Shown here piece after piece: positions 1 to 64,000 of a DNA stretch of 64,000 nucleotides. Below the pieces are notes generated by a model, which did not search any database, was not told the DNA's origin, and worked only from the letters and a program-made list of their open reading frames with translations. The stretch covers positions 682,001-746,000 of the forward strand of contig JAKCFJ010000001.1 of assembly GCA_025041175.1 (NCBI GenBank), read 5' to 3'. Within the stretch, counting starts at the first letter, position 1, and each line of letters starts with the position of its first letter. A program made the translations under genes and the position numbers. The DNA comes from Halobacteriales archaeon YIM A00010 (GTDB lineage Archaea; Halobacteriota; Halobacteria; Halobacteriales; Haloarculaceae).

Positions 1-404
1 TTCCCGATGACACTATTCCAGTCACAGTACGGAACCGAACCCGGAGATCCGGTTCCGATCGGTGAATGAACGCCTGTGCAATAGTTGTTAGTGAAATGTA
101 ACGCATCTAGTTCCATCAGTACCTTTATACGTGATGGGGTAACGAAGAACAAATGAGAACGCCAGTAGCGCCATGAGGGCGTGTGCGTTCGTATTGAACG
201 CGCCGGGTGCAGGTACCACCCGACGCTGGGGTTCTCAAGCGACAAGAACACCCATGCTTGGGGATGAATCAGAGACATGTAACGGTGTCGCATCGTATCG
301 AGAAAGTGATCAGAGAACGCGCTGTCCGGTGTGCGGTCGGCCGGTTCGCACGCGTCTCGACCACCGGATGGGATGTCCGTTGGGGCGGTGGTGGCGATGA
401 CACT
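1..404. other. Intergenic region, no gene supported
   Basis: No open frame here has a convincing start, codon usage or recognisable product; the short frames that cross it overlap one another and run through the repeats further right. An AT-richer stretch near 95-135 could be promoter DNA, but no gene follows it directly. Confidence 0.5.
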
Positions 405-456
405 CCACCTTTTTTCCGCTCGGGTGGCCGGAGGCCACCCTCGCGCAAAAAATCTG
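405..456 (+). repeat. 52-bp repeat, left copy of an inverted pair
   Basis: The segment runs from a CCACCTTTTTT tract through a perfect hairpin (stem 422-429 with 433-440, loop GGA) to GCGCAAAAAATCTG. It is the exact reverse complement of 1223-1274 except for the inner 11 bases of the hairpin, where both stem arms changed together so pairing is kept. A third copy lies at 57202-57252. The two copies here face each other across the hypothetical gene at 553-1110. Confidence 0.85.
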
Positions 457-511
457 CATTGCAAGAGCTTCGCTCTTGCAGGCTCCCAGATGGACGAAGT
501 CCATCTGAGAG
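457..511. repeat. Inserted pair of triloop minihairpins
   Basis: Two perfect 9-bp-stem hairpins lie side by side: 460-480 (loop TTC, GAA on the other strand) and 487-507 (loop GAA), separated by six bases. Relative to the sister repeat at 1200-1222, where TCTG is followed directly by GACCAAAAAAGG, these 55 bases are extra. TCTG stands on both sides of the pair (453-456 and 504-507). This looks like a discrete insertion of a hairpin pair into an older repeat. Confidence 0.75.
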
Positions 512-552
512 GACCAAAAAAGGCCGCTCGCTACGCTCGCGGAGGGGCAGGA

Positions 553-1110
553 ATGACGCTGCCGTTGTTCCAGTTCCGGAATCAGCAGGGGGAGGTCGTG
601 AACCTCTCGGCCGCCACGGATCGGGCGGAGATCGTGACGGCGGAGCTATACCACAGCATCGATGTCGGGGAAGGATTATGGTGCAGACCCTGCCAGTCGA
701 CGGGTTGCGCGCATGCCACCCAGATCGAGCAGATACTGGCGACGGCGGGGCTTGGCAGGACCCGAACGGGCGGCTACGACGAATTGCCCGGCATCGCGCG
801 GTTCACGCGCTATGTCGCCACCGGCGAGATGGTGATCGAATGTTGGTTCGACAACGGCGCGTGCGTGCGCTTTCACGAACAGCGCGATGGCACGGTTGTG
901 CAGTCGGTGTTCACACCCGACGACTCGCGCGAACCGGCCGAGATGACCGAGAAACCGGATGCAGAGAACGCGCCCGCCTGTCTGGTCGACACGTTGGTGA
1001 CCTACTGCCAGTACCGACAGCGCGGCGATCTCGCTGGCTTACGGCAGCGCTACCCCGAACTGGCGCGCGTCGTCGGTGCGGCTGCCGCTGCATCTATCGC
1101 TGACGACTGA
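553..1110 (+). CDS. Hypothetical protein (185 aa) between inverted repeats
   Basis: I do not recognise this family. The frame is open further upstream, but that part is only translated repeat DNA, and the ATG at 553 is preceded by a good GGAGGGG ribosome site, so this start is chosen. The protein is soluble, with no signal peptide or membrane segment. It has a CRPCQSTGC cysteine cluster near residue 45 that might bind metal or form disulfides, and an acidic linker near residue 125. Its stop overlaps the start of the next composite repeat (1109 onward). It lies alone between inverted 52-bp repeats and may be cargo of a mobile unit, which is inference. Confidence 0.55.
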   Translation: MTLPLFQFRNQQGEVVNLSAATDRAEIVTAELYHSIDVGEGLWCRPCQSTGCAHATQIEQILATAGLGRTRTGGYDELPGIARFTRYVATGEMVIECWFDNGACVRFHEQRDGTVVQSVFTPDDSREPAEMTEKPDAENAPACLVDTLVTYCQYRQRGDLAGLRQRYPELARVVGAAAAASIADD

Positions 1111-1300
1111 CGGGGGCGGTAGCAGTGTGGTGGCGGAGCGGTTAGCGGAGGCGGAGCAGTGCGGGGAGTACACCTACCGCGAGCGCAGCTCCTGCGAGCG
1201 TAGCGAGCGGCCTTTTTTGGTCCAGATTTTTTGCGCGAGGGTGAGCGAAGCTCACCCGAGCGGAAAAAAGGTGGCGGACCAAAAAGGTGGGGTGGCATCG
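1109..1300. repeat. Composite hairpin-rich repeat, about 190 bp
   Basis: The left half is GC-rich with GGCGGAGCGG-type motifs and the string GGGGAGTACAC. The middle holds CGAGCGTAGCGAGCGGCC. The right half is the 52-bp module 1223-1274 with a perfect hairpin (1239-1246 with 1250-1257, loop GAA), then GCGGACCAAAAAGGTGG. The same module order, in reverse complement, is found at 57170-57400, and the GC-rich half recurs at 32540-32600. Function is unknown. Confidence 0.8.
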
Positions 1301-1335
1301 AGAGGTCTATCTACCGGCGGGACCGGAGCTATGGT

Positions 1336-1851
1336 GTGACCGAGTACGACGCGATCGTCTACGATCTCGATGGGACGCTCGTCGATCTTGCGGTCGACTG
1401 GGAGATCGTCGCACAGGAAAGCGCCGCGCTCCTCGAATCGGAGGGCGTCGACGCGGGCGGAACGGACCTGTGGGAGATGTTGGACCTCGCGGCTGCCAAC
1501 GACGCGCGGGACGCCATCGAGCGCATCGTCAGCGAACACGAGTGTCGCGGCGCGGAGCGGTCGACGCGCCTGCCCGCCGCCTCGGAGCTTCCCCGATCGG
1601 TTCCTGTTGCGGTCTGCTCGCTCAACTGCGAACGGGCGTGTCGGCTCGCGCTCGACTCCCACGGCATCACGGACCACGTCGAAACCGTGGTCGGCCGTGA
1701 CACCGTTTCGACGCGCAAACCCGATCCCGAACCGCTGCTCACCGCTGTCCGGCGGCTCGATGGAACGCCGGGAGAAACGCTGTTCGTGGGCGACTCACAG
1801 CGGGACGAACTGACCGCACAACGGGCCGGAACGGCCTACAGACACGTGTAA
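1336..1851 (+). CDS. HAD-family hydrolase (phosphoglycolate-phosphatase-like)
   Basis: This 171-aa protein is a haloacid-dehalogenase-fold phosphatase, probably acting on a small phosphorylated metabolite in the cytoplasm. Motif I is YDLDGTLVD (residues 8-16, nucleophile and acid aspartates), motif II is the serine in VCSLN, the conserved lysine is in TRKPDP, and motif III is FVGDSQRDE near the C-terminus. The helical cap is short, so it is smaller than typical Gph proteins (about 220 aa). The GTG at 1336 is chosen because the family begins a few residues before motif I; the upstream extension of the frame is translated repeat DNA. The true substrate cannot be told from sequence. Confidence 0.85.
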   Translation: MTEYDAIVYDLDGTLVDLAVDWEIVAQESAALLESEGVDAGGTDLWEMLDLAAANDARDAIERIVSEHECRGAERSTRLPAASELPRSVPVAVCSLNCERACRLALDSHGITDHVETVVGRDTVSTRKPDPEPLLTAVRRLDGTPGETLFVGDSQRDELTAQRAGTAYRHV

Positions 1852-2151
1852 ACAGTCCCTCCCTGCCCCCTGCGTCGCCTACGATCCGTAGAGGGTAGCG
1901 TAACAGTTACAAAAATCAGTACTATTCTGAATGAATCAGTCGTAATGAGAACCAGCGTCGGCGAAGGTTTATCTGCGATGTGGTCTCCTAGGGCGTGCTA
2001 TGCAGACCCCCAGCCGCGACCGCGGTACAGTGACCGAGCCAGCCCGGCCGGCAGTCGGGCCTGGGAATGTCTCCATCAGTGCCCCAACGATGGGGTGGGA
2101 CTGGCCGGGGCCACTCCGTTGCTCTCCTGCCACCCCGGAGGCCAGTCCCCA

Positions 2152-3903
2152 ATGACCCATCTCACCGAACAGTTTCACCTCCCCGAACAGTATCACGCTA
2201 TCTGTGACCGGCTCACCACGCTCGTCGCCCGTCACACCCGCCGGCTGCTCGCAGACGAGTACTGGGCCGATATCCACCTCGCTGCGATCGCCGGCCGACC
2301 ACCTCGCGATGCCTTCCACGATGTGGACGAATACGTCTACAGCCGGTTCAAGCGGTGTGTCTCCCACCGCGTCACCCAGGTCTTAGACGCCCACACCGAC
2401 GAGTACCACGCCTTCCAGTTCGTCACGGACACGGTTGCCGAGCGCAAGATCCGGCGGATCGGCTGGCGTCGCCTGCGCACCCGCCTGTTCGAGGACGACT
2501 CACCGTACATCCCGTGGGGGGTCCTCGAAGCCGTCGTTGGGAAGCTCAACACCTACTACGATCGCCACGGACGGTTTCCCGAGACGTACACCGAGCTTGT
2601 CGACCGCCCACAACCAAACGGTACCCTGCCCTACGCCCCGGACAAAGGCGATTACCACATCCATGGGCTGGCCGTCGAGGATGGAGAAGTGGTTGTTGCG
2701 CTGAACGCGCCGGACACGCTCACCCCGGCTTCCTATCACGACTGGACGACTCACGAACTCCGATTTCCCACCCACAGCCGATTTCACAAGCTGCTGGACG
2801 GTGGGGAATTGAAAGCTCCCACCCTCCACGCCTCTGAGGGTGACTACACGCTGGATGTGCCCATCTCGGTGCCCGAACATGCGTGTGAGACAGTGACCGA
2901 CCGCGTCATGGCGGTTGATCTCGGCGTGAAAAAACAGGCCACCGCGGTCGTGCTGGAAGCCGGCGAGGGGGCCACTCACGAGCAGCTCACCCCGCCACAG
3001 TTCATCGACCACCCCACCAAAGAAAAGCTGTTCCGGCTCAAGTCGGATGCAGACGGAATCAACGACCGCATCGCGCGCCTCCGCCAGCAGGGCAAGGCGC
3101 ATACCGAGCGGTTCGCTCAGTTGCTGGCCGAATATCGCCAGACTCGCCGAAAAGAACGCCGGCTGCGCGAACAGATCCAGCATGATGTGGCGAACGAACT
3201 GGTCTGGCTGGCCGCCGATCACGGCTGTGAGATGATCGTCTTCGAATCGTTGGGCCAACTCGACGCCGGAACCACGAGTGGAGTGACGGCGTGGTCGATC
3301 ACGTCGTGGGCACGTGGGGCGTTGCTTGACCGCGTCGAGTACAAAGCCCAATTGCTGGGAATTGGCGTCGAGACAGTGAATCCGTGGGGCACGAGTCGGT
3401 ACTGCCCGCGGTGTGGTGAGCGTGGGCAGACGGTCACCGCGCCGGATGATCACACCGAGTGCCGCCACGGCGGCCATTTCCACTGTCCCGCGTGTGGCTA
3501 TGAGTGTGATCGAGACGCGGTTGGGGCTGTTAACGTCGGTCGGAAATACCTCAACGGGTGTCTGATGGAGGAGGCGAATCCCACCGCCTATACGGAGGTG
3601 GGGAATCACGCCAGTTTTCCATCACACACTCGTTCGGATTCAGTTTCGCCCGACGACGCGTGTGCCCGTTCTGCTGGTGTTCAGTCTGCGACCGAAACAG
3701 GATCGGTGAGCGGTCGTCAGTCCCGGCGTTCCAACCAACGTGCTATGGCGTGCGGTGAGCGCAGCCGGAACGACACGGGTGGACTGACAGAAATCACGGT
3801 TCGGAACACAGGGTGGCGTTGCCCTAGCGGTAGCATCACACGGTACATCCTCACCTGTACAACCGATTCCAACGCGATGCTACTAAACCCGACTGAAAAT
3901 TAG
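2152..3903 (+). CDS. Stand-alone TnpB-like RNA-guided nuclease
   Basis: A 583-aa protein of the IS200/IS605 OrfB (TnpB) superfamily without a tnpA neighbour. The split RuvC site is intact: Asp256 in AVDLGVKK, Glu365 in FESLGQL and Asp455 in CDRDAVGAVN. A zinc ribbon (CPRCG and CPACG) lies between the last two. The N-terminal 250 residues are longer than in ordinary TnpB and the C-terminus continues about 110 residues past the last RuvC motif in low-complexity sequence. In TnpB systems that stretch often overlaps the guide (omega) RNA, so the real stop of function may be earlier. The start at 2152 is the ATG before the conserved region; upstream codons look non-coding. No clear transposon ends were seen, so it may be domesticated or a relic. 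Confidence 0.8.
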   Translation: MTHLTEQFHLPEQYHAICDRLTTLVARHTRRLLADEYWADIHLAAIAGRPPRDAFHDVDEYVYSRFKRCVSHRVTQVLDAHTDEYHAFQFVTDTVAERKIRRIGWRRLRTRLFEDDSPYIPWGVLEAVVGKLNTYYDRHGRFPETYTELVDRPQPNGTLPYAPDKGDYHIHGLAVEDGEVVVALNAPDTLTPASYHDWTTHELRFPTHSRFHKLLDGGELKAPTLHASEGDYTLDVPISVPEHACETVTDRVMAVDLGVKKQATAVVLEAGEGATHEQLTPPQFIDHPTKEKLFRLKSDADGINDRIARLRQQGKAHTERFAQLLAEYRQTRRKERRLREQIQHDVANELVWLAADHGCEMIVFESLGQLDAGTTSGVTAWSITSWARGALLDRVEYKAQLLGIGVETVNPWGTSRYCPRCGERGQTVTAPDDHTECRHGGHFHCPACGYECDRDAVGAVNVGRKYLNGCLMEEANPTAYTEVGNHASFPSHTRSDSVSPDDACARSAGVQSATETGSVSGRQSRRSNQRAMACGERSRNDTGGLTEITVRNTGWRCPSGSITRYILTCTTDSNAMLLNPTEN

Positions 3904-4033
3904 AACGGTTATCAGCGTGGTTTCGTGTCCCGTGACCAACCGACAGCGTCGTTGTGAACCTCGACTGACGTTTCGGAGCCAGGGGGTGAACGGATGGGGG
4001 ACGTGTTCACTCGTTACTGGACCGCTCGAGCGG

Positions 4034-4447
4034 TCAATCGTCTGCTGGAACCTTGTCTGATGGCCCCCTGTTGGCTGCCTCGATGGTGGCTGCCCGCCAC
4101 GCCATGAGGAGCATTACCACGATCAGACACGGTCCCCACACGAAGAACGTCGCCAGGAGGAACTCGTTGCCGGTGCCGAAGGCAACCCACCACGTTACCG
4201 GAAGGAGCCACTGACCGATGAGGAACAGCCCGGTGACGACGCGACGCAACTGCCCCGTTACTGCAAGCGCCTCGACCGCGACACCGGTGACGATAGCGAG
4301 GATCGAGAGCATCCCGAGGTGAGCGTGGCCAGCGACCAACCAGAACGGCGGAGCCTGTTCGATTGCGAAAAGATAGCCCTGGTAGAGCCCGACGCACATC
4401 ATCACAGCGAGCCCGAGAAATCCAGACGTCTTGAGCACTCGTGTCAT
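4034..4447 (-). CDS. Membrane protein with HAHLG motif
   Basis: A 137-aa protein with four hydrophobic segments (about residues 7-30, 38-60, 68-88 and 95-118) and a charged C-terminal tail. The segment AGHAHLGML resembles the His-containing helices of small haem or oxidase-associated membrane proteins, but I cannot assign the family firmly. The ATG at 4447 is preferred because translation from the longer frame would run through the promoter of the divergent HTH-10 gene. Divergent arrangement with 4624-5253 suggests the regulator may control it. Confidence 0.65.
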   Translation of the reverse strand: MTRVLKTSGFLGLAVMMCVGLYQGYLFAIEQAPPFWLVAGHAHLGMLSILAIVTGVAVEALAVTGQLRRVVTGLFLIGQWLLPVTWWVAFGTGNEFLLATFFVWGPCLIVVMLLMAWRAATIEAANRGPSDKVPADD

Positions 4448-4570
4448 GCTGTCCTTCGATGCCCGGAAGACAGTCGCTTTTCCCGTTCGATGCGCCTGGG
4501 TTGTCCGTTCAACGGGGTCTCCATCGAGACCATGTCCGGAAACACGAACGCACCAACCGTAGATTCTCGC

Positions 4571-4584
4571 GCAAACATGTTTGC
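4571..4584. promoter_or_regulatory. Palindrome GCAAACATGTTTGC, candidate operator
   Basis: A perfect 14-bp palindrome lies 40 bp before the start of the HTH-10 regulator. Its core AAACATGTTT recurs at 5437-5446 in front of the SnoaL-like gene on the other side of the regulator. Two copies flanking a regulator gene suggest autoregulation plus control of the neighbour. Inference from position only. Confidence 0.5.
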
Positions 4585-4623
4585 AGGTACATCGATACGG
4601 ACTCGGATCGATTGTCGTGGTGT

Positions 4624-5253
4624 ATGCCACACGTCAAGATGAAGGTCAAACCCGGTGGGAGCCTCACCGAGTTGGCGAGGGAACTGCCAGACGCCGAGCT
4701 CCGGTTCGTGGCCTCGTGGCCCGCAGAGGATGGTCTGCTCGGAATTGCGGAAGTGCAAGCGGCAACACCGGAGACAGTCGCCGAATTCATCGCCGAAGCC
4801 CCCGAGATCCAATCCACAGAAGTGTTGCATAGAGAACAGCAACGTCTGTTGCTTCAGTTCCTGATGCCGACCGATCCGGCACCGCACCACGCCGCGCTTT
4901 CCTCGGAGATGCTTCCGCAGTTTCCGATGATCGTTCGAAACGGGTGGATCATCAGTGAAACGACCGTCTCACACGACCGACTGGCGCAATACAAGGCCGA
5001 ATTGGACGCCGCTGGTGTCACATACGAGGTCATCTCGCTCACTCAGTCGCTCGATCCGACGACGCTACTCACGGATCGACAGCACCAGTTCGTTACCGAA
5101 GCGATCGAACGTGGCTACTACGATAACCCGCGCGAGTGTTCGCTTACGGATCTCGCAGCTGCGCTGGACGTCAATAAAGCGACGGCGAGTGGCATCCTCC
5201 ATCGTGCCGAAGGGCGGATCATCAAGGAGTTTATCGGCGAACCAATAGTGTGA
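4624..5253 (+). CDS. HTH-10 (bacterioopsin-activator type) transcriptional regulator
   Basis: A 209-aa regulator of the haloarchaeal Bat/HTH-10 type. Residues 1-150 form an alpha-beta sensory region without clear catalytic residues. The C-terminal part begins with LLTDRQHQFVTEAIERGYYD and continues into a helix-turn-helix (SLTDLAAALDVNKATASGILHRAEGRI), the signature of the family. The ATG at 4624 is the first that fits the family length. Many relatives regulate their own neighbourhood; here two copies of an AAACATGTTT palindrome bracket the gene. The ligand is unknown. Confidence 0.85.
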   Translation: MPHVKMKVKPGGSLTELARELPDAELRFVASWPAEDGLLGIAEVQAATPETVAEFIAEAPEIQSTEVLHREQQRLLLQFLMPTDPAPHHAALSSEMLPQFPMIVRNGWIISETTVSHDRLAQYKAELDAAGVTYEVISLTQSLDPTTLLTDRQHQFVTEAIERGYYDNPRECSLTDLAAALDVNKATASGILHRAEGRIIKEFIGEPIV

Positions 5254-5435
5254 ATGGAAACCACGAATGACCACCTGGACAGCCCATTCACGTGCTTGGC
5301 TCCGACAAAGAAACCGGATACTCGTGTGAATCGAGTAATGCGCGACAACGACGCTATGAGTCCGAGACCGAGAGCAATCCTGATGGCCCGACTAGCATGT
5401 TTATAATAAAGTCTTTTTGACATAATGGGTTGATG

Positions 5436-5448
5436 GAAACATGTTTGC
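5436..5448. promoter_or_regulatory. Second AAACATGTTT palindrome, candidate operator
   Basis: GAAACATGTTTGC lies about 40 bp before the chosen start of the SnoaL-like gene and just after an AT-rich promoter-like stretch (5400-5425). Because it sits inside a possible longer reading frame, it supports the downstream start at 5487. Confidence 0.5.
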
Positions 5449-5486
5449 GGAAACGTTGGTGGGTTGGTAGAGCCAACGAGCGATTG

Positions 5487-6011
5487 ATGACGACGGATTC
5501 ACACGACAAAACTCCCGTGATCGGCTCCGCAGACGAAGCAGCCGTCCGCGATCTCTACCAACAGTTGATGGATGGCTGGAACCAAGGTAGTGGCGACGCT
5601 TTTGCCGAAGTGTTCACTGAGGATGGTGATCTCGTGGGCTTCGACGGGACTCACTTCCACGGGCAAGAGGAGATCGCAACGTTTCACCAGCAGCTCTTCG
5701 ACAAGTGGATGAAAGGAACGCGCTTGGTAGGACAGGTCAAGAGCGTGCGGCTCCTGAGTCCCGACGTCGCTCTCATGCACGCGACCGGTAGCACAGTGAT
5801 GCGCGACAGATCCGAGCCGTCACCGGAACGCGATTCGATCGTCACGCTGGTGGCCGTGCGCCAAAGCGGTCAATGGCGGCTCGCTACGCTCCACAACACC
5901 CGCAAACGGCCGATAGGTCCGATCACGTTTCCGCTTTGGAAGCTTTCAGACTGGTTGTGGAAAGTGCTTTATCTGTTCAAAGGAATGTCACGGGAATTCG
6001 GCGGTAGCTAA
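5487..6011 (+). CDS. SnoaL/DUF4440-like protein (NTF2 fold)
   Basis: A 174-aa protein of the SgcJ/EcaC-type nuclear-transport-factor-2 fold. Typical features are the N-terminal VRDLYQQLMDGWNQGSGDAFAEVF helix pair, the strand GDLVGFDGTHFHGQEEI and the C-terminal VRQSGQWRLATLHNT strand. Such proteins bind small hydrophobic ligands or act as isomerases; the ligand here is unknown. The C-terminal 35 residues carry an amphipathic or hydrophobic helix that most relatives lack. The ATG at 5487 is chosen over 5430 because the earlier start would put the palindrome inside the coding region. Confidence 0.8.
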   Translation: MTTDSHDKTPVIGSADEAAVRDLYQQLMDGWNQGSGDAFAEVFTEDGDLVGFDGTHFHGQEEIATFHQQLFDKWMKGTRLVGQVKSVRLLSPDVALMHATGSTVMRDRSEPSPERDSIVTLVAVRQSGQWRLATLHNTRKRPIGPITFPLWKLSDWLWKVLYLFKGMSREFGGS

Positions 6012-6019
6012 GGGGAAAG

Positions 6020-6262
6020 CTACGCTCGCCCCTGCATTCGGCGAGCGTACAGAAAAACCGCGACCGCGGTGATGGCCCAGACGACCGAGCCGACACGGAG
6101 GGCGAACACGGCGCGGTCGGTCCACGTGCCGAGGGGTCCGGTGCTGAGAGACAACGCGGCGACCACGGGCGCGCCGAGGAGGATCGTCAGCACGAATGTG
6201 ACCTGCATCACCCAGCCGTAGTCCACTCCCTCTGGTGTCGTCGTTTCGATGTGCTCAGGCAT
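6020..6262 (-). CDS. Small two-helix membrane protein (DUF5822-like)
   Basis: An 80-aa protein beginning MPEHIETTTPEGVDYGWVMQ, followed by two transmembrane helices (about 18-42 and 52-74) and a basic C-terminus. The N-terminal EGVDYGWVMQ pattern is familiar from a conserved haloarchaeal family annotated as DUF5822; the family name is from memory. It converges on the SnoaL-like gene with eight bases between stops. Function unknown. Confidence 0.7.
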   Translation of the reverse strand: MPEHIETTTPEGVDYGWVMQVTFVLTILLGAPVVAALSLSTGPLGTWTDRAVFALRVGSVVWAITAVAVFLYARRMQGRA

Positions 6263-6401
6263 GGCTCTCGCTTCGACTCGAAGTGAATGAAAATGCGAAG
6301 GCAGGACGAATAAACCTACTCGTTCGGGCTGTTTCTGAGGAATCTTGGTTTCGCCACCCCGGATCGAACACGTTTACCGGACGCGGCGACCACCATCAGC
6401 T

Positions 6402-7214
6402 ATGCCGTCAGTGACAGCGATCCGTTCGATGGCTGGCTCCGAGCCGATAACGATGCTCACTGCCTACGACGCACCGACAGCGCGCCTCGTCGAGGAGGCG
6501 GGTGTCGACATCGTCCTCGTTGGTGACAGCATGGGCAACGCTGCGCTCGGATACGAGTCGACGCTGCCGGTCACCGTCGACGAGACGGCGAGCCACACGG
6601 AAGCCGTCGCCCGCGCCACTGAGGACGCCCTCGTCGTGGCTGACATGCCGTTCCTTTCGTTCGGGGCCGACGCGGCCGAAAGCGTCCGCAACTGCGGCCG
6701 GATGCTCAAAGAGGCGGGTGCCGGTGCCGTCAAACTCGAATCCGGGCCCCACACCGTCGATCTCACCGAACGGCTCGTCCAGCTCGGGATTCCCGTCATG
6801 GCACACCTCGGATTGACGCCCCAACGGGTGAACGAACTCGGAGGCTACACCAGACAGGGAACGACCGAGGAGGCCGCCCAGGAGATAGTCGATCTCGCGC
6901 GCGCTCACGAGGAGGCCGGCGCGTTCTCGCTCGTCCTCGAACACGTGCCCGCGAACCTCGCGGCCCACGTCACTGACGAACTCGCTATCCCGACGATTGG
7001 CATCGGTGCCGGTCCCGACTGTGACGGCCAGGTGCTCGTATTCCACGACGCGGTCGGACTCAGCGAAAGCCCACCACCGTTCGCGACGGCGTTCGGGGAC
7101 GTCCGTGGCGAACTACAGCGCGCACTCGACGGATACGTCGAGGCGGTCGAATCGGGATCGTTCCCTGCCGAGGAACACAGCCACGTCGAAGAGACGCTGG
7201 ACGAACTGTACTGA
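6402..7214 (+). CDS. panB: 3-methyl-2-oxobutanoate hydroxymethyltransferase
   Basis: Ketopantoate hydroxymethyltransferase (270 aa) transfers a hydroxymethyl group from methylene-tetrahydropterin to 2-oxoisovalerate, the first committed step of pantothenate and CoA synthesis. The TIM-barrel motifs are all present: TMLTAYDAPTARL, the metal-binding VGDSMGN, VKLESGP, MAHLGLTPQ and IGIGAGPDCDGQVLV, with the catalytic glutamate in LVLEHVP. The ATG at 6402 gives the normal family length; earlier codons belong to the leader. It is monocistronic and converges on the hydrolase at 7219. Confidence 0.95.
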   Translation: MPSVTAIRSMAGSEPITMLTAYDAPTARLVEEAGVDIVLVGDSMGNAALGYESTLPVTVDETASHTEAVARATEDALVVADMPFLSFGADAAESVRNCGRMLKEAGAGAVKLESGPHTVDLTERLVQLGIPVMAHLGLTPQRVNELGGYTRQGTTEEAAQEIVDLARAHEEAGAFSLVLEHVPANLAAHVTDELAIPTIGIGAGPDCDGQVLVFHDAVGLSESPPPFATAFGDVRGELQRALDGYVEAVESGSFPAEEHSHVEETLDELY

Positions 7215-7218
7215 ACCG

Positions 7219-7986
7219 TTACACGGACGATAGGAACGATCCAACGGCGTCGTTCCACTGTTCGGGCCGTTCGAGCATCGAGAGGTGGGCCGCGTCCGGA
7301 ACCGTCACCTGCTGACAGTTCGGTACGTTCTCCGCGAGATACTCGTGGAAAGACACCGGAGTGAGCTGGTCGTGTTCGCCAGTAATGGCCAGACACGGCG
7401 TCGAGATCTCGGATACCCGATCGCGCACGTCGAAGGCGTTACAACTCAGAAAATCACGCCGGAGCACGTCCAACCCCACCTCGCGCATCGCTTCGTTCGA
7501 AACGCGTTCGGTGTCCGCGTCGGCGTCGTGAAACAACAGATTCGTCCCGTGGAGCAGCTCCGTCGTGCCGTCGAGATCCGATTCGAGCAACTCGAGCAGC
7601 TCGTCGGTCACGCCGAGCTTCGCGCCCGTCCCGCAGAGGACGAGCGCGTCGAGCGCGTTCCGTTCGAGGGCGAGCCACATCGCCACGGCACCACCCAGGG
7701 AGTTACCGTCCACCACGCCCCCATTCACCTCCCGAACCACGGCGAGCACGTCGTCCGCGTACGCGGCGAGCGTTTCGTATCCCGGCTCGGTGTCGATGTC
7801 CTCGCTCTCCCCGTGACCGCTCAGATCGAGCGCGACGGCCGGACGGTCGTTCGCACGGCGACCGTACTGGTTGACCCACAGCTGGTGGGTGCCACCGCTG
7901 CCGTGAACGTACACTACTGGCTCTCCGTCCCCGAAATCCGTCCGCCGATACGCCGTCTCGCGCCCGTCGTGACGAACGCTTTCCAT
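7219..7986 (-). CDS. Alpha/beta-fold hydrolase
   Basis: A 255-aa cytoplasmic alpha/beta hydrolase. The oxyanion loop is YVHGSGGT, the nucleophile elbow is DGNSLGG (Ser), the acid is Asp in TGEHDQLTP and the base is His in PDAAHLS, so the triad is complete. The substrate is not predictable; relatives include esterases and C-C bond hydrolases. The ATG at 7986 is the first giving the family N-terminus; the longer frame extends into the AT-rich divergent promoter. Confidence 0.88.
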   Translation of the reverse strand: MESVRHDGRETAYRRTDFGDGEPVVYVHGSGGTHQLWVNQYGRRANDRPAVALDLSGHGESEDIDTEPGYETLAAYADDVLAVVREVNGGVVDGNSLGGAVAMWLALERNALDALVLCGTGAKLGVTDELLELLESDLDGTTELLHGTNLLFHDADADTERVSNEAMREVGLDVLRRDFLSCNAFDVRDRVSEISTPCLAITGEHDQLTPVSFHEYLAENVPNCQQVTVPDAAHLSMLERPEQWNDAVGSFLSSV

Positions 7987-8127
7987 ACCGGAACTACGCC
8001 GACAGCCACATAAACACACCACGTCTCCCGCTAGGTACTCTCTCGCTCTACTGCTCCCATCCAATGATCCGAACCGCATTTCTATCGATGTTTCGACTGT
8101 CTACACCGTACTGCGCTTTTCTGCAGA

Positions 8128-8163
8128 AGGCTTATATAGTATTACGACTAACTTTGAGTTAGG
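8128..8163. promoter_or_regulatory. TATA box and small inverted repeat before the DUF7127-cdc48 operon
   Basis: GCTTATATAG at 8129-8138 is a good haloarchaeal TATA box about 30 bp before the ATG at 8164, which predicts a very short leader or leaderless transcript. CTAAC and GTTAG form a five-base inverted repeat around TTTGA just before the start codon. Confidence 0.55.
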
Positions 8164-8397
8164 ATGAACGATCAACAGCAATTCTCGGGAGAGGGAGCGC
8201 CCGTTTCTCGGTACGAGTACGACGATGTGACCGTCTTCGTGATGGACACGGGGGCTGGAACCGACGCGACAGTCGACATCGCCGATGGGACGGCGATGTT
8301 CGTCGTCGGTGGTAAGCAGTACGACTTCGACCTTCCGGCAGGTGACGCGCAAGCGTTTATGAAAAACGGGATCGTTGGTGTAGAGGTAGAACGATGA
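8164..8397 (+). CDS. Small conserved protein of the Cdc48 operon (DUF7127-like)
   Basis: A 77-aa acidic protein, mostly beta strands ([30 protein letters not shown]), which resembles the Hsp20-like small haloarchaeal proteins placed in front of Cdc48. Its last codons overlap the cdc48 start (ATGA-type overlap at 8394-8397), so the two are translationally coupled. A role as an adaptor or substrate-handling partner of the ATPase is inference. Confidence 0.8.
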
Positions 8398-10655
8398 AAC
8401 TCACCGTTAAATTCTTAAAACAGAAAGACGCGGGTCGAGGACTCGCTGCGATCGATCGTGCGGCGATGGCCGAGCTTGATCTCGAAAACGGGGATTACAT
8501 CGTGATCAGTGCAGACGAAGGGCGTGCTGTCGCTCGCGTCTGGCCGGGCTACCCGGAGGATCAGGGCAACGGGATCATCCGGATCGACGGCCGCCTTCGT
8601 CAGGAGGTTGGCGTCGGGATCGACGACAGCGTCACTGTCGAGAAGGCGGACGTGAAACCGGCAAAACGAGTCACGGTGGCGCTTCCCCAGACGCTTCGGA
8701 TCCAGGGCGACGTCGGATCGTTGATCCGGGATCAGCTGAGCGGCCACGCGGTGACGACGGGCCAAACCGTTCCGATTTCGTTCGGTCTGGGTCCCTTATC
8801 GAGCATGTCCGGACAGAGTATTCCGTTGAAGATCGCGGACACTACTCCGGACGGGACGGTCGTGATCACCGACTCGACGGAGATGCAGGTGAGCGAAAAG
8901 CCCGCAGAGCAGATCGTTTCGGAGGGATCGAGCGACCGGGAGACGCCGAACGTCACCTACGAGGACATCGGTGGCTTGGACGAAGAGCTAGAGCAGGTAC
9001 GGGAGATGATCGAGCTGCCGATGCGCCATCCCGAACTGTTCCGCCAACTCGGGATCGACCCGCCCAAAGGTGTGCTCCTCCACGGTCCGCCCGGAACGGG
9101 CAAGACGCTGATGGCTAAGGCGGTCGCGAACGAGATTGACGCGTACTTCACCAACATCTCCGGCCCGGAGATCATGTCGAAGTTCTACGGCGAGTCCGAA
9201 GAGCAGCTTCGGGAGATCTTCGAGGAGGCGTCCGAAAACACTCCAGCCATCGTTTTCATCGACGAGCTGGACGCCATCGCGCCAAAGCGCGGTGAGACCA
9301 CCGGGGATGTCGAGCGCCGCGTGGTCGCACAGCTCCTCTCGCTGATGGACGGGTTGGAAGAACGCGGACAGGTGACCGTCATCGGCGCGACCAACCGCGT
9401 CGACGCACTCGATCCAGCACTCCGGCGCGGCGGTCGGTTCGACCGCGAGATCGAGGTCGGCGTGCCCGACAAGGGGGGACGCAAGGAGATCCTGCAGGTA
9501 CACACCCGTGGGATGCCGCTCACCGACGACGTGGATCTCGATACGTACGCCGAGAACACCCACGGGTTCGTGGGCGCCGATGTCGAATCCCTCGCCAAAG
9601 AAGGCGCTATGACTGCGCTGCGGCGCATCCGTCCCCAGTTGGATCTCGAAAGCGACGAGATCGACAGCGAGATGCTCGAAGACCTCCGTGTAACGGACGC
9701 CGACTTCCGGGAGGCGCTCAAGGGCATCGAACCCTCCGCGCTGCGGGAGGTGTTCGTGGAGGTTCCGGACGTTACGTGGGACAGCGTTGGCGGACTCGAA
9801 GAGACCAAAGAGCGGCTTCGGGAGACCATCCAGTGGCCGATCGACTACCCCGAGGTGTTCCGGACGATGGATATGGCCTCGGCCAAGGGCGTCCTGCTGT
9901 ACGGTCCACCGGGCACGGGCAAAACGCTGCTCGCAAAAGCCATCGCCAACGAGGCCAACAGCAACTTCATCTCGATCAAAGGACCCGAACTGTTGAACAA
10001 GTACGTGGGTGAATCCGAAAAGGGCGTCCGGGACGTGTTCTCAAAGGCCCGGGAGAACGCGCCCACAGTGGTGTTCTTCGACGAGATCGATTCGATCGCG
10101 GGCGAGCGCGGACAGCGCATGAGCGACTCCGGTGTCGGAGAGCGGGTCGTCTCACAGCTGCTGACGGAACTCGACGGCGTCGAGGAACTCGATGACGTCG
10201 TCATTATCGCCGCGACCAACCGCCCGGATCTCATCGACAGCGCCCTGCTCCGGCCGGGGCGTCTCGACCGGCACGTCCACGTGCCCGTTCCCGACGAGGA
10301 GGCCCGCCAGGCCATCTTCGAGGTCCACACCAGGGACAAACCGCTCGCTGACACCGTCGACCTCGACCGGTTGGCCCGGATGACGGACGGCTACGTCGGA
10401 GCGGATATCGAGGCTGTCACCCGGGAAGCCGCGATGATCGCCACGCGCGAGCTCATCGACAGCGTCGATCCCGAAGACATCGAGGGCTCCGTCGGCAACG
10501 TCCTCATCACGATGGATCACTTCGAAGCGGCGCTCGACGAAATCAGCCCGAGCGTCACCGAGGAGGTCCAAGAACAGTACGAGGAGATCGAAGACCAGTT
10601 CGGACGCGCCAGCGAACCGACCGACAGGGAACAGATCAGCCGGACGTTCCAGTAA
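8394..10655 (+). CDS. cdc48: AAA+ ATPase Cdc48/VAT
   Basis: A 753-aa type II AAA+ unfoldase that forms hexamers and extracts or unfolds proteins, probably handing them to the proteasome. The N-domain (about 1-180) is a double-psi barrel plus the C-terminal lobe. D1 has Walker A GPPGTGKT at 231-238 and Walker [12 protein letters not shown]2 has Walker A at 504-511 and Walker [11 protein letters not shown], with arginine fingers and the second region of homology intact in both. Length is normal for the family. It ends in an acidic tail. The start is fixed by the overlap with the preceding gene. Confidence 0.96.
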
Positions 10656-10691
10656 TCTGGGGCGTCCGTGAGCGACGTGGTGTGTGGTCGA

Positions 10692-11507
10692 TCAGTGCCT
10701 GACGGGGATGTCGCGCTCGTCGAGATAGGATTTGACCGCGTCGATGGTGTACTCCTCAAAGTGGAAGATCGAGGCGGCCAACGCCGCGTCGGCGCCGGCG
10801 TCGGTGAACACCTCGTACACGTCCTCGGGACCGCCACAGCCAGAGGACGCGATGACGGGCGTTGAGACGGATTCACAGACGGCTGCCGTGAGCGGAATGT
10901 CGTACCCGTCTTTCGTGCCATCGGCGTCGATGGAGTTGACGAACAGCTCACCCGCCCCGCGTTCGTCTGCTTCTTCGACCCATTCGACGGCGTCGATGCC
11001 GGTTCCTTCGCGGCCGCCTTTGACTGTGCATTCGAACCAACACGATTCCCCATCGATCCGCGCGTACTGTTCGCCCGCCTCGTCGAACCGACGGCGGGCA
11101 TCGACGCTGATGACGACACACTGACTCCCGAAGGCCGCTGCCGCGTCCGTGATGAGTTCGGGCCGGGAGAGCGCCCCTGTGTTGATCGACACCTTGTCGG
11201 CCCCCGCTCGGAGCGTCTCCTTTACGTCGTCGCGGGTTCGAATCCCCCCGCCAACGGTCAACGGAATGAACACTTCGTCCGCGACCCGTGAAACGGTGTC
11301 CAGCATCGTCTCCCGTCCCTCGGCGCTGGCCGTGATGTCCAAGAACACGAACTCGTCCGCGCCCGCGGCGTTGTACCGCCGGGCCATCTCCACTGGATCA
11401 CCCGTGTACGCGAGATCCTCGAAGTTGACGCCCGTGTAGACGGCGGCGTTCCCCTCCTCGTCGAGATCCACGTCGATGCAGGGGATGATCCGCTTGGTCA
11501 ACGTCAT
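10692..11507 (-). CDS. hisF: Imidazole glycerol phosphate synthase, cyclase subunit
   Basis: HisF (271 aa) uses ammonia from HisH to make imidazole-glycerol phosphate and AICAR from PRFAR, joining histidine and purine metabolism. The (beta-alpha)8 barrel shows both catalytic aspartates, in PCIDVDLD near residue 11 and VISVDARRR near 131, and the phosphate-binding VGGGIRT and SSGCGG loops. The ATG at 11507 ([12 protein letters not shown]) matches the family start. No other his gene is nearby, as is usual in haloarchaea. Confidence 0.95.
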
Positions 11508-11641
11508 GGGTGGTGGTACAGTTCGATGGGGTAAAACGAATCCGGCTTGCGAAGCGGTCGATGGTGTGGCTACCGAGTCGGCCGTCAATGGCCCGATAAT
11601 ATGTCATAGGGTATTAGTTAGGGGGTGATGTTCTGCTACGT

Positions 11642-13231
11642 GTGATTGGACGATCTCGCTGGCGATGGTACGCCGTGCTCGGCGTGCTCGTATTCATCCC
11701 CGTTTACGCCGTGTACTTTCTAACACACCCCTATCCATCGTTGGGTGGCGGACTCTTCTTGATGATGGGTGAAGAGATCGCGTCCCACGGCTACACCTTG
11801 CCTGCGGAGATTCCCCATTACACAGCGGGGGGGATCCCCTTCAGCTACCCGCCGCTCATGCTGTTCGTCGTCGGTGTCCTGCTCGATTTCGGGGCACCAC
11901 CACTCGCGCTCGCGCGCGTTTTGCCAGGGGTGTTGGTTGCGGGCGCGCTGGTCGTCTACGCCGTGGCAGCAGCAGAACTACTGGAGAGCCGTCGACAGGG
12001 GGCGTTCGCGGCGATCGTGGTCGCTACTGCCCCACCAGTGCTCCACCTGACTGTTACTGCGGGCGGAACAGTCCGTGCGGCGGCGTTACTGTTCACGAGT
12101 GCAGGGATCTACACCGGCGTTCGGCTCTTTCGAACCGGTTCGCGGACGTGGCTGTTCGCCTCGGCCGGTCTGTTCGGAGCAACGCTCTTGACTCACCCGC
12201 TGTACACGGCCTTCTTTGGCGTGAGCTATCTCGTCTTTTACGTCTGTCTCGACCGAACGCTACACGGGTTACTGTATGGGGCTGCCGTCGCCGCTGGTGG
12301 ATTGGCCCTGGCTGCTCCGTGGTGGCTACCGATCGTCAGCACCCACGGATTCGACGTGTTCGTGCAGGCGAGCAGTACACACGGGAGCGTCGGTTATGGC
12401 AGCTGGTACCGGGAGTTTCCCGCTGAGACCTCGTCGTTACCGTCGCCGTGGCCACTGCTGGCGATTCTCGGCGGGGTGTTTCTCCTCGCGCGGCGGCGGC
12501 CGTTGCTTCCTGTCTGGTTCGTTGTCACCGGGTTTCTCACCGGGCGCGACGAACACGTGCTCGTCGTCGGCGCGATGATGGTTGCTGTGTTGCTCTTCGA
12601 GGGGGTGGCCCCTCACCTCTGGCGGATCGAGAACGCAGTGTTGGGGGTGCTCGACGCGAGGGAACGGACGAAGACGGTGTCGGACGCTTGGGGCAAACTG
12701 GCAGCGCGACTGAGATCCACCGGTCCGCGCGCCTGTGTGCTCGCAGTTCTCGTCCTCGGGTCGATCGCAACCTACGGCACCACATCGGCGTCGCTCTACG
12801 TCGCTGGAGGCGGTGCGGACGACGAGCTACCGATGTTCGTCCACGGCTCTGACGTCGAAGCGACGGAGTGGGCGCGGACGAACACGTCTGAAAACGCTTC
12901 TTTCGTCGTAATCGGGAGCGTCGCGGAGTGGTTTCCGCTGCTCGCCGACCGGACGAGCCTCGTCGTCCCGCAAGGGAGCGAGTGGAAGGGAACCAGGGGG
13001 CGACAGATGCACCTGCGGGACCAGTTACGCCCGTGTTTAGACGCTGCCTGTCTCACGGCACAGCTCAACCAGTCGGGTCTCGAACCGGACTACGTGTACC
13101 TCTCCTCTGCGGGGTACAACCGGCAGCGGGGAGAGCGTCGCTGGACCAGTCTCGGACGCAGTTTGCGCCAATCACCGGACTACGAAGTCGTCTTCGAGAA
13201 CCGAGGCACGCTGATCGTTCGGCGGCGGTGA
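11642..13231 (+). CDS. Polytopic membrane protein, GT-C glycosyltransferase-like
   Basis: A 529-aa protein with about ten transmembrane helices in residues 10-395 and a C-terminal extracellular domain of about 150 residues. The first loop after helix 1 has YPSLGGGLFLMMGEEIASHGYTLP and later FSYPPLM, a layout like GT-C/GT39-type or 6-pyruvoyl-tetrahydropterin-synthase-related membrane proteins. It probably uses a lipid-linked sugar, but no single catalytic motif proves it. The start is the GTG at 11642, preceded by GGGGTGATG. It stands alone between divergent hisF and a small gene. Confidence 0.7.
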   Translation: MIGRSRWRWYAVLGVLVFIPVYAVYFLTHPYPSLGGGLFLMMGEEIASHGYTLPAEIPHYTAGGIPFSYPPLMLFVVGVLLDFGAPPLALARVLPGVLVAGALVVYAVAAAELLESRRQGAFAAIVVATAPPVLHLTVTAGGTVRAAALLFTSAGIYTGVRLFRTGSRTWLFASAGLFGATLLTHPLYTAFFGVSYLVFYVCLDRTLHGLLYGAAVAAGGLALAAPWWLPIVSTHGFDVFVQASSTHGSVGYGSWYREFPAETSSLPSPWPLLAILGGVFLLARRRPLLPVWFVVTGFLTGRDEHVLVVGAMMVAVLLFEGVAPHLWRIENAVLGVLDARERTKTVSDAWGKLAARLRSTGPRACVLAVLVLGSIATYGTTSASLYVAGGGADDELPMFVHGSDVEATEWARTNTSENASFVVIGSVAEWFPLLADRTSLVVPQGSEWKGTRGRQMHLRDQLRPCLDAACLTAQLNQSGLEPDYVYLSSAGYNRQRGERRWTSLGRSLRQSPDYEVVFENRGTLIVRRR

Positions 13232-13313
13232 GTGGCGCACGGATCGCGCCCCACGGAGACGCCGACCAACCGTCGATCGACAACCCAAAGTACGGCCCTC
13301 ACCCACACTCGAC

Positions 13314-13469
13314 ATGAACGAACACGAAACCGGAACGACCGATGCGAGCCACGTCGAGCGCCAAACTGCCCCACAACAGGCGTACACGATGCGCGACGTT
13401 GGCGTCGGGTTCGCTGTTGCGCTCGTCGGAATGGTGATCGTCTTCGGAATTCCGTTCCTTACACTGTAG
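13314..13469 (+). CDS. Small single-helix membrane protein, 51 aa
   Basis: The frame starts at ATG 13314. The protein is MNEHETGTTDASHVERQTAP, then QQAYTMRDVG and one membrane helix VGFAVALVGMVIVFGIPFL. A soluble charged head followed by a MR-x-VGVGF helix is typical of a conserved family of tiny haloarchaeal membrane proteins (annotated DUF7550 from memory). Its stop overlaps the end of the convergent secreted protein by about 11 bases. Confidence 0.7.
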   Translation: MNEHETGTTDASHVERQTAPQQAYTMRDVGVGFAVALVGMVIVFGIPFLTL

Positions 13470-13860
13470 GTCGAAGCGCAAGGCGGAGGCTCATCGGAAC
13501 GTCGGTGTTGGTGTCGATGTTGAGGCGCGTATCATCACCGGACTGAACCGTACCCGCGGCGTCGACCGTTCCGTCGCCGTTCGCGTCGACTGTGACGGTC
13601 ACTGTGTTCGTCGTCGTGTTGCGCTCGATAGCCACGCTGGCGTCGGAGGCGTTTTCGGCTTTGACTGTCACGTCGACTGCGTCGCCGGTCGAAAGCGCAA
13701 CTGTCGTGTCTTCGACGATCTCGTCCGGGCTGCCGTTGCTGACTTCTGTGGCGATCCCGGCGCTCTGGGCGACCATCGGGACGGCTGTCGCACCAACGAG
13801 ACTGATCAACAGCGTTACTACCACCGTAGACGTGAGCGATCGTCTCATGATCCGTTTCAT
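13459..13860 (-). CDS. Secreted hypothetical protein
   Basis: A 133-aa protein with a Sec-type signal (basic MKRIMRRS, hydrophobic TSTVVVTLLISLVGATA, cleavage near VAQSAG). The mature part is threonine- and aspartate-rich and beta-strand-like (NTTTNTVTVTVDANGDGTVD), as in many cell-surface proteins of halophiles. No domain is recognised. An AT-rich promoter region follows at 13870-13915. The start could also be the Met four codons later. Confidence 0.6.
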   Translation of the reverse strand: MKRIMRRSLTSTVVVTLLISLVGATAVPMVAQSAGIATEVSNGSPDEIVEDTTVALSTGDAVDVTVKAENASDASVAIERNTTTNTVTVTVDANGDGTVDAAGTVQSGDDTRLNIDTNTDVPMSLRLALRPTV

Positions 13861-14025
13861 CTCACGATCCGAACTGTATTAAATATCATTATAGAAATAT
13901 ATGAAATAAAATGTCGGATTACGTTGAGCGGATACATCAGCGTCTCGGGTCATGGTCCGTCGAACACGCAGTTGCCCGTTCACCACGCTCTCCGCGACAC
14001 AGGCCACCGTAGATTTCATATATTA

Positions 14026-14036
14026 GACCGACAGTA
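14026..14036. repeat. Orphan MITE terminal repeat
   Basis: GACCGACAGTA followed by TCA is the right terminal repeat of the TACTGTCGG MITE family, eight bases before the purL stop codon. No left end is visible within 200 bp, so it is a remnant. Confidence 0.5.
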
Positions 14037-14044
14037 TCAGTCGA

Positions 14045-16258
14045 TCAATCGAGTTCCCGGTCGAGCACACCGCGAAGCTCCCGAACGGTCCCAGCGCCGT
14101 ACTCGAGCACCTCCCCGTTCACCGAAAGCGAGAGCTGGCCGCTCGCGTCGGTGTGCCCGATCTCTTCGACCGGTGTGACGTTTTCGAACGCCGTTCGGAC
14201 CGCTTCTGGAGCGGTGGTTTCGACGACAGCCCGTCCCGCCCGCTCGTTGAACAGCAGCCCTGCGCTCCCTCCGTCGCCAGCGAGCGTCACGTCGGCCCCT
14301 CTTTCCGCCGAAATCATCTCCGCGAGGGTCACGGCAAGCCCGCCGTGGCTCGCGTCGTGCACCGCTCTGGTGTGTTCGTCGGACGCCACCGAAGCGAGCG
14401 TCTCGACGAACGCCGAGGCCGAAGCCGCATCGGCAGGGGCCGGGAACGCGTCGGTGCCCTCGAACTGGGCGAGAAACTCGCTCCCACCGAGCTTCGGCGT
14501 CCGATCGCCTGCCACTGCAGGATCCCCGACGAGGAGGATCGTTCCCGGCTCGGTCGCCTCAGGAAACGCCAGGGGTGGAGCGTCGTAGCCCTCCGTGGCA
14601 CCGACCATCGCCAGCGTCGGCGTCGGCGGGATGGGACCGCTCGCGGAATCGTTGTACAGGGAGACGTTGCCCCCCACGACGGGCACCGACAGCGCCCGGC
14701 ACATGTCGGCCAACCCGTCGATGATTCCGTTGAACCCGCCGTACACCTCTGGGGTTTCTGGATTGCCGCCGTTGAGACAGTCCACGGCTGCGAGCGGTGT
14801 TGCCCCTTTGGCAGCGAGGTTCGTCCCGACCTCGAGCGCCACGGCGCGGGCACCCGCATACGGCGCGGTGCTCGTCCAGTTCGGATCGCTACCGGCGGCG
14901 ACGGCAACCCCTCGATCCTCCTCACACTCGGGCATCGCCAGCACGGCGGCGTCGTCACCGGGCCGGACGACCGTTCGTGTTCCGACCTCGTGGTCGTACT
15001 GGCGGTACACCCACTCCTTGCTCGCCGCGTTCGGGCTTGCGAGGACGGACTCGAACGCCGTTTCCAACGCCGGTGTCGGGAGCGCTGTCTCTGTGGGTGG
15101 CTCCGGGGAAACGCTATCGAGATCGTTCATCGGCGCACCGTCAGCCAGGTAGTCGGCCGGCACGTCAACGACCGTTTCTCCCTCGAACGCACAGACGTAG
15201 TTGCCTTCTGTCACGCTCCCGATGACCGAACAACCGAGATCGAACCGGTCTGCGACCGCTCGAACGCGATCGACGTTCTCGGGCGCTACTTCGTAGCACA
15301 TCCGCTCTTGGGATTCGGCGAGCAGGATTTCGAGCGCGCTCATGTTCGGCTCTCGCTGGTGGACGCTATCGAGTTCGATCTGCGCGCCTAACTCCCCCTT
15401 TGCGACCAGCTCGCTGGATGCGCCGCCGAGTCCCGCCGCGCCGAGGTCGCGCGCCGATTCGATCAACCCCTCTTCGACGAGCGTCTCGTTCGCCTCGATG
15501 AGGAGCTTCTCGGTGTAGGGATCACCGACCTGTACCGCCGGCCTGTCCTCGGTTTCGGCGTCCTCGCTCAGATCTTCACTCGCAAAGCTGGCACCGCCGA
15601 GTCCGTCACGACCGGTGGCGTTGCCCACGAGCACCAACGCGTTGCCCGGGGTCTGGGCCTCCGCGGTGACCAGCCGGTCGGGCGTCACCACCCCGACGCA
15701 CGCGACGTTGACCAGCGGATTGCCGTCGTAGTCGGGGTGGAAGGCGACGCTTCCCCCGACGGTCGGCACCCCGATGGAGTTGCCGTAATCGGCGATCCCC
15801 TCCACGACCCCCTCGAACAGATACCGGGGGTGTTCGTCCTCGAACGACCCGAAGTAGAGGCTGTCGGTGAGCGCGATCGGGTACGCACCCATCGACATCG
15901 TGTCGCGCACGATCCCACCCACTCCTGTCGCGGCACCGTCGTAGGGATCGACGTAGGACGGATGGTTGTGGCTCTCGATTCCCAGCGTGATGTACACGGA
16001 ATCGGACAGCGCGACCACGGCGGCGTCGTCGCCCGGCCCGACGACGACGTGTTCGCCGTCGCTATCGCCAGAAGCCTCCGGCTTCTGGCTGCCAGAGGGA
16101 CGTAGTCCCTTGCTGTCAAACGCCGACAGCAGTGGTCGGGAGGAGCGGTACGCGCAGTGTTCGCTCCAGAGATTCTCGAAGAGCGCTTCCTCCGCTGGTG
16201 TCGGATCGCGGCCGAGCTCCGAAACGACGAGTTCGTAATCCGACGAGGCGAGGCTCAT
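14045..16258 (-). CDS. purL: Phosphoribosylformylglycinamidine synthase subunit II
   Basis: PurL (737 aa) converts FGAR to FGAM with ATP and ammonia from PurQ in purine synthesis. The two AIRS-type halves are intact: the N-terminal [10 protein letters not shown] motif, [41 protein letters not shown] and, in the second half, [11 protein letters not shown] and [11 protein letters not shown]. Between FDS and DGEHVVVG (about residues 49-66) 17 extra residues are present, [17 protein letters not shown]; this is the translation of two DNA minihairpins inserted in frame, not a domain. The loop lies between two conserved motifs and is evidently tolerated. Confidence 0.95.
16061..16111. repeat. 51-bp minihairpin pair inserted in frame in purL
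   Basis: Hairpin one is a perfect 10-bp stem, 16067-16076 with 16080-16089, loop TCC (GGA on the coding strand). Hairpin two is a 6-bp stem, 16096-16101 with 16105-16110, loop GTA. GCTATC at 16061-16066 and GCTGTC at 16112-16117 look like a six-base target duplication with one change. Length is 17 codons with no stop, so purL stays open. Confidence 0.8.
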
Positions 16259-16305
16259 TGTTCGGGTGTCAGCGAAGCCCGGTGAAAGCCCTTTTCATGT
16301 TTACT

Positions 16306-16517
16306 AGCACTGTTGTGATTCCGTCCCGCGCGCCACAGAACGGTTCGTGATACTGTCGGTCATACTTACGTCACGCCATAGTGTCGTGAATGGATTCTCG
16401 TGGCGATGACTATATCGAACAGGCCACCCCATGGTGACAGGCCTATGACCGACAGTATGAACCCCCAGAGCAGTCGTCAGTCAACGACCGTGCCGAACAT
16501 ACTCACAACAGTCCCTA
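16306..16517. repeat. Decayed repeat split by a nested MITE
   Basis: 16306-16347 (GCACTGTTGTGATTCCGTCC onward) and 16465-16517 (CAGAGCAGTCGTCAGTCAAC onward) are the two halves of the inner module also found in the elements at 20034 and 55763. They are separated by the complete small MITE 16351-16457. Unlike the other two copies, this one has no outer TACTGTCGG ends, so the module can exist on its own. Confidence 0.75.
16351..16457. mobile_element. MITE, small type, 107 bp with TGA target duplication
   Basis: Terminal inverted repeats TACTGTCGGTCAT and ATGACCGACAGTA enclose 107 bp with no coding capacity. TGA stands directly outside both ends (16348-16350 and 16458-16460), a three-base TNA duplication. 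TNA targets are typical of IS1031-type members of the IS5 family, which may supply the transposase; none is in the window. Confidence 0.85.
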
Positions 16518-16627
16518 ACCAGTCCCGCTGTCCGTTGCGTCTACATCCCCAGGAATGACACGAGGTGACACCCAACGCTCGCGTTCAGTATCGTATCGCT
16601 TTTGCCAGCAGCGACAAACTGCTGGAT

Positions 16628-17335
16628 GTGCTTTCGGTCGAGCTACACACCCACTCCGACCGTTCATACGACGGCCGTGATCCGATCGACATGCTGCTCA
16701 CACAGGCAGAAGCTGTCGGTCTCGACGCGGTCGCGGTGACTGATCACGACCGAATCGACGCGAGCCTCGAAGCCTCGGAGATGGCTCCCGAATACGGATT
16801 GATCGGGATTCCGGGTGCGGAGATCACCAGCGCCGCGGGCCACGTACTCGGGCTAGGGATCGAAGAGTGCGTGTCGTCGGGACTCTCGTTCTCGGAGACA
16901 GTCGAGCGGATTCACGATCTCGGAGGACTTGCCGTCGTTCCCCACCCGTTTCAGGGAGCTCGCCACGGCGTCGCGCCGAACGTCTCACACGAACAGCTCG
17001 CTCGCGCGGACGCTATCGAGGTGTACAACTCGCGTCTGCTCACCGGCCGATCGAACCGGAAGGCAGAGCGGTTTGCCTCCTACCGCGGACTCCCGATGAC
17101 CGCCGGCAGCGACGCACACATCGCGGAGATGGTCGGACAGGCGATCACACACGTGGGAAGCGAGGAACGGTCGGTCGATGGGATCCTCCAGGCCATCGAC
17201 GACGGCGAAACCACTGTGGTCGGTGAACGGACGCCGTGGCGTATCAGCCTCCGTCAAGCCGGTGGCGCCGTCAAACGGCGAATCAAGTACGCTGCTGAGG
17301 ATCTCTTCTCCGATGTCGGCCGGGGCTTGCTCTGA
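16628..17335 (+). CDS. PHP-domain metal-dependent phosphoesterase
   Basis: A 235-aa PHP protein, probably a cytoplasmic phosphatase or exonuclease-like phosphoesterase using two or three metals. The metal ligands are visible in VELHTHSDRSYDG, TDHDRID, the glutamate in GIPGAEIT, VVPHPFQG and the C-terminal GSDAHIAEM. The frame is open upstream, but that part is repeat DNA; the GTG at 16628 (giving MLSVELHTHS) fits the family start. The C-terminal 40 residues are basic and amphipathic. Substrate unknown. Confidence 0.85.
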   Translation: MLSVELHTHSDRSYDGRDPIDMLLTQAEAVGLDAVAVTDHDRIDASLEASEMAPEYGLIGIPGAEITSAAGHVLGLGIEECVSSGLSFSETVERIHDLGGLAVVPHPFQGARHGVAPNVSHEQLARADAIEVYNSRLLTGRSNRKAERFASYRGLPMTAGSDAHIAEMVGQAITHVGSEERSVDGILQAIDDGETTVVGERTPWRISLRQAGGAVKRRIKYAAEDLFSDVGRGLL

Positions 17336-17373
17336 GAGCGGTTGGGTCGCTCAAACATCGTTGTATCATATTA

Positions 17374-17796
17374 CTATTCTATTGGAATAATTTCCTCGGC
17401 AGTTGTCACGTCCACCGAGTCGGAAGCATGGTCGGCCATCCCTCCGTCTTCGGTTACAAGTGTGGCGCTCAACTCTTGGGTGGCGGCAAGGTACGCCCCG
17501 ACGTAATACGTGACTCCCTCGTTCCACGCCGTTTCGAAAACGGTTGCCGCGCCGACCTCCGGGAGTGTCACCACGTTCATTTCCGCTCGGATAGTTGCAA
17601 GAAAGTCGACGGCAGCGGTCGCATCCTCGCGGCTCAACAGTTGCTGGGCAGCCGAATCGTTCCAAAAACTATTCCCTACTTCGTAGAACGCGAGCGAAAG
17701 AGTGTACTGGTCGAACGCGGCTGCTGTAGCACCATCTCCCTGCTTGATGAGTTCGACGAGGCTACTCGCATCGAAGAGATAGGTGCTGCCCGTCAC
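17374..17796 (-). CDS. VapC-type PIN-domain toxin
   Basis: A 140-aa PIN-domain ribonuclease, the toxin of a VapBC module; relatives cut tRNA or rRNA. The acidic metal-binding residues are placed as in the family: Asp in LFDASSLVEL, Glu in FYEVGN, the C-terminal VTEDGGMAD acidic pair, with an AYLAA helix before it. It starts with GTG at 17796, overlapping the antitoxin stop by one base (TAGTG), so the two are coupled. Confidence 0.85.
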   Translation of the reverse strand: MTGSTYLFDASSLVELIKQGDGATAAAFDQYTLSLAFYEVGNSFWNDSAAQQLLSREDATAAVDFLATIRAEMNVVTLPEVGAATVFETAWNEGVTYYVGAYLAATQELSATLVTEDGGMADHASDSVDVTTAEEIIPIE

Positions 17797-18023
17797 TATC
17801 GAGTCTCCCGATCCGTGCGGATCGTTTCGACGACGCGATCGGTCTCGATCTGCTCACCGAACCGACGGCTGAGTTCGTCACCCCGCTCGATAAGGGCCTC
17901 CCGGCGCTGGCGACGTACTTCGGTTTCGAGCGCGTCACGGACGACTTCACTGACGTTGATGTTGTACTCGGACGTTTGCGCCTTCAGCTCCTCCGGAACG
18001 CGGGCGGTAACGGTCGATGTCAT
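17796..18023 (-). CDS. VapB-type ribbon-helix-helix antitoxin
   Basis: A 75-aa antitoxin with an N-terminal ribbon-helix-helix (STVTARVPEELKAQTSEYNI then NVSEVVRDALETEV) that should bind its own promoter, and a charged C-terminal tail that should wrap the toxin. It precedes and is coupled to vapC. The AT-rich stretch right after the start codon on this strand (18024-18050) is the likely autoregulated promoter. Confidence 0.85.
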   Translation of the reverse strand: MTSTVTARVPEELKAQTSEYNINVSEVVRDALETEVRRQRREALIERGDELSRRFGEQIETDRVVETIRTDRETR

Positions 18024-18148
18024 ACATTACTGTATTATGTGTTCGTAACACATGGGTCTTTCTTTGATGGTGTCGAACGTTCCTCTCGATTCTCGGGGTG
18101 GTTTGTGGCATCGAAACGCTTAGTGGTCGGCCCGGATTGGACCCGAGT

Positions 18149-18427
18149 ATGAGTGAGGACGCCGTCGACGCCGATGCGGTTCGACACGTGGGGGATCTCG
18201 CGCGGGTCGCGCTGGAGGAGTCGGAGGTCGAGCTGTTCGAAGCACAGTTCGCCGACATCCTCGGCTACTTCGATTCGTTGGACGAGGTCCCCGAGGTCGA
18301 AGCCGAGAGCGATCTCGTGAACGTCATGCGACCGGACGAGCGACGCCCGAGCCTCGATCAGGACGAAGCACTCGACAACGCTGGGGAGACCGAGGACGGT
18401 TACTTCAAAGGGCCACGGGTGTCATGA
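18149..18427 (+). CDS. gatC: Asp-tRNA(Asn)/Glu-tRNA(Gln) amidotransferase subunit C
   Basis: GatC (92 aa) ties GatA to GatB in the amidotransferase that corrects mischarged Asp-tRNA(Asn) or Glu-tRNA(Gln). The family signature is seen in VRHVGDLARVALEESEVELF, FDSLDEVPEVE and the C-terminal NVMRPDE...YFKGPRV. The ATG at 18149 is chosen as the one that gives the normal length. It overlaps gatA by four bases (ATGA), and gatB is not in the window. Confidence 0.92.
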   Translation: MSEDAVDADAVRHVGDLARVALEESEVELFEAQFADILGYFDSLDEVPEVEAESDLVNVMRPDERRPSLDQDEALDNAGETEDGYFKGPRVS

Positions 18428-19695
18428 GCGCCGATCACAACGCCTTCATCACGGAGACATCCATCGACCCCACGAGTGACGGACCCCTGTCCAGTGCGAC
18501 TGTCGCCGTCAAGGACAACATTTCGACGGCGGGCGTCCGGACGACCTGTGGCTCCGCAATGCTCGAGGAGTACGTCCCTCCCTACGACGCCACCGTCGTC
18601 AAACGACTCAAAGCGGCGGGCGCGACGATCGTCGGGAAGGCGAACATGGACGAGTTCGGGATGGGCGGGACGACTGAAACCTCCGCCTTCGGACCGACCG
18701 AAAACCCGCGGGCACGGGACCGAGTGGCCGGTGGCTCCTCGGGTGGAAGCGCGGCCGCCGTCGCGGCGGGCAAGGCGGATCTTGCGCTCGGCACCGACAC
18801 CGGCGGCTCGATCCGCAACCCGGCGGCGTTCTGTGGCGTCGTGGGTCTCAAACCGACGTACGGACTCGTCTCCCGATACGGGCTGATCGCGTACGCCAAC
18901 AGCTTAGAACAGATCGGACCGATCGCGCCGAGCGTCGAGGAAACCGCCGCGCTGTTGGACGTGATCGCCGGCCCGGACGACCACGACGCGACCACCCACC
19001 AGGCGGGAGCGAACGCGGCGTACGCCGCTGCGGCCGACGGGGCTGTCGATGGAATGACTGTCGGCGTTCTCAGATCCCTCCGCGAGGGAGCCGACCAACG
19101 GATCGTGGACGTGTTCGAGGAGTCAGTAGCCGAGTTGGAAGCACAGGGGGCCACCGTCGTCGAGATCGAACTCGACTCGATCGAACACGCGCTCGCGGCG
19201 TACTACGTCATCGCCATGTCCGAGGCCTCCTCGAACCTCGCGCGCTTCGACGGCGTCCGGTACGGCGTTTCGGGCGACTACGAGGGCGACTGGAACGAGT
19301 CGTTCGCCCGAGCACGAGAAGCGTTCGGCGAGGAGGTCAAACGCCGCGTTCTGCTCGGAACGTACGCGCTCTCTGCTGGATACCACGACAAGTATTACAA
19401 GAAAGCACAGGATGCCCGTGCGTGGGTGAAACGGGACTTCGACGACGCGTTTGCACAGGCAGACGTGCTCGCCTCGCCCACGATGCCGGTGTTACCACCG
19501 GAAATCGGCGACAGCCTCGGCGATCCGCTCGAACTGTACCGAATAGACGCCAACACCGTCCCCGTGAACCTCGCCAACCTCCCCGCGATCTCCGTCCCGG
19601 CGGGACGCGCAGAGGGTCTTCCCGTCGGGCTACAACTCGTCGGTCCTGCCTTCGGCGAACACCGGATCATCCGCGCCGCAAGCGCGCTCGATTGA
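18424..19695 (+). CDS. gatA: Asp-tRNA(Asn)/Glu-tRNA(Gln) amidotransferase subunit A
   Basis: GatA (423 aa) is the amidase-signature subunit that hydrolyses glutamine and channels ammonia to GatB. The Ser-cisSer-Lys triad is complete: Lys in VAVKDNI, Ser in GGSSGGSAAAVA and Ser in GTDTGGSIRNPAAFCG. Length is normal for haloarchaeal GatA. It is translationally coupled to gatC. A short AT-rich region follows the stop. Confidence 0.95.
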   Translation: MSADHNAFITETSIDPTSDGPLSSATVAVKDNISTAGVRTTCGSAMLEEYVPPYDATVVKRLKAAGATIVGKANMDEFGMGGTTETSAFGPTENPRARDRVAGGSSGGSAAAVAAGKADLALGTDTGGSIRNPAAFCGVVGLKPTYGLVSRYGLIAYANSLEQIGPIAPSVEETAALLDVIAGPDDHDATTHQAGANAAYAAAADGAVDGMTVGVLRSLREGADQRIVDVFEESVAELEAQGATVVEIELDSIEHALAAYYVIAMSEASSNLARFDGVRYGVSGDYEGDWNESFARAREAFGEEVKRRVLLGTYALSAGYHDKYYKKAQDARAWVKRDFDDAFAQADVLASPTMPVLPPEIGDSLGDPLELYRIDANTVPVNLANLPAISVPAGRAEGLPVGLQLVGPAFGEHRIIRAASALD

Positions 19696-19876
19696 CGACT
19701 TGAGGGCCGTTTTATCCGGTCCTCTGACGCTGATTCCCACTCTGCCAACACACCCAATAAACATCTAACAAATAATTATTTAATATTCTGTATAATTAGG
19801 AGAAATTAAACCGCGCCAAACATGCATAATCTATTAAAATACACTCATATGGGTGGAAGAATATTATTAGGATGCA
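19696..19876. other. AT-rich intergenic promoter region
   Basis: An AT-rich block (about 19760-19860) follows gatA and precedes a tiny hydrophobic gene. TAATTATTTAATATTC is TATA-like. No coding frame is credible. Confidence 0.5.
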
Positions 19877-20014
19877 ATGTCCGAGAGCGCCACACTCACG
19901 GAGCGTTTGACGAACCATCCGAAACTGGCCGGCGTGCTGTTCATGGTGCTGTTGTTGTTGTCACAGGCTGGTTCGGCTCAGGCCAACGCGTTGGTGTACT
20001 ACGCCGGACCGTAG
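19877..20014 (+). CDS. Tiny hydrophobic protein, 45 aa (DUF7503-like)
   Basis: The frame from ATG 19877 encodes MSESATLTERLTNHPKLAGV, then LFMVLLLLSQAGSAQANALV and YYAGP. One hydrophobic helix ends in a signal-peptidase-like ASAxA pattern and a conserved-looking short tail. Haloarchaea carry many such 40-50-aa proteins (DUF7503 from memory). Its stop is 20 bp before a MITE. Function unknown. Confidence 0.65.
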   Translation: MSESATLTERLTNHPKLAGVLFMVLLLLSQAGSAQANALVYYAGP

Positions 20015-20033
20015 GAAGCCGGGGTGCTGCTGA

Positions 20034-20242
20034 TACTGCCAGTCAGAAAGCCGTTACTCATTGGGACTGTTGTGATTCCGTCCCGCTGTGGCGACACAGA
20101 ACGGTTCGTGAAATCACAGAGCAGTCGTCAGTCAACGACCATACCGAACATACTCACAATAGTCCCTACATTGATTCGATCTTTCCGGCCGCAGTCTATG
20201 GGTTTGCGATGGCGGGTATTGAAATACGTCTGACCGACAGTA
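20034..20242. mobile_element. MITE, long type, with inner inverted repeat
   Basis: Outer ends TACTGCCAGTCAGAAAG and GACCGACAGTA enclose an inner inverted repeat (GGGACTGTTGTGA at 20063-20075 and its complement at 20154-20166, one mismatch). Left flank is TGA, right flank TCA. The right end supplies the stop codon of the CHAT gene. A second copy lies in opposite orientation at 55763-55972. Confidence 0.75.
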
Positions 20243-22327
20243 TCAAAGGTCGCTCGGAGCGATGTCGTCGCTCCAGCGCAGATTCCCGTCGATCAGTACG
20301 GGTATCCGTTCGAGGCTGAGAAACCGCTGTGTTTCCGTGGCCGACAGTTCGTAGGATTTGTTGTCGTTCGATGAGAGTCGATACTCCGTTTCCCCTTCGA
20401 CAAACGGATAGATAATCGTCCCTATCCCGGAGTGAGTTGTCGGGTAAGCAGTGATATCCAACTCGAACGAGTCATCTCCGTTGGGCGTGATCTCTCCGAG
20501 CATCGGGATGCCGCTTTCGGGTTGTGTGATCGCAAGGCTTCCATCCCCGACGACGAGATACTGGTTACTGATGAGGCTTTCGGGACGGGCGATGTTCATG
20601 GCGGCTCGGAGTGGGAACCCACAGTTGAGCAGTTTCGCCACGCTGTGTCCGATGGTAATCGCACCGGTGTTGATGACGTTTCCGAGCGTGACGACGCCAC
20701 CGATCGCCCCGGCGTCGATGAGCGCCATTCCCTGTTCGTAGGACTGGCAGGCGTTCAGGAAAAAGGCGTCTACACCGACCGTACCGAGCGTCCGCGCGTC
20801 GAACCGGCCGTTCGGACACTGTAAGCCTTCGTGGTCGATGTGGCCGATGTAATGGAGGAAGTCGGTCGGCTTCTCGAGCACGGCAGCGAGTTCGTCCGTC
20901 GACACCTCCCGGTGGATGCGAACTGAATGAGGGAGATCCGACTGGGAGCCGTACACGTCGTCGATCGCGTCGCACTCCTCGGCCATCTCCGATTCGTTGC
21001 AGACGACCGAGATCGAGATGTCTCCATCGGTCGGCGTTCGGTCGAGACGATTCCGGAAGGCGGTCGGGGTCGCTTTGCTCGCTCCCAACGGCGTTTCGTC
21101 ACCCACCCAGACGTGTTCGAGCGACTCCGTCGTCTCCGGCTGGACGTACTCCCGCCGGCCGGTGGTGTCAGCTGCCGTGCTCCGTGTCAGGGCACCGTCC
21201 CGGACGAACTCCGAGATGGTTTCCACCTGTCCGTTCTGTTGGTCGACCCGCTCACACCGCGGCGTTCGGACGACTGCGAGATCGTTCACGAGAAACGGAA
21301 TCGCCTCGATACTGTCCGGGCGTGTGGAGACGTGGGACGTCATCTTCCATTCGGGAACGTGCTGTTCGATGTCGGCGTAGGGGACGGACAGATACGCCTG
21401 GAGCTGTTCGGCGATGGACCGTCCGTACAGCTCCTCCAGTGAGAAGGGAAGGCTCGGTTCGAGCGTCCGCCGTTCGTGCAGCCCGATCCCGGTTTCGTCG
21501 GTGGTGCGGGTCAGACAGTCGAGGAACAGGACTTGTTTCAACACCCGCTCGACTTCCGCCTGGAAGCCGTGCCCGGTGTCGAGTGAGTGTTCGAAGCCGG
21601 TCGAGGTGGTGATCCTCGGTGTGCTTTCGGGGCGGACTGTCGCGCCGAGATAGTACGCCAGCGACGCGACGACGTAGACGTACCGGCGTTCGGGCGGCAG
21701 TTCGATTGTTATCCCCGTCTCCGGTGGGGTCAGCTCCTCCGGGACATCGAGCGTCTGCCCGCGCTCGATCACCGGTGGATGACCGCGAAGCGTCGGATAC
21801 GAGCGTTCACACCCCGTGGTCTTGAGCGCGGAGCCGAACGCAGACACCGCGGCCATCATGTCCGTCGGACAGTCGGTCGTGGTGATGGTTCCGGCGGGTG
21901 ACTGATGGCGCGAACGCGCGCCAACGGTGACAGCAGTCTCGGTGCCGAATTCGATCCGGGTTCGGGTCGTGTCGGACGAAATACTGACCCCGCTGTCGAC
22001 AGTGAGGTACACTTTGAGGGGGGCCGACAGCTCGAGCACGTACCGATCGGGCGGGTACGATTCGTCGGCACGCTCTTCGGTTCTCGTGAGCACCGCTCCG
22101 CTTTCATCCCTGAGATTCACACCGGTGACCGCGGGTATCGTGATCGCGGCCGTACGGACAGTGCGGGCGCTGTCGACCGGGTACTCGAACCGATCCGTGG
22201 GAACGAGCGTCGGCGTCGTCGGAGTGGAGGTGTGCAGCACACACCGACACCGGTCGATCTCGTCGATCAGCACGATTCCGGGGGACTCCTCCGTGTGCGT
22301 CCACGAAATCGCTTCCTGTCCACCCAT
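20243..22327 (-). CDS. CHAT-domain caspase-like protease
   Basis: A 694-aa protein whose C-terminal part is a CHAT (caspase HetF-associated with TPRs) peptidase. His496 in HYIGH and Cys527 in FLNACQS form the dyad, and GGVVTLGNV after the Cys is the usual strand. Residues 1-430 contain beta-rich and helical regions without TPR repeats; their role may be sensing. The last residues run straight into a MITE: the TGA stop is read from the TCA flanking the MITE end, so the original C-terminus may be lost. The gene follows a DUF7504-like gene on the same strand with a 69-bp gap. CHAT proteases often work in immunity or regulated proteolysis; that role here is inference. Confidence 0.8.
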   Translation of the reverse strand: MGGQEAISWTHTEESPGIVLIDEIDRCRCVLHTSTPTTPTLVPTDRFEYPVDSARTVRTAAITIPAVTGVNLRDESGAVLTRTEERADESYPPDRYVLELSAPLKVYLTVDSGVSISSDTTRTRIEFGTETAVTVGARSRHQSPAGTITTTDCPTDMMAAVSAFGSALKTTGCERSYPTLRGHPPVIERGQTLDVPEELTPPETGITIELPPERRYVYVVASLAYYLGATVRPESTPRITTSTGFEHSLDTGHGFQAEVERVLKQVLFLDCLTRTTDETGIGLHERRTLEPSLPFSLEELYGRSIAEQLQAYLSVPYADIEQHVPEWKMTSHVSTRPDSIEAIPFLVNDLAVVRTPRCERVDQQNGQVETISEFVRDGALTRSTAADTTGRREYVQPETTESLEHVWVGDETPLGASKATPTAFRNRLDRTPTDGDISISVVCNESEMAEECDAIDDVYGSQSDLPHSVRIHREVSTDELAAVLEKPTDFLHYIGHIDHEGLQCPNGRFDARTLGTVGVDAFFLNACQSYEQGMALIDAGAIGGVVTLGNVINTGAITIGHSVAKLLNCGFPLRAAMNIARPESLISNQYLVVGDGSLAITQPESGIPMLGEITPNGDDSFELDITAYPTTHSGIGTIIYPFVEGETEYRLSSNDNKSYELSATETQRFLSLERIPVLIDGNLRWSDDIAPSDL

Positions 22328-22396
22328 TACTTTGTCCCTCCCTGGCTGTGACCGAGCAGCGCCGCGCGAACGCGTCGGCGGTGAAAACAGAACGTG

Positions 22397-23080
22397 TTAC
22401 TCATTGAGGTCGGTCCAATCGGAGGTGATCGATGGTTCGGTGAGGTGCCAGCGTTGTTGAGGCGTCCCGTCCGTGACTCGAAGCTCCACGACCGCGTCCA
22501 CGAGCGGTTCGAACAGCGTCGCAAGCTCCGACTCCCGAGCCACCGGGAGGTGAATATGCACCATTCCGCTCCGTCGCTGCGTTGCGATGGCCGTGTACCG
22601 GACGAGACGCAACGAGACGTCCCGCTCGTTCGATTCGATAAACGTCGATAGCGAGTCGACACACACCCGAAGCTCTCCGGCGGCGAGCGGCTCGGCAGTA
22701 CGTTCGATAGAGCGGATGGTCCCGATGATCTGGGCGACGAGCGAGGAAGGAGTACGCACTGTGGTGTGTGACACGGCTGTCGAATCGGATTCACTCGGCG
22801 GACACTTGGCGCTTCTGAACCGCGTTACGTAATCCACGACGTAATCTCGGTGGTATGAGCCGTCCGTAACGGCCGATTGAGCATCCGTGCCCGACCCGTC
22901 CGTCGTGACGTACAACCGTTGGCGGTGCATGCTTGGATCACCCATGAAATGCCGGCACGCGAGCTGGTGGACCTCGGGCGCGACGTTCCCGACAACGAGT
23001 AATGTGCTACCACGCTGCTTCAGACGGCTGAGAGCTGCCGCGAACTCGGCTGACCCCAGCACTGCCCCATCGAATACCAT
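22397..23080 (-). CDS. DUF7504-like haloarchaeal protein beside CHAT
   Basis: A 227-aa protein with a RecA/Rossmann-like alternation of strands and helices: TLLVVGNVAPEVHQLACRHF near residue 30, LRVCVDSLSTFIES near 140 and MVHIHLPVARESE near 175. It lacks a Walker A motif, as do haloarchaeal DUF7504 proteins, to which I tentatively assign it. The real start is the ATG at 23080, one codon inside the frame. It probably forms an operon with the CHAT gene downstream; partner or regulator is inference. Confidence 0.6.
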   Translation of the reverse strand: MVFDGAVLGSAEFAAALSRLKQRGSTLLVVGNVAPEVHQLACRHFMGDPSMHRQRLYVTTDGSGTDAQSAVTDGSYHRDYVVDYVTRFRSAKCPPSESDSTAVSHTTVRTPSSLVAQIIGTIRSIERTAEPLAAGELRVCVDSLSTFIESNERDVSLRLVRYTAIATQRRSGMVHIHLPVARESELATLFEPLVDAVVELRVTDGTPQQRWHLTEPSITSDWTDLNE

Positions 23081-23302
23081 CAACTATTCCCTGTGAACAG
23101 ACTGAAAATAAACGTTGTGGTGGTCGATTCGATCACTCCGAACATCACTGTCCGCTCCCTCCATCGATGCACGGATCTATTTTTTATAATATTATAAATA
23201 TGTTAAAATGTTAACCAAAACGATCTCGTCTCGACGAAACTGCCCTAGACCGACAATCGTCGAATAAATCTATAAGTGATTGTCGATACTACTCCGTATC
23301 GT

Positions 23303-23404
23303 ATGTGTTATCGCTGTCCAAGTTGCGAAGGCGAACTGCAGCAGGAGCATCGATCGTGGATCTGCCAGGAGTGTGGTTACGCGCCAGCCCACGGCGCGGA
23401 TTGA
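23303..23404 (+). CDS. Zinc-ribbon micro-protein, 33 aa
   Basis: The frame ATG 23303 to TGA 23404 encodes MCYRCPSCEGELQQEHRSWI followed by CQECGYAPAHGAD. Four cysteines in CPSC and CQEC form a zinc ribbon. Haloarchaea encode several such proteins of 30-60 aa. An AT-rich TATA-like region (23178-23280) precedes it. Confidence 0.6.
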   Translation: MCYRCPSCEGELQQEHRSWICQECGYAPAHGAD

Positions 23405-24012
23405 TCTGACGCGTCGGTGAGGAACGGAGTGCTCTCTAGAGCGTGCGGGTATTGTTCACCGACCTCCGTCTGATCGCCTAATTGGTGACACGAGAGTCCG
23501 CTCTAGCGGCGTTCGTACGACGCTCCCCAGATCGGACTAGCAGTCAAAAGAACAGCCATTTAACCAATCATTCATTATCGCACCAGACTATCTTATAGAT
23601 AATATAAACTATAGAATAAGTTCATTAATATTGACATATATGGAGTTGGGTTGTGTTGTTGGAGGTGGCCTCTTCGCCATATGGGATGTTTCGGCCGGAA
23701 TAGCGCGCGTTCGTGTCGTCTATCTCACTCGTTATCCAAAAAGTTAATAACCGTTCTATCCGAGGTGTTTACTATCATATGCCCGTAGTGAATAGTGGTG
23801 GTACTATTTCATTTTCGTCGTTTCACGGTATTCCTCCCGTTGTACACTCCGGGGGAGTCGTCGTGGAAGCGGCGTACCGACGGGCGACGCGGTGTGATGC
23901 GGAATTTCCGTTGCGGCTACCGGTCAGAGAACGGTGTCCGACGACGATCGTGAACACAGCGAGACGAAATCAGTAGTACCGGGCGCACAGACACCACCAA
24001 TCATTCACACAG
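23405..24012. other. Long intergenic region before the subtilase
   Basis: About 600 bp without a convincing gene. Position 23570-23660 is very AT-rich with several TATA-like strings and probably holds the subtilase promoter. A frame at 23713-23976 is open but has atypical composition and no recognisable features; it may be the transcript leader. Confidence 0.45.
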
Positions 24013-25296
24013 ATGACGAACACGGACACAGACGACTTCGGTGTAGAACAGGGAAGACGCGAGCTGCTTCGATCGATGGGCGGACTCGGACTGTTCGGTT
24101 CGATCGGTCGACGCCTTACTGAGGGGACCGGCGGTCTCGTGCCAGTGAACGTCGGCTACCGCGGTGACAGCGGATTCGAAGCGGCGGCCGGGATCGCAAA
24201 CGAGGTCGTTCGCACCTTCGAGTTCGATGCGGCAACGATGACGCTCCCCGAGCGGCTACTGACGGGCGACGGGATCGGGGGGCTTACCACCGAGCGATCG
24301 ATCCGGTACGTCGAGCTAGACACTCAGATGTCAGCACTCCAACAGCAGACGCCGTGGGGGATCGGCCGGGTCAGTGCCGAGCGGGCTCACGCGCAGGGGA
24401 TCAGTGGCCGCACCATCGATATTGCGATCCTCGACAGTGGAATCGACGAGACCCACCCCGATCTCCGAGCGAACGTCGGCGACGGCGCGTCGTTCATCAA
24501 AGCTTTCGGGCTGTTATCGGCGGGAAAGCGACTCGAATCGTTCGGGGTACACCAGTCGTTCGAACACGCTGACCGGGCGCTCGGACGGCCGGCGAACGGT
24601 GAGCGGTCGTTTGGCGCGCTCGCTCCCAACGCGCCCGAGTGGCACGACGACGTGGGTCACGGGACCCACATCGCAGGTATCGCAGGGGCGATCGATAACT
24701 CCCAGGGCGTCGTCGGCGTCTGTCCCGATGCAACGCTACACGCCGTGCAGGTCCTGAGTTCCACCGGCGTTGGATCGGCCTCCGACATCGCGGCCGGCAT
24801 CGACCACGTCACGGCGCAAGGCTGGGACGTTGCAAACCTGAGTCTCGGCTCTCGGTACGATTCAAAGCTGGTTCGGGATGCGTGTTCCCACGCGGTCGAA
24901 CAGGGAACGCTTCTCGTCGCTGCAACGGGTAACAACGGCCCGTGCACCGACTGTGTGCGTTACCCTGCCGCCTACCCCACCGTCGTCAGCGTCGGGGCGA
25001 CCACCACGAACGACGCGCTCGCGTCTTTCTCCGCGACCGGTCCGGAGACCGACCTCGTCGCTCCCGGACAGAACATCAGATCGACGTACATTACCGACGT
25101 TCAGCGGTACGAAACGCTTTCCGGCACGTCGATGGCAGTGCCTCACGTTGCGGGGGCCGGCGGCCTTCTCATGGCGGAGGGGTACGAGAACACGGCCGCC
25201 GCCGACCGTCTCATCGAAACCGCACAAGACATCGGCCTCTCACGAAACGACGGCGGCGCGGGACTGCTCGATATTCCTGCCGCGCTCGGGCTGTGA
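24013..25296 (+). CDS. Tat-exported subtilisin-like serine protease
   Basis: A 427-aa S8 protease. The N-terminus has a twin-arginine signal (GRRELLRSMGGLGLFGSIG), then an I9-like propeptide (about 40-110) and the catalytic domain. The triad is Asp141 in LDSGID, His216 in GHGTH and Ser373 in GTSMA; the oxyanion Asn is in ATGNNG. Asp and His are 75 residues apart, about twice the usual spacing, because of an insertion at about 160-205. It should fold in the cytoplasm and act outside the cell. It ends 35 bp from the convergent alpha-toroid gene, which is also Tat-exported. Confidence 0.9.
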   Translation: MTNTDTDDFGVEQGRRELLRSMGGLGLFGSIGRRLTEGTGGLVPVNVGYRGDSGFEAAAGIANEVVRTFEFDAATMTLPERLLTGDGIGGLTTERSIRYVELDTQMSALQQQTPWGIGRVSAERAHAQGISGRTIDIAILDSGIDETHPDLRANVGDGASFIKAFGLLSAGKRLESFGVHQSFEHADRALGRPANGERSFGALAPNAPEWHDDVGHGTHIAGIAGAIDNSQGVVGVCPDATLHAVQVLSSTGVGSASDIAAGIDHVTAQGWDVANLSLGSRYDSKLVRDACSHAVEQGTLLVAATGNNGPCTDCVRYPAAYPTVVSVGATTTNDALASFSATGPETDLVAPGQNIRSTYITDVQRYETLSGTSMAVPHVAGAGGLLMAEGYENTAAADRLIETAQDIGLSRNDGGAGLLDIPAALGL

Positions 25297-25331
25297 CGGT
25301 CGGACACGAGATCAACGCCGACCACGGGGGG

Positions 25332-27302
25332 TCACGTGGAGTTATCGAGCATCGAAAGCGCTTCGATCGTCCCGGCGTGGCGCTGCATCGCCGTCTCCCC
25401 GGTGTAGAACCCACGTTCTGCGAAACCGCCCTCGGTGGTTTGTTGCTCGCGGAGAAGCCGGCGCGTGAGCTGTTGGTCGATTTCCCCGATCGCATCGGCC
25501 GCGGCCAATCCGAGCACCACGTGTCGTGCCTCAGTCTCGCTCGTGTATCCACCTTCTTGTTGTCGACCTGCTAAGTAGGCGACAGCGCTTTCGACGTCGA
25601 TGGCGGCGAGCCGATCGAGTCGCGCGAGCGTTTCCAACGCGTACCGCGTCTCGCGCACTGCACTCACTGAATCCGGGGATTCCTCGGAGACGTGTCCGCG
25701 GTCTCCCTGGCGGTCGGCGAGATACGTCCCGACGCCGTCCCGATCGATGGCAGACAGCTCGTTCGTCGCCGCGAGCGCGCGAACCGCGAGCCACGTAATC
25801 CGCGGGGAGAGCGAGACACCCGCGGAGCCGGACTCGTCCTTGTTGGTGAACCCCCCGCTCTCGTGTTGACGTTCGGTGATGAACGCGGCCGCCGTGTGAT
25901 CGATGGCACCGAGCCGATCGAGCCGATCGAGGGCAAGCACTGCGAGCGCGGTTTGCTCGACGGTCGCCTCGTTGGTCCAATCGAGCTGTGTGATCGAGCC
26001 ATCCGCGCGCTGCTGGTTGGCCAGCGTCTCCGCGAGCGCGTCCTCCGGGACGCGACCCGGCTCACCGAGCGCGTCGAGGGCGTGGATCGCCGCTTCGGTG
26101 TCTACCAACGACGACAGGCTACTGGGCCACGGACCGAAACCGTTCGATCCTGGGTGTCGACAGGCCGCGATGAACCGACTCGCCGCCGATCGATCGATTC
26201 GGTCGAGCGCGTTCGACGCCTCGAGCGCGCTCACTGCGAACGCCGTGTTGAGCAGGTAGTTCGTCACTGGTGGAGTACGATCCGGTGCCGTTTCGAATCC
26301 GCCGTAAAACCGCTCGTCGGCCGGATTCCGGCGCTGTCGCCCGGCGAGCCACTCCGTGTGTGTCCCGTGCGAGAACTGATCGAGTCGATCGATCCGCGAG
26401 AGGGTGATGAGCGCTTGTGCAGTGGTCCGCGTCGCCACTTCCGGTTCGAGCCGACAGATCGAAGACGAACAATCCGCCGGCGCGAGGTGACCCCGAAACC
26501 CGCCCGTCGGCTGCTGAACCGCGCGCAGGAATCCCGTCGCCGCCCGGACAGTGTCGGCGGTCAACGCGTCCAACACCGACAACGCGGCGATCGCGTGGTA
26601 CGTCCCTTTGACGGTGGGAGCGTTCTGGTTGGGAGTAACCGGCCAGCCACCGGTCGCGTGCTGTGTGTCGTGGACGAACGCCACCACTTGCTCGCGGACC
26701 GGCTGGGACAACGCGTCTAGCGCCGCAAGCGCGGCCGTCGACTTGTGCGTGGCTTCGAGCGTGCTGGCGATCGATCCGCCTGTGAAACCGATGCGGGGGG
26801 AAAATCCTCCTGCATCGGTTTGTTGATCGAGAAGAAACTCGGCGGCAGCGGTCTCATCAACGGGAACGTCGAACTGTCGGGCCAACGATAGGGCGTGGTA
26901 CGTGTCGGTGGTCCACGGCCCCAAAAAGTCCCCGTGTTGGCGGAAAAAGCCCCCTGTTTCCCCGTCCTGGAGGCGTGTGGCTGCGCGCGCCGGCTCCTCT
27001 CCAACGCTGTCCGTCCGTGGATCGGCCGTCTGTGCGGCCGTGACGGCGAGGTGGGTGTACCTCGGGAAGACGACTTGTCCCGGAAACTCGGTCGAGACCC
27101 CCGTCTCCTGCCACAGCGCTCTGGTGACCCACTCCACCGCAGCCGTGTACGACTGCCCATCGAGAGCCGCTGTCCCTTCGCTTGGGGCGTCCGCCCGATC
27201 GAACGGCCGAGCACCTGCCTGTCCGATCGCTGTTGCACCAACCGATCCAACCGCTTTCAGAAGCAGCCGTCGTGATACACCGTATGCATTATTATCCAAC
27301 AT
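25332..27302 (-). CDS. Tat-exported squalene-cyclase/prenyltransferase-like toroid protein
   Basis: A 656-aa protein with a Tat signal (SRRLLLKAVGSVGATAIGQA) and about eleven repeats of the type QQ-x(3-5)-GGF/W, each in an alternating helix pattern (e.g. QQPTGGFRGHL, RQHESGGFTNKDES, RQQEGGYTSE). This is the alpha/alpha-toroid of terpene cyclases, prenyltransferase beta subunits and complement-like thioester domains. The DxDD motif of cyclases and the zinc site of prenyltransferases were not found, so an enzymatic role is doubtful; a binding or structural role outside the cell is more likely. The ATG at 27302 is fixed by the signal; the frame's extension upstream is antisense to the next gene. 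Confidence 0.8.
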   Translation of the reverse strand: MLDNNAYGVSRRLLLKAVGSVGATAIGQAGARPFDRADAPSEGTAALDGQSYTAAVEWVTRALWQETGVSTEFPGQVVFPRYTHLAVTAAQTADPRTDSVGEEPARAATRLQDGETGGFFRQHGDFLGPWTTDTYHALSLARQFDVPVDETAAAEFLLDQQTDAGGFSPRIGFTGGSIASTLEATHKSTAALAALDALSQPVREQVVAFVHDTQHATGGWPVTPNQNAPTVKGTYHAIAALSVLDALTADTVRAATGFLRAVQQPTGGFRGHLAPADCSSSICRLEPEVATRTTAQALITLSRIDRLDQFSHGTHTEWLAGRQRRNPADERFYGGFETAPDRTPPVTNYLLNTAFAVSALEASNALDRIDRSAASRFIAACRHPGSNGFGPWPSSLSSLVDTEAAIHALDALGEPGRVPEDALAETLANQQRADGSITQLDWTNEATVEQTALAVLALDRLDRLGAIDHTAAAFITERQHESGGFTNKDESGSAGVSLSPRITWLAVRALAATNELSAIDRDGVGTYLADRQGDRGHVSEESPDSVSAVRETRYALETLARLDRLAAIDVESAVAYLAGRQQEGGYTSETEARHVVLGLAAADAIGEIDQQLTRRLLREQQTTEGGFAERGFYTGETAMQRHAGTIEALSMLDNST

Positions 27303-27421
27303 ATGACACCAGTTGTGAGTGGTGGCTTCATCGTGGTCCCTGGTGATAAATCCCCGTTTCGCAGGCGATCTCCAAGCGATGTTCTGATCGCTGAGTGAGA
27401 GAACGGTCGGGAACAGGTCGG

Positions 27422-29272
27422 TCAGCGACAGGGACCGGTTCGTTCGAGTATGAGAATGTACTGTTCGGGACCGAGATCCTGTTCGTCGCCGTACTGTACT
27501 GTTCGGGGGAGCAGACCGACGCGAAGCAGCTCCGGGCGGTGTGGTTGTTGTCGGTCCTGTTCGAGAAAGCGGGGGAGTCGGCCGAATTCGGCCGCGACTT
27601 CGTAGTTGTCGTTCGAGCCGGTCACGAGCGACCGGACGTACTCGGTTTCGTGGTAGTGGTCCGCGTAGAACTGTGCCCGCAGGTTCAGGTCTGGCGGGGC
27701 GAGCCGAAGCAGATCCTCGCGTGTGAGCTGGATGTACTCGGGGCAGCGATCCGGCACGTTGTACATCCACTCGGCGTACGTTTCCTCCGTTCGGGCGAGC
27801 TCTCCGTCGCTGGTTCTGTGCGTGTAATGGCTGGTGTGCATCCCGTGGGGGACCGCCGCGTCTTGGGGATCGATCTGGTACAGTTCGATCGTCGCGTCCT
27901 CGGATGCGTTGGTGGCCAGCCAGCTGCTGGCTTCTCCCCTGGGTTGGCTGGCGTATCCGAGGGTTCCGTAGCCGGTGTACAGCGCGCTCGATACGAGCAC
28001 CACTACGATCACCGCGCGCGACAGCGCCGGTCGTCGGTCGCCGAGCTGTCGGAGCGCCACCGAAACGAGAACCACGAGCGGCGGAATCGTCGAGAGGAGG
28101 TGGTGTACCCGGACGTACTGCCACCACGAGAGCAGCCCGATACAGCTGGCGATGGTCACCACCAACAGAATGAGTCCGTCGGTCTCTTCGGATCGGTTTC
28201 GCAGCTGGGGAACGAGCGCCACCACGCTTCCGACCACCGCGAGAAAGAGGGGAAGCCCGAATCCGTTGAGGTAGCTCCGGAGCATCCACCACCACGTCGG
28301 GGCGGCCCGTCCTCCCAGTATCGACGCTTTGTGCCCCGTTCCCCTGGAGATCCGATCGAAGAGCGCATCCGGTCCCGACACCAACACTGAGGGATAGCCG
28401 ACGACGATCGCGCCGAGACCGACGATCGCGCCGAGGACGAGGAGGCGAGGACGAATCAGTGCCCGGATCCATCTCGAATCCGCGTTCCGGGCACGGAGGA
28501 GATACGCCGCTCCGAGCACCACGACACCGATGCCCGCCGTGAGTTTGAACGCCATGGCGAATCCGCCAGCGCCACACCCGCCGTAGAAATAGCGCTCGTC
28601 ACCGGTTTCGACGTACCGGAGCGCGAGGTAGACGACGAGCAACAGCAGAAACACCGATGGAATGTCTTCGCCGCCTTCGTGGGCCATTACGACGAAGCCG
28701 AACGTGAACGAGAGAACCAGCGCGGCTACCCGTCCGGTCGCACGGTCGCGGACCTGTGTCCCGATCCGGTAGACGAGATACACGCAGCCGAGTGCGAACG
28801 CCACGTTACACAGCCGGACGAGGAGTAAACTGGATGTCCACACCCACCGTGGCGTGCTGTGCCAGAGCGACCACAGATCGGTGTCGGTCGCCCAGATGTT
28901 CGTCACCGCATCCGGTCGATAGAACGGCGCGAACACCGCGAGCTGATCGGTGACTGCTGCGAACACCACCGCCGGAACGAGCGCAAGCGCGTTCAGATAG
29001 AACGTCGCCCCGTACATCCGTCCCTGGGTCACACCGTTTTTGAGGGCTTCGAAGCCGGGATCGGTGGCGAGCGCCCCGATCGCCGGCAGTACGTCGAGGA
29101 GTCGGGCGTGTTCGTCCTGGGTGGCGAAGTTCGGGATCAGGTGCCAGAACCAAAATCCGAGCAGTACGACCGCCGCCACGAGAATGTATCGGAGATACGG
29201 ATCCGCCTCGAGGTCGCGTACCACCCGTCGCTTCGCGTGCTTCCACAGCCCCACGGCCGACCGCACACACAT
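27422..29272 (-). CDS. GT-C/GT39-type membrane glycosyltransferase
   Basis: A 616-aa protein with about 12 membrane helices in residues 25-420 and a C-terminal extracellular domain. The first loop carries the acidic pair in NFATQDEHARLLD, matching the catalytic Asp-Glu of PMT/ArnT-like enzymes that move sugars from polyprenyl lipids. Another loop holds AHEGGEDIPS. The donor and acceptor are unknown; protein N-glycosylation or surface polysaccharide work is likely. It follows the GT2 gene on the same strand with a short gap (57 bp), so they are probably one operon. Confidence 0.8.
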   Translation of the reverse strand: MCVRSAVGLWKHAKRRVVRDLEADPYLRYILVAAVVLLGFWFWHLIPNFATQDEHARLLDVLPAIGALATDPGFEALKNGVTQGRMYGATFYLNALALVPAVVFAAVTDQLAVFAPFYRPDAVTNIWATDTDLWSLWHSTPRWVWTSSLLLVRLCNVAFALGCVYLVYRIGTQVRDRATGRVAALVLSFTFGFVVMAHEGGEDIPSVFLLLLVVYLALRYVETGDERYFYGGCGAGGFAMAFKLTAGIGVVVLGAAYLLRARNADSRWIRALIRPRLLVLGAIVGLGAIVVGYPSVLVSGPDALFDRISRGTGHKASILGGRAAPTWWWMLRSYLNGFGLPLFLAVVGSVVALVPQLRNRSEETDGLILLVVTIASCIGLLSWWQYVRVHHLLSTIPPLVVLVSVALRQLGDRRPALSRAVIVVVLVSSALYTGYGTLGYASQPRGEASSWLATNASEDATIELYQIDPQDAAVPHGMHTSHYTHRTSDGELARTEETYAEWMYNVPDRCPEYIQLTREDLLRLAPPDLNLRAQFYADHYHETEYVRSLVTGSNDNYEVAAEFGRLPRFLEQDRQQPHRPELLRVGLLPRTVQYGDEQDLGPEQYILILERTGPCR

Positions 29273-29328
29273 ACGACCTCTTTACCAAACAGAAATAAAA
29301 ATTCGTCTATCTGATTTCCGCCGGACGC

Positions 29329-30429
29329 TTATCGGAGCCACGTGACGAAGATCGTACGTGTGAGACCGAACGCGTAGCCGAGCTTGGGTTTTTTCGTTTC
29401 GCCGGCCGCTCGTTGTGCGATTGTGATCGGGACTTCTTGGATTCGGAGACCGTTTTTGCGGGCTTCGATGAGCAGTTCCGGAGCGCTGAACCGTTCTTCC
29501 GAGAGCGTCATTTCGCACAGCTTCGAGGCTCGAATCGCCCGGTATCCGTTGGTGCAGTCGGTGATCTCCGATTTCGTCATCACGTTTATGAGCGCCGTGA
29601 ACACCCGGATCCCGAGCTGTCGAGTGGGGCTGTTGTTGGATTCGTCCACACCGGTGTACCGGGAGCCGACGACGTAATCGGCTTCGTCGTCGATGATGGG
29701 TTCGACCAGTTGGGGCAGCTCCTCGACGGGGTGTTGTCCGTCGGCGTCCATCGTGACGACGACGTCAGCGCCGCGCTGCTGGGCGATCGAAAAGCCGGTT
29801 CTGAGCGCGCCACCCTGACCTTGGTTGATCGGGTGGTCCACGACGAGCGCGTCGGTCGATGCCGTTCGCTCGACGGTTGCGTCCGTCGATCCGTCGGAAA
29901 CGACGAGCGGTTGGAGCGCATACCCCCCGATCGCGTCCGGAAGCGACTCCACGACGCTGCGGATGCTTTCGGCCTCGTTGTACGCGGGAACCACGACGTA
30001 CACCGACGGCTGGGTGTCAGCGTCGGGGTCGTCTGTGGCCTGATCGATCGCCAGATTCCGCGTGAGCGTCGCCACCGACTGTTGGTTGCTCCGCGTCCGC
30101 GCGAACAGCACCAACACGAGACAGACCAGCGTAACGTTTGCGATTAGCGAGATCGCAAACGGCCGTCGATCGATCGCAACCATCTCCCCCAACTGTTCGA
30201 ACACGTTCGGGAACACTGCGATGGCGAAGATGCCCCCCGAAAGGATGATCGACACGAGGAACTCCGATTTCGAGAAATTCGTACGGTATCGCTCGAACCC
30301 CCAGAGCAACACGCCCACCGCGAGCACGACGAGGGCGACGGTCAGTTCGATGCTGTCCAATCCGGAGGTCTCCACCACGATCGGACTGAACGCCCCCTCG
30401 ATACTGCGACCTTCCGGTGTCAACATCAT
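29329..30429 (-). CDS. GT2 polyprenyl-phosphate glycosyltransferase fused to DUF2304
   Basis: A 366-aa fusion. Residues 25-120 contain three membrane helices of the DUF2304 type (FERYRTNFSKSEFLVSII). Residues about 140-366 are a GT-A glycosyltransferase of the dolichyl-phosphate glucose/mannose synthase type: VYVVVPAYNEAESI, VSDGSTDATVE and VTMDADGQHP (metal-binding DxD). It should load a sugar nucleotide onto polyprenyl phosphate at the inner membrane face for the GT39 protein downstream. In most organisms the two parts are separate neighbouring genes. Start at the first of two ATG codons (30429). Confidence 0.85.
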   Translation of the reverse strand: MMLTPEGRSIEGAFSPIVVETSGLDSIELTVALVVLAVGVLLWGFERYRTNFSKSEFLVSIILSGGIFAIAVFPNVFEQLGEMVAIDRRPFAISLIANVTLVCLVLVLFARTRSNQQSVATLTRNLAIDQATDDPDADTQPSVYVVVPAYNEAESIRSVVESLPDAIGGYALQPLVVSDGSTDATVERTASTDALVVDHPINQGQGGALRTGFSIAQQRGADVVVTMDADGQHPVEELPQLVEPIIDDEADYVVGSRYTGVDESNNSPTRQLGIRVFTALINVMTKSEITDCTNGYRAIRASKLCEMTLSEERFSAPELLIEARKNGLRIQEVPITIAQRAAGETKKPKLGYAFGLTRTIFVTWLR

Positions 30430-30683
30430 ACGTTCGATGTTGCTGTAGTCCGTGCGGTGTAGTATATGTATTGTGGAATCCCGTTCGTGGTGCACTAGGG
30501 ATATTCGGGCCGTCACGCGTGCTATGCCCGGCTATCGTCGGTATCCGTGTCGTGATCGAGAAATCCAATCGGTCCTGGCTGTGTCCGAGTGGTGGGCCTG
30601 TGGTCACTTCATCCTTTGTCTGCTATCGCCGTCGAATGCCGAGTGGTGATGCATCCTCGATATGGGGGAAGAGTTAAGTAGAT
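30430..30683. other. Divergent intergenic region
   Basis: About 250 bp between the glycosyltransferase operon and the membrane/XRE operon. AT-rich TATA-like DNA lies at 30463-30477. No gene supported. Confidence 0.4.
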
Positions 30684-30715
30684 GTAAAGTATCCTTGACG
30701 ACAAGGAAGCTTTAC
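30684..30715. promoter_or_regulatory. Two-arm inverted repeat, candidate operator
   Basis: GTAAAG, two bases, TCCTTG, then ACGA, then CAAGGA, two bases, CTTTAC. Both arms pair perfectly, twelve of fourteen bases on each side. It lies just before the start of the membrane-XRE operon (ATG at 30723 or 30747), the usual position for an autoregulatory XRE operator. Confidence 0.6.
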
Positions 30716-30746
30716 GCCAGTCATGATTGGAATCAACACAGACACG

Positions 30747-31139
30747 ATGAATCAACTCGAAACGAGACGGTTCTACCGTCGTTTGATGGGGGCTTGCCTC
30801 GCCGTAGGGATCGTCGCGTACGTCGTTGGGTTGCTGTTAGGGTACATCATCCTCAGCACCGCCGTCTACTGGGCGGGTTTTCTCGGAATGGTCGGTATCT
30901 GGAAAGGGACCTCGATCGAACTGTACGACGAGCGCGAGCAACAGATCGAGCTCGAAGCCAGTCGCTGGACGCTCGAGGTGTTCGCGTACATGCTCGTCCT
31001 CGGGGGATCGGTACTGTTCGCATTTGAGGCGACCGGCTATTACGACGCGCCGCCGGAACTGTGGGGTGCATTCTATGCGTATTGCGCATTGTCTCTGGTG
31101 TTCGGCGCGATCTACACCGTCCACCGGCACCGATCATGA
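30747..31139 (+). CDS. Membrane protein paired with an XRE regulator (DUF2178-like)
   Basis: A 130-aa protein with four membrane helices and a conserved-type cytosolic loop LYDEREQQIELEASRWTLEV between helices 2 and 3. DERxxQIxxxAs is typical of DUF2178-like proteins, almost always encoded before a small XRE regulator, as here. The start may instead be ATG 30723, eight codons upstream. Stop and next start overlap (ATGA). The pair probably senses a membrane or redox state; inference. Confidence 0.75.
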   Translation: MNQLETRRFYRRLMGACLAVGIVAYVVGLLLGYIILSTAVYWAGFLGMVGIWKGTSIELYDEREQQIELEASRWTLEVFAYMLVLGGSVLFAFEATGYYDAPPELWGAFYAYCALSLVFGAIYTVHRHRS

Positions 31140-31342
31140 ACAACGAACTCCCCGAGTACCGGGCAGACGCCGGCTTGAGCCAGGCCGATCTGGCCGAACG
31201 CGTCGGCGTGACCCGACAGACGATCAACGCCATCGAACGCGAGCGGTACGATCCGTCGCTCGAACTCGCGTTCGATCTAGCTGATCACTTCGACTGTCGG
31301 ATAGAGGATCTCTTCGATCCGGAAAGCGAAGAAGAACGATGA
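31136..31342 (+). CDS. XRE-family (YozG-like) transcriptional regulator
   Basis: A 68-aa single-domain helix-turn-helix protein: YRADAGLSQADLAERVGVTR, recognition helix QTINAIERERYDPSLELAF and the C-terminal IEDLFDPE. It is coupled on both sides: overlapping the membrane gene before it and the CPBP remnant after it (ATGA at 31339). The inverted repeat at 30684-30715 is its likely operator. Confidence 0.88.
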   Translation: MNNELPEYRADAGLSQADLAERVGVTRQTINAIERERYDPSLELAFDLADHFDCRIEDLFDPESEEER

Positions 31343-31895
31343 ACGAAACTATACGCGATAGAACCCCCTCGCCGGGGCTCGCCGTCGCCGGGTGGATCGT
31401 CTTCGAACTACAGTTGCGACGCGGTGTCGTGTCCGTGTTGGCACCGTCGTTCGCGTCGGGGTTTGCGGTCGATTGGACGATCCTTCTCGTTGGAGTTCCG
31501 GCCATGGCGATCGTGCTTTCGGTGCTCGCGCTCCGAATGGGCCAAGACGCCGGTGTGTGGGGATACGAGTGGTCGCTACGGTCGGTCGCTAGGCCTGTTG
31601 GGTGTCGTCGTCGCCATCGTTCTCCTGGCCGTGGCCGGTCCGATCGACGCCACACTGTTCGGAGCGGGGGAAACCAACGCGGCAGCCAGTAATGCGATGA
31701 CCGAGGCGCTCCGTGGGACACCGCTGCTGGCCGTGGTGTTGCTCCTCGGGAACGGCGTTGCCGTCCCGATCGCTGAAGAACAGGTGTGGCGCGGGATCGT
31801 CCAGACGGAACTCGTGGCCAGCTGGGGTGTGGCAGTCGGAATACTACTCACGGCGGTCCTCTTTGCCCTGAAGTGGCTTCAATTGAGCCGTATCT
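31339..31895 (+). pseudogene. CPBP intramembrane protease, frameshifted and truncated
   Basis: The first part (from ATG 31339) encodes membrane helices and stays in one frame to about 31585. The rest, with LGLLGVVVAIVLLAVAGPID and the CPBP motif AEEQVWRG (EExxxR), is in another frame, so an indel lies near 31580-31600. After VLFALK the sequence leaves the family: the expected histidine-containing helices are missing and the DNA runs into the convergent gene. Intact members are prenyl-protease-like membrane metalloproteases. It was the third gene of the XRE operon. Confidence 0.75.
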
Positions 31896-31914
31896 TTCAC
31901 ACTTCAAGCCAATG

Positions 31915-32271
31915 CTACACCTCATCACGGTCGGTGAACGTATAGCGCCGTGCAATCTTGCCGTCTTCGAGTTCGTGGATGTCGGCGAAGTCGAACGCGA
32001 CGCGTTCCCCGTTTTGCCGGCCAGTGAACGTCCCTCGTACCGCCGCAGTGGTGCCATCGACGATAATGTCGTGGATTTCATGGGTACCGTCTTCTAGTGG
32101 GCGACCTGTTTCGTAGAATGCCCGGAGTGCAGCACGCCCGTCAATGGCGGCCTGTCCTGGTCGCTCGTAGTGGACATCTTCTGCGAACAGTGAAACTAGG
32201 TCGTCATAGCGGCCGGCATCGACGAACTCGTAGTAGTCTTGAAGCACCGATTCCAACTCAGTCGTGACCAT
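31915..32271 (-). CDS. SnoaL-like NTF2-fold protein
   Basis: A 118-aa protein with the full polyketide-cyclase-like pattern: ESVLQDYYEFVDAGRYDDLV, LFAEDVHYERPGQ, GRAALRAFYETGRPLEDGTH and the C-terminal FDFADIHELEDGKIARRYTF. It is a small cytoplasmic ligand-binding or isomerase-type protein; the ligand is unknown. It converges on the CPBP remnant and may have inserted next to it during the deletion. Confidence 0.85.
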   Translation of the reverse strand: MVTTELESVLQDYYEFVDAGRYDDLVSLFAEDVHYERPGQAAIDGRAALRAFYETGRPLEDGTHEIHDIIVDGTTAAVRGTFTGRQNGERVAFDFADIHELEDGKIARRYTFTDRDEV

Positions 32272-32537
32272 ACAGGAAATACTGGCTGGAGTATGTAAAT
32301 CTTCATGGCCTCCTTAGCTGATTTTTTGGCGACAGGAATGTTGGCTACTAACCACTGCCGGCGTCCTCTGTGCGGGATTGATAGAGCGCTCATGCGTCTC
32401 TGGCGCGGGAATGGTATCGTCAGTTCCGTGAAATCGCTCTCATCGTTGCGGTCTACAACGTCGAACACTCCGTCAAACAATGAGATCTGCTTCCCTCATC
32501 GGATTCAACAAATCCCTTCCGGACATAAGTATAAAAA
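32272..32537. other. Region without a clear gene, possible remnant
   Basis: An open frame on the minus strand (MFDGVFDVVDRNDESDFTEL...) crosses this interval but runs into the SnoaL gene and shows no recognised domain. It may be the tail of an old transposase or gene. Evidence is weak. Confidence 0.3.
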
Positions 32538-32539
32538 AT

Positions 32540-32867
32540 CGGGGCGGTGGCGGTGCGGAGCGGAGAGTACACTCCCCGCGAGCGCAGTTTCCGCGAGAGA
32601 AGTCGTTCGAAACCTATCGCCGTTTCGTGATCTCGCACGAGCGACGCTCTTGGGGACCTCGCGGAGGGCCCTCCGCTCAGTGACGAAACGCTTCGATTTT
32701 CGGACCACGAGTGGGAGCAAGCCAGCGGCTTTTTTCACCCGCCTTTTGCGTGAACGGTGTCCGAAGTTGTTCGAAAGAGCTTCACTCTTTCGTGATGACA
32801 AAAGACGCTCCGCGTCTTTTGTAGCACCACCCAAACGCAAAAAGGTGGGTGGTAAAGCCGAAGCTAC
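32540..32867. repeat. Hairpin-rich repeat region, partial composite element
   Basis: 32540-32600 matches the GC-rich half of the composite repeat (GCGGAGCGGAGAGTACACTC, then CCGCGAGCGCAG). Further right are several perfect hairpins: 32772-32792 (stem CGAAAGAG) and 32800-32820 (9-bp stem, loop TCC), then a CACCCAAACGCAAAAAGGTGGGTGG inverted repeat. It ends about 40 bp before the deacetylase start, so it forms its promoter or leader region. Confidence 0.65.
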
Positions 32868-32906
32868 ATGGGGGCGTGGCTCCGACCGTGTCGTATCGAT
32901 CACGCA

Positions 32907-33728
32907 ATGGATCGCCCGACTGCTGTCCTTTCGGTGGATATGGAGTGGTTCACCCACATTCCGGCGTACCGGAACGCCCGTGGCTCGGTCTCTGACACCG
33001 ATATCGGTCGCGCGGGCGTGGAGACACTGTTGGATCTGTTCGAGGACGCGGGTGCAACCTCGACGTTTTTCGTCGTCGCAGAGATCGCACAGCACCACCC
33101 GGATCTCCTGGCGCGCGTCGTCGAATGCGGACACGAGATCGGGTCCCACACCCACAGCCACGTCCACCTCTCGGAGGTGAGCGAGACCGAACGCCGCGAG
33201 GAGCTCCGGACATCGCGCAAGACGCTCGAAGACGCAACCGGCGCGTCGGTCACGGGATTCCGTGCGCCGTCGTTCGACATCACTCCAGATCATTTCGAGA
33301 CGCTCGAAGCCACCGGCTACGAGTACGATTCGAGCGTGGTGCCCTGTCGGTCGATCCCCGGCTGGTACGGCGGCGAACACACCGTTCAGCGCCCGATTCC
33401 TGCCTCCCACGCCGTCAAGGGCGCACCGCCGTCGATCACGGAGCTTCCGGTCGCAGTCATGCCCCATCTCCGGCTGCCGCTGACAGGGACGTGGCTTCGG
33501 TTTTTCGGCGTCAGATACGTGCTGTGGGGAATGCGGTTGCTGGCGCGCCGGGGGATCGCTCCGGTTCTGTACGTCCATCCGTGGGAGCTGGTGGATCTCC
33601 CCGCCGTCGATGGCGTCCCCCGGCGCGTGTACTGGCGCACGGGCGACTGGATGCAACGAGCGATCACGAAGATCCTCGATTCGCGCTTTGCGTTCGTCCC
33701 GGCGCGGTCGCTCACCGAGACCGGCTGA
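32907..33728 (+). CDS. Polysaccharide deacetylase (NodB homology)
   Basis: A 273-aa carbohydrate esterase family 4 protein that removes N-acetyl groups from surface glycans. Motifs: catalytic base and metal Asp in VLSVDMEWF (residue 11), zinc His pair in SHTHSHVHL, GFRAPSF and a C-terminal YVHPWEL His. No signal peptide is seen, so it may act on lipid-linked sugars in the cytoplasm. The ATG at 32907 gives the normal family start. The next gene, on the opposite strand, is a sulfatase-fold protein. Confidence 0.88.
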   Translation: MDRPTAVLSVDMEWFTHIPAYRNARGSVSDTDIGRAGVETLLDLFEDAGATSTFFVVAEIAQHHPDLLARVVECGHEIGSHTHSHVHLSEVSETERREELRTSRKTLEDATGASVTGFRAPSFDITPDHFETLEATGYEYDSSVVPCRSIPGWYGGEHTVQRPIPASHAVKGAPPSITELPVAVMPHLRLPLTGTWLRFFGVRYVLWGMRLLARRGIAPVLYVHPWELVDLPAVDGVPRRVYWRTGDWMQRAITKILDSRFAFVPARSLTETG

Positions 33729-33734
33729 TCGGCG

Positions 33735-34886
33735 TCACCCGGCGTCCGTGTAGCCGAGGTTGCGAAGGCGCTGTTCGATCTCTGGGGACACCTCCGATCG
33801 GCTCGCTTCTGCCCGTCCCGATTCGCTTTCCAGTGAGAGGCTGGCGTTTTGGGCCACTAGCTTCTTGGTGCCGTCCTGTACGGCCACCGTCGCCTCCTCG
33901 TGCCACGGAGCGACCGTGATCAACGTCTCCGAACCACCGGCTGTGAGACTCCGTCCGTGCCAGCTCTCGGGCGCGTCACAGCCGGCGCGTTCGACCATCG
34001 TTGGCGCGATGTCCAGCGCGCTGAACCGCTCCGGTGGCTCGATGTCGAACCCGTCCATCACGACCGGCGCTTCGATGAGTGTGTCCGCGACCCGTCGCCG
34101 GAAGCCCTGGTGGTAGAAATACCCTTCCTCACCGAGTTCGTCCCCGTGATCGGAGGTGAACACGAACGCCGGTTCCGAGTCGATCCCAGCGAGCAGTCGC
34201 TCTATCTCCCCGTCGACGCGACCGAGCGCGTCACGATAGTACCCATCGATCTCCTCGATCTCCTCGTCGGTGACAGAGACCGAGCGGAGCAGCCCGTCGT
34301 TGCCCGCCGCGCCGGCCCGTCGGTCGAGCTCCTTCGGGAGTGCGTTCGATCCGGTTCCGTACGGCCGGTGGCTCTCCATCAGATGCACCCAGAGAAAGCG
34401 GGGCGAGGAGGCATCATTGAACCGCTCGATCGCCATGTCGATCACTTCCTCGTCGCTCGGAATCCCCGAGAGCACAGCCTCCATCGGAACCAACCGCCGG
34501 TACAGCCGCCGGACCGAATCGAACCGGCCGAGCGATTCCCGGAGCCAGCTCCGTCTATTTTTGAGCGGGTTGTCACCACCGCCGTCGCTGAACGTCTCGT
34601 ACTCCTCGAATCCCTTGTCGAACCCGAAGGCGGGATCGGTCTGTGGCGTCGGTGCCAGCCCGATGCACGTGTACCCCTGTTCTCCCAACACGCTGGCGAT
34701 CGTCGGACCGGCGATCCGTGATTCGATCGCGGCGTTCAAACTCGATGACAGCAGCCCCGCAAGGCTCGGTCGGGTGTAGTGGGCGGTCGTCACCCCAATC
34801 TGGGGGTCCAGCGACGAAATGAACCCCATCTCATCGACGTGATCGTACCGCACCGAATCAGCGGTGACGAGAACGATGTCGTTCAT
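33735..34886 (-). CDS. Sulfatase/phosphatase-fold hydrolase
   Basis: A 383-aa protein of the alkaline-phosphatase superfamily. Metal ligands are in VTADSVRYDHVD near the N-terminus and TSDHGDELGEEGYFYHQ near residue 245; the nucleophile region is HYTRPSLAGLLSS, where a Thr or Ser rather than the Cys of formylglycine sulfatases appears. It therefore may hydrolyse phosphodiesters or phosphoglycans. No signal peptide. It lies in a glycan locus with the deacetylase and a second member of the same superfamily at 41332. Confidence 0.8.
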   Translation of the reverse strand: MNDIVLVTADSVRYDHVDEMGFISSLDPQIGVTTAHYTRPSLAGLLSSSLNAAIESRIAGPTIASVLGEQGYTCIGLAPTPQTDPAFGFDKGFEEYETFSDGGGDNPLKNRRSWLRESLGRFDSVRRLYRRLVPMEAVLSGIPSDEEVIDMAIERFNDASSPRFLWVHLMESHRPYGTGSNALPKELDRRAGAAGNDGLLRSVSVTDEEIEEIDGYYRDALGRVDGEIERLLAGIDSEPAFVFTSDHGDELGEEGYFYHQGFRRRVADTLIEAPVVMDGFDIEPPERFSALDIAPTMVERAGCDAPESWHGRSLTAGGSETLITVAPWHEEATVAVQDGTKKLVAQNASLSLESESGRAEASRSEVSPEIEQRLRNLGYTDAG

Positions 34887-34956
34887 TGGTCTACTACCGA
34901 TCCCTCGTGTGAATACGTCTTGGGGTTCACGACAGCGAGGCCTCGTCCTGGGCTTA

Positions 34957-35055
34957 CACTGTCGGACAGAGCCACAGACGGATTAGGGCGGAATATCCAT
35001 CTGCTGTCTGGCGGTTCACAAGTATTCGATATTCAATTACCTCTGTCCGATAGTA
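34957..35055. mobile_element. MITE, middle type
   Basis: Ends CACTGTCGGACAG and CTGTCCGATAGTA enclose about 99 bp similar to the elements at 53172 and 58253 (shared ATCTGCTGTCTGGCGG). Flanks are TTA and TAA. The right end lies 11 bp before the first ATG of the penicillin acylase and ends in TATAATA, so it may supply that gene's promoter. Confidence 0.7.
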
Positions 35056-38000
35056 TAATACCGGCTATGTCCGGACAAAGACTTCCCCACACAGCGGGTG
35101 AAGACGAACCGATGAGCGATGAGATGCCTCCGGTCGAGCTGCTGACCGACGCTCATAACGTCACCCACATCTACGTCGAGGGAACCGAGGAATACGTCGA
35201 GGAAGAGGAGTTGTACGCTCTCTCTTATGCGAACGGCTACGTGCAGGCGCGCGATCGGCTGTTCGAGATGGACGCACTCCGACACATCGGATACGGCGAC
35301 AGCGCGGGCGTGCTCGGTCCGATGCAGCTCGCGTCCGATGTCCAGGTCCGGCGGGATCTCTACACCCACGAGGAGCTCGAAGCCCAGTACGAGGCCGCGA
35401 GCACCACTGTGCAGGTGTCACTCCAAGGGTTCGCCGACGGAGTGAACCGCCAGCTCGTAGAGCGACTCGTCGACCGGGAGCTTCCGGCCGAATTCATCGC
35501 GCTCGGCCACGCCCCAGAGCCGTGGTCGCCGGTCGATAGCGTCGCAGTGCTGGCGTACATGGTCGGCTACTTCGGGGTGGGCGGGGGAACGGAGTTGGAG
35601 AACGCAAAGACGTTCGCCCGGCTGACCGAAACCCTCGGAGACGAACGAACGGCCTACGAGACATACGAGGATCTGAACTGGCTGTCGGTCCCCGAGAACC
35701 ATTACACCACCATCGACGCGGCAGAACTGACGGTTCCGGGCGGTGAATCAGTCCCCGGCTACGAGAACGTTCCCGACGAGCAGCTGGCGCTCACACACGC
35801 CGCGGCCGGCGCAACGCCGTGGGGTGTCGACAGCGATCTGCTCGGCGGAGCCACCCCCGGGGCCGTTCGGCGAGCGATCGGCGCGCTCTCGGGCTTTCGG
35901 TGGGGCAGCAACGCGCTTGCGGTCGATGGGGAACACACCGAGACGGGGGAGCCGATGCTGTTCGGCGGCCCGCAGATGGGCTACTTCTCCCCACCGGTGA
36001 TTCACGAGATCGGGCTCCACGGCGCGGGGTTCGACGTTGCGGGCATCGGTGTCGTCGGCACGCCGAGCGTGGTTATCGGCCGGACACCCGAGTTCGCGTG
36101 GAGTATCACCAGTGGCTACGACGATCAGGTCGACACGATCGCGGTCGAACTCCACCCCGAGGACCGCCACCGATACCGGTGGAACGGCGAGTGGCGACGG
36201 ATGGAAACCGAGACGGTCGTCCACCGCCCGTCGGTGCTCGGCGCGCTCGGCAACGGCGACTGGCCACGTGGCTCCGTCGAGCAGGAGATCGCCCGGATCG
36301 AGGAACGCGGGGATTCGATGCCTGTCGTCGCGTGGAACCCCGACGAGCGGATCGCGTGGTGTCAGCGCACCACGACGCGGGGCAACGAGCTGGATGGTGT
36401 GTTCATGTGGGCGGAGCTCGGTCGTCAGGAGAATTTCGAGGAGTTCGAGACCCAACTCGCCGAGTTCCCGTTCACGTTCAACTTCATCTACGCCGACACC
36501 GAGGGGATCGCGTACGTCCACACTGAATCCGTCCCCGACCGAAATCCCGATCTCGACCACCGGTTTCCCGCGCCCGGTAGTGCCCACCGCTGGGACTCGA
36601 TCACCACCGGAACGGGACTCGGGATGACGGTGCGAAATCCAGACCGTGGATACATCGCCCAGTGGAACAACGCGCCGGTCGCGGGGTGGCGCGCCGGTGA
36701 CGTCGCGGGACGCTGGGGATCGATCCACCGCGCCGAGCTGCTCGACCGGCTGACCCGTGACGCTATCGGGAACGGATCGCTCTTACTCGAGGACGTGGCG
36801 GGGATCATTCGGGACGCAGCGACCCGGAGTCCGATAGCGAACGCAACGACGCCCCTGTTCATCGAAACCGCTCGTGATGTTGGTATGGACGCACTTGCGG
36901 ACGAACTCGAACGGTGGGCGGAGACGGAATACACATGGAAAGCCGAGAACGGCCGGCACCTTCCGGGCGTTGCCATCTGGGAAGCGATCCGGAGGGAGCT
37001 GCAGACGCTCGCCTTCCGCGAGGAACTCCGCGATCTGACGCCGACGCTCCAGTTCGATCCACCGACCGATATCAGCCTCGATGAGAACGAGGATCCCCAT
37101 GCCGGCGATCACGGCCGTGCACTGCGGGACGTGACGCTCGTCGATGCGCTCGCGGAACGGACGAGCCACGACTGGCTCGGCGAGGGAACCGTGCGGACGG
37201 CGCTCGAGCGCACAAAACACGTTGACCGACCGGTTCGACACTGACGATCCGACAGCGTGGCGGATGGACAGCCGGACGACCGGGTTCAGGGAAATCTCCG
37301 CGGTAGATGGGCCTGCAATCGATCTCTTGACATCCTCTCGCCCCTAAAGGGACGAGATTCCTCGCGCTTGGGGTCGATCGGTTCGACCACCAACGGAAGC
37401 AACTTGCAGGTTCGTGCGTGATTCTTTGGGACTGTCGTGAGCGTGTGATATCGCCGACCATTCGTGGTCGTCCCACTCGAACCGCACAGGCCGTGCCATC
37501 GGCCCGACTTCGGTTCCGGTCTCGGTTTCGAGAAACAACCGTGACGCATCGAGGTCTGCGTGAGCTTCGAATCCACACGGACACCACAGACTATCGCCAT
37601 GGCGAATCGTCTTCTCGCGTTCCCCACACTCGGGACACTCTTGAGAGGTCCACGATTCGTCGCATTCTTCGACGGTGATGCCGTATTCCTCGGCGGTGTC
37701 TTCGAGACGGTCGATGAACCGTCGGTGTGCCCAGAAGTTGTGCGTTTTCGCGTTGGCTTCGACCGACCAATGCGTTTCGAGCACACCGGTGAGATCACCA
37801 ACGTACACCACAGAGACACCCAGTTCGGCCAACCACTCGAAGAGATCCCTGGCGAGCGCGTTCATGGCGTGGTCGCGCCGCCGGGTTCGCTTGCGGTACA
37901 ACCGCCGGATCTGCTCGCTTGAGTACTTCCCAGCCGGAAGCTTCGACTGCAACTCGGCGATGCGCATGGTCGTTTCTCGGAACTGTTCGTAGCTGTCTGT

Positions 38001-38075
38001 CCCGCTGTACAAAAACTGCTGGCCGGTCTCGGTGGTACACGCGACGAGATTGTTCACACCAACGTCCAGAGCAGT

Positions 38076-38140
38076 CATCAGACTACGTCTGATGGGTAAC
38101 CAGAAATCTACGATTTCTGGTGACAGCCTCATGCGAGGCT
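38076..38140. repeat. Three tandem minihairpins inserted in tnpB
   Basis: 38076-38094 (8-bp stem, loop TAC), 38100-38120 (9-bp stem, loop TAC) and 38125-38140 (6-bp stem, loop ATGC) follow one another with gaps of five and four bases. They separate two conserved tnpB segments (PESEAL and TALDVGVNN) and break the frame. Confidence 0.75.
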
Positions 38141-38424
38141 AGTGCTTCCGATTCGGGTGAGAAATCGCTTACCGTCATCGGCTGAAACGCCCTGTGTTCG
38201 TCGGTGAGATCGTCGTGGTGTATCTCCAAGCGGCACTGGTTCCCGTCCCAGCGAGGGTTGCCCTCGGCTTCGAGCCGGAGGCGGTCGTAGGTGCCGTATC
38301 CATACTGGTCTTTGAGATCGTCGCCAATCGTGAACTCCACTCGCGACCGCTCGCCCCACGTGATCGTGTAGGAGTCGTTGCGGATGTAGGTTTGCAGCTC
38401 GCGGCCCTCCTCGCGGTTGTCGAA

Positions 38425-38469
38425 GCGAATCTACGATTCGCTGACCATTGGAAATCTTCGATTTCCAAG
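38425..38469. repeat. 45-bp minihairpin pair inserted in tnpB
   Basis: 38424-38442 (8-bp stem, loop TAC) and 38448-38468 (9-bp stem, loop TTC) are five bases apart. The length is 15 codons, but the loop of the first hairpin reads TCG-TAG on the coding strand, giving a stop. Confidence 0.8.
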
Positions 38470-38762
38470 ACCCCAGTAGCCGGGCAACCCCTTGTCGGGG
38501 TCGTCCGAGTCGAAAAAGCCCTTCCACGCGTCGTCGTTCTTGCGAATCACCTGCTGGGCGGTCGCACTCCCGAGCACGCCGAGATACTGTTTCCGGAAGT
38601 CGTCCTGGCGGATATGCCAGACGTTCCCACCATTGAAAAACGCCTCTTGGCGGGCGTAGTTGAGTTCGTTGTACAGCGATGGGACAGCGTCCATCACACG
38701 CCGAAGGATCTCCTCGGTCTCGCCAGATCGTGCCCTGACCGTGAACGTGTTGGTGCGCTTCA

Positions 38763-39200
38763 TTAGCCCTCCTTTTCCCACTGGTCAGCGATGTACTGTT
38801 CGACGGCTTCGCTCGTAACAGCATCAGAACCTGTCTGTTCTGATTGGCACGCCGAATCGCACAATGATTCGGGGACACTCCCGGCACTGCCCACGTAGTA
38901 CGAACGGGTCCACTTGATGTGGTCGTCGTATCGATCATTGTACCACCGTGCGGAGATTCCTTTGATCCAGTTCAGAATCAAGGAGGGTGCATTCCGTGGT
39001 GGACTTCCGATACACAGGTGAACGTGGTCGGGCATGATGTCGACTTCGACCAATTCGAGGTCTTTATCGTCACAGATTTCGGCGAAGATGGCTTTGAGCC
39101 GATCGGCAGTCGCCCCCGTGAGACACGGTTCCCTGTATTTGGGGATGAACACTACGTGGTAGTAGAGTTCGTAAACTGCGTGTCGGGTGCGATTCGCCAT
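38763..39200 (-). CDS. tnpA: TnpA Y1 transposase (IS200/IS605)
   Basis: A 145-aa Y1 HUH transposase that cuts and joins single-stranded DNA at hairpin ends. The start is [23 protein letters not shown]; the HUH motif is [12 protein letters not shown] and the catalytic Tyr is in VEQYIADQ. Between YYVGSAGSV and TSEAVEQYI 19 extra residues ([19 protein letters not shown]) are the translation of a 57-nt hairpin pair, so this copy is longer than usual (about 125 aa) but stays open. Whether it is active is unknown. Its end overlaps the tnpB start. Confidence 0.88.
38817..38873. repeat. 57-bp hairpin pair inserted in frame in tnpA
   Basis: 38823-38844 (stem ATCAGAAC, six-base loop) and 38852-38872 (stem CCGAATC, seven-base loop). 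Loops are longer than in the GNA hairpins elsewhere, but the paired layout, position inside a gene and in-frame length are the same. Confidence 0.65.
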
Positions 39201-39653
39201 ACCTGTATACTATGTCCGGTAAACATAAGCGTTCCGTCAGACCCCGGCCAGCAGTTTCGACTGTGTTTGGGTGGTTCTGTGATCGCTTAGACCCCGCCGT
39301 AAACGGCGAGGCTTCCGCTTGCTCACGTCAACCGCGGGAGTTGGAACCTGCTCGTGACGTTGGCCACCGGAAACGGTCGCTCCGTCCTCCCGCCCTCGAA
39401 TTCGGGGCATCTCTCGATCGGCGAGCTTCCTGGGGCGCTCACGGGCTCGCCTCCGGATCGACTCACCGACCAGCTCGGGCTGTACGAGCGCTTCGAGTAC
39501 AAGCCGTTCCCGGTCGAACGCGAGGCCGTCGTTGCGAACGCCGAACGCCGAGACAATCTCCCCGTGTGGCGACGGTCGGGAGCCAAAGGCCAGGCGTTCG
39601 CGCTGCTCTCCCAGTGGTTCCGAGAGTAGTAGATCACTGCCCGGTCCGTCGCG

Positions 39654-40076
39654 TCAGGACTCCGACCGGGGGGATGCAGCCGCCCGGTCATCGCGCCCCC
39701 CGTTCACGTAGAGGTACGTGGCAGCGACGACGAAGACGGCTTCAGCCGTTTTCGAGGCGATTGCGAGGGTGCTGAGCGGGCCCTCCAACACGAAGAACGC
39801 GATGATTTGAGCGAGCGCAAACAGGACCGCAACGGGGTAGAACGCCCGCCGCCAGTACCGGGTCAGAAACACGCCGATGCCGCCGATGAACCCGAGCGCA
39901 GCGAGAACGAACAGGATCGCCTGCATCGTATCGAACTCGATCACCACCGGTGTGAGCCACAGGTGAATGCCGGCCGAGACGAGCGCCGCAAGGATGGCCA
40001 CGTACGGAACGATACCCGAGGGGAGACCGGTGAACGCCGACGATCTCCCCGCGGTAGCTGCTGGTTCGTTGGACAT
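39654..40076 (-). CDS. Four-helix membrane protein (DUF7475-like)
   Basis: A 140-aa protein with four membrane helices (about 25-45, 52-72, 77-95, 105-122), starting MSNEPAATAGRSSAF. The segment VSAGIHLWLTPVVIEF with its His is typical of a conserved haloarchaeal family (DUF7475 from memory). The ATG at 40076 is the best start. Function unknown. Confidence 0.7.
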   Translation of the reverse strand: MSNEPAATAGRSSAFTGLPSGIVPYVAILAALVSAGIHLWLTPVVIEFDTMQAILFVLAALGFIGGIGVFLTRYWRRAFYPVAVLFALAQIIAFFVLEGPLSTLAIASKTAEAVFVVAATYLYVNGGRDDRAAASPRSES

Positions 40077-40231
40077 GCTCCGAGGAACACACAGCCGAGC
40101 AAAATACGCTGTCGAACCGGCAGACACCACCGAAATCGCACAACGGAAAACCCCGGCTTGTTCGCGGGTCGGAACCGGAACTACCGAGTAGCTCCTACGA
40201 GTATCGGGCACAACGAAACGGAGATAATCGA

Positions 40232-41260
40232 ATGGAGATCACCTCGAGCCACCGGCGGCTGCTCAAGCTGTTCCAGTACGCGATCGGCGTGGGCGCGCTC
40301 CTCTGGCTAGTCGCCAACGCCGAGTGGGGGCGCGTCGCGGGAGTGGTAGACGGAATCCACTACGGCGTCGTGGCCTTGATTCTCGCGGCGAGCGTCGCAG
40401 AAACGCTCTGTCGGTTCTCGATGTGGCACGTGCTGCTCAACGGCATCGGTGCGACACGGTTTTCCACCGCAGTCCGCACGACGCTGATCACCAATTTCGT
40501 CAATCAGCTCTTCCCATCGCGCCTCTCCGGTCGGTCGGTCGCGCCCGTCGTTCTCCGCCACTACACCCGGTACGACTGGAGCGAGGTGGTGACCATCGCC
40601 GGCGTTCACACGGCGCTGTACGCCGTTTGTAACGGCGTCGTCGCGTTGATCGGTCTGGTGTTGTTTCTCCCCGCGTTTTCCCCCGGGCTGTTGGTCGTTC
40701 TCGCCGGTTCGGTGGCGCTGTACCTCCTCGTGGGCGTCGGCTCTCTGGTCGCCGGTTGGCGGTTCGACAGCGTCGGGCGGATCGCCCACAACGCACGCGG
40801 ACGGGCCGAGCGGCTTCCGATCGTTTCGCGGGGGATCGGTGCGGTTCTGGACCGACTCCCCTCGTTCAGCGATGGCGTTGCCGGCGTGTTCGGTGCGCTG
40901 CTCGCCGATTACCGGGTCATCGGGCTGTACGCCGGCGGCTGGATCGCCTCACGAATGGTCTTTCCGGGACTGAGAGTGTGGCTGTTGCTGTATGCCCTGA
41001 ACGTCGAGTTCTCTCCCCTGTTGCTCCCGGTGGTGTTGGTGACCGCCTACAGCGTGACGCTGCTCCCCGTCACGCCCGGTGGGATCGGCGTCGCGGAAGC
41101 GTCGGCGACGCTCGTGTTCGGCGCGCTCGGCGTAGCCGAGCCGATCATCGCCCCGGTGATCCTCGTCGACCGCTTCCTCGGTGTGTATCTCCCCTCGCTC
41201 GCCGGTTGGTACCCCGTAACGCGCATCGATCTCACCGCGATTGCGGCCGGAGAGCAGTAG
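40232..41260 (+). CDS. Lysylphosphatidylglycerol-synthase-type flippase domain protein (AglD-like)
   Basis: A 342-aa membrane protein with eight helices of the UPF0104/LPG-synthase transmembrane family. Signatures are NQLFPSRLSGRSVAPVVLRH, the loop LLPVTPGGIGVAEASATLVF and the C-terminal DRFLGVYLPSLAGW. In haloarchaea this fold is found in glycan and lipid transfer proteins. It likely moves or modifies a lipid-linked sugar; it precedes a phosphodiesterase-type gene (72-bp gap), perhaps in one operon. Confidence 0.8.
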   Translation: MEITSSHRRLLKLFQYAIGVGALLWLVANAEWGRVAGVVDGIHYGVVALILAASVAETLCRFSMWHVLLNGIGATRFSTAVRTTLITNFVNQLFPSRLSGRSVAPVVLRHYTRYDWSEVVTIAGVHTALYAVCNGVVALIGLVLFLPAFSPGLLVVLAGSVALYLLVGVGSLVAGWRFDSVGRIAHNARGRAERLPIVSRGIGAVLDRLPSFSDGVAGVFGALLADYRVIGLYAGGWIASRMVFPGLRVWLLLYALNVEFSPLLLPVVLVTAYSVTLLPVTPGGIGVAEASATLVFGALGVAEPIIAPVILVDRFLGVYLPSLAGWYPVTRIDLTAIAAGEQ

Positions 41261-41331
41261 TCTGGGAGCGGTTGTACCGATGACCACTCGAAAGGGCAAG
41301 GACTATCACCAGGTGGCCGGTCGCTGTGGAT

Positions 41332-42876
41332 ATGAGCCGGACGTTCGTCGTTGGTCTCGATGGGGCGAGTTGGCGGCTCCTCGACCCGTGGATCGAGGCG
41401 GGTGAGCTCCCGAACATCGCGTCGCTCAGGGAGACCGGTGTGTGGGCCGAGCACAGGAGCTGTCTACCGCCCGTGACCTTTCCGAACTGGAAATGCTACT
41501 CCTCTGGAAAAGACCCCGGCGGCTTCGGCGTGTACTGGTTCGAGCGCGTGGATCTGGCCGAGGGAGAGATCACGACGGCCGACAGCCGGGACTACCGGAC
41601 CGCCGAACTGTGGGATTACCTCAACGACGCGGGGCTGTCGACCGGCGTCGTCAACATGCCGACGATGTATCCTCCCCGCGAGATCGACGGCGTGCTCGTT
41701 TGTGGCGGACCAGCGACGAACGAGGGCGAGTACCGGTCGATCGAGTCCGGCTACACGCACCCGGAGGAGATCGCGGACTACCTCGAAGCGGAGTTCGACT
41801 ACCGGGTCCACCCCGAGCCGCTCATCTCCTCGAACGACGAGCGCGGCGCGGAAGTGGAAGCGATCCTTTCGCTGTTGGACGCCCGCTTCGAGGTCGCGCT
41901 CGATCTCTTCGAGCGCGAGGAACTGGACTTCATGCACGTGACCCTCTTCTATCTCAACGTGCTCCACCACTTCTTCTGGGACGACACCCCAACCAAACGG
42001 GCGTGGACGCTCGTGGACGAGTGGCTCGGACGGCTCGCCGAACTGGAGGACACCAACCTCGTCGTCGTGTCCGACCACGGCAGCGCATCGACCACGACGG
42101 AGTTTTACATCAACGAGTGGCTCGCCGAAAACGGCTACCAAGCCCGCCAGCGCACCGTAGAGGACGTTTTTCGGCCGCTCGGGATCAACCGCGAGAACGT
42201 TCTGTCCGTTGGGAAACGGGCCGGGATCGTGGATCTGTTGGCCAAAACGGTGCCCGAACGCATTCAACAGCTGGTGCCCCAGAGCGCAGGCGTCAAACGC
42301 GGCCGCAAGCTCGATGCGATCGATCTCGACAGAACGAAAGCCGTGGCGAGCGCCCAGGGACCGATCTATCTCAACCCCGCCTTCGATGTCCAAGCGGTGA
42401 CAGAGCAGCTCGTGGATGATCTTCGGGAGATAACGGACGAGGAGGGCCGGCTGTTCACCGCGGTTCACCACGGCGACGACGCCTATACGGGTCCCTACAC
42501 CGCCGAAGGTCCCGAGATCGTCGTGGATCAACGACCCGGCGTCCACGTCAACGACGGCGTCGGCGGCGGAACGATCCAAACTGGACCCGACCGCTGGGCC
42601 GCCGAAAACACGCCCCACGGCATCTTCGCCGCCACCGGACCGGACTTCGACGACCGGGGGGAAATCGATCCCATCAGCATTCTCGACATCGCTCCCACGC
42701 TGCTCGTCTCCGCCGGGAGCGACGTGCCGACCGATATGCACGGCGAGGTCCTCCCGATCTTCGATTCGACACCGGCGTGGGACACCAGGCAGCCGATCGA
42801 TCCCGATGGACGATACGACCCACAACAGTCCGACCACGTCACTGATCGACTCAAGCAGCTCGGCTACATGGAGTGA
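41332..42876 (+). CDS. Type I phosphodiesterase/nucleotide-pyrophosphatase-like protein
   Basis: A 514-aa alkaline-phosphatase-superfamily enzyme. The first metal Asp is in FVVGLDGASW (residue 10), the nucleophile region is LPPVTFPNWKCYSSGKDPGG (Thr), and further ligands are in VSDHGSAS and in FAATGPDF. The same family is common in haloarchaeal glycan clusters. ATG 41332 is preferred to GTG 41326 since the family starts right before FVVG. It has no signal peptide. Substrate may be a lipid-linked sugar phosphate; inference. Confidence 0.8.
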   Translation: MSRTFVVGLDGASWRLLDPWIEAGELPNIASLRETGVWAEHRSCLPPVTFPNWKCYSSGKDPGGFGVYWFERVDLAEGEITTADSRDYRTAELWDYLNDAGLSTGVVNMPTMYPPREIDGVLVCGGPATNEGEYRSIESGYTHPEEIADYLEAEFDYRVHPEPLISSNDERGAEVEAILSLLDARFEVALDLFEREELDFMHVTLFYLNVLHHFFWDDTPTKRAWTLVDEWLGRLAELEDTNLVVVSDHGSASTTTEFYINEWLAENGYQARQRTVEDVFRPLGINRENVLSVGKRAGIVDLLAKTVPERIQQLVPQSAGVKRGRKLDAIDLDRTKAVASAQGPIYLNPAFDVQAVTEQLVDDLREITDEEGRLFTAVHHGDDAYTGPYTAEGPEIVVDQRPGVHVNDGVGGGTIQTGPDRWAAENTPHGIFAATGPDFDDRGEIDPISILDIAPTLLVSAGSDVPTDMHGEVLPIFDSTPAWDTRQPIDPDGRYDPQQSDHVTDRLKQLGYME

Positions 42877-43206
42877 CTGTGCTCGATGAACGAACGACGC
42901 ACCCACAGAAGCGAACACAAATACATACACCAATTTCTCGGCTCGTTTCCTGGACTGTGATCGGCGCGTGTGTTTCTAGCTGCCGGACAGTAGCCGTAGA
43001 AAGATCGCGCGAATTCAACAGTAGGCGTGGAACAACGAGAGAACCGGAAACGATACCGGTGACTGCTGATTCCGTCAGTGGAGGTCAACCGATCCGTGTT
43101 ATCGACCATCATCGCACCGACAAAATACGAGGACTTTTATTTACGACGCGCAACAGATAACCCACAATCCATATGTATTGCTTAATCATACCATACGACT
43201 GGAGGC
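42877..43206. other. Intergenic region
   Basis: About 330 bp without a supported gene; AT-rich promoter-like DNA lies at 43125-43200. Confidence 0.4.
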
Positions 43207-43308
43207 ATGACTATTCCGTATCAACACCCATTGGGAGAGGGGAACACGAACATTTTAGTAGGAATTAGAGATGGTCCACCGCACACCAGATCGGGAGATG
43301 CACATTAG
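43207..43308 (+). CDS. Short upstream frame resembling the MBL N-terminus (33 aa)
   Basis: The ATG at 43207 follows GGAGG and opens MTIPYQHPLGEGNTNILVGI, then RDGPPHTRSGDAH. The first 23 residues align with the start of the next gene (I-x-YQH ... ILxI-x-DG). It overlaps that gene's start in another frame. It may be the stump of a duplicated MBL gene or a leader peptide. Confidence 0.4.
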   Translation: MTIPYQHPLGEGNTNILVGIRDGPPHTRSGDAH

Positions 43309-44953
43309 TTATCAACACGCGAATCCGTTCGCGGGGCGCGAATCGGTGATTCTTCGCATCGACGGTCTCTTACCCGATCAGACGGTTTGTCTTTTGATCG
43401 ACGCCGGCGTGGGCGTCGATGTCGACGATCTCCTCGAGGGGGACGACGAGTATCTCACGGCGATCTGTTTGACGCACGCACACCGGGACCACTACGCGAC
43501 GCTCGGGGAGAACCTCCGTGATGCTGCACCGATCTACACGTCTCCCGACACTGCTGCGATCCTTGGGGACGTGATCGACGCCGGGGAGGAGTTTGCCGAC
43601 CGGAAAGCGAAAGAAACGATTCTGGATCGTTTGACGCCCATAGAGGGGTGGACGACGATCGTCGACGGACTGCGCATCCGGCCAGTTCCAGTGGGTCACA
43701 CCCCAGGGGCGACCGGGATGTTGCTAGCGATCGGGGACGGCGACGAACAGCGGACGATCCTCATAACAGGAGATTTCACGCTGCGACGGGCTGGGGGGTA
43801 TCCGGGATTCGACCTGGATCTTCCGGTCGACATCGACGTGCTCCTGTTGAACGCTGCATCGAGCGACGACACCGAAACCACGCTGACGGAGACGGTGTCA
43901 CGGCTCACCCAGCGCGCGCTCACGGGCTCGACCGTCCTTGCGACCGCCAGCGGTCTGACCGGACTCCACCTCGGGTACCTGCTCGGTCACCTCGCTGCGC
44001 AACACGATCTGTACCTTCCGGTCACGCTTGCTGGCCACGCCGGGACGCTGGCCGACCGGCTGGGATACGACACCCCCTCGGTCAGCACGTGCGTCGAGTT
44101 CACCGATCCCGACGAGGTCCTCGAGTCCGGGGCCATCACGATCGCAGGGCCCGAAGTTCCCACGCGTGAGGGAACGAAAAGCGCCGATCGTCTGTTTTCG
44201 GCGGTCGAGGACGACCCGGGCGCAACGCTCGTTCAGGTGTTGTCGGGAACTGACTCTCCCGTCCGAACCGCCAGCTGTACCGTTCACGACGAGTTTTTGA
44301 GCAACCACCCGTCCCGAGAGACGATTGACGAGCTCGTCGACCAGTTGACGCCGGTCCACGTCGTCGTCATGCACCAGAAAGGCCCTGCGGCCGACCGGTA
44401 TAAGGACAAGTTCGCCAGCTACGTGTGGGTTACGGACGATCAAACGCCGCATACGCTTCTCGACGACCAGGGGTGGACACCGCCCCCGTGGGTGTCGGCG
44501 ATGACCCGCAAGCGGGTCGAGCAGTCCCCAGGGCGAACGACCCGTCAAATTCAGGGACTCCCCGATGGTAATGACGCGCTGTTCCCCTCGATCGATCGCT
44601 GCTCGGACGCGGACCTCGCCGCCGAAGGACTCGACATCGATGCGATCGCACAGCAGGTCCCACAGCTCACGGAGGACGATTCACCACAAGTGGAGGCGTC
44701 CGGTGTCGCTCACGACCCGGTGAGCCCGACGGACCAGGAGGACGAGGAGGCGACGCCGCCGTCCATCCAACGGGTTCTCGACCGGCTCGATCAGCTCGAA
44801 ACATCGCTTCGAGACGCCCGGTATCCTGCGCGAGTGCTCGATGTCCGCGACGGGACCACCATCCTCCGCGTCGATGCGGAGCTTCCCGGTGTCGACGCTG
44901 GCGACACCGTCGGCGTCGTCTCCGAGTTTGAAACAGAGAGTGATAGGGAATGA
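43298..44953 (+). CDS. MBL-fold metallo-hydrolase with C-terminal extension
   Basis: A 551-aa protein. Residues 1-210 form a metallo-beta-lactamase fold with the zinc motif LTHAHRDH (His60, His62, Asp64, His65), VGHTPG and ITGDFT. A beta-CASP-like second part is possible in 210-340 (STVLATASG, VHVVVMHQKGP). The last 170 residues are acidic and contain a coiled-coil-like helix (IQRVLDRLDQLETSLRDARY). Similar long proteins are found in haloarchaea; they may be nucleases or hydrolases. Start at ATG 43298 preceded by GGGAG; TATA-like TTTTAGTA lies upstream. Confidence 0.75.
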   Translation: MHISYQHANPFAGRESVILRIDGLLPDQTVCLLIDAGVGVDVDDLLEGDDEYLTAICLTHAHRDHYATLGENLRDAAPIYTSPDTAAILGDVIDAGEEFADRKAKETILDRLTPIEGWTTIVDGLRIRPVPVGHTPGATGMLLAIGDGDEQRTILITGDFTLRRAGGYPGFDLDLPVDIDVLLLNAASSDDTETTLTETVSRLTQRALTGSTVLATASGLTGLHLGYLLGHLAAQHDLYLPVTLAGHAGTLADRLGYDTPSVSTCVEFTDPDEVLESGAITIAGPEVPTREGTKSADRLFSAVEDDPGATLVQVLSGTDSPVRTASCTVHDEFLSNHPSRETIDELVDQLTPVHVVVMHQKGPAADRYKDKFASYVWVTDDQTPHTLLDDQGWTPPPWVSAMTRKRVEQSPGRTTRQIQGLPDGNDALFPSIDRCSDADLAAEGLDIDAIAQQVPQLTEDDSPQVEASGVAHDPVSPTDQEDEEATPPSIQRVLDRLDQLETSLRDARYPARVLDVRDGTTILRVDAELPGVDAGDTVGVVSEFETESDRE

Positions 44954-45381
44954 CTCCGCGAGAAACATAACGAACGCACGTCTTATCCAAATAAGTAACT
45001 TAATGGTAATCTGTTGTGGCGTTGGGAGCTCTTCGAGTACGCCTGTGAGTCTCGAACCCACTGACTGTTCTCGCGTCGTGATCGGCCCCATCACTCTCGT
45101 TTCCGTCTGTTCTGGTGGTATCGCGGCTCCGGCGCGCGCATAACCACCTCGATTCCCGGCACGTGCCGACCGAGAACGTCGGTCAGAAGCGCTAGTCGAG
45201 CCGACAACACCATCTCGCCGTTCGGTCGGGACGGTTTTCGATCACAGTGTCTGGAATTTCCTTCCGATAGTCACGTCCGAATCGGAGGTATCGTCTGCTG
45301 TTTATATTAGTGAGATAGTACAGATTGCAAGCGCGCGTTGGGTGTGAATGGGGGTAGATCGCTCCGCGTCGTCGCCGGCGA
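44954..45381. other. Convergent intergenic region, 428 bp
   Basis: The region lies between two gene ends. No credible frame or hairpin terminator was found. A TATA-like TTTATATTAG lies at 45301-45310, but no gene follows on the plus strand. Confidence 0.4.
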
Positions 45382-45765
45382 TTACTGATCGGGGAGCGCG
45401 GCGATCGCTTCGATTTCCACGTCGATATCGACCGGTAGCTTCACGACCTCGACCGCGCTGCGGGCCGGATACGGGTCCGAAAGCAACGTCCCATACGCCT
45501 CGTTGACTTCCTCGTAGTACCGCATGTCCTTGACGAACACCGTCGTCTTCACCACGTCGTCGAGCGACGCGTCCGCGGCTTCGAGGATCGCCCGGACGTT
45601 TTCGAGCGTTCGCCGCGTCTGCTCGCCCGGTGAGGAGCCGATCACGTCTCCGGTGTCCGGATCGACCGGTCCCTGTCCGGAGACGTAGATCGTGTCCCCG
45701 TGGACGATCCCCTGTGAATACGGTCCAATACTCGCTGGTGCGTCGTCTGTTTGTATCTCTCGCAT
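45382..45765 (-). CDS. ridA: RidA family enamine/imine deaminase
   Basis: RidA (127 aa) hydrolyses reactive enamines from PLP enzymes such as threonine dehydratase. Features: APASIGPYSQGIVHGDTIYV, SGQGPVDPDTG, TVFVKDMRYYEEVNEAY and the substrate-carboxylate-binding Arg in YPARSAVEV near residue 105. Start ATG 45765 gives the usual length. The next gene on the same strand is the PIG-L protein with an 80-bp gap. Confidence 0.93.
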   Translation of the reverse strand: MREIQTDDAPASIGPYSQGIVHGDTIYVSGQGPVDPDTGDVIGSSPGEQTRRTLENVRAILEAADASLDDVVKTTVFVKDMRYYEEVNEAYGTLLSDPYPARSAVEVVKLPVDIDVEIEAIAALPDQ

Positions 45766-45846
45766 CGTGTCCTCAGCTGTCTGGACAGCGTGTGTATGCG
45801 GCCTCCCGACCGACAAAACAGTACCGATCCACCGAAACGGTTCGGA

Positions 45847-46551
45847 TCAAGCGAGATACTCCCTGGAGAGTTCGTGGAGCGGAACGAACCCTTCGGCGGT
45901 CTCGGTGCCAACCCGCGTGCCACGGACGGTATCTTCGGCCCGAACGCTGTCGATCAGGTTGTCGAACTCCGAGTCGATCCCCCCGTGTTCGGTGAGGAAT
46001 GCGACCTGTGATTCGTGTTGTTCGATTGCCTCCGTCTTTCGGTCCTCGTAGCCCGAGATGTCGACGAAACAGGTGGGTTCGAACGTGGACGTCGGCTTCC
46101 CGAAGAAATAGACGTTGTCCGGGTCACACGGCGGATGCTCGGTCTCTGCGAGCGGAAGCGACGCCATGTAGTAGGCGTCGGTCACGAGCTGCGACGTGGC
46201 CTGGTGGTCCGGGTGCAGATCGTCCTGGAAGTGCGTGAGGACGACGTCCGGAGCGTAGCGCCGCAGCACGTCGACCATCCGTGTCCGGTTTTCGAGCGAG
46301 TGGGTGATGCGACCGTCCTCGAACCCGAGAAACGCCACCTCCTCGGCCCCAAGCACCTCGCCCGACGCTCGGGCCTCCGATTCGCGGGTCGTGGCGACTT
46401 CCGCTTGTGTGTCCGATCCGAGTCCACCGTACTCTCCGCGCGTCATGTGTGCGATCGTCACGGTATCACCACGATCGGCGTGCTTTGCGATCGTCCCACC
46501 GCAGAAGATATCGGCGTCGTCGGGATGGGCAACGATGGCTAACAGGTGCAT
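45847..46551 (-). CDS. PIG-L/LmbE-type N-acetylglucosamine deacetylase
   Basis: A 234-aa zinc-dependent deacetylase. The metal site is IVAHPDDADIFCGGT (His, Asp, Asp) with the distal His in LHPDHQATSQL; MTRGEYGGLG is a usual loop. Archaeal members remove acetyl groups from GlcNAc, diacetylchitobiose or sugar lipids. The start is ATG 46551, since upstream Met codons are poor. It is likely in an operon with the ridA gene downstream. Confidence 0.88.
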   Translation of the reverse strand: MHLLAIVAHPDDADIFCGGTIAKHADRGDTVTIAHMTRGEYGGLGSDTQAEVATTRESEARASGEVLGAEEVAFLGFEDGRITHSLENRTRMVDVLRRYAPDVVLTHFQDDLHPDHQATSQLVTDAYYMASLPLAETEHPPCDPDNVYFFGKPTSTFEPTCFVDISGYEDRKTEAIEQHESQVAFLTEHGGIDSEFDNLIDSVRAEDTVRGTRVGTETAEGFVPLHELSREYLA

Positions 46552-46812
46552 ACGGATGTACATGCGCAAACACGGAACAAATACTTTATGATCGGTGTGA
46601 GTCCCGGGAATGAACCATACCCAGAATGGGTGTTCACGACGTATGAACGGACTAGTGGGCGCGTGTGCAGGGCGGACGATACAGTCGGATGACACCCACA
46701 AAATAACACCGGTACTGGTGTTATGGCCCGAGACGCGGTGGCCCGGTGCGACGCCAGGTGGTGGTACTGTCGCTGGCGGGGGTGTTTTCTACCTGGAAGC
46801 GTTTATTGAATC
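46552..46812. other. Divergent intergenic region with a hairpin
   Basis: AT-rich DNA near 46575-46600 serves as the likely promoter of the PIG-L gene. ATAACACC and GGTGTTAT form an eight-base inverted repeat around six bases at about 46704-46725, perhaps an operator or terminator. No gene supported. Confidence 0.4.
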
Positions 46813-47439
46813 ATGACCACGGGCTCATCGAGTTCACAACGGGCAGGACGAACGAAGGTAGCCAGGATGATCGCGGCGTACGGACTCGATGAAATCGGGA
46901 ACGAACTGGAGCGCCGATGGACGGGACAGAACGGGGACCGGGACGGACTCCGGACGCTTGCGGACGTGTTCAACCGGCGGCTTCTCCGTCGAGCCATGAT
47001 CGACGCCGGATTTGATCCACTCGATGGAGAAGCAAAGAACTACTACCGGCTCCTGACGAACGACGACGTCAGCCAGGGGCTCAAGACCGAAGCACAGCGG
47101 CGGCTCCAGCAATCGGGAATCGATGTCGAGGAGCTACACACCCACTTCGTCACATACCAGGCGATCAGAACGTATCTAACGGAGGTCCGGGGGGCATCGT
47201 ACGACTCGACGGACTCGACGATGAGCGTCGAAGCCACCCAGAACAGCCTCGGCCGGCTCGTTGGCCGGTCGACCACGGTCGTCGAACAGAAGCTCACACG
47301 GCTCAGATCGACCGATCGCATCGCGCTCGGTCCGTTTCAGGTCCAGGCGTCAATCACCGTGTACTGTGAGGCGTGTGAGACCCAACACGGCGTTACGGAA
47401 CTGCTCGCTCGCGGCGGCTGTGACTGCGACCGGGAGTGA
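46813..47439 (+). CDS. rdfA: Rod-determining factor RdfA
   Basis: A 208-aa protein matching RdfA, which in Haloferax is needed for the change from disk to rod cells. Seen: KVARMIAAYGLDEIGNELER, RWTGQNGDRDGLRTLADVFN, DPLDGEAKNYYRLLTNDDVS and a central HFVTYQAIRTYLTEVRGASY. The C-terminus carries a zinc ribbon (VYCEACETQHG...GGCDCD). Such multi-part identity is convincing without a search. The ATG at 46813 follows a TATA-like TTTATTG. Its partner DdfA was not seen in the window. Confidence 0.88.
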   Translation: MTTGSSSSQRAGRTKVARMIAAYGLDEIGNELERRWTGQNGDRDGLRTLADVFNRRLLRRAMIDAGFDPLDGEAKNYYRLLTNDDVSQGLKTEAQRRLQQSGIDVEELHTHFVTYQAIRTYLTEVRGASYDSTDSTMSVEATQNSLGRLVGRSTTVVEQKLTRLRSTDRIALGPFQVQASITVYCEACETQHGVTELLARGGCDCDRE

Positions 47440-47706
47440 TCGCCCGCGGAGACAACCCCTCACGACGCGGCGAGACACCGATCGTTCATACACTGTGAAC
47501 GCTCCACAGGCCTCACAGCGACGGATCCGGCGTCCACCGACGGTCGTCCATCACACGCGAACACCAAACGTGGGTCCATCCTTCCCCGTGGTTTTCCGGA
47601 CCGTCGGAGGATTTATTATATGTTGACTGAAATAGTAGTTTATGACGAGGAGCCACGGCGGAGTGACAGCGTCAGCGTTCGATCGAGCGGCGACTGGAGG
47701 GACGCA

Positions 47707-48549
47707 ATGAAAGCGATCGCCGTCGAGCGCGGCGAGGACCGGCCGGGCGTCGTCGAGATCGAACGTCCGACCCCCGGGTCGGGTGAGGTGTTGCTCCGGA
47801 CGCTCCGGGTCGGGATCGACGGCACCGATCACGAAGTGGTGTGGGGGAATCACGGTGGCTTTCCGGCGGGCGACGACTACCAGATTCTCGGTCACGAGGC
47901 CGTCGCCGTGGTCGAGGACGCGAACGGGACGGCGCTTCAGGAGGGAGAACTCGTGGTTCCGACCGTCCGCCGGCCGGCCGGCGCTCGTGGTTCGAACGGC
48001 TATTTTGAACGGGGAGAGCCCGACATGGCTCCGGAAGGGTCGTACGTCGAGCGCGGCATCGTCGGCGCGCACGGCTACATGGCCGAGTACGTCACGAGCC
48101 GGCCGGAGTATCTGGTCTCGGTTCCGGACTCGTTCGCGCGCCACGGCTTTCATCGAGGCGACGCACGCGATTCGACGCGAAACGACGCCGTGGTGCGACC
48201 GCACGTCGACGTCGACGTGATCGCGCCTCGGTCGACCGAACCCCGATCGATCGCGAGGCGGTCGCGAAACGCGCCTCGTTCGAGGAACGCATCCCCGATC
48301 GACGACTGGACGTTCGAGATCGACGGTGGGCAGCTCCACCGCGAGCTCGTGTTGCACAACAAGGCGGTGTTCGGGAGCGTCAATTCGAACGCCAGCCAGT
48401 ACGAGCTGGCGAGAGAAACGCTCGGGGCGTTTCCCGAGTGGTTCGTCGATGACCTCATCACGGAAGTCTACTCCCCGGAAGGGGTCGAAGAGGCGTTCGA
48501 GACCGGCCAAGAGCGGATCAAAACCGTCGTCGAGTTCGAATCCCCGTAG
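47707..48549 (+). pseudogene. gdh: Glucose dehydrogenase (Zn-dependent, haloarchaeal type), internally deleted
   Basis: The catalytic-domain N-terminus is clear: MKAIAVERGEDRPGVVEIER, GIDGTDHEVVWGNHGGFPAG, ILGHEAVAVVED, VPTVRRPAG and ERGIVGAHGYMAEYVTS. The C-terminus is clear too: FEIDGGQLHRELVLHNKAVF, GSVNSNASQYELA, LPEWF-like motif FPEWFVDDLI. Between about residues 148 and 200 the NAD(P)-binding Rossmann domain (GNGSLG region) is missing and replaced by arginine-rich sequence of no family; length is about 280 rather than about 350. It was the first enzyme of the semi-phosphorylative Entner-Doudoroff pathway, next to galactonate dehydratase. Confidence 0.75.
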
Positions 48550-48603
48550 CTGTCCGGCTTTCACTCCAGTAGAGAGCAGCAGTCACACTCCCCGACTGCC
48601 ACC

Positions 48604-49725
48604 TCAGGCGGCGAGTAGGTGTGCGTTCTTGACCGGGGCGTCGCTGTTTTTGAGCGCGGTGCCCGTCTCCGGGTCGAACAGGTGGAGCCGCTCCTCGGGG
48701 ACGGAGAGACCGAGCGATTCGTCGTTCGGGATGGCTGTGCCGGCCTCGACGGTGACGGTAACCGTATCGTCTCCGATCGACGCGTGAAGGTGAGAGAAGT
48801 CTCCGAGCGGCTCGACGACCTGCGCGGACGCTTCGATCTCGCCGGATTCATCCGTGAGTTCGATGTCCTCGGGGCGGATTCCGAGGACGAGTTCGGTGTG
48901 TCCCGCCAGCGTTTCGAGCGTCGATTCCGAGAGGTCGTATTCGAACTCGGGGTGTACTAACGCGCCGTCCTCGAGGGTGACGTCGACGAAGTTCATCGAT
49001 GGCGAGCCGATGAATCCCGCGACGAACCTGTTTGCCGGCCGGTTGTAACACTCGAGGGGCGTACCGATCTGCTGGAGTTCGCCCTCGTTGAGCACGGCAA
49101 TGCGGTCGCCCATCGTCATCGCTTCGGTCTGGTCGTGGGTCACGTAGATCGTCGTCGTTTCGAGGTCCTCCTGGAGCGCCTGAAGCTCGGTCCGCATCGT
49201 CGTCCGGAGCTTCGCGTCGAGGTTCGACAGCGGCTCGTCCATCAGAAACACCGCGGGGTCGCGGACGATCGCGCGCCCGAGCGCGACCCGCTGTTGCTGT
49301 CCACCGGATAGCTCGCTCGGCTCGTCGCTCAAGAGGTCTCCGATGTCCATGATCCCGGCCACGTCCTCGACGCGTTCGGTGATCTCCTCTTCGGACAGGT
49401 CGGAGTTCATCTTGAGTCCGAACGACATGTTCTCCCGAGCGGTCATGTGAGGATACAGCGCGTAGTTCTGGAACACCATGGCGATGTCGCGGTCACGAGG
49501 CTCCCTGTTCGTGACCAGCCCGTCCTCGATACGGATGTCGCCCTCGGTGGTCGTTTCTAATCCCGCGATCATCCGAAGCGTCGTCGACTTCCCACACCCG
49601 GATGGCCCAACCAACACCAGGAATTCGCCGTCTTCGAGCTGGATGGACAGGTCATCGACGGCGACGATCGCATCGTCACCGCTTCCGAACTCCTTCGTGA
49701 GATTCTGTAGTTCAACCGTTCCCAT
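48604..49725 (-). CDS. Sugar ABC transporter ATP-binding protein (MalK/UgpC type)
   Basis: A 373-aa ABC ATPase. Walker A GPSGCGKST, signature LSGGQQQRVALGRAIV, Walker B VFLMDEPLSNLD and switch His in VTHDQTEAM are intact. The C-terminal OB-fold regulatory domain (RPEDIELTDESGEIE) is of the MalK type, as used in sugar and glycerol-phosphate importers. It follows the two permeases and binding protein on the same strand, making a complete importer. Substrate is probably a galactose- or galactonate-type sugar from context. Confidence 0.92.
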   Translation of the reverse strand: MGTVELQNLTKEFGSGDDAIVAVDDLSIQLEDGEFLVLVGPSGCGKSTTLRMIAGLETTTEGDIRIEDGLVTNREPRDRDIAMVFQNYALYPHMTARENMSFGLKMNSDLSEEEITERVEDVAGIMDIGDLLSDEPSELSGGQQQRVALGRAIVRDPAVFLMDEPLSNLDAKLRTTMRTELQALQEDLETTTIYVTHDQTEAMTMGDRIAVLNEGELQQIGTPLECYNRPANRFVAGFIGSPSMNFVDVTLEDGALVHPEFEYDLSESTLETLAGHTELVLGIRPEDIELTDESGEIEASAQVVEPLGDFSHLHASIGDDTVTVTVEAGTAIPNDESLGLSVPEERLHLFDPETGTALKNSDAPVKNAHLLAA

Positions 49726-49815
49726 TGGTGAGCGTGTATTGGCAACAGCCGTATATAATAGTTGGTTCTGATCGATCGGTGGCGGACGCGAACGATCGAG
49801 TGGTGAGCGGACGGG

Positions 49816-50697
49816 CTACTGTTTGACGCTGCCGGCGGTGAGACCGGAGACGATCTGTTTCTGGAAGAGGACGAAGATCAGCAGCAGTGGCAGCGACGAG
49901 ACGGTTGCGGCAGCCATCATCTCGGTCCAGTAGGTCTGTGTGTTCGTGCTGAACTCCTGGATGCCGATCGCAAAGGGGGTCACGTCGTTGTTGGCCATCA
50001 CGGAGGCGAACAGCACCTCGTTGAACGCGATGATGAACACGAACATCCCCGTTGCGGCGATCCCCGGCAGCGCGAGCGGCAACACGATGCGAAACAGCGC
50101 CTCCGTCCGCGTACAGCCGTCGATGCGCGCGGCTTCCTCGAGCGCCGTCGGAATGGTGTCGAAGTAGCCACGGAGCATCCAGATGGCAAACGGTACTGTG
50201 AACGTCGAGTAGATGAAGATGATCCCGTGGTAGGTGTTCGTCATCTGGATCCCGACATCCTGTTGGATCATGGTGAACAGCATGAACATGGGGATCAGAA
50301 TGAGCACGCCGGGAATCATCTGCGTGCTCAGGATCGTCAGCCCGAACAGGTCCTTCCCCCGGAAGTCGTACCGAGAGAACGAATACGCCGCGAGACTCGC
50401 CACCAGTAGACAGATGATGGTTGTCACACCGGAGATGATGAGGCTGTTCAGGAAGTAATCGACGAGCGGAAAGCGGTTCCACATGTTGATGTAGTTTTCC
50501 ACGTGGAATGCCTGCGGGATCAGCGTCACGCCCGACTGAAACAGCTCCGAGCGCTGTTTGAAACTCGTGATGATCATCATCCAGATCGGAAACAGCGCGA
50601 ACAGCAACACGAGTACCAATACGACCTTTGCGAACGCGTCCGCGATGAGGTCCCGCCCGGAACTGGACAGCCGAAACTCCTCGGGGAGCACCGACAT
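49816..50697 (-). CDS. Carbohydrate ABC transporter permease (MalG type)
   Basis: A 293-aa permease with six membrane helices. The EAA loop (LEEAARIDGCTRTEALFRIVLPLALPGI) that contacts the ATPase is well conserved. Its start follows the stop of the MalF-type gene immediately (TGAGATG), so they are coupled. Ends with a FVLFQKQIVSGLTAGSVKQ tail typical of MalG-type proteins. Confidence 0.92.
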   Translation of the reverse strand: MSVLPEEFRLSSSGRDLIADAFAKVVLVLVLLFALFPIWMMIITSFKQRSELFQSGVTLIPQAFHVENYINMWNRFPLVDYFLNSLIISGVTTIICLLVASLAAYSFSRYDFRGKDLFGLTILSTQMIPGVLILIPMFMLFTMIQQDVGIQMTNTYHGIIFIYSTFTVPFAIWMLRGYFDTIPTALEEAARIDGCTRTEALFRIVLPLALPGIAATGMFVFIIAFNEVLFASVMANNDVTPFAIGIQEFSTNTQTYWTEMMAAATVSSLPLLLIFVLFQKQIVSGLTAGSVKQ

Positions 50698-50698
50698 C

Positions 50699-51691
50699 TC
50701 AGACCGCACCTCCTTGCACGTCCGACCGCATCGTCATCTTGTAGTAGAGGTACGAAAGCACCATTGCAACCACGAGCAAGATCACCGACAGCGCCGCACC
50801 GAGACCGTACTCCGTGTTCTGGAACGCGTAGTTGTAGATGAACAACATCAACACCTCGCCCGATTGACTGGGCTGTTGTCCCAACAGCAGGTAGGGAATT
50901 GTGAAGTTGATGAACGACCAGACGATCATTAACAGCACGATGACAGCCGTGACCGGCTTGAGCTGGGGAAACGTGACGTACCGGAACGTCGCCCACCGGC
51001 TTGCACCGTCGATAGCAGCCGCTTCGTACAGCTGTTCGGGGATCGACTGCAACCCCGCGTACAGCATGATCGCCGCGAAGGGGAAGTTCTTCCAGACGTT
51101 GACGATAGTGATCGAGTAAATGCTGTTCTCTCCAACGAGCCAGAAGATATCGTCGCTGATGAGACCGAGCGACACGAGCAGCTCGTTGATGATCCCCGTG
51201 TCGGAGCTGAACATCATCCGCCAGATGAACACCGTCGCCACTGCTGGCGCGATGTACGGCACCAACACGACCGTTCGTGCCGCGAGCTTTCCCCGAAAGT
51301 TCCGGTTCAACAACAGTGCGGTCACCAGCCCCAACACGTACACGCCGATCGTCGTCCCGATGCCGAACACGAACGTTTGTCGAAGCGCGAACCAGAACCG
51401 CGAGCCGACGGCGGAATTCCAGTCGAATATTGTGAGGTAATGGTCGACGGTGAACGGCGCTTGGGTCCAGTTGGTGAGGTAGCTCGCGTCGACCGCCATG
51501 AAACTGATGAGGAATCCCCAGACGATCGGAATGAGATGGATGACGAACATCATCGCCAGTGCCGGGAGCAACAACCAGTACGCAAACGCCGTCTCATCCT
51601 CCAAGCCGAACGACGGAAGCGGTATCCGATCCCGAACGGTCTGCGTGATGGTGGCTATCGAAGGCAGTATTCCGTCCTCTTTCAGATTCAT
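50699..51691 (-). CDS. Carbohydrate ABC transporter permease (MalF type)
   Basis: A 330-aa permease with six to seven helices; first helix at about 35-60. EAA loop: LYEAAAIDGASRWATFRYVTFPQLKPV. It pairs with the MalG-type protein to make the membrane pore. The gap to the binding-protein gene upstream is 55 bp. Confidence 0.92.
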   Translation of the reverse strand: MNLKEDGILPSIATITQTVRDRIPLPSFGLEDETAFAYWLLLPALAMMFVIHLIPIVWGFLISFMAVDASYLTNWTQAPFTVDHYLTIFDWNSAVGSRFWFALRQTFVFGIGTTIGVYVLGLVTALLLNRNFRGKLAARTVVLVPYIAPAVATVFIWRMMFSSDTGIINELLVSLGLISDDIFWLVGENSIYSITIVNVWKNFPFAAIMLYAGLQSIPEQLYEAAAIDGASRWATFRYVTFPQLKPVTAVIVLLMIVWSFINFTIPYLLLGQQPSQSGEVLMLFIYNYAFQNTEYGLGAALSVILLVVAMVLSYLYYKMTMRSDVQGGAV

Positions 51692-51746
51692 CTATGTTTC
51701 ACTGTCGGTTTTTCTAGTGTCACGCCACAGGCCGATGCGTACTGGT

Positions 51747-53048
51747 TTACTCGAGTTCATCGTTGGCTTGTTTTGCTGCGTCTTCGAGCGCCTTCCTGGT
51801 GTCGCCCTCCGACCACTTGCCTGTCGCCGCATCCACGAGCACGCCCGAGACTGCGTCGTTGATGATCCCCTCGACCTGGGACCAGCCATCGACCTGGGGG
51901 AACGTTTTGCCGGTCGATGTGAGTTCTTTGAATCCTTGCCAGACGGGATCTTGGAACCGCTCTTGCTCGAAGGACTTTTTGACTGACGGGAGGAATCCGG
52001 TCATTTCGGCGATCTCGGCGTTTACCTCCGGCCGTGCGAGGTATTTGAGCCACTCAGCGGCTTCTTCGGGGTGGTCGGTCCACGGGTGGATACCGACCAG
52101 TTCGAGACCGTAGAACGTGGCCGACTCCCCGTTCGGTCCCGCTGGGAGCTTCGAAATCTCGATGTCTGATTCCGAGATATCGTCCGCTTCGAGGAACGTG
52201 TCGACTGTGGCGAGTGAGGCCCACGTGCTCTGGATTTTGTGGTTGGTGAAGGCGTTGTCGCGGGCGTCGCCTTTCCATTCGGCCGTCGATTTGGGCATCA
52301 CCGAATGATTCGACTGGAGATCCTTGTAGAAGTTCAGCGCTTCGACCGCGCGGTCGCTGTCGAACGCCGCTTTCGTGTTGTCATCAGTGAGCAACGTCTC
52401 GCCGTTCTGCCAGAGGAAGTCGGCAAAGAAGTGGCTGACGTTCTCTTGGGCCGGAATTCCGAACAGATGCTCGTCCGGATTCTTCTCGTTGAACGCGTTG
52501 CCCTTCTGTACCAGCTCATCCCACGTACTGGGCGGTTCCTCGATCCCCGCCTCCTTCAGGGGCGGCGTGTAGCTGAGGTGTGCGCGCGGTCCCCAGAACC
52601 ACGGAATCCCGATGAACTCGTCCTTGTAGTGGCCGATCTCCGTCGGATTGTCGAAGAACGAGGACGCATCGATGTCGACATCGATGTCGTTGATGTTTTC
52701 GAACCCATCGAGCGCGGCGAACTGAGGAATGTACGTCGAAGGAATCTCACCCACGTCCGGTCCGGTCCGGTTTTGCATGCTAGTGGTTTGTTTCGTCTTG
52801 CCGTTGTCCCACTGCATCGTCTCGTATTCGACCGTGATGCCCGTCTCTTCCTCGAACTTCTCGGTGTGCGTTTCGAGGAATTGGTCTATGTCGCCGGTCG
52901 GATAATGGTGGGACTCGATGATCACGCCATCGGATCCCGAGTCGCCACCGAGGATGTTCGTACAGCCCGATAGCGTGATACCTGCTGTTGTTACGCCCGC
53001 CGTCTTCAGAAACGCACGGCGGGATCGCTGTCGATCATTGTCTAACAT
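51747..53048 (-). CDS. Sugar ABC transporter substrate-binding lipoprotein
   Basis: A 433-aa extracellular solute-binding protein of family 1. A twin-arginine motif and a lipobox stand together (SRRAFLKTAGVTTAGITLSGC), so it is exported folded through Tat and anchored by lipid at the Cys. The body shows the usual FEEETGITVEYETMQWDNGK, VGEIPSTYIPQFAALDGFEN and GIHPWTDHPEEAAEWLKYLA patterns. Of three possible Met starts, ATG 53048 has the best spaced GGAG. MITE 53172-53266 lies between this gene and the enzyme genes upstream. Confidence 0.92.
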   Translation of the reverse strand: MLDNDRQRSRRAFLKTAGVTTAGITLSGCTNILGGDSGSDGVIIESHHYPTGDIDQFLETHTEKFEEETGITVEYETMQWDNGKTKQTTSMQNRTGPDVGEIPSTYIPQFAALDGFENINDIDVDIDASSFFDNPTEIGHYKDEFIGIPWFWGPRAHLSYTPPLKEAGIEEPPSTWDELVQKGNAFNEKNPDEHLFGIPAQENVSHFFADFLWQNGETLLTDDNTKAAFDSDRAVEALNFYKDLQSNHSVMPKSTAEWKGDARDNAFTNHKIQSTWASLATVDTFLEADDISESDIEISKLPAGPNGESATFYGLELVGIHPWTDHPEEAAEWLKYLARPEVNAEIAEMTGFLPSVKKSFEQERFQDPVWQGFKELTSTGKTFPQVDGWSQVEGIINDAVSGVLVDAATGKWSEGDTRKALEDAAKQANDELE

Positions 53049-53171
53049 GCACATCTCCAATTAGAATAGTTGTTATATAATTCTTTTCATGGATACGTAT
53101 CCACTGGAAATGCTTTCCATCTGGTTCTCGTGATCGTCCTAGCAGGGACGGGGATGCGCCGCGTTCCCCGA

Positions 53172-53266
53172 TACTGTCGGCCCTGCGGACGGAGTGCGAC
53201 GGACGAGCCATCTGCTGTCTGGCGGGTCACCAGCAGCCGAGACGCGATCACCCCTGTCCGACAGTA
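53172..53266. mobile_element. MITE, middle type
   Basis: Ends TACTGTCGGCCCTG and CTGTCCGACAGTA enclose 95 bp. About 90 percent identical by eye to 58253-58347. Flanks are CGA and TGA. It sits in the carbohydrate operon 10 bp beyond the stop codon of the SelA-like gene. Confidence 0.8.
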
Positions 53267-53275
53267 TGATTCGTT

Positions 53276-54520
53276 TCACACCGCGAATCCGGCCGTCGTG
53301 GCGTCGTAGTCGGCGTCGATGGCAGTAACGATCCGATCCAGCACGTAATCGACCTGGTCGTCCTCGAGACACATCGTGTTGAGGACGATCTCCTCGCAGT
53401 GGAGCCGGTCGCTGCCGACGAACACCCGTGGATCGCCGTCGCGCAGCGTTCGGGCCAGCTCGGTGGCGGTCGAACCGACCACGTCGGCGTCGATGGCGAC
53501 GACGACCTCGGGAGCGATCGATTCCTCAGTGCAGTCGATGTGGGGGTCGAGTCCGTCGATGTCCGAGAGCTGGTCGTCGAGATACTCCGCCCGACGGAGC
53601 CACCGCTGGCGCTGTTTTTCTTGATCTTCCTCGACGAACAGCTCCAGCGCCCTGAGCAACCCGGCGAGCTCCTCTTTGCCGACTTTCAGTGGTCGGCCGA
53701 TTCCCTGTCGTGGAACGCCGCTCGAAAGATCGGTGTCGCTCAACAGCTCCGGCGGGTCCCAGAGCTCGTCTGCAATGTGCATGTCCAGGTTCTGTAGCGC
53801 CATCGATTCGATCAGCTCCTGACGCCCGGCGACGATGCCGGTCGTCTGTGGGCCGCGGATCGCCTTGCCCCCGCTGAAGACGACGAGATCAGCCCCCTGC
53901 TCGATGAACCGCGAGAAGTTCGTTGTCGGCGGGAGCTCGGCGGCCGCGTCCACGATGACCGGTGTGTCGTGTTCGTGGGCAATGTCGGCTACCACCGACA
54001 GCTCCGGCTGGGTGTACGGTTTCTCGACGTAGCCGACCGCCGCCGTTTCCTCGGTGATCGCTTCCTCGAGCTCCCACGGCTCGACGTTCGTCGATCCGGT
54101 CCCGAGGTGGTAGTCGTTGGTCCCGATGTCGACGATCTCCCCACCAGCGGCCCTGAACGCGTGGTCGTATCCGGTCCGGTGGGTCCGGGGCATCACCATC
54201 TCGTCAGGGATCCCCGTCGTATCCGGCAGCCGTGACATGACGCTGAAATCGTCCCGTGCGAGCACGGCGGCACCAGCGAGCATCATCCCCGCACCCGCGC
54301 CGCTGGTCACGTACCCCGCCTCTGCCCCTGTCAACTCCGAGATGAGGCGGCTCGCTGCTGACTGTAGATCCGACAACACCACGAACGATTCGGCCGCCGC
54401 GCGCATGGCCTCGACCGCCTCCGGCCGGATGAGGCTCCCACCAATCCGGGTTTTCGTCCCCGCAGCGTTGATCACTGGCGAAACGCCGAAATCGTAGTAT
54501 ATCGATTTTCTATCACTCAT
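53276..54520 (-). CDS. SelA-like PLP-dependent enzyme
   Basis: A 414-aa fold type I PLP enzyme of the SelA/DgaE-like group (L-seryl-tRNA selenium transferase family, including D-glucosaminate-6-phosphate ammonia-lyase). N-terminus: VSPVINAAGTKTRIGGSLIR; PLP Lys in LVVFSGGKAIRGPQTTGIV; Asp in PVIVDAAAELPP. Selenocysteine machinery is not expected in haloarchaea, so a sugar-acid lyase or ammonia-lyase is likely, which suits the galactonate context. Substrate is inference. Confidence 0.82.
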   Translation of the reverse strand: MSDRKSIYYDFGVSPVINAAGTKTRIGGSLIRPEAVEAMRAAAESFVVLSDLQSAASRLISELTGAEAGYVTSGAGAGMMLAGAAVLARDDFSVMSRLPDTTGIPDEMVMPRTHRTGYDHAFRAAGGEIVDIGTNDYHLGTGSTNVEPWELEEAITEETAAVGYVEKPYTQPELSVVADIAHEHDTPVIVDAAAELPPTTNFSRFIEQGADLVVFSGGKAIRGPQTTGIVAGRQELIESMALQNLDMHIADELWDPPELLSDTDLSSGVPRQGIGRPLKVGKEELAGLLRALELFVEEDQEKQRQRWLRRAEYLDDQLSDIDGLDPHIDCTEESIAPEVVVAIDADVVGSTATELARTLRDGDPRVFVGSDRLHCEEIVLNTMCLEDDQVDYVLDRIVTAIDADYDATTAGFAV

Positions 54521-54633
54521 TCGTCATCCTCGTCGAATATTCATCAATTTCTCATTAGGTTCTTTCGGTCGTTCGAGCGATGCGCGGTCGTTCCGACCCG
54601 GGCGCGATCGGCTCTCTGCGGTCGAGAGTGTGT

Positions 54634-55668
54634 TCACGGCAGCTCCTCGAGATACGCCGACCAGACCGCGTCTGGTTCCTCACAGGCGATCGAGGAGATG
54701 CTGCGGCAGGCGTCGTACCCCCACATGAACACGCTGTCGACGCCGCTGTCGATCGCGGTCCGGGTCGTAGCGCGGACCGCGTCTGTGGTGTCACTCCCCC
54801 CGTCGAGCCGGAAGCCCTGTATCCATATCTGGCTGTCGAGGTCGTGGGTTTGTGCCAGCGAGACGACCGTGTCGGCGAAGTAGCCGACGAACTCGGTCGG
54901 GGATCCATCCGCGTGAATTAACCAGTAGGGGTCCGTCGCCAGCACGTCGAGCAGCGGGTTCTCGGCGAGATCACTCCAGTTTCGCAGGCCGTGGTCGCTG
55001 TCCTCGCTCGGGAGCAAACAGACCGCGTTCTGCGTGCCCATTTCGTTGGCGACCGCCATCATTTCGTTCAAAAACGACAGCAGCGACTGCTCGCGGAAGC
55101 GCTCGACGCGCTCGGTGTGGGCCACCGGCATCGGTTCGTCGAATCGCTCGCGGTAGGCGGTTCGACAGTGTGTACACCGACAGCTCCACGCGTCGTCGGG
55201 GAACTGATCCTGTTGATCGTGCCACGCCGGGATGTACCAGTGTGGCTCGTCCCAAAAGAGCACGTCCGCGCCGAGTTCGGCGGCGTCGCGCGTCCACTCG
55301 CGCATGAACTCCCGGAAGCGCGGAGCGTTGAAACAGGCTGCACCCACGCGGTCACCCGTCGACATCACCTGACACTGCTGGGGGTGGCGGCCGATGAACT
55401 CCGAAAACGCCTCGCCGCCGAAGACCCGCCCCACCGACCACGGATTCACGTACACCGTGAGGCCGCGCTCGTGGCTCGCGTCCACGATCTCCGCCATGGT
55501 GTCCTGGTAGTACTCCTGATCCGCCTCGCTGAACGTGTGTAACACGGCGTTCAACCCCGACTCGACGAACCGATCGAGATCGCGCTCGACGTGTCGCCGG
55601 TCGCGGACACCGAAGTAGCTCGTTCCCGTCTCAATCCCGTCCGTTCTATCATCCGACTCGTGTTCCAT
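54634..55668 (-). CDS. TIM-barrel glycoside-hydrolase-like protein
   Basis: A 344-aa protein that looks like a (beta-alpha)8 barrel: strands FVESGLNAVLHTF, LTVYVNPWSV, GADVLFWDEPHWYIP, LLDVLATDPYWL, SQIWIQGFRLDGGSD and VDSVFMWGYDACR end in acidic residues as in glycosidases. A CRCTHC cysteine motif follows the DEPHWY strand. I cannot name the family. No signal peptide, so it likely acts on an imported sugar. Probably in one operon with the neighbours. Confidence 0.65.
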   Translation of the reverse strand: MEHESDDRTDGIETGTSYFGVRDRRHVERDLDRFVESGLNAVLHTFSEADQEYYQDTMAEIVDASHERGLTVYVNPWSVGRVFGGEAFSEFIGRHPQQCQVMSTGDRVGAACFNAPRFREFMREWTRDAAELGADVLFWDEPHWYIPAWHDQQDQFPDDAWSCRCTHCRTAYRERFDEPMPVAHTERVERFREQSLLSFLNEMMAVANEMGTQNAVCLLPSEDSDHGLRNWSDLAENPLLDVLATDPYWLIHADGSPTEFVGYFADTVVSLAQTHDLDSQIWIQGFRLDGGSDTTDAVRATTRTAIDSGVDSVFMWGYDACRSISSIACEEPDAVWSAYLEELP

Positions 55669-55762
55669 ACTGAATGAGACCCGTGATATCGACCAAACAA
55701 TCCGTCGACATAGCCTTTTCGGCTTCCCGTCCGATTCGGTGTGGATCGTCTCCCACCACTGA

Positions 55763-55972
55763 CACTGTCGGTCAGAACTATTTCAACAACCGCCATTGGC
55801 AAACCTAGGGACTGCGACCGGATAGATCGAATCAATGTAGGGGCTGTTGTGAGTATTCTCGGCACGGTCGTTGACTGACGACTGCTCTGTGATGTCACGA
55901 ACCGTCCTGTGTCGCCACAGCGGGACGGAATCACAACAGTCCCTATGAGTAACGGCTTTCTGACCGACAGTA
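55763..55972. mobile_element. MITE, long type, with TGA target duplication
   Basis: Outer ends CACTGTCGGTCAGAA and TTTCTGACCGACAGTA, TGA directly outside both (55760-55762 and 55973-55975). The inner module is the reverse complement of the copy at 20034-20242, including TCACAACAGTCCC. It sits between the TIM-barrel gene and dgoD. Confidence 0.85.
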
Positions 55973-55990
55973 TGAACCGCATTGGCGCTC

Positions 55991-57142
55991 TCACCACTCG
56001 GCAATACTCCCGTCTTCGTGTCTCCAGACGGGGTTGTGCCAGTCGATCTCCTGTTGTGATTTCTCTCGGACGGCGTCCTCGTCGATGTCGATTCCGAGTC
56101 CCGGTTCGGAGAGCAACGACAGAAAGCCCTCTTCGAACTCGAAGGCGTCCGGATCGGAGAGGTATTCATCGGGGGGACCCGAGGTTCCCTCGGAAAACGC
56201 GAATCCGTGGTCCTGGATCAGGAGGTTCGGAATCGAGGCACAGACCTGCATGGATGCAGCGAGCGCGATCGGTCCGATCGGACAGTTGAGCGCCACCGAA
56301 ACGTCGTATGGGTGGGCCATGGACGCGATCTTGGTGACTTCGGTGATGCCGCCCGCGTGTGAGATGTCGGGTTGAACGACGTCCACGCTCCCCGATTCGA
56401 GCAGCTCCTTGAAATCCCACCGCGAGTACATGCGCTCGCCGGTCGCCAGCGGGACGGTCGTGTCGCTGGCGATCGATCCGAGGTTGTCGTTGTATTCGGG
56501 CAACACCGGCTCTTCGACGAACATCGGTTCGAACGGTTCGAGCGCGTGGATGAGGCGCTTTGCCATCGGTGTCGAGGCCCGTCCCCTGAAGTCGACGACG
56601 ATATCGACCGTCTCACCGACCGCTCGGCGGACGTTCTCGACCCGGTTTGCGACCGTTTGAACGGCTGCTGGCGAATCGATCTGTCGCATCCGCTCGATGG
56701 CGTCCATCTTGATGGCCGTATACCCAGCCTCGACCAGGCTTTCGGCCTCGCTTGCGATCTCGGCGGGCCGGTCGCCACCGATCCACTGGTACACCCTGAC
56801 GCGATCCCGGCAGCGCCCGCCCAACAGCTCGTACACTGGCATCTCGTAGTGTTGACCCTTGATGTCCCACAGCGCCTGGTCGATCCCCGCGATGGCGCTC
56901 ATGAGGATCGGCCCGCCGCGGTAGAAGTTGTTCCGGTACATCGCCTGCCAGTGGTCCTCGATCCGGAGCGGATCCTTCCCGAGGAGGTAGTTCTCCATCA
57001 GCTCCGTGACTGCCGTGCACACTGTTTTTGCTCGGCCCTCGATGATCGGCTCCCCCCAGCCCGTGTGGCCGGCGTCCGTTCGAACGGCTAAAAACACCCA
57101 ACGGGGCGGGACCTCGTACAGCTCGTAACCAGTGACGTTCAT
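55991..57142 (-). CDS. dgoD: D-galactonate dehydratase family protein
   Basis: A 383-aa enolase-superfamily enzyme that dehydrates D-galactonate to 2-keto-3-deoxygalactonate. Seen: YELYEVPPRWVFLAVRTDAG, GWGEPIIEGRAKTV, LGKDPLRIEDHWQAMYRNNF, YRGGPILMSAIAGIDQALWD, metal ligands in VDFRGR, FVEEPV and TGERM, and DISHAGGITE. These make a DgoD-type assignment strong, though gluconate or a related acid remains possible. TATA-like GGTATATTGG near 57165-57174 is about 26 bp before ATG 57142, which fits a leaderless start and the family N-terminus. Confidence 0.9.
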   Translation of the reverse strand: MNVTGYELYEVPPRWVFLAVRTDAGHTGWGEPIIEGRAKTVCTAVTELMENYLLGKDPLRIEDHWQAMYRNNFYRGGPILMSAIAGIDQALWDIKGQHYEMPVYELLGGRCRDRVRVYQWIGGDRPAEIASEAESLVEAGYTAIKMDAIERMRQIDSPAAVQTVANRVENVRRAVGETVDIVVDFRGRASTPMAKRLIHALEPFEPMFVEEPVLPEYNDNLGSIASDTTVPLATGERMYSRWDFKELLESGSVDVVQPDISHAGGITEVTKIASMAHPYDVSVALNCPIGPIALAASMQVCASIPNLLIQDHGFAFSEGTSGPPDEYLSDPDAFEFEEGFLSLLSEPGLGIDIDEDAVREKSQQEIDWHNPVWRHEDGSIAEW

Positions 57143-57169
57143 GGGGAGTGAATTCATCGCACGCCAATA

Positions 57170-57400
57170 TACCTATCGCCCCGCCACCTTTTTGGTCCGC
57201 CACCTTTTTTCCGCTCGGGTGAGCTTCGCTCACCCTCGCGCAAAAAACGTGGGCGAAAAAAAGCCGCTCGCGTTGCTCGCGGTGAGTGTACTCCCCGCTA
57301 CCGCCACCGCTCTGCCTCCGCGACCGCTCCGCTACCGCCACCGCTCCGCCTCCGCGACCGCTCCGCTACCGCCACACTCGCGCAAAAAAGTGGCTGTTCC
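57170..57400. repeat. Composite hairpin repeat with tandem units between dgoD and iclR
   Basis: Starting near 57180: CCGCCACCTTTTTGGTCC, then the 52-bp module 57202-57252 with a perfect hairpin (57217-57224 with 57228-57235, loop TTC), an imperfect CCGCTCGCG/CGCGG hairpin, AGTGTACTCCCC and a 34-bp tandem repeat (two and a fraction units, 57298-57375). It is the reverse complement of the element at 1109-1300. It fills most of the divergent control region. Confidence 0.8.
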
Positions 57401-57446
57401 CCACACATGAACAACGCTTTTGGTTGTCGAGGCTAAGTTCAGCAAC

Positions 57447-58196
57447 ATGTCCGATTCGGACCACCAACGGACGGTAAACGCGACCCGGACGAGTTTCACG
57501 GTCGTCGAGGCGCTCGCAGAACGTGAGGATCGCGTCGGCGTCACCCAACTGGCTTCCACGCTCGATATCCCCAAAAGCACGGCGTACAAGCACCTCACCA
57601 CGTTGTGTGAACTCGGGTACGTGCACAAGGAGGGGCGCAAATACGAACTGGGTCTCGGGCTTGCGGATCTCGGAGAGTCGGCCCGGACCCGTGATCCCCT
57701 CTACGGTACGGCCAAATCGCACGTCGATCGGCTCGTGTCCGTGACCGACCAACCCGCGGGAGTAGTGGTGGAACGACGGGGGAACGCCGTCGATCTCTAC
57801 CGAGCGTGGCCCACCAACCGGCCGGCAGCCCACGGAACGAACTCGCGGTATCTCCACTGTAGCGCGCCCGGAAAGGCGATCCTCGCCGAACTACCCGACG
57901 ACCGTGTCGCCGAAATCATCGACCGGGGGCTTCCCACGAAAACTGACCGAACCCTCTCCACCCCGTCGGCGCTCCGAGAGAAACTCGACCGGATCGCAGA
58001 GCGAGGCATCGCGTTCGAACGCGGTGAACAACGAGAGGGTCGGCGGGCCGTGGCAGTGCCTGTGGTCCGGAACGAACGGGTGATGGGTGCCGTCTACGTG
58101 GCTGGGAGCACCGACCGGATGAAAAGCAAGCGGTTCGAAGAGGACATTCCCGGCATCATCATCAGCACTGTCAACCGATTCACCTCCGATATCTGA
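57447..58196 (+). CDS. IclR-family transcriptional regulator
   Basis: A 249-aa IclR-type regulator: N-terminal winged HTH (VGVTQLASTLDIPKSTAYKH, LTTLCELGYVHKE), then the IclR ligand domain with HCSAPGKAILAELPDD and GEQREGRRAVAVPVVRNERV. It is divergent from dgoD and likely controls the carbohydrate operon. The ATG at 57447 precedes the HTH by the normal distance. Its effector is likely a sugar acid. Confidence 0.92.
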   Translation: MSDSDHQRTVNATRTSFTVVEALAEREDRVGVTQLASTLDIPKSTAYKHLTTLCELGYVHKEGRKYELGLGLADLGESARTRDPLYGTAKSHVDRLVSVTDQPAGVVVERRGNAVDLYRAWPTNRPAAHGTNSRYLHCSAPGKAILAELPDDRVAEIIDRGLPTKTDRTLSTPSALREKLDRIAERGIAFERGEQREGRRAVAVPVVRNERVMGAVYVAGSTDRMKSKRFEEDIPGIIISTVNRFTSDI

Positions 58197-58252
58197 TCGG
58201 CTGTTTCGGTGGCGTGAACGTGCGACGGGGCATTGAACCGTTCGGCGTGTCA

Positions 58253-58347
58253 CACTGTCGGTCCTGCGGACGGATCGAGACGGACGAGCCAACTGCTGTC
58301 TGGCGGGTCATCAGCAGCCGAGACGCGATTACCCCTGTCCGACAGTA
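58253..58347. mobile_element. MITE, middle type, with TCA target duplication
   Basis: Ends CACTGTCGGTCCTG and CTGTCCGACAGTA; TCA directly outside both (58250-58252 and 58348-58350). The inside matches 53172-53266. Confidence 0.85.
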
Positions 58348-58350
58348 TCA

Positions 58351-58815
58351 ATCCCTGCTGTAGCGGCTCGCAGCGCTGTGCCGACACGCGCGTTTTCCTA
58401 CTGGTAAACGATCAGCCCAGCGGGGATCGGTCACTTCGAGCTGACACCGCGTCCGGCACCGACGATGTGATTACAAAGGTACGTGTGTAATGGACGATCG
58501 AGTACAGCCCATCTAGTCCGCGCCTCAGCCGAAGTGCGATCGAAGCGCAGCGATCGGAACCTCCACAAAATGACTGATTCTGTATCTGTATTGGATCTAC
58601 TCTAATAGATTATATTATTCGATTTGTCTGCGTGGAATGGTGGCGCGCACAGCTTTCCTGTATCGCCACACAATATGCACTAGAACTACCATAGATATCG
58701 TGTACTGACCGTGTAGGTCATTCATCGTGTGAGTGATCGGATTATATACAGATGAAGAAATATCATTTTATCCATTAATATCTTCAACACATATTATATA
58801 GATATAATTCATATC
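58351..58815. other. Intergenic region, mostly AT-rich
   Basis: No frame is credible. The second half (58590-58815) is strongly AT-rich with several TATA-like strings. Nothing else was seen. Confidence 0.4.
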
Positions 58816-58819
58816 TAGT

Positions 58820-59265
58820 CCTATTCGTATTCGATCGCGGTCGGCCAACCCCAACTGGTCGTACCTGCGGTGGGAGCGCGAGCTGGAGTGGGCCGGTCGA
58901 GCGCTGTAGCTGGACCGTGAGGTGGTGAAAGCTGCCTTGATAGACCCGGCGCGTGACAGCTCCACCGAAAACATTCACTCCAGTACTACGTGACCGAACA
59001 CGGCTACAGCGTGCCGGGCCAGCGGCATACGGAAGTGTACGATCGCGGGGTACAGGCTGGGCTTTTCTCCCGAGAGATCGCTGATCGTCTTGAAACGTTG
59101 TGGACGGGGCATCGATCGAAGTCCTATTACCGGACGGGCATCGCGGGTGAGTACCGGGCCCAGAGGCTGTATCAGCTAGCCACTGCCATCCATGACGAAG
59201 TCGTTGCTGTCACGCGAACACAGGACTGTATTTGTGAGCAATCGGCGGACGCTACCGGGTCGCTT
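58820..59265 (+). pseudogene. DUF8154-like gene, degraded
   Basis: A first part reads WERELEWAGRAL, a TAG stop, then LDREVVKAALIDPARDS, typical of the helical N-terminus of a haloarchaeal family (DUF8154 from memory). After a frame change the rest is open from GTG 58990: HGYSVPGQRHTEVYDRGVQA, GLFSREIADRLETLWTGHRS, KSYYRTGIAGEYRAQRLYQL. The stop and frameshift make it non-functional in full length, but the second part could still be expressed. Confidence 0.6.
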
Positions 59266-59315
59266 CACGGATGGGAACCGCACACGCTGCCGGTCACAGC
59301 GGGCATCAGCCGCTC

Positions 59316-60161
59316 CTATCCGGCGAAAAACTCCACGATCGGTTCGATCTGTTCGTCTGTGTTCAGCGCGGGAGCGTGCCCACAGTCGACGGTGATCGTC
59401 TCCGCATCCGGTTGCAGGTCGAGCATCCGCTCGAACGGCTGTTGGGGAAGGATTCCCGAGTCGATTCCGCGAACGATACAGACATCGGCAGTAATCCCCT
59501 CCCACACCGCCCACGGATCCGCTTCCGACCCGTTGGTTTCTCCGAGCGCTTCGATGATCCGGGGATCGTAGGCGGGTGCGATCCGTCCGTCGTCGGTCCG
59601 GCGCGCCGCAGTCACCGTGAACCGCCGCCACTCGGCGTCGGTCATCTCGCTGAACCGCGGTCCGTAGATCTCCCGGTAGTACGCTTCCAGCTCCGTCACA
59701 GTGTCGACGGTCGGCGGCTGGGGAACGTACTCGTTGATGCGGGCCAGCGCGTCCTCGTCGGCGTCGTGGATCGGATCGGGGCTGATGTCGTTCACGACGA
59801 GGTGGGTGATCCGGTCCGCAAGCGGTCCGCCGGCGAGCGCCGTACCCAGTCCCCCGCCCATGGAGGTTCCGATCCACCGGACCGATTCGAGCCCGAGCGC
59901 ATCACAGAACCCGACCACCAGCTCCGTCAGGGCCTCGTCCGTGTACGCCGCGGGATCGCACCACTCGCTCAGCCCTCGCCCGGGGAGGTCCGGACAGAGA
60001 ACCCGGTACGTACCGGCGAGCCGTCGGGCAATCGGATCGAAATCCCGGCCCACGCGCGACAGGCCGTGCACGCACACCACCGGCGGCGCCGACCCGTCAC
60101 CCCATTCGGAGTAGTGTAGCTCGATCCCCTCCACCGAGCGGAACCGATCAACTCGTTCCAT
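59316..60161 (-). CDS. Alpha/beta-fold hydrolase
   Basis: A 281-aa alpha/beta hydrolase with oxyanion loop VCVHGLSRVGRDFD, nucleophile elbow IGTSMGGGLG (Ser), and base His in VDCGHAPALN; the acid is likely Asp in RGIDSGILP. Helical cap at about residues 130-200. Substrate unknown. Start ATG 60161 gives MERVDRFRSVEGIELHYSEW; upstream is the divergent promoter of the DoxX gene. Confidence 0.88.
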   Translation of the reverse strand: MERVDRFRSVEGIELHYSEWGDGSAPPVVCVHGLSRVGRDFDPIARRLAGTYRVLCPDLPGRGLSEWCDPAAYTDEALTELVVGFCDALGLESVRWIGTSMGGGLGTALAGGPLADRITHLVVNDISPDPIHDADEDALARINEYVPQPPTVDTVTELEAYYREIYGPRFSEMTDAEWRRFTVTAARRTDDGRIAPAYDPRIIEALGETNGSEADPWAVWEGITADVCIVRGIDSGILPQQPFERMLDLQPDAETITVDCGHAPALNTDEQIEPIVEFFAG

Positions 60162-60275
60162 ATGTCCGTTTGCTACACGGTCAACGTCGGTATAGTGTTT
60201 TCCCCGACTGATCGGCGCGGAACCACGTTCCTTCGAAAGGATAAACAAAGCGTCCTCCGAAGACACATACAGACA

Positions 60276-60719
60276 ATGCAAAACACGGCTAGATGGGGTC
60301 CGTCTCTCATCCGATTCGGTCTCGGTGTCGTGATGATCGTCCACGGTATCGGAAAGCTGTTGGGGATCGGTCCCTCCGCGATGCCGATTTCGGATTTTGC
60401 GATGACCATCGCCGGTCTCGGTCTCCCGGCGGCCAACATTCTGGCGTGGCTGGTGGGGCTGGTCGAATTCGGCGGCGGGGTGTTGTTGGTGGTGGGATTG
60501 TTCACGCGATACGCCGCGATCGGACTAGCGATCAACATGCTCGTTGCGACCGTCCTGGTCCACCTCCCACAGGGGTTCAACCACTCCACCGGTGGATACG
60601 AGTACACGCTCGTGCTCTTTGTGATGGCGCTTTCGCTCGTCGCAACCGGTCCCGGGCTGCTTTCGCTCACCCGTGCGCTCTTCGATGGGGAACCGTTCTG
60701 GCCGGTGTCGACGGACTGA
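60276..60719 (+). CDS. DoxX-family membrane protein
   Basis: A 147-aa membrane protein with four helices, family DoxX: LIRFGLGVVMIVHGIGKLLG, LVEFGGGVLLVVGLFTRYAA and AINMLVATVLVHLPQGF with its His. Such proteins are linked to thiosulfate/quinone or redox stress functions but the exact role is unclear. The start ATG 60276 is preceded by an AT-rich stretch at about 60240. Divergent from the hydrolase. Confidence 0.88.
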   Translation: MQNTARWGPSLIRFGLGVVMIVHGIGKLLGIGPSAMPISDFAMTIAGLGLPAANILAWLVGLVEFGGGVLLVVGLFTRYAAIGLAINMLVATVLVHLPQGFNHSTGGYEYTLVLFVMALSLVATGPGLLSLTRALFDGEPFWPVSTD

Positions 60720-60742
60720 TGTGAGTCGCGGTCGTCGCTACG

Positions 60743-63136
60743 TCACTCGACCGCGACCTCGGCTTCGGTCCGGTTGTGATTGGGTTTGACCGGCGTGTAC
60801 TGTCGCGGTTGTTCCGGTGCTTCGATTTGATCGTTGATGTGTTCGGAAAGCGGTGTCAGACTGAACACGTACGGAACGGTTCCGGTTTCGTTGGGCCGAG
60901 CCGCCCACGACGCTGTGGTGACGATCCGGTCGTACTCCGAACCGTCGAAGACGTCGTACCACGTTCGATTGGCGTCTCCGGCGAACGTCTGGGCGTCCAG
61001 CTGTTTGACGTCAGCCGTGCCGTTTTCGGTGATTCCGACGGCCGTGAACTGGTATCTGACGCGCTCGTTTCGAACCTCGCTGACGTCCTTGAACGGCTCG
61101 GCGCTCGATCCGTCGTGGGTGAGATCCACCTGCGGTATCCGAACGTCTCGGAGATACCAGCCGGTGCCTGGCAGCGAACTGTCGTTGCCAGCGGTCGCGT
61201 GATCGGTCATATACCGGAAGGAGAGCAACACCTCCTGGCCGCTGTACGCCGAGAGATCGAACGATTCGGTGGTCCACTCGCCGCCCGTATCGCCGGTGAA
61301 GCCGGGGAGCTGCTCGGCGATCGGGGGATGCACGTTTGCGGGATCGGCGGGATCTTCGCTCGTGTTCTCGTTCGAGAGGGTGGTCCACGTGTCCCCGCCG
61401 TCGGTCGAGATCTGCACGAAGCCGTAATCCCAGCCCTGCTCGATGTTGTAGTACGTTTCGAACGACAGCGTCGCCGTCTCGGCGTCGCGGAGATCGGCCG
61501 CCACAATGGCGGCGTCGTCCGCAAGGTGTTCGTGGCCGCTCGACAACACGGTTGCGTTCGAGTCGCTAGCGTTGTCCGTGGTCTCCGGTGGTGGAGCCGT
61601 CTCCCACGGCAGCGGTCGGAAATCGGTTCCGTTGGCGGTGAACCTGACGACCGAATCGTTCGCGGGATCGTCAAAGACGGTGTAGGCGTTTCCCCACGCC
61701 GGTGTCCGGCCGCTCGTGGCGTTCGTGCTCACGTCGAGATCGATGTCCTCGAACCGGTACCGGTCCGGATCGTGTCGGGCCGAGCTGTTCGTGCTGTCCA
61801 CGACCAGCGCTGTCGAGAAATCCTGGTACAGTCCGTAGAAACCCTCGTTCGCGCCCGTCTCATTGAGCGTGTTTTCGACGCTTGCGATCCCGTTGTCGGG
61901 ATCGCGGGCGAGATCCCGGACGAACGACTCTCCGTACTGCTGGCCGAGATACGTCTGGAACAGCGCTGCCACGCCGTAATCGGCGACGATGTTGTGTCCA
62001 CCCTGGTCGCCCCACTCCACGAGCGAGTTGTTCGGCCGTTGTTCGAACGCGTCGACGTGGCCGTCGGGTAATCCGTAGCCCGCAGCGTACTCGGCGTAAT
62101 CGGACAGCCCCTCGTTGATCCACGTGGTCTCGTCGGGGTCATGGTCGTTGTGTACCAGGTGCTGAAGCTCGTGGGTCACGGTCCCTTCGATCGCGTTTGT
62201 GCTCTCGTTGGCCTCGCTCGCGTTCGTGCTCTCGTTGGGCTCGGGCCGCCACGGAGCGTCCGTCGGTCCGAGTCGGCCGTTCCAGTCGCGGGCGTCGATC
62301 GTCAGAACGTTTCGGTCCGTCCGTTGTTCGATCTCCTGTGAATAAAATCCGCCGACGTACACCGGGTAGCTCTCGTTGTAATAGCTCTCATCACGAACGT
62401 TGTCGACGAGAATGATCGTCCGGCTCTCGTTGTCCGGTGATCGGTAGTAGTTGTTGGGTAGCTCACCCTCCTCGGACAGGTTGGCATCGGTTCCGTACCG
62501 TGGATCCGGAGCACCGAAGAGCCGCCGGTTGGAGGGATGGATGGTCTCCTCGTACTCCGTCGTGAGGTGTTCGATCTGTGCGTCCGTGACGGTCGGCGTC
62601 GGGCGGGAATCGTTCGCCGGCCACGAGAGGTTCTCCGCTACCCACACCGAACTGTTCTCGGTGTACTCACGAAGCGTGAAGTTCCTGAACGAGTACTCGC
62701 CGGCCTCGTAGTCCAACGATGGGAACGTTTTCGTCGTCCCAACTGTCGGACTGTCACCGCTCATGCTGTGGTACTGGTCCGTGCTGACTGTCTCCGGAAC
62801 CGAGGACGAATCGAAAGTGACGTTCTGCAGCTCACCCGGCGGTAGCCCCCGAGACTGGTAGTCGATGGAGCGTCCGTTCGGAACCTCGTTGCCGCGTGAT
62901 CCGCCGTCCGGGTGATTGGGATCCGTTCGCTCGTTCAACGTGTTCGGTGGCGCGTCTGCTTCCCCTTGTGGCGTCTCGTTTATTATTTCATATTTTTTAT
63001 ATGTAGTGGCGGATTGGATGCCAGTAAATGCGATTGTTCCGGATAATAACACAAGTAGTATCACGAGAATTGTTGTGGATCTCATTGAATTTGCTCCATT
63101 ATTACGAGCAGGACGATATAATGGTGACTCATTCAT
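60743..63136 (-). CDS. Secreted immune-inhibitor-A-like metalloprotease
   Basis: A 797-aa exported protein. A Sec-type signal or anchor stands at about 20-44 (MRSTTILVILLVLLSGTIAF). The zinc motif is THELQHLVH (His322, Glu323, His326) with the following INEGLSDYAEY, of the M6/gluzincin type. The second half has MAM/jelly-roll-like beta domains (LSFETYYNIEQGWDYGFVQI, STDGGDTWTTL, LLSFRYMTDHATAGNDSSLP) as in immune inhibitor A. Many NxS/T sequons point to N-glycosylation. It likely degrades external proteins. ATG 63136 is chosen; a TATA-rich region follows the start on this strand. Confidence 0.85.
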   Translation of the reverse strand: MNESPLYRPARNNGANSMRSTTILVILLVLLSGTIAFTGIQSATTYKKYEIINETPQGEADAPPNTLNERTDPNHPDGGSRGNEVPNGRSIDYQSRGLPPGELQNVTFDSSSVPETVSTDQYHSMSGDSPTVGTTKTFPSLDYEAGEYSFRNFTLREYTENSSVWVAENLSWPANDSRPTPTVTDAQIEHLTTEYEETIHPSNRRLFGAPDPRYGTDANLSEEGELPNNYYRSPDNESRTIILVDNVRDESYYNESYPVYVGGFYSQEIEQRTDRNVLTIDARDWNGRLGPTDAPWRPEPNESTNASEANESTNAIEGTVTHELQHLVHNDHDPDETTWINEGLSDYAEYAAGYGLPDGHVDAFEQRPNNSLVEWGDQGGHNIVADYGVAALFQTYLGQQYGESFVRDLARDPDNGIASVENTLNETGANEGFYGLYQDFSTALVVDSTNSSARHDPDRYRFEDIDLDVSTNATSGRTPAWGNAYTVFDDPANDSVVRFTANGTDFRPLPWETAPPPETTDNASDSNATVLSSGHEHLADDAAIVAADLRDAETATLSFETYYNIEQGWDYGFVQISTDGGDTWTTLSNENTSEDPADPANVHPPIAEQLPGFTGDTGGEWTTESFDLSAYSGQEVLLSFRYMTDHATAGNDSSLPGTGWYLRDVRIPQVDLTHDGSSAEPFKDVSEVRNERVRYQFTAVGITENGTADVKQLDAQTFAGDANRTWYDVFDGSEYDRIVTTASWAARPNETGTVPYVFSLTPLSEHINDQIEAPEQPRQYTPVKPNHNRTEAEVAVE

Positions 63137-63289
63137 ACTTGTCCATCCAGTCACTAATGAAAAGTGATGTATGAGTCAACCTATAGGGTGTCTGTGTTTT
63201 CTACGCTGATTTTCGATCGGGTCGGGACCGTTCCGGCTGCGTTCGTGTTTCGTACCGGTGGCTCCCGAGCGTCTATCTCGATCGCTTTA

Positions 63290-63379
63290 TACTGTCGGTC
63301 ATGGATCGTTGGATGGCCTATTCAGTCAGGCCATTGCTCCGTGCTCCCGACAACGCCACCGTAATTATGACCGACAGTG
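63290..63379. mobile_element. MITE, small type
   Basis: Ends TACTGTCGGTCATG and ATGACCGACAGTG enclose about 90 bp, an internal GGCCT palindromic region and no gene. Left flank is TTA, right flank not clean. It lies about 30 bp before the next gene. Confidence 0.7.
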
Positions 63380-63409
63380 TATTACTGTCGCGCGAATTCG
63401 GTCGTGGGT

Positions 63410-63916
63410 ATGGACGCGTCTCACGCGATCGGATTCGTTTCCGCCGAGTTTGCGCTCGGCGCGGCCCGGATCGGGGTGTTCAGCCTCTGTTTGGGGTTGT
63501 GTGCGTCGCTCGTTCCGGTGCCCTTCGTGGTGAGCCAACGGATACGCTCGTTGTTCGGAGCCGTCGGTCCGACCGACAGTTGGGCCGGGAACTACGTGCT
63601 GTGGGTGACGGCGGTCGGTGGGGGGGAGATCGCGGTGTTTGCGCTCACCGTCGACGTGATCGCCGTCGAGTACGCTGATCCGGCGGCGGCCGAGCGGCTG
63701 ACTGTCGCCGCGAGCGCGGTGTTGGTGGTCGGGTACGTCCTCGCGCTGCTGGCGCTTTTGCTGGTGGTTCTCCCGCGCGGGTTCGACTGGGACGACTGGT
63801 ACGACCGGCGAGCGATCGGTCTCATCGCTAGTGGCGTCCTCTGGTACCACGCTGGGACCGTCCTCCTCTCGCCGTACGCCTTCGACTGGTTGATGGGGAT
63901 TTCACGGCTGGTGTGA
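63410..63916 (+). CDS. Membrane protein, four to five helices
   Basis: A 168-aa hydrophobic protein starting MDASHAIGFVSAEFALGAAR. Helices lie at about 15-42, 58-82, 92-120 and 130-155. A loop DWDDWYDRRAIGL precedes the last helix. No family recognised; general type common in haloarchaea. A MITE lies in its leader. Confidence 0.65.
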   Translation: MDASHAIGFVSAEFALGAARIGVFSLCLGLCASLVPVPFVVSQRIRSLFGAVGPTDSWAGNYVLWVTAVGGGEIAVFALTVDVIAVEYADPAAAERLTVAASAVLVVGYVLALLALLLVVLPRGFDWDDWYDRRAIGLIASGVLWYHAGTVLLSPYAFDWLMGISRLV

Positions 63917-64000
63917 GATGTCTCAGCGCGTGAACGAACCCCACTGTAGCGAAACACCTACCAACGAACAGAAACAACCAGAACTAATGAAGCAGATTGC

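Follow-up and report, generated by a model that had tools for sequence, protein, structure and literature searches.

The stretch of DNA analysed here (64,000 nt from the Halobacteriales archaeon YIM A00010, hereafter the window) contains an IS200/IS605-type element in which hairpin-forming sequence has accumulated inside both tnpA and tnpB. A preliminary description of the locus offered two explanations, chance decay of the element or insertion of hairpins into its single-stranded transposition intermediates. We asked whether these hairpins belong to the biology of IS605 elements, or whether they are units of a different kind for which an IS605 element is one host among several.

Hairpin pairs inserted in tnpA and tnpB

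The inserts were mapped by aligning the element with six IS605 relatives that are intact or nearly so (Table 1); the transposase gene matches PF01797 at G000:C1:720865-721176. In this alignment the three hairpin clusters are real insertions, and each consists of two adjacent hairpins. The 57-nt in-frame insertion previously noticed in tnpA was borne out. It reads ATCAGAAC(ctgtct)GTTCTGAT tggcacg CCGAATC(gcacaat)GATTCGG, with loops larger than the norm, and another locus (L236) carries a related pair close to this tnpA site. The insertion in tnpB with an in-frame TAG was likewise present (AGCGAATC(tac)GATTCGCT gacca TTGGAAATC(ttc)GATTTCCAA), while its length had to be revised: raw DNA alignment gives the 45 nt first proposed, whereas both a protein alignment, in which the insert falls between YWG and NREEG, and a homologous insert at the same site in another haloarchaeal family (L221, stem TTGGAGAGC..GCTCTCCAA) give 51 nt. 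The frame is kept and the TAG lies inside the insert in both the window and L221. The third, frame-breaking insertion was also found (CATCAGAC(tac)GTCTGATG ggta ACCAGAAATC(tac)GATTTCTGGT), with a 3-bp direct repeat, CAG/CTG, at its ends, and the same insert is held by locus L043 of genome G082. It comprises two hairpins and not three, since relatives show GGCTTCTCACGAAGCC or GGCTTCGGAAGAAGCC where the third hairpin stands, making that hairpin native to tnpB. Searching the window and three further loci against Rfam returned nothing but one tRNA.

Table 1. Positions in the window of the IS200/IS605-type element, its inserts, and further hairpin pairs
Feature	Position	Strand	Remarks
IS200/IS605-type element	about 37328-39325	minus	from alignment to relatives; outer limits approximate
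Left end of element	near 39286-39325		with its own hairpin
Right end of element	near 37328-37365		
tnpA, including in-frame insert	38763-39200	minus	Y1 transposase, 145 aa
Insert 1	38816-38872		in tnpA; 57-nt hairpin pair, in frame
tnpB, broken by inserts 2 and 3	37344-38760	minus	open piece 37344-38132
Insert 2	38420-38470		in tnpB; 51-nt pair, 17 codons, in-frame TAG
Insert 3	38075-38126		in tnpB; hairpin pair, about 49-52 nt, frameshift
Native tnpB hairpin	about 38124-38140		AGCCTCATGCGAGGCT; adjoins insert 3, not an insertion
purL	14048-16240	minus	
Hairpin pair in purL	16064-16114 (limits approximate)		17 codons, 51 nt, in frame
Hairpin pair	460-507		TGCAAGAGC(ttc)GCTCTTGCA ggctcc CAGATGGAC(gaa)GTCCATCTG
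Hairpin pair	32772-32822		CGAAAGAG(cttca)CTCTTTCG tgatg ACAAAAGACGC(tcc)GCGTCTTTTGT

Anatomy, coupled arms and abundance

Hairpin pairs of this kind are about 48-60 nt long and consist of two perfect stems of 7-11 bp separated by a spacer of 4-7 nt, with 3-nt loops that are closed by C-G and in 82% of cases are GNA or the complementary TNC. Clustered hairpins with stems of at least 7 bp numbered 116 in the first 864 kb sampled from this genome, and 101 of them had 3-nt loops; 95 of these 101 were closed by C-G and 83 carried GNA or TNC loops. Among isolated 3-nt-loop hairpins in the same stretches, 33 of 167 were of the GNA/TNC type. C-GNA-G is an extraordinarily stable DNA minihairpin and, as most of the loops are of this type or its complement, the structure speaks for single-stranded DNA. 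The 5' arm is almost without T at positions three to seven. Subfamilies can be recognized in which the outer stem, spacer and flank are conserved and the inner stem and loop vary freely. The S1 subfamily has the form RCCAGA..TCTGGY TGCTA ACCAGA..TCTGGT with flanks GTC and GAT; the spacers of other subfamilies read tcatca, gtatcca or tgacctc.

The two arms of a stem change together. Among 21 distinct 51-nt S1 elements, 98.8% of cells were paired and 47 cells were changed on both sides, as compared to 11.8 in shuffles. Covariation was 0.316 versus 0.088, a level reached by none of 500 shuffles, and it fell to 0.051 or less in slid structures. As the outer stems served to select the S1 set, information comes from the inner pairs alone, and these contain most of the double changes. 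At an insertion site common to many IS605 copies (site 115, below), 16 cells had changed on both sides versus 6.2 in shuffles (0 of 500), and two pairs switch jointly between GACC..GGTC and AATC..GATT. Insert 2 and its L221 homologue also differ on both arms of their stems (TTGGAAATC..GATTTCCAA versus TTGGAGAGC..GCTCTCCAA). Such pairing might be maintained because selection favours the hairpin, or because one arm is copied from its partner.

The window contains five pairs with both stems of at least 7 bp, as compared to 0, 0, 0, 0, 0, 0, 0 and 1 in eight second-order Markov sequences, and a 400-kb sample of the same genome contains 38, versus 0 in the control. A strict type was defined as two neighbouring hairpins with a 3-nt loop and a C-G closing pair. 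Stretches totalling 1.664 Mb of the 5.97-Mb genome held 59 strict-type clusters with 168 hairpins (Markov sequence, 0), which extrapolates to about 200 clusters in the whole genome. Most pairs in this genome are intergenic. The S1 subfamily is locally expanded in it, with 16 exact cores (G000) versus 0-2 in each of 98 other sampled genomes; across the 99 genomes the S1 core pattern gave 25 matches, and its reversed control none. The pair at 32772-32822 has its outer sequence in common with a four-hairpin array at L071:869-969. Arrays of up to nine hairpins were also seen at L006:19275-19497 and L019:14294-14600, where the in-pair spacer NRGCA alternates with an inter-pair GACA motif. A separate pair family, GCAAATCGC..tggatac GGGAAATC, was observed at L008:11978, L018:8997 and 19059, L079:19358 and L023:7782, either capping larger palindromes (CTCGGGGTC..GACCCCGAG) or adjoining IS605-like terminal hairpins.

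Insertion sites and possible routes of movement

Filled and empty sites were compared in 104 IS605-type loci spanning many haloarchaeal genera. The majority of the full-length loci are 91-95% identical to ISHhu1; some loci were included twice, and copy numbers in this set are upper values. Inserts of at least 30 nt were present in 42 of the 104 loci, nearly all of them hairpin pairs and at shared, discrete sites, with main lengths of 51, 54 and 60 nt. Site 115 carries a 51-nt insert in 24 copies from about 14 genera (by genus code), and further inserts occupy sites 990 (54 nt), 1147 (54 nt), 388, 724, 970/976, 1540 and 1633; those at sites 423, 688 and 691 are not hairpin pairs. Either of two other pair families sits at almost one position in the left-end hairpin of ISHhu1-like elements. 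Some pairs also sit within older ones: in L221 and L229 the 1147 pair has a 51-nt pair in its spacer, and in L035, L212 and L221 the left-end pair contains a second pair. The presence of an insert barely tracks the IS backbone, with carriers/changes of 20/15 at site 115, and of 7/6 and 12/10, on a quick tree of 62 distinct backbones with no shuffled comparison, and all four combinations of presence and absence were found for each pair of sites. Because the tree is hardly followed and all combinations occur, the inserts appear either to have been exchanged through recombination or to have come and gone precisely; the weak fit may be a product of recombination among IS copies and not of transposition.

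The boundaries are unlike those of a standard transposon, as the terminal direct repeats differ in length: site 990 has 6 nt, insert 3 and one nested pair have 3 nt, and elsewhere repeats are absent or unclear. A constant target duplication was accordingly rejected. No tetranucleotide was shared among the mapped junctions, which are few and in some cases old; the host IS itself mostly follows TTAC. That the insertion sites are themselves hairpins or palindromes is suggestive at most: in a weak test 4 of 11 mapped sites touched a stem of at least 5 bp, versus a 15% background, and inverted repeats of at least 8 surrounded 6 of 94 clusters, versus 1.8 expected and up to 6 in shuffles.

How far IS605 elements are a special host was judged from cluster counts by surroundings. 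The 97 kb surrounding 30 tnpB genes contained 13 clusters, 11 of which were, on manual reading, of the type with a C-G closing pair and a 3-nt loop. By comparison, there were 5 in 89 kb around DDE_Tnp_1 genes (2 of that type) and none in 89 kb around IS66 transposases, so the pairs are not spread evenly irrespective of IS type. In this genome 5 of 77 clusters fall in IS605 coding sequence, which makes up 7.0 kb of 1664 kb. When the other IS605 copies of the genome are compared, as had been advised, two clusters remain in 5.2 kb of coding sequence versus 0.24 expected, a weak enrichment once the window is excluded. Together, the counts by surroundings and the coding share make IS605 a preferred place, with most copies elsewhere, several of them in host genes. 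The accumulation in IS605 that was first called striking thus stands, but as a preference rather than a confinement. As a separate observation, the 5.97-Mb genome has 28 TnpB-type (PF01385) matches and only 4 Y1 transposase matches.

The strongest competing explanation is that the pairs are specific to IS605, either as substrates of the Y1 transposase TnpA or as inserts into single-stranded IS605 intermediates. Their enrichment around IS605, their hairpin structure and the inserts within the left-end hairpin all fit, yet we regard this explanation as unlikely, and with it the original proposal that ties the inserts to those intermediates. Most copies lie outside IS605, the junctions have no tetranucleotide in common while the host IS mostly follows TTAC, and IS605 end hairpins have 4-nt loops of the TTCA/TTTA type, unlike the inserts. 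In addition, no PF01797 (Y1) match was present in four of the seven genomes with an S1 core in the sample of 99, although loss of the transposase after insertion is possible in these carriers.

Movement via an RNA copy is less probable still. It would suit the lack of a constant target duplication, but the loops, C-GNA-G or its complement, follow a DNA minihairpin motif and not a typical RNA tetraloop. Such a route has been suggested for the double-hairpin elements of Allomyces because flanking duplications are lacking there (PMC2800124). Formation of the palindromes in situ by template switching during replication, with no mobile element involved, would account for perfect stems and coupled arm changes. 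This is very improbable, as one subfamily, with its outer stem, spacer and flanks, recurs at unrelated loci in many genera, and homologous pairs at one site vary yet keep their subfamily. Marginally less credible still is descent from IS605 copies that have lost their core: 52-bp terminal-only PATEs are known in Haloquadratum, but they come from deletion around one near-terminal palindrome, whereas the pairs fall into many subfamilies, combine two different hairpins with a conserved spacer, and have loops that do not resemble those of IS605 ends. Chance, the other explanation first offered, whether as accidental palindromes or as the decay of a dead transposon, fits the broken tnpB of the window and is otherwise negligible given the Markov controls and insertion sites common to other genomes.

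The reading we prefer is that the inserts are haloarchaea-wide, non-autonomous, tiny two-hairpin elements moved via single-stranded DNA, a statement to which, taken whole, we assign a probability of about 0.6. Its parts differ in strength. That the inserts are mobile double-hairpin elements and not specific to one IS is highly probable, and a route through single-stranded DNA is given slightly less than even odds. Each unit would fold into C-GNA-G minihairpins in single-stranded DNA, be copied or moved in trans by a putative hairpin-recognising enzyme, and insert without a constant target duplication. The lack of a junction tetranucleotide, the variable repeats and the four of seven S1 genomes without a PF01797 match lead us to favour such an activity, acting in trans on single-stranded DNA and untied to the IS605 transposase. 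IS605 elements may then collect pairs since inserts are tolerated there and their own terminal hairpins may be targets, and selection would afterwards retain in-frame, stop-free copies in genes. A stronger version is tentative and, as a whole, rather doubtful: that haloarchaea hold a new superfamily of minimal single-stranded DNA elements, made of two C-GNA-G minihairpins with co-rewritten arms, in frame in essential genes, nested, and served by a novel putative enzyme.

In-frame copies and comparable elements

Intragenic inserts that are widely spread measure 51, 54 or 60 nt and are open in frame, while off-frame inserts (52, 55 and 59 nt) occur as single or rare copies only, in a count that treats copies sharing descent as separate. 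Among host genes, identified with a simple codon-usage caller built for this analysis, an empty site in relatives was seen for purL alone: a stretch of 33 residues in the window corresponds to 16 in an 86%-identical relative, 17 residues more, and the insert is absent from purL of relatives. In-frame pairs also occur in this genome in the genes for an acyl-CoA synthetase, which had few homologues for comparison, for a TANGO2 protein and for a GH3 glycosidase with 8 hairpins, among others. The peptides encoded by the inserts resemble one another (EEQRSSGNRTQSGD, EARSASSNRPQAGDS), and in-frame copies would be read as hydrophilic linker peptides. In the GH3 gene (L077:16801-17010) the eight hairpins form two arrays, all in frame, and add a long S/G/R/D-rich linker ahead of the C-terminal domain.

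Paired small hairpins dispersed in genomes are familiar as REP, BIME and REPIN sequences, which are linked to Y1-type enzymes (RAYT). REP stem sequences are conserved, whereas in the haloarchaeal pairs the inner stems vary and the outer stems and spacer are conserved; the haloarchaeal pairs also occur in frame in genes, and some of their carriers show no Y1 match, in counts that take RAYT and TnpA together. As compared to MITEs of the IS200/IS605 type, they share no fixed target tetranucleotide at the few mapped junctions, some of them old. Rickettsia palindromic elements (RPE) are short palindromic repeats found in frame in unrelated protein genes, where they encode a recurrent peptide (PMC10969869). 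The haloarchaeal inserts resemble them in being in frame and stop-free in diverse genes (purL, acyl-CoA synthetase, GH3, TANGO2), with the TAG of insert 2 as the exception. RPE are bacterial and about 150 bp long, in a comparison made by description, and the haloarchaeal pairs differ further in their strongly variable inner stems and in being common between genes and in IS605 as well. Mitochondrial double-hairpin elements of Allomyces and sponges are tandem hairpins with complementary stem substitutions, sometimes genic and without flanking duplication (PMC2800124). They share with the haloarchaeal pairs an inserted unit of two adjacent hairpins, but reside in organellar genomes, and sequence kinship is not claimed. 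In Haloquadratum, SMR-A elements are small, enter the near-terminal palindromes of PATEs and IS605-type elements without duplicating the target, and have a mobilisation that was called enigmatic (PMC3119063). The two pair families that occupy the left-end hairpin in ISHhu1-like elements are similar in position and in lacking a constant target duplication. SMR-A (HqIRS42/43/55), again compared by description, are about 110 bp, have inverted terminal repeats and lie mostly outside the transposase ORF. By analogy, RPE and the mitochondrial elements appear closest in function and habit, with SMR-A the nearest report within haloarchaea; in the open-access literature, the Haloquadratum SMR/PATE work was the only earlier haloarchaeal description found.

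If the preferred reading of the pairs as mobile two-hairpin elements is true, haloarchaea would own a counterpart of RPE, with inserts of about 50 nt adding 16-20 residues to working proteins, and may owe to it extra linkers, frameshifts and stops in their TnpA and TnpB genes. Dozens of near-identical IS copies, some with a given site filled and others with it empty, make movement and joint arm change directly testable. Such inserts would also be common to IS605 elements across many genera. The S1 core itself was found in Halorubrum, Halolamina, Halocatena, Halogeometricum, Halomarina, Halorientalis, Natrinema and others, and an S1-type pair was additionally observed at L155:3871-3921 in Actinarchaeum halophilum, an archaeon whose name is not that of a usual haloarchaeal genus.
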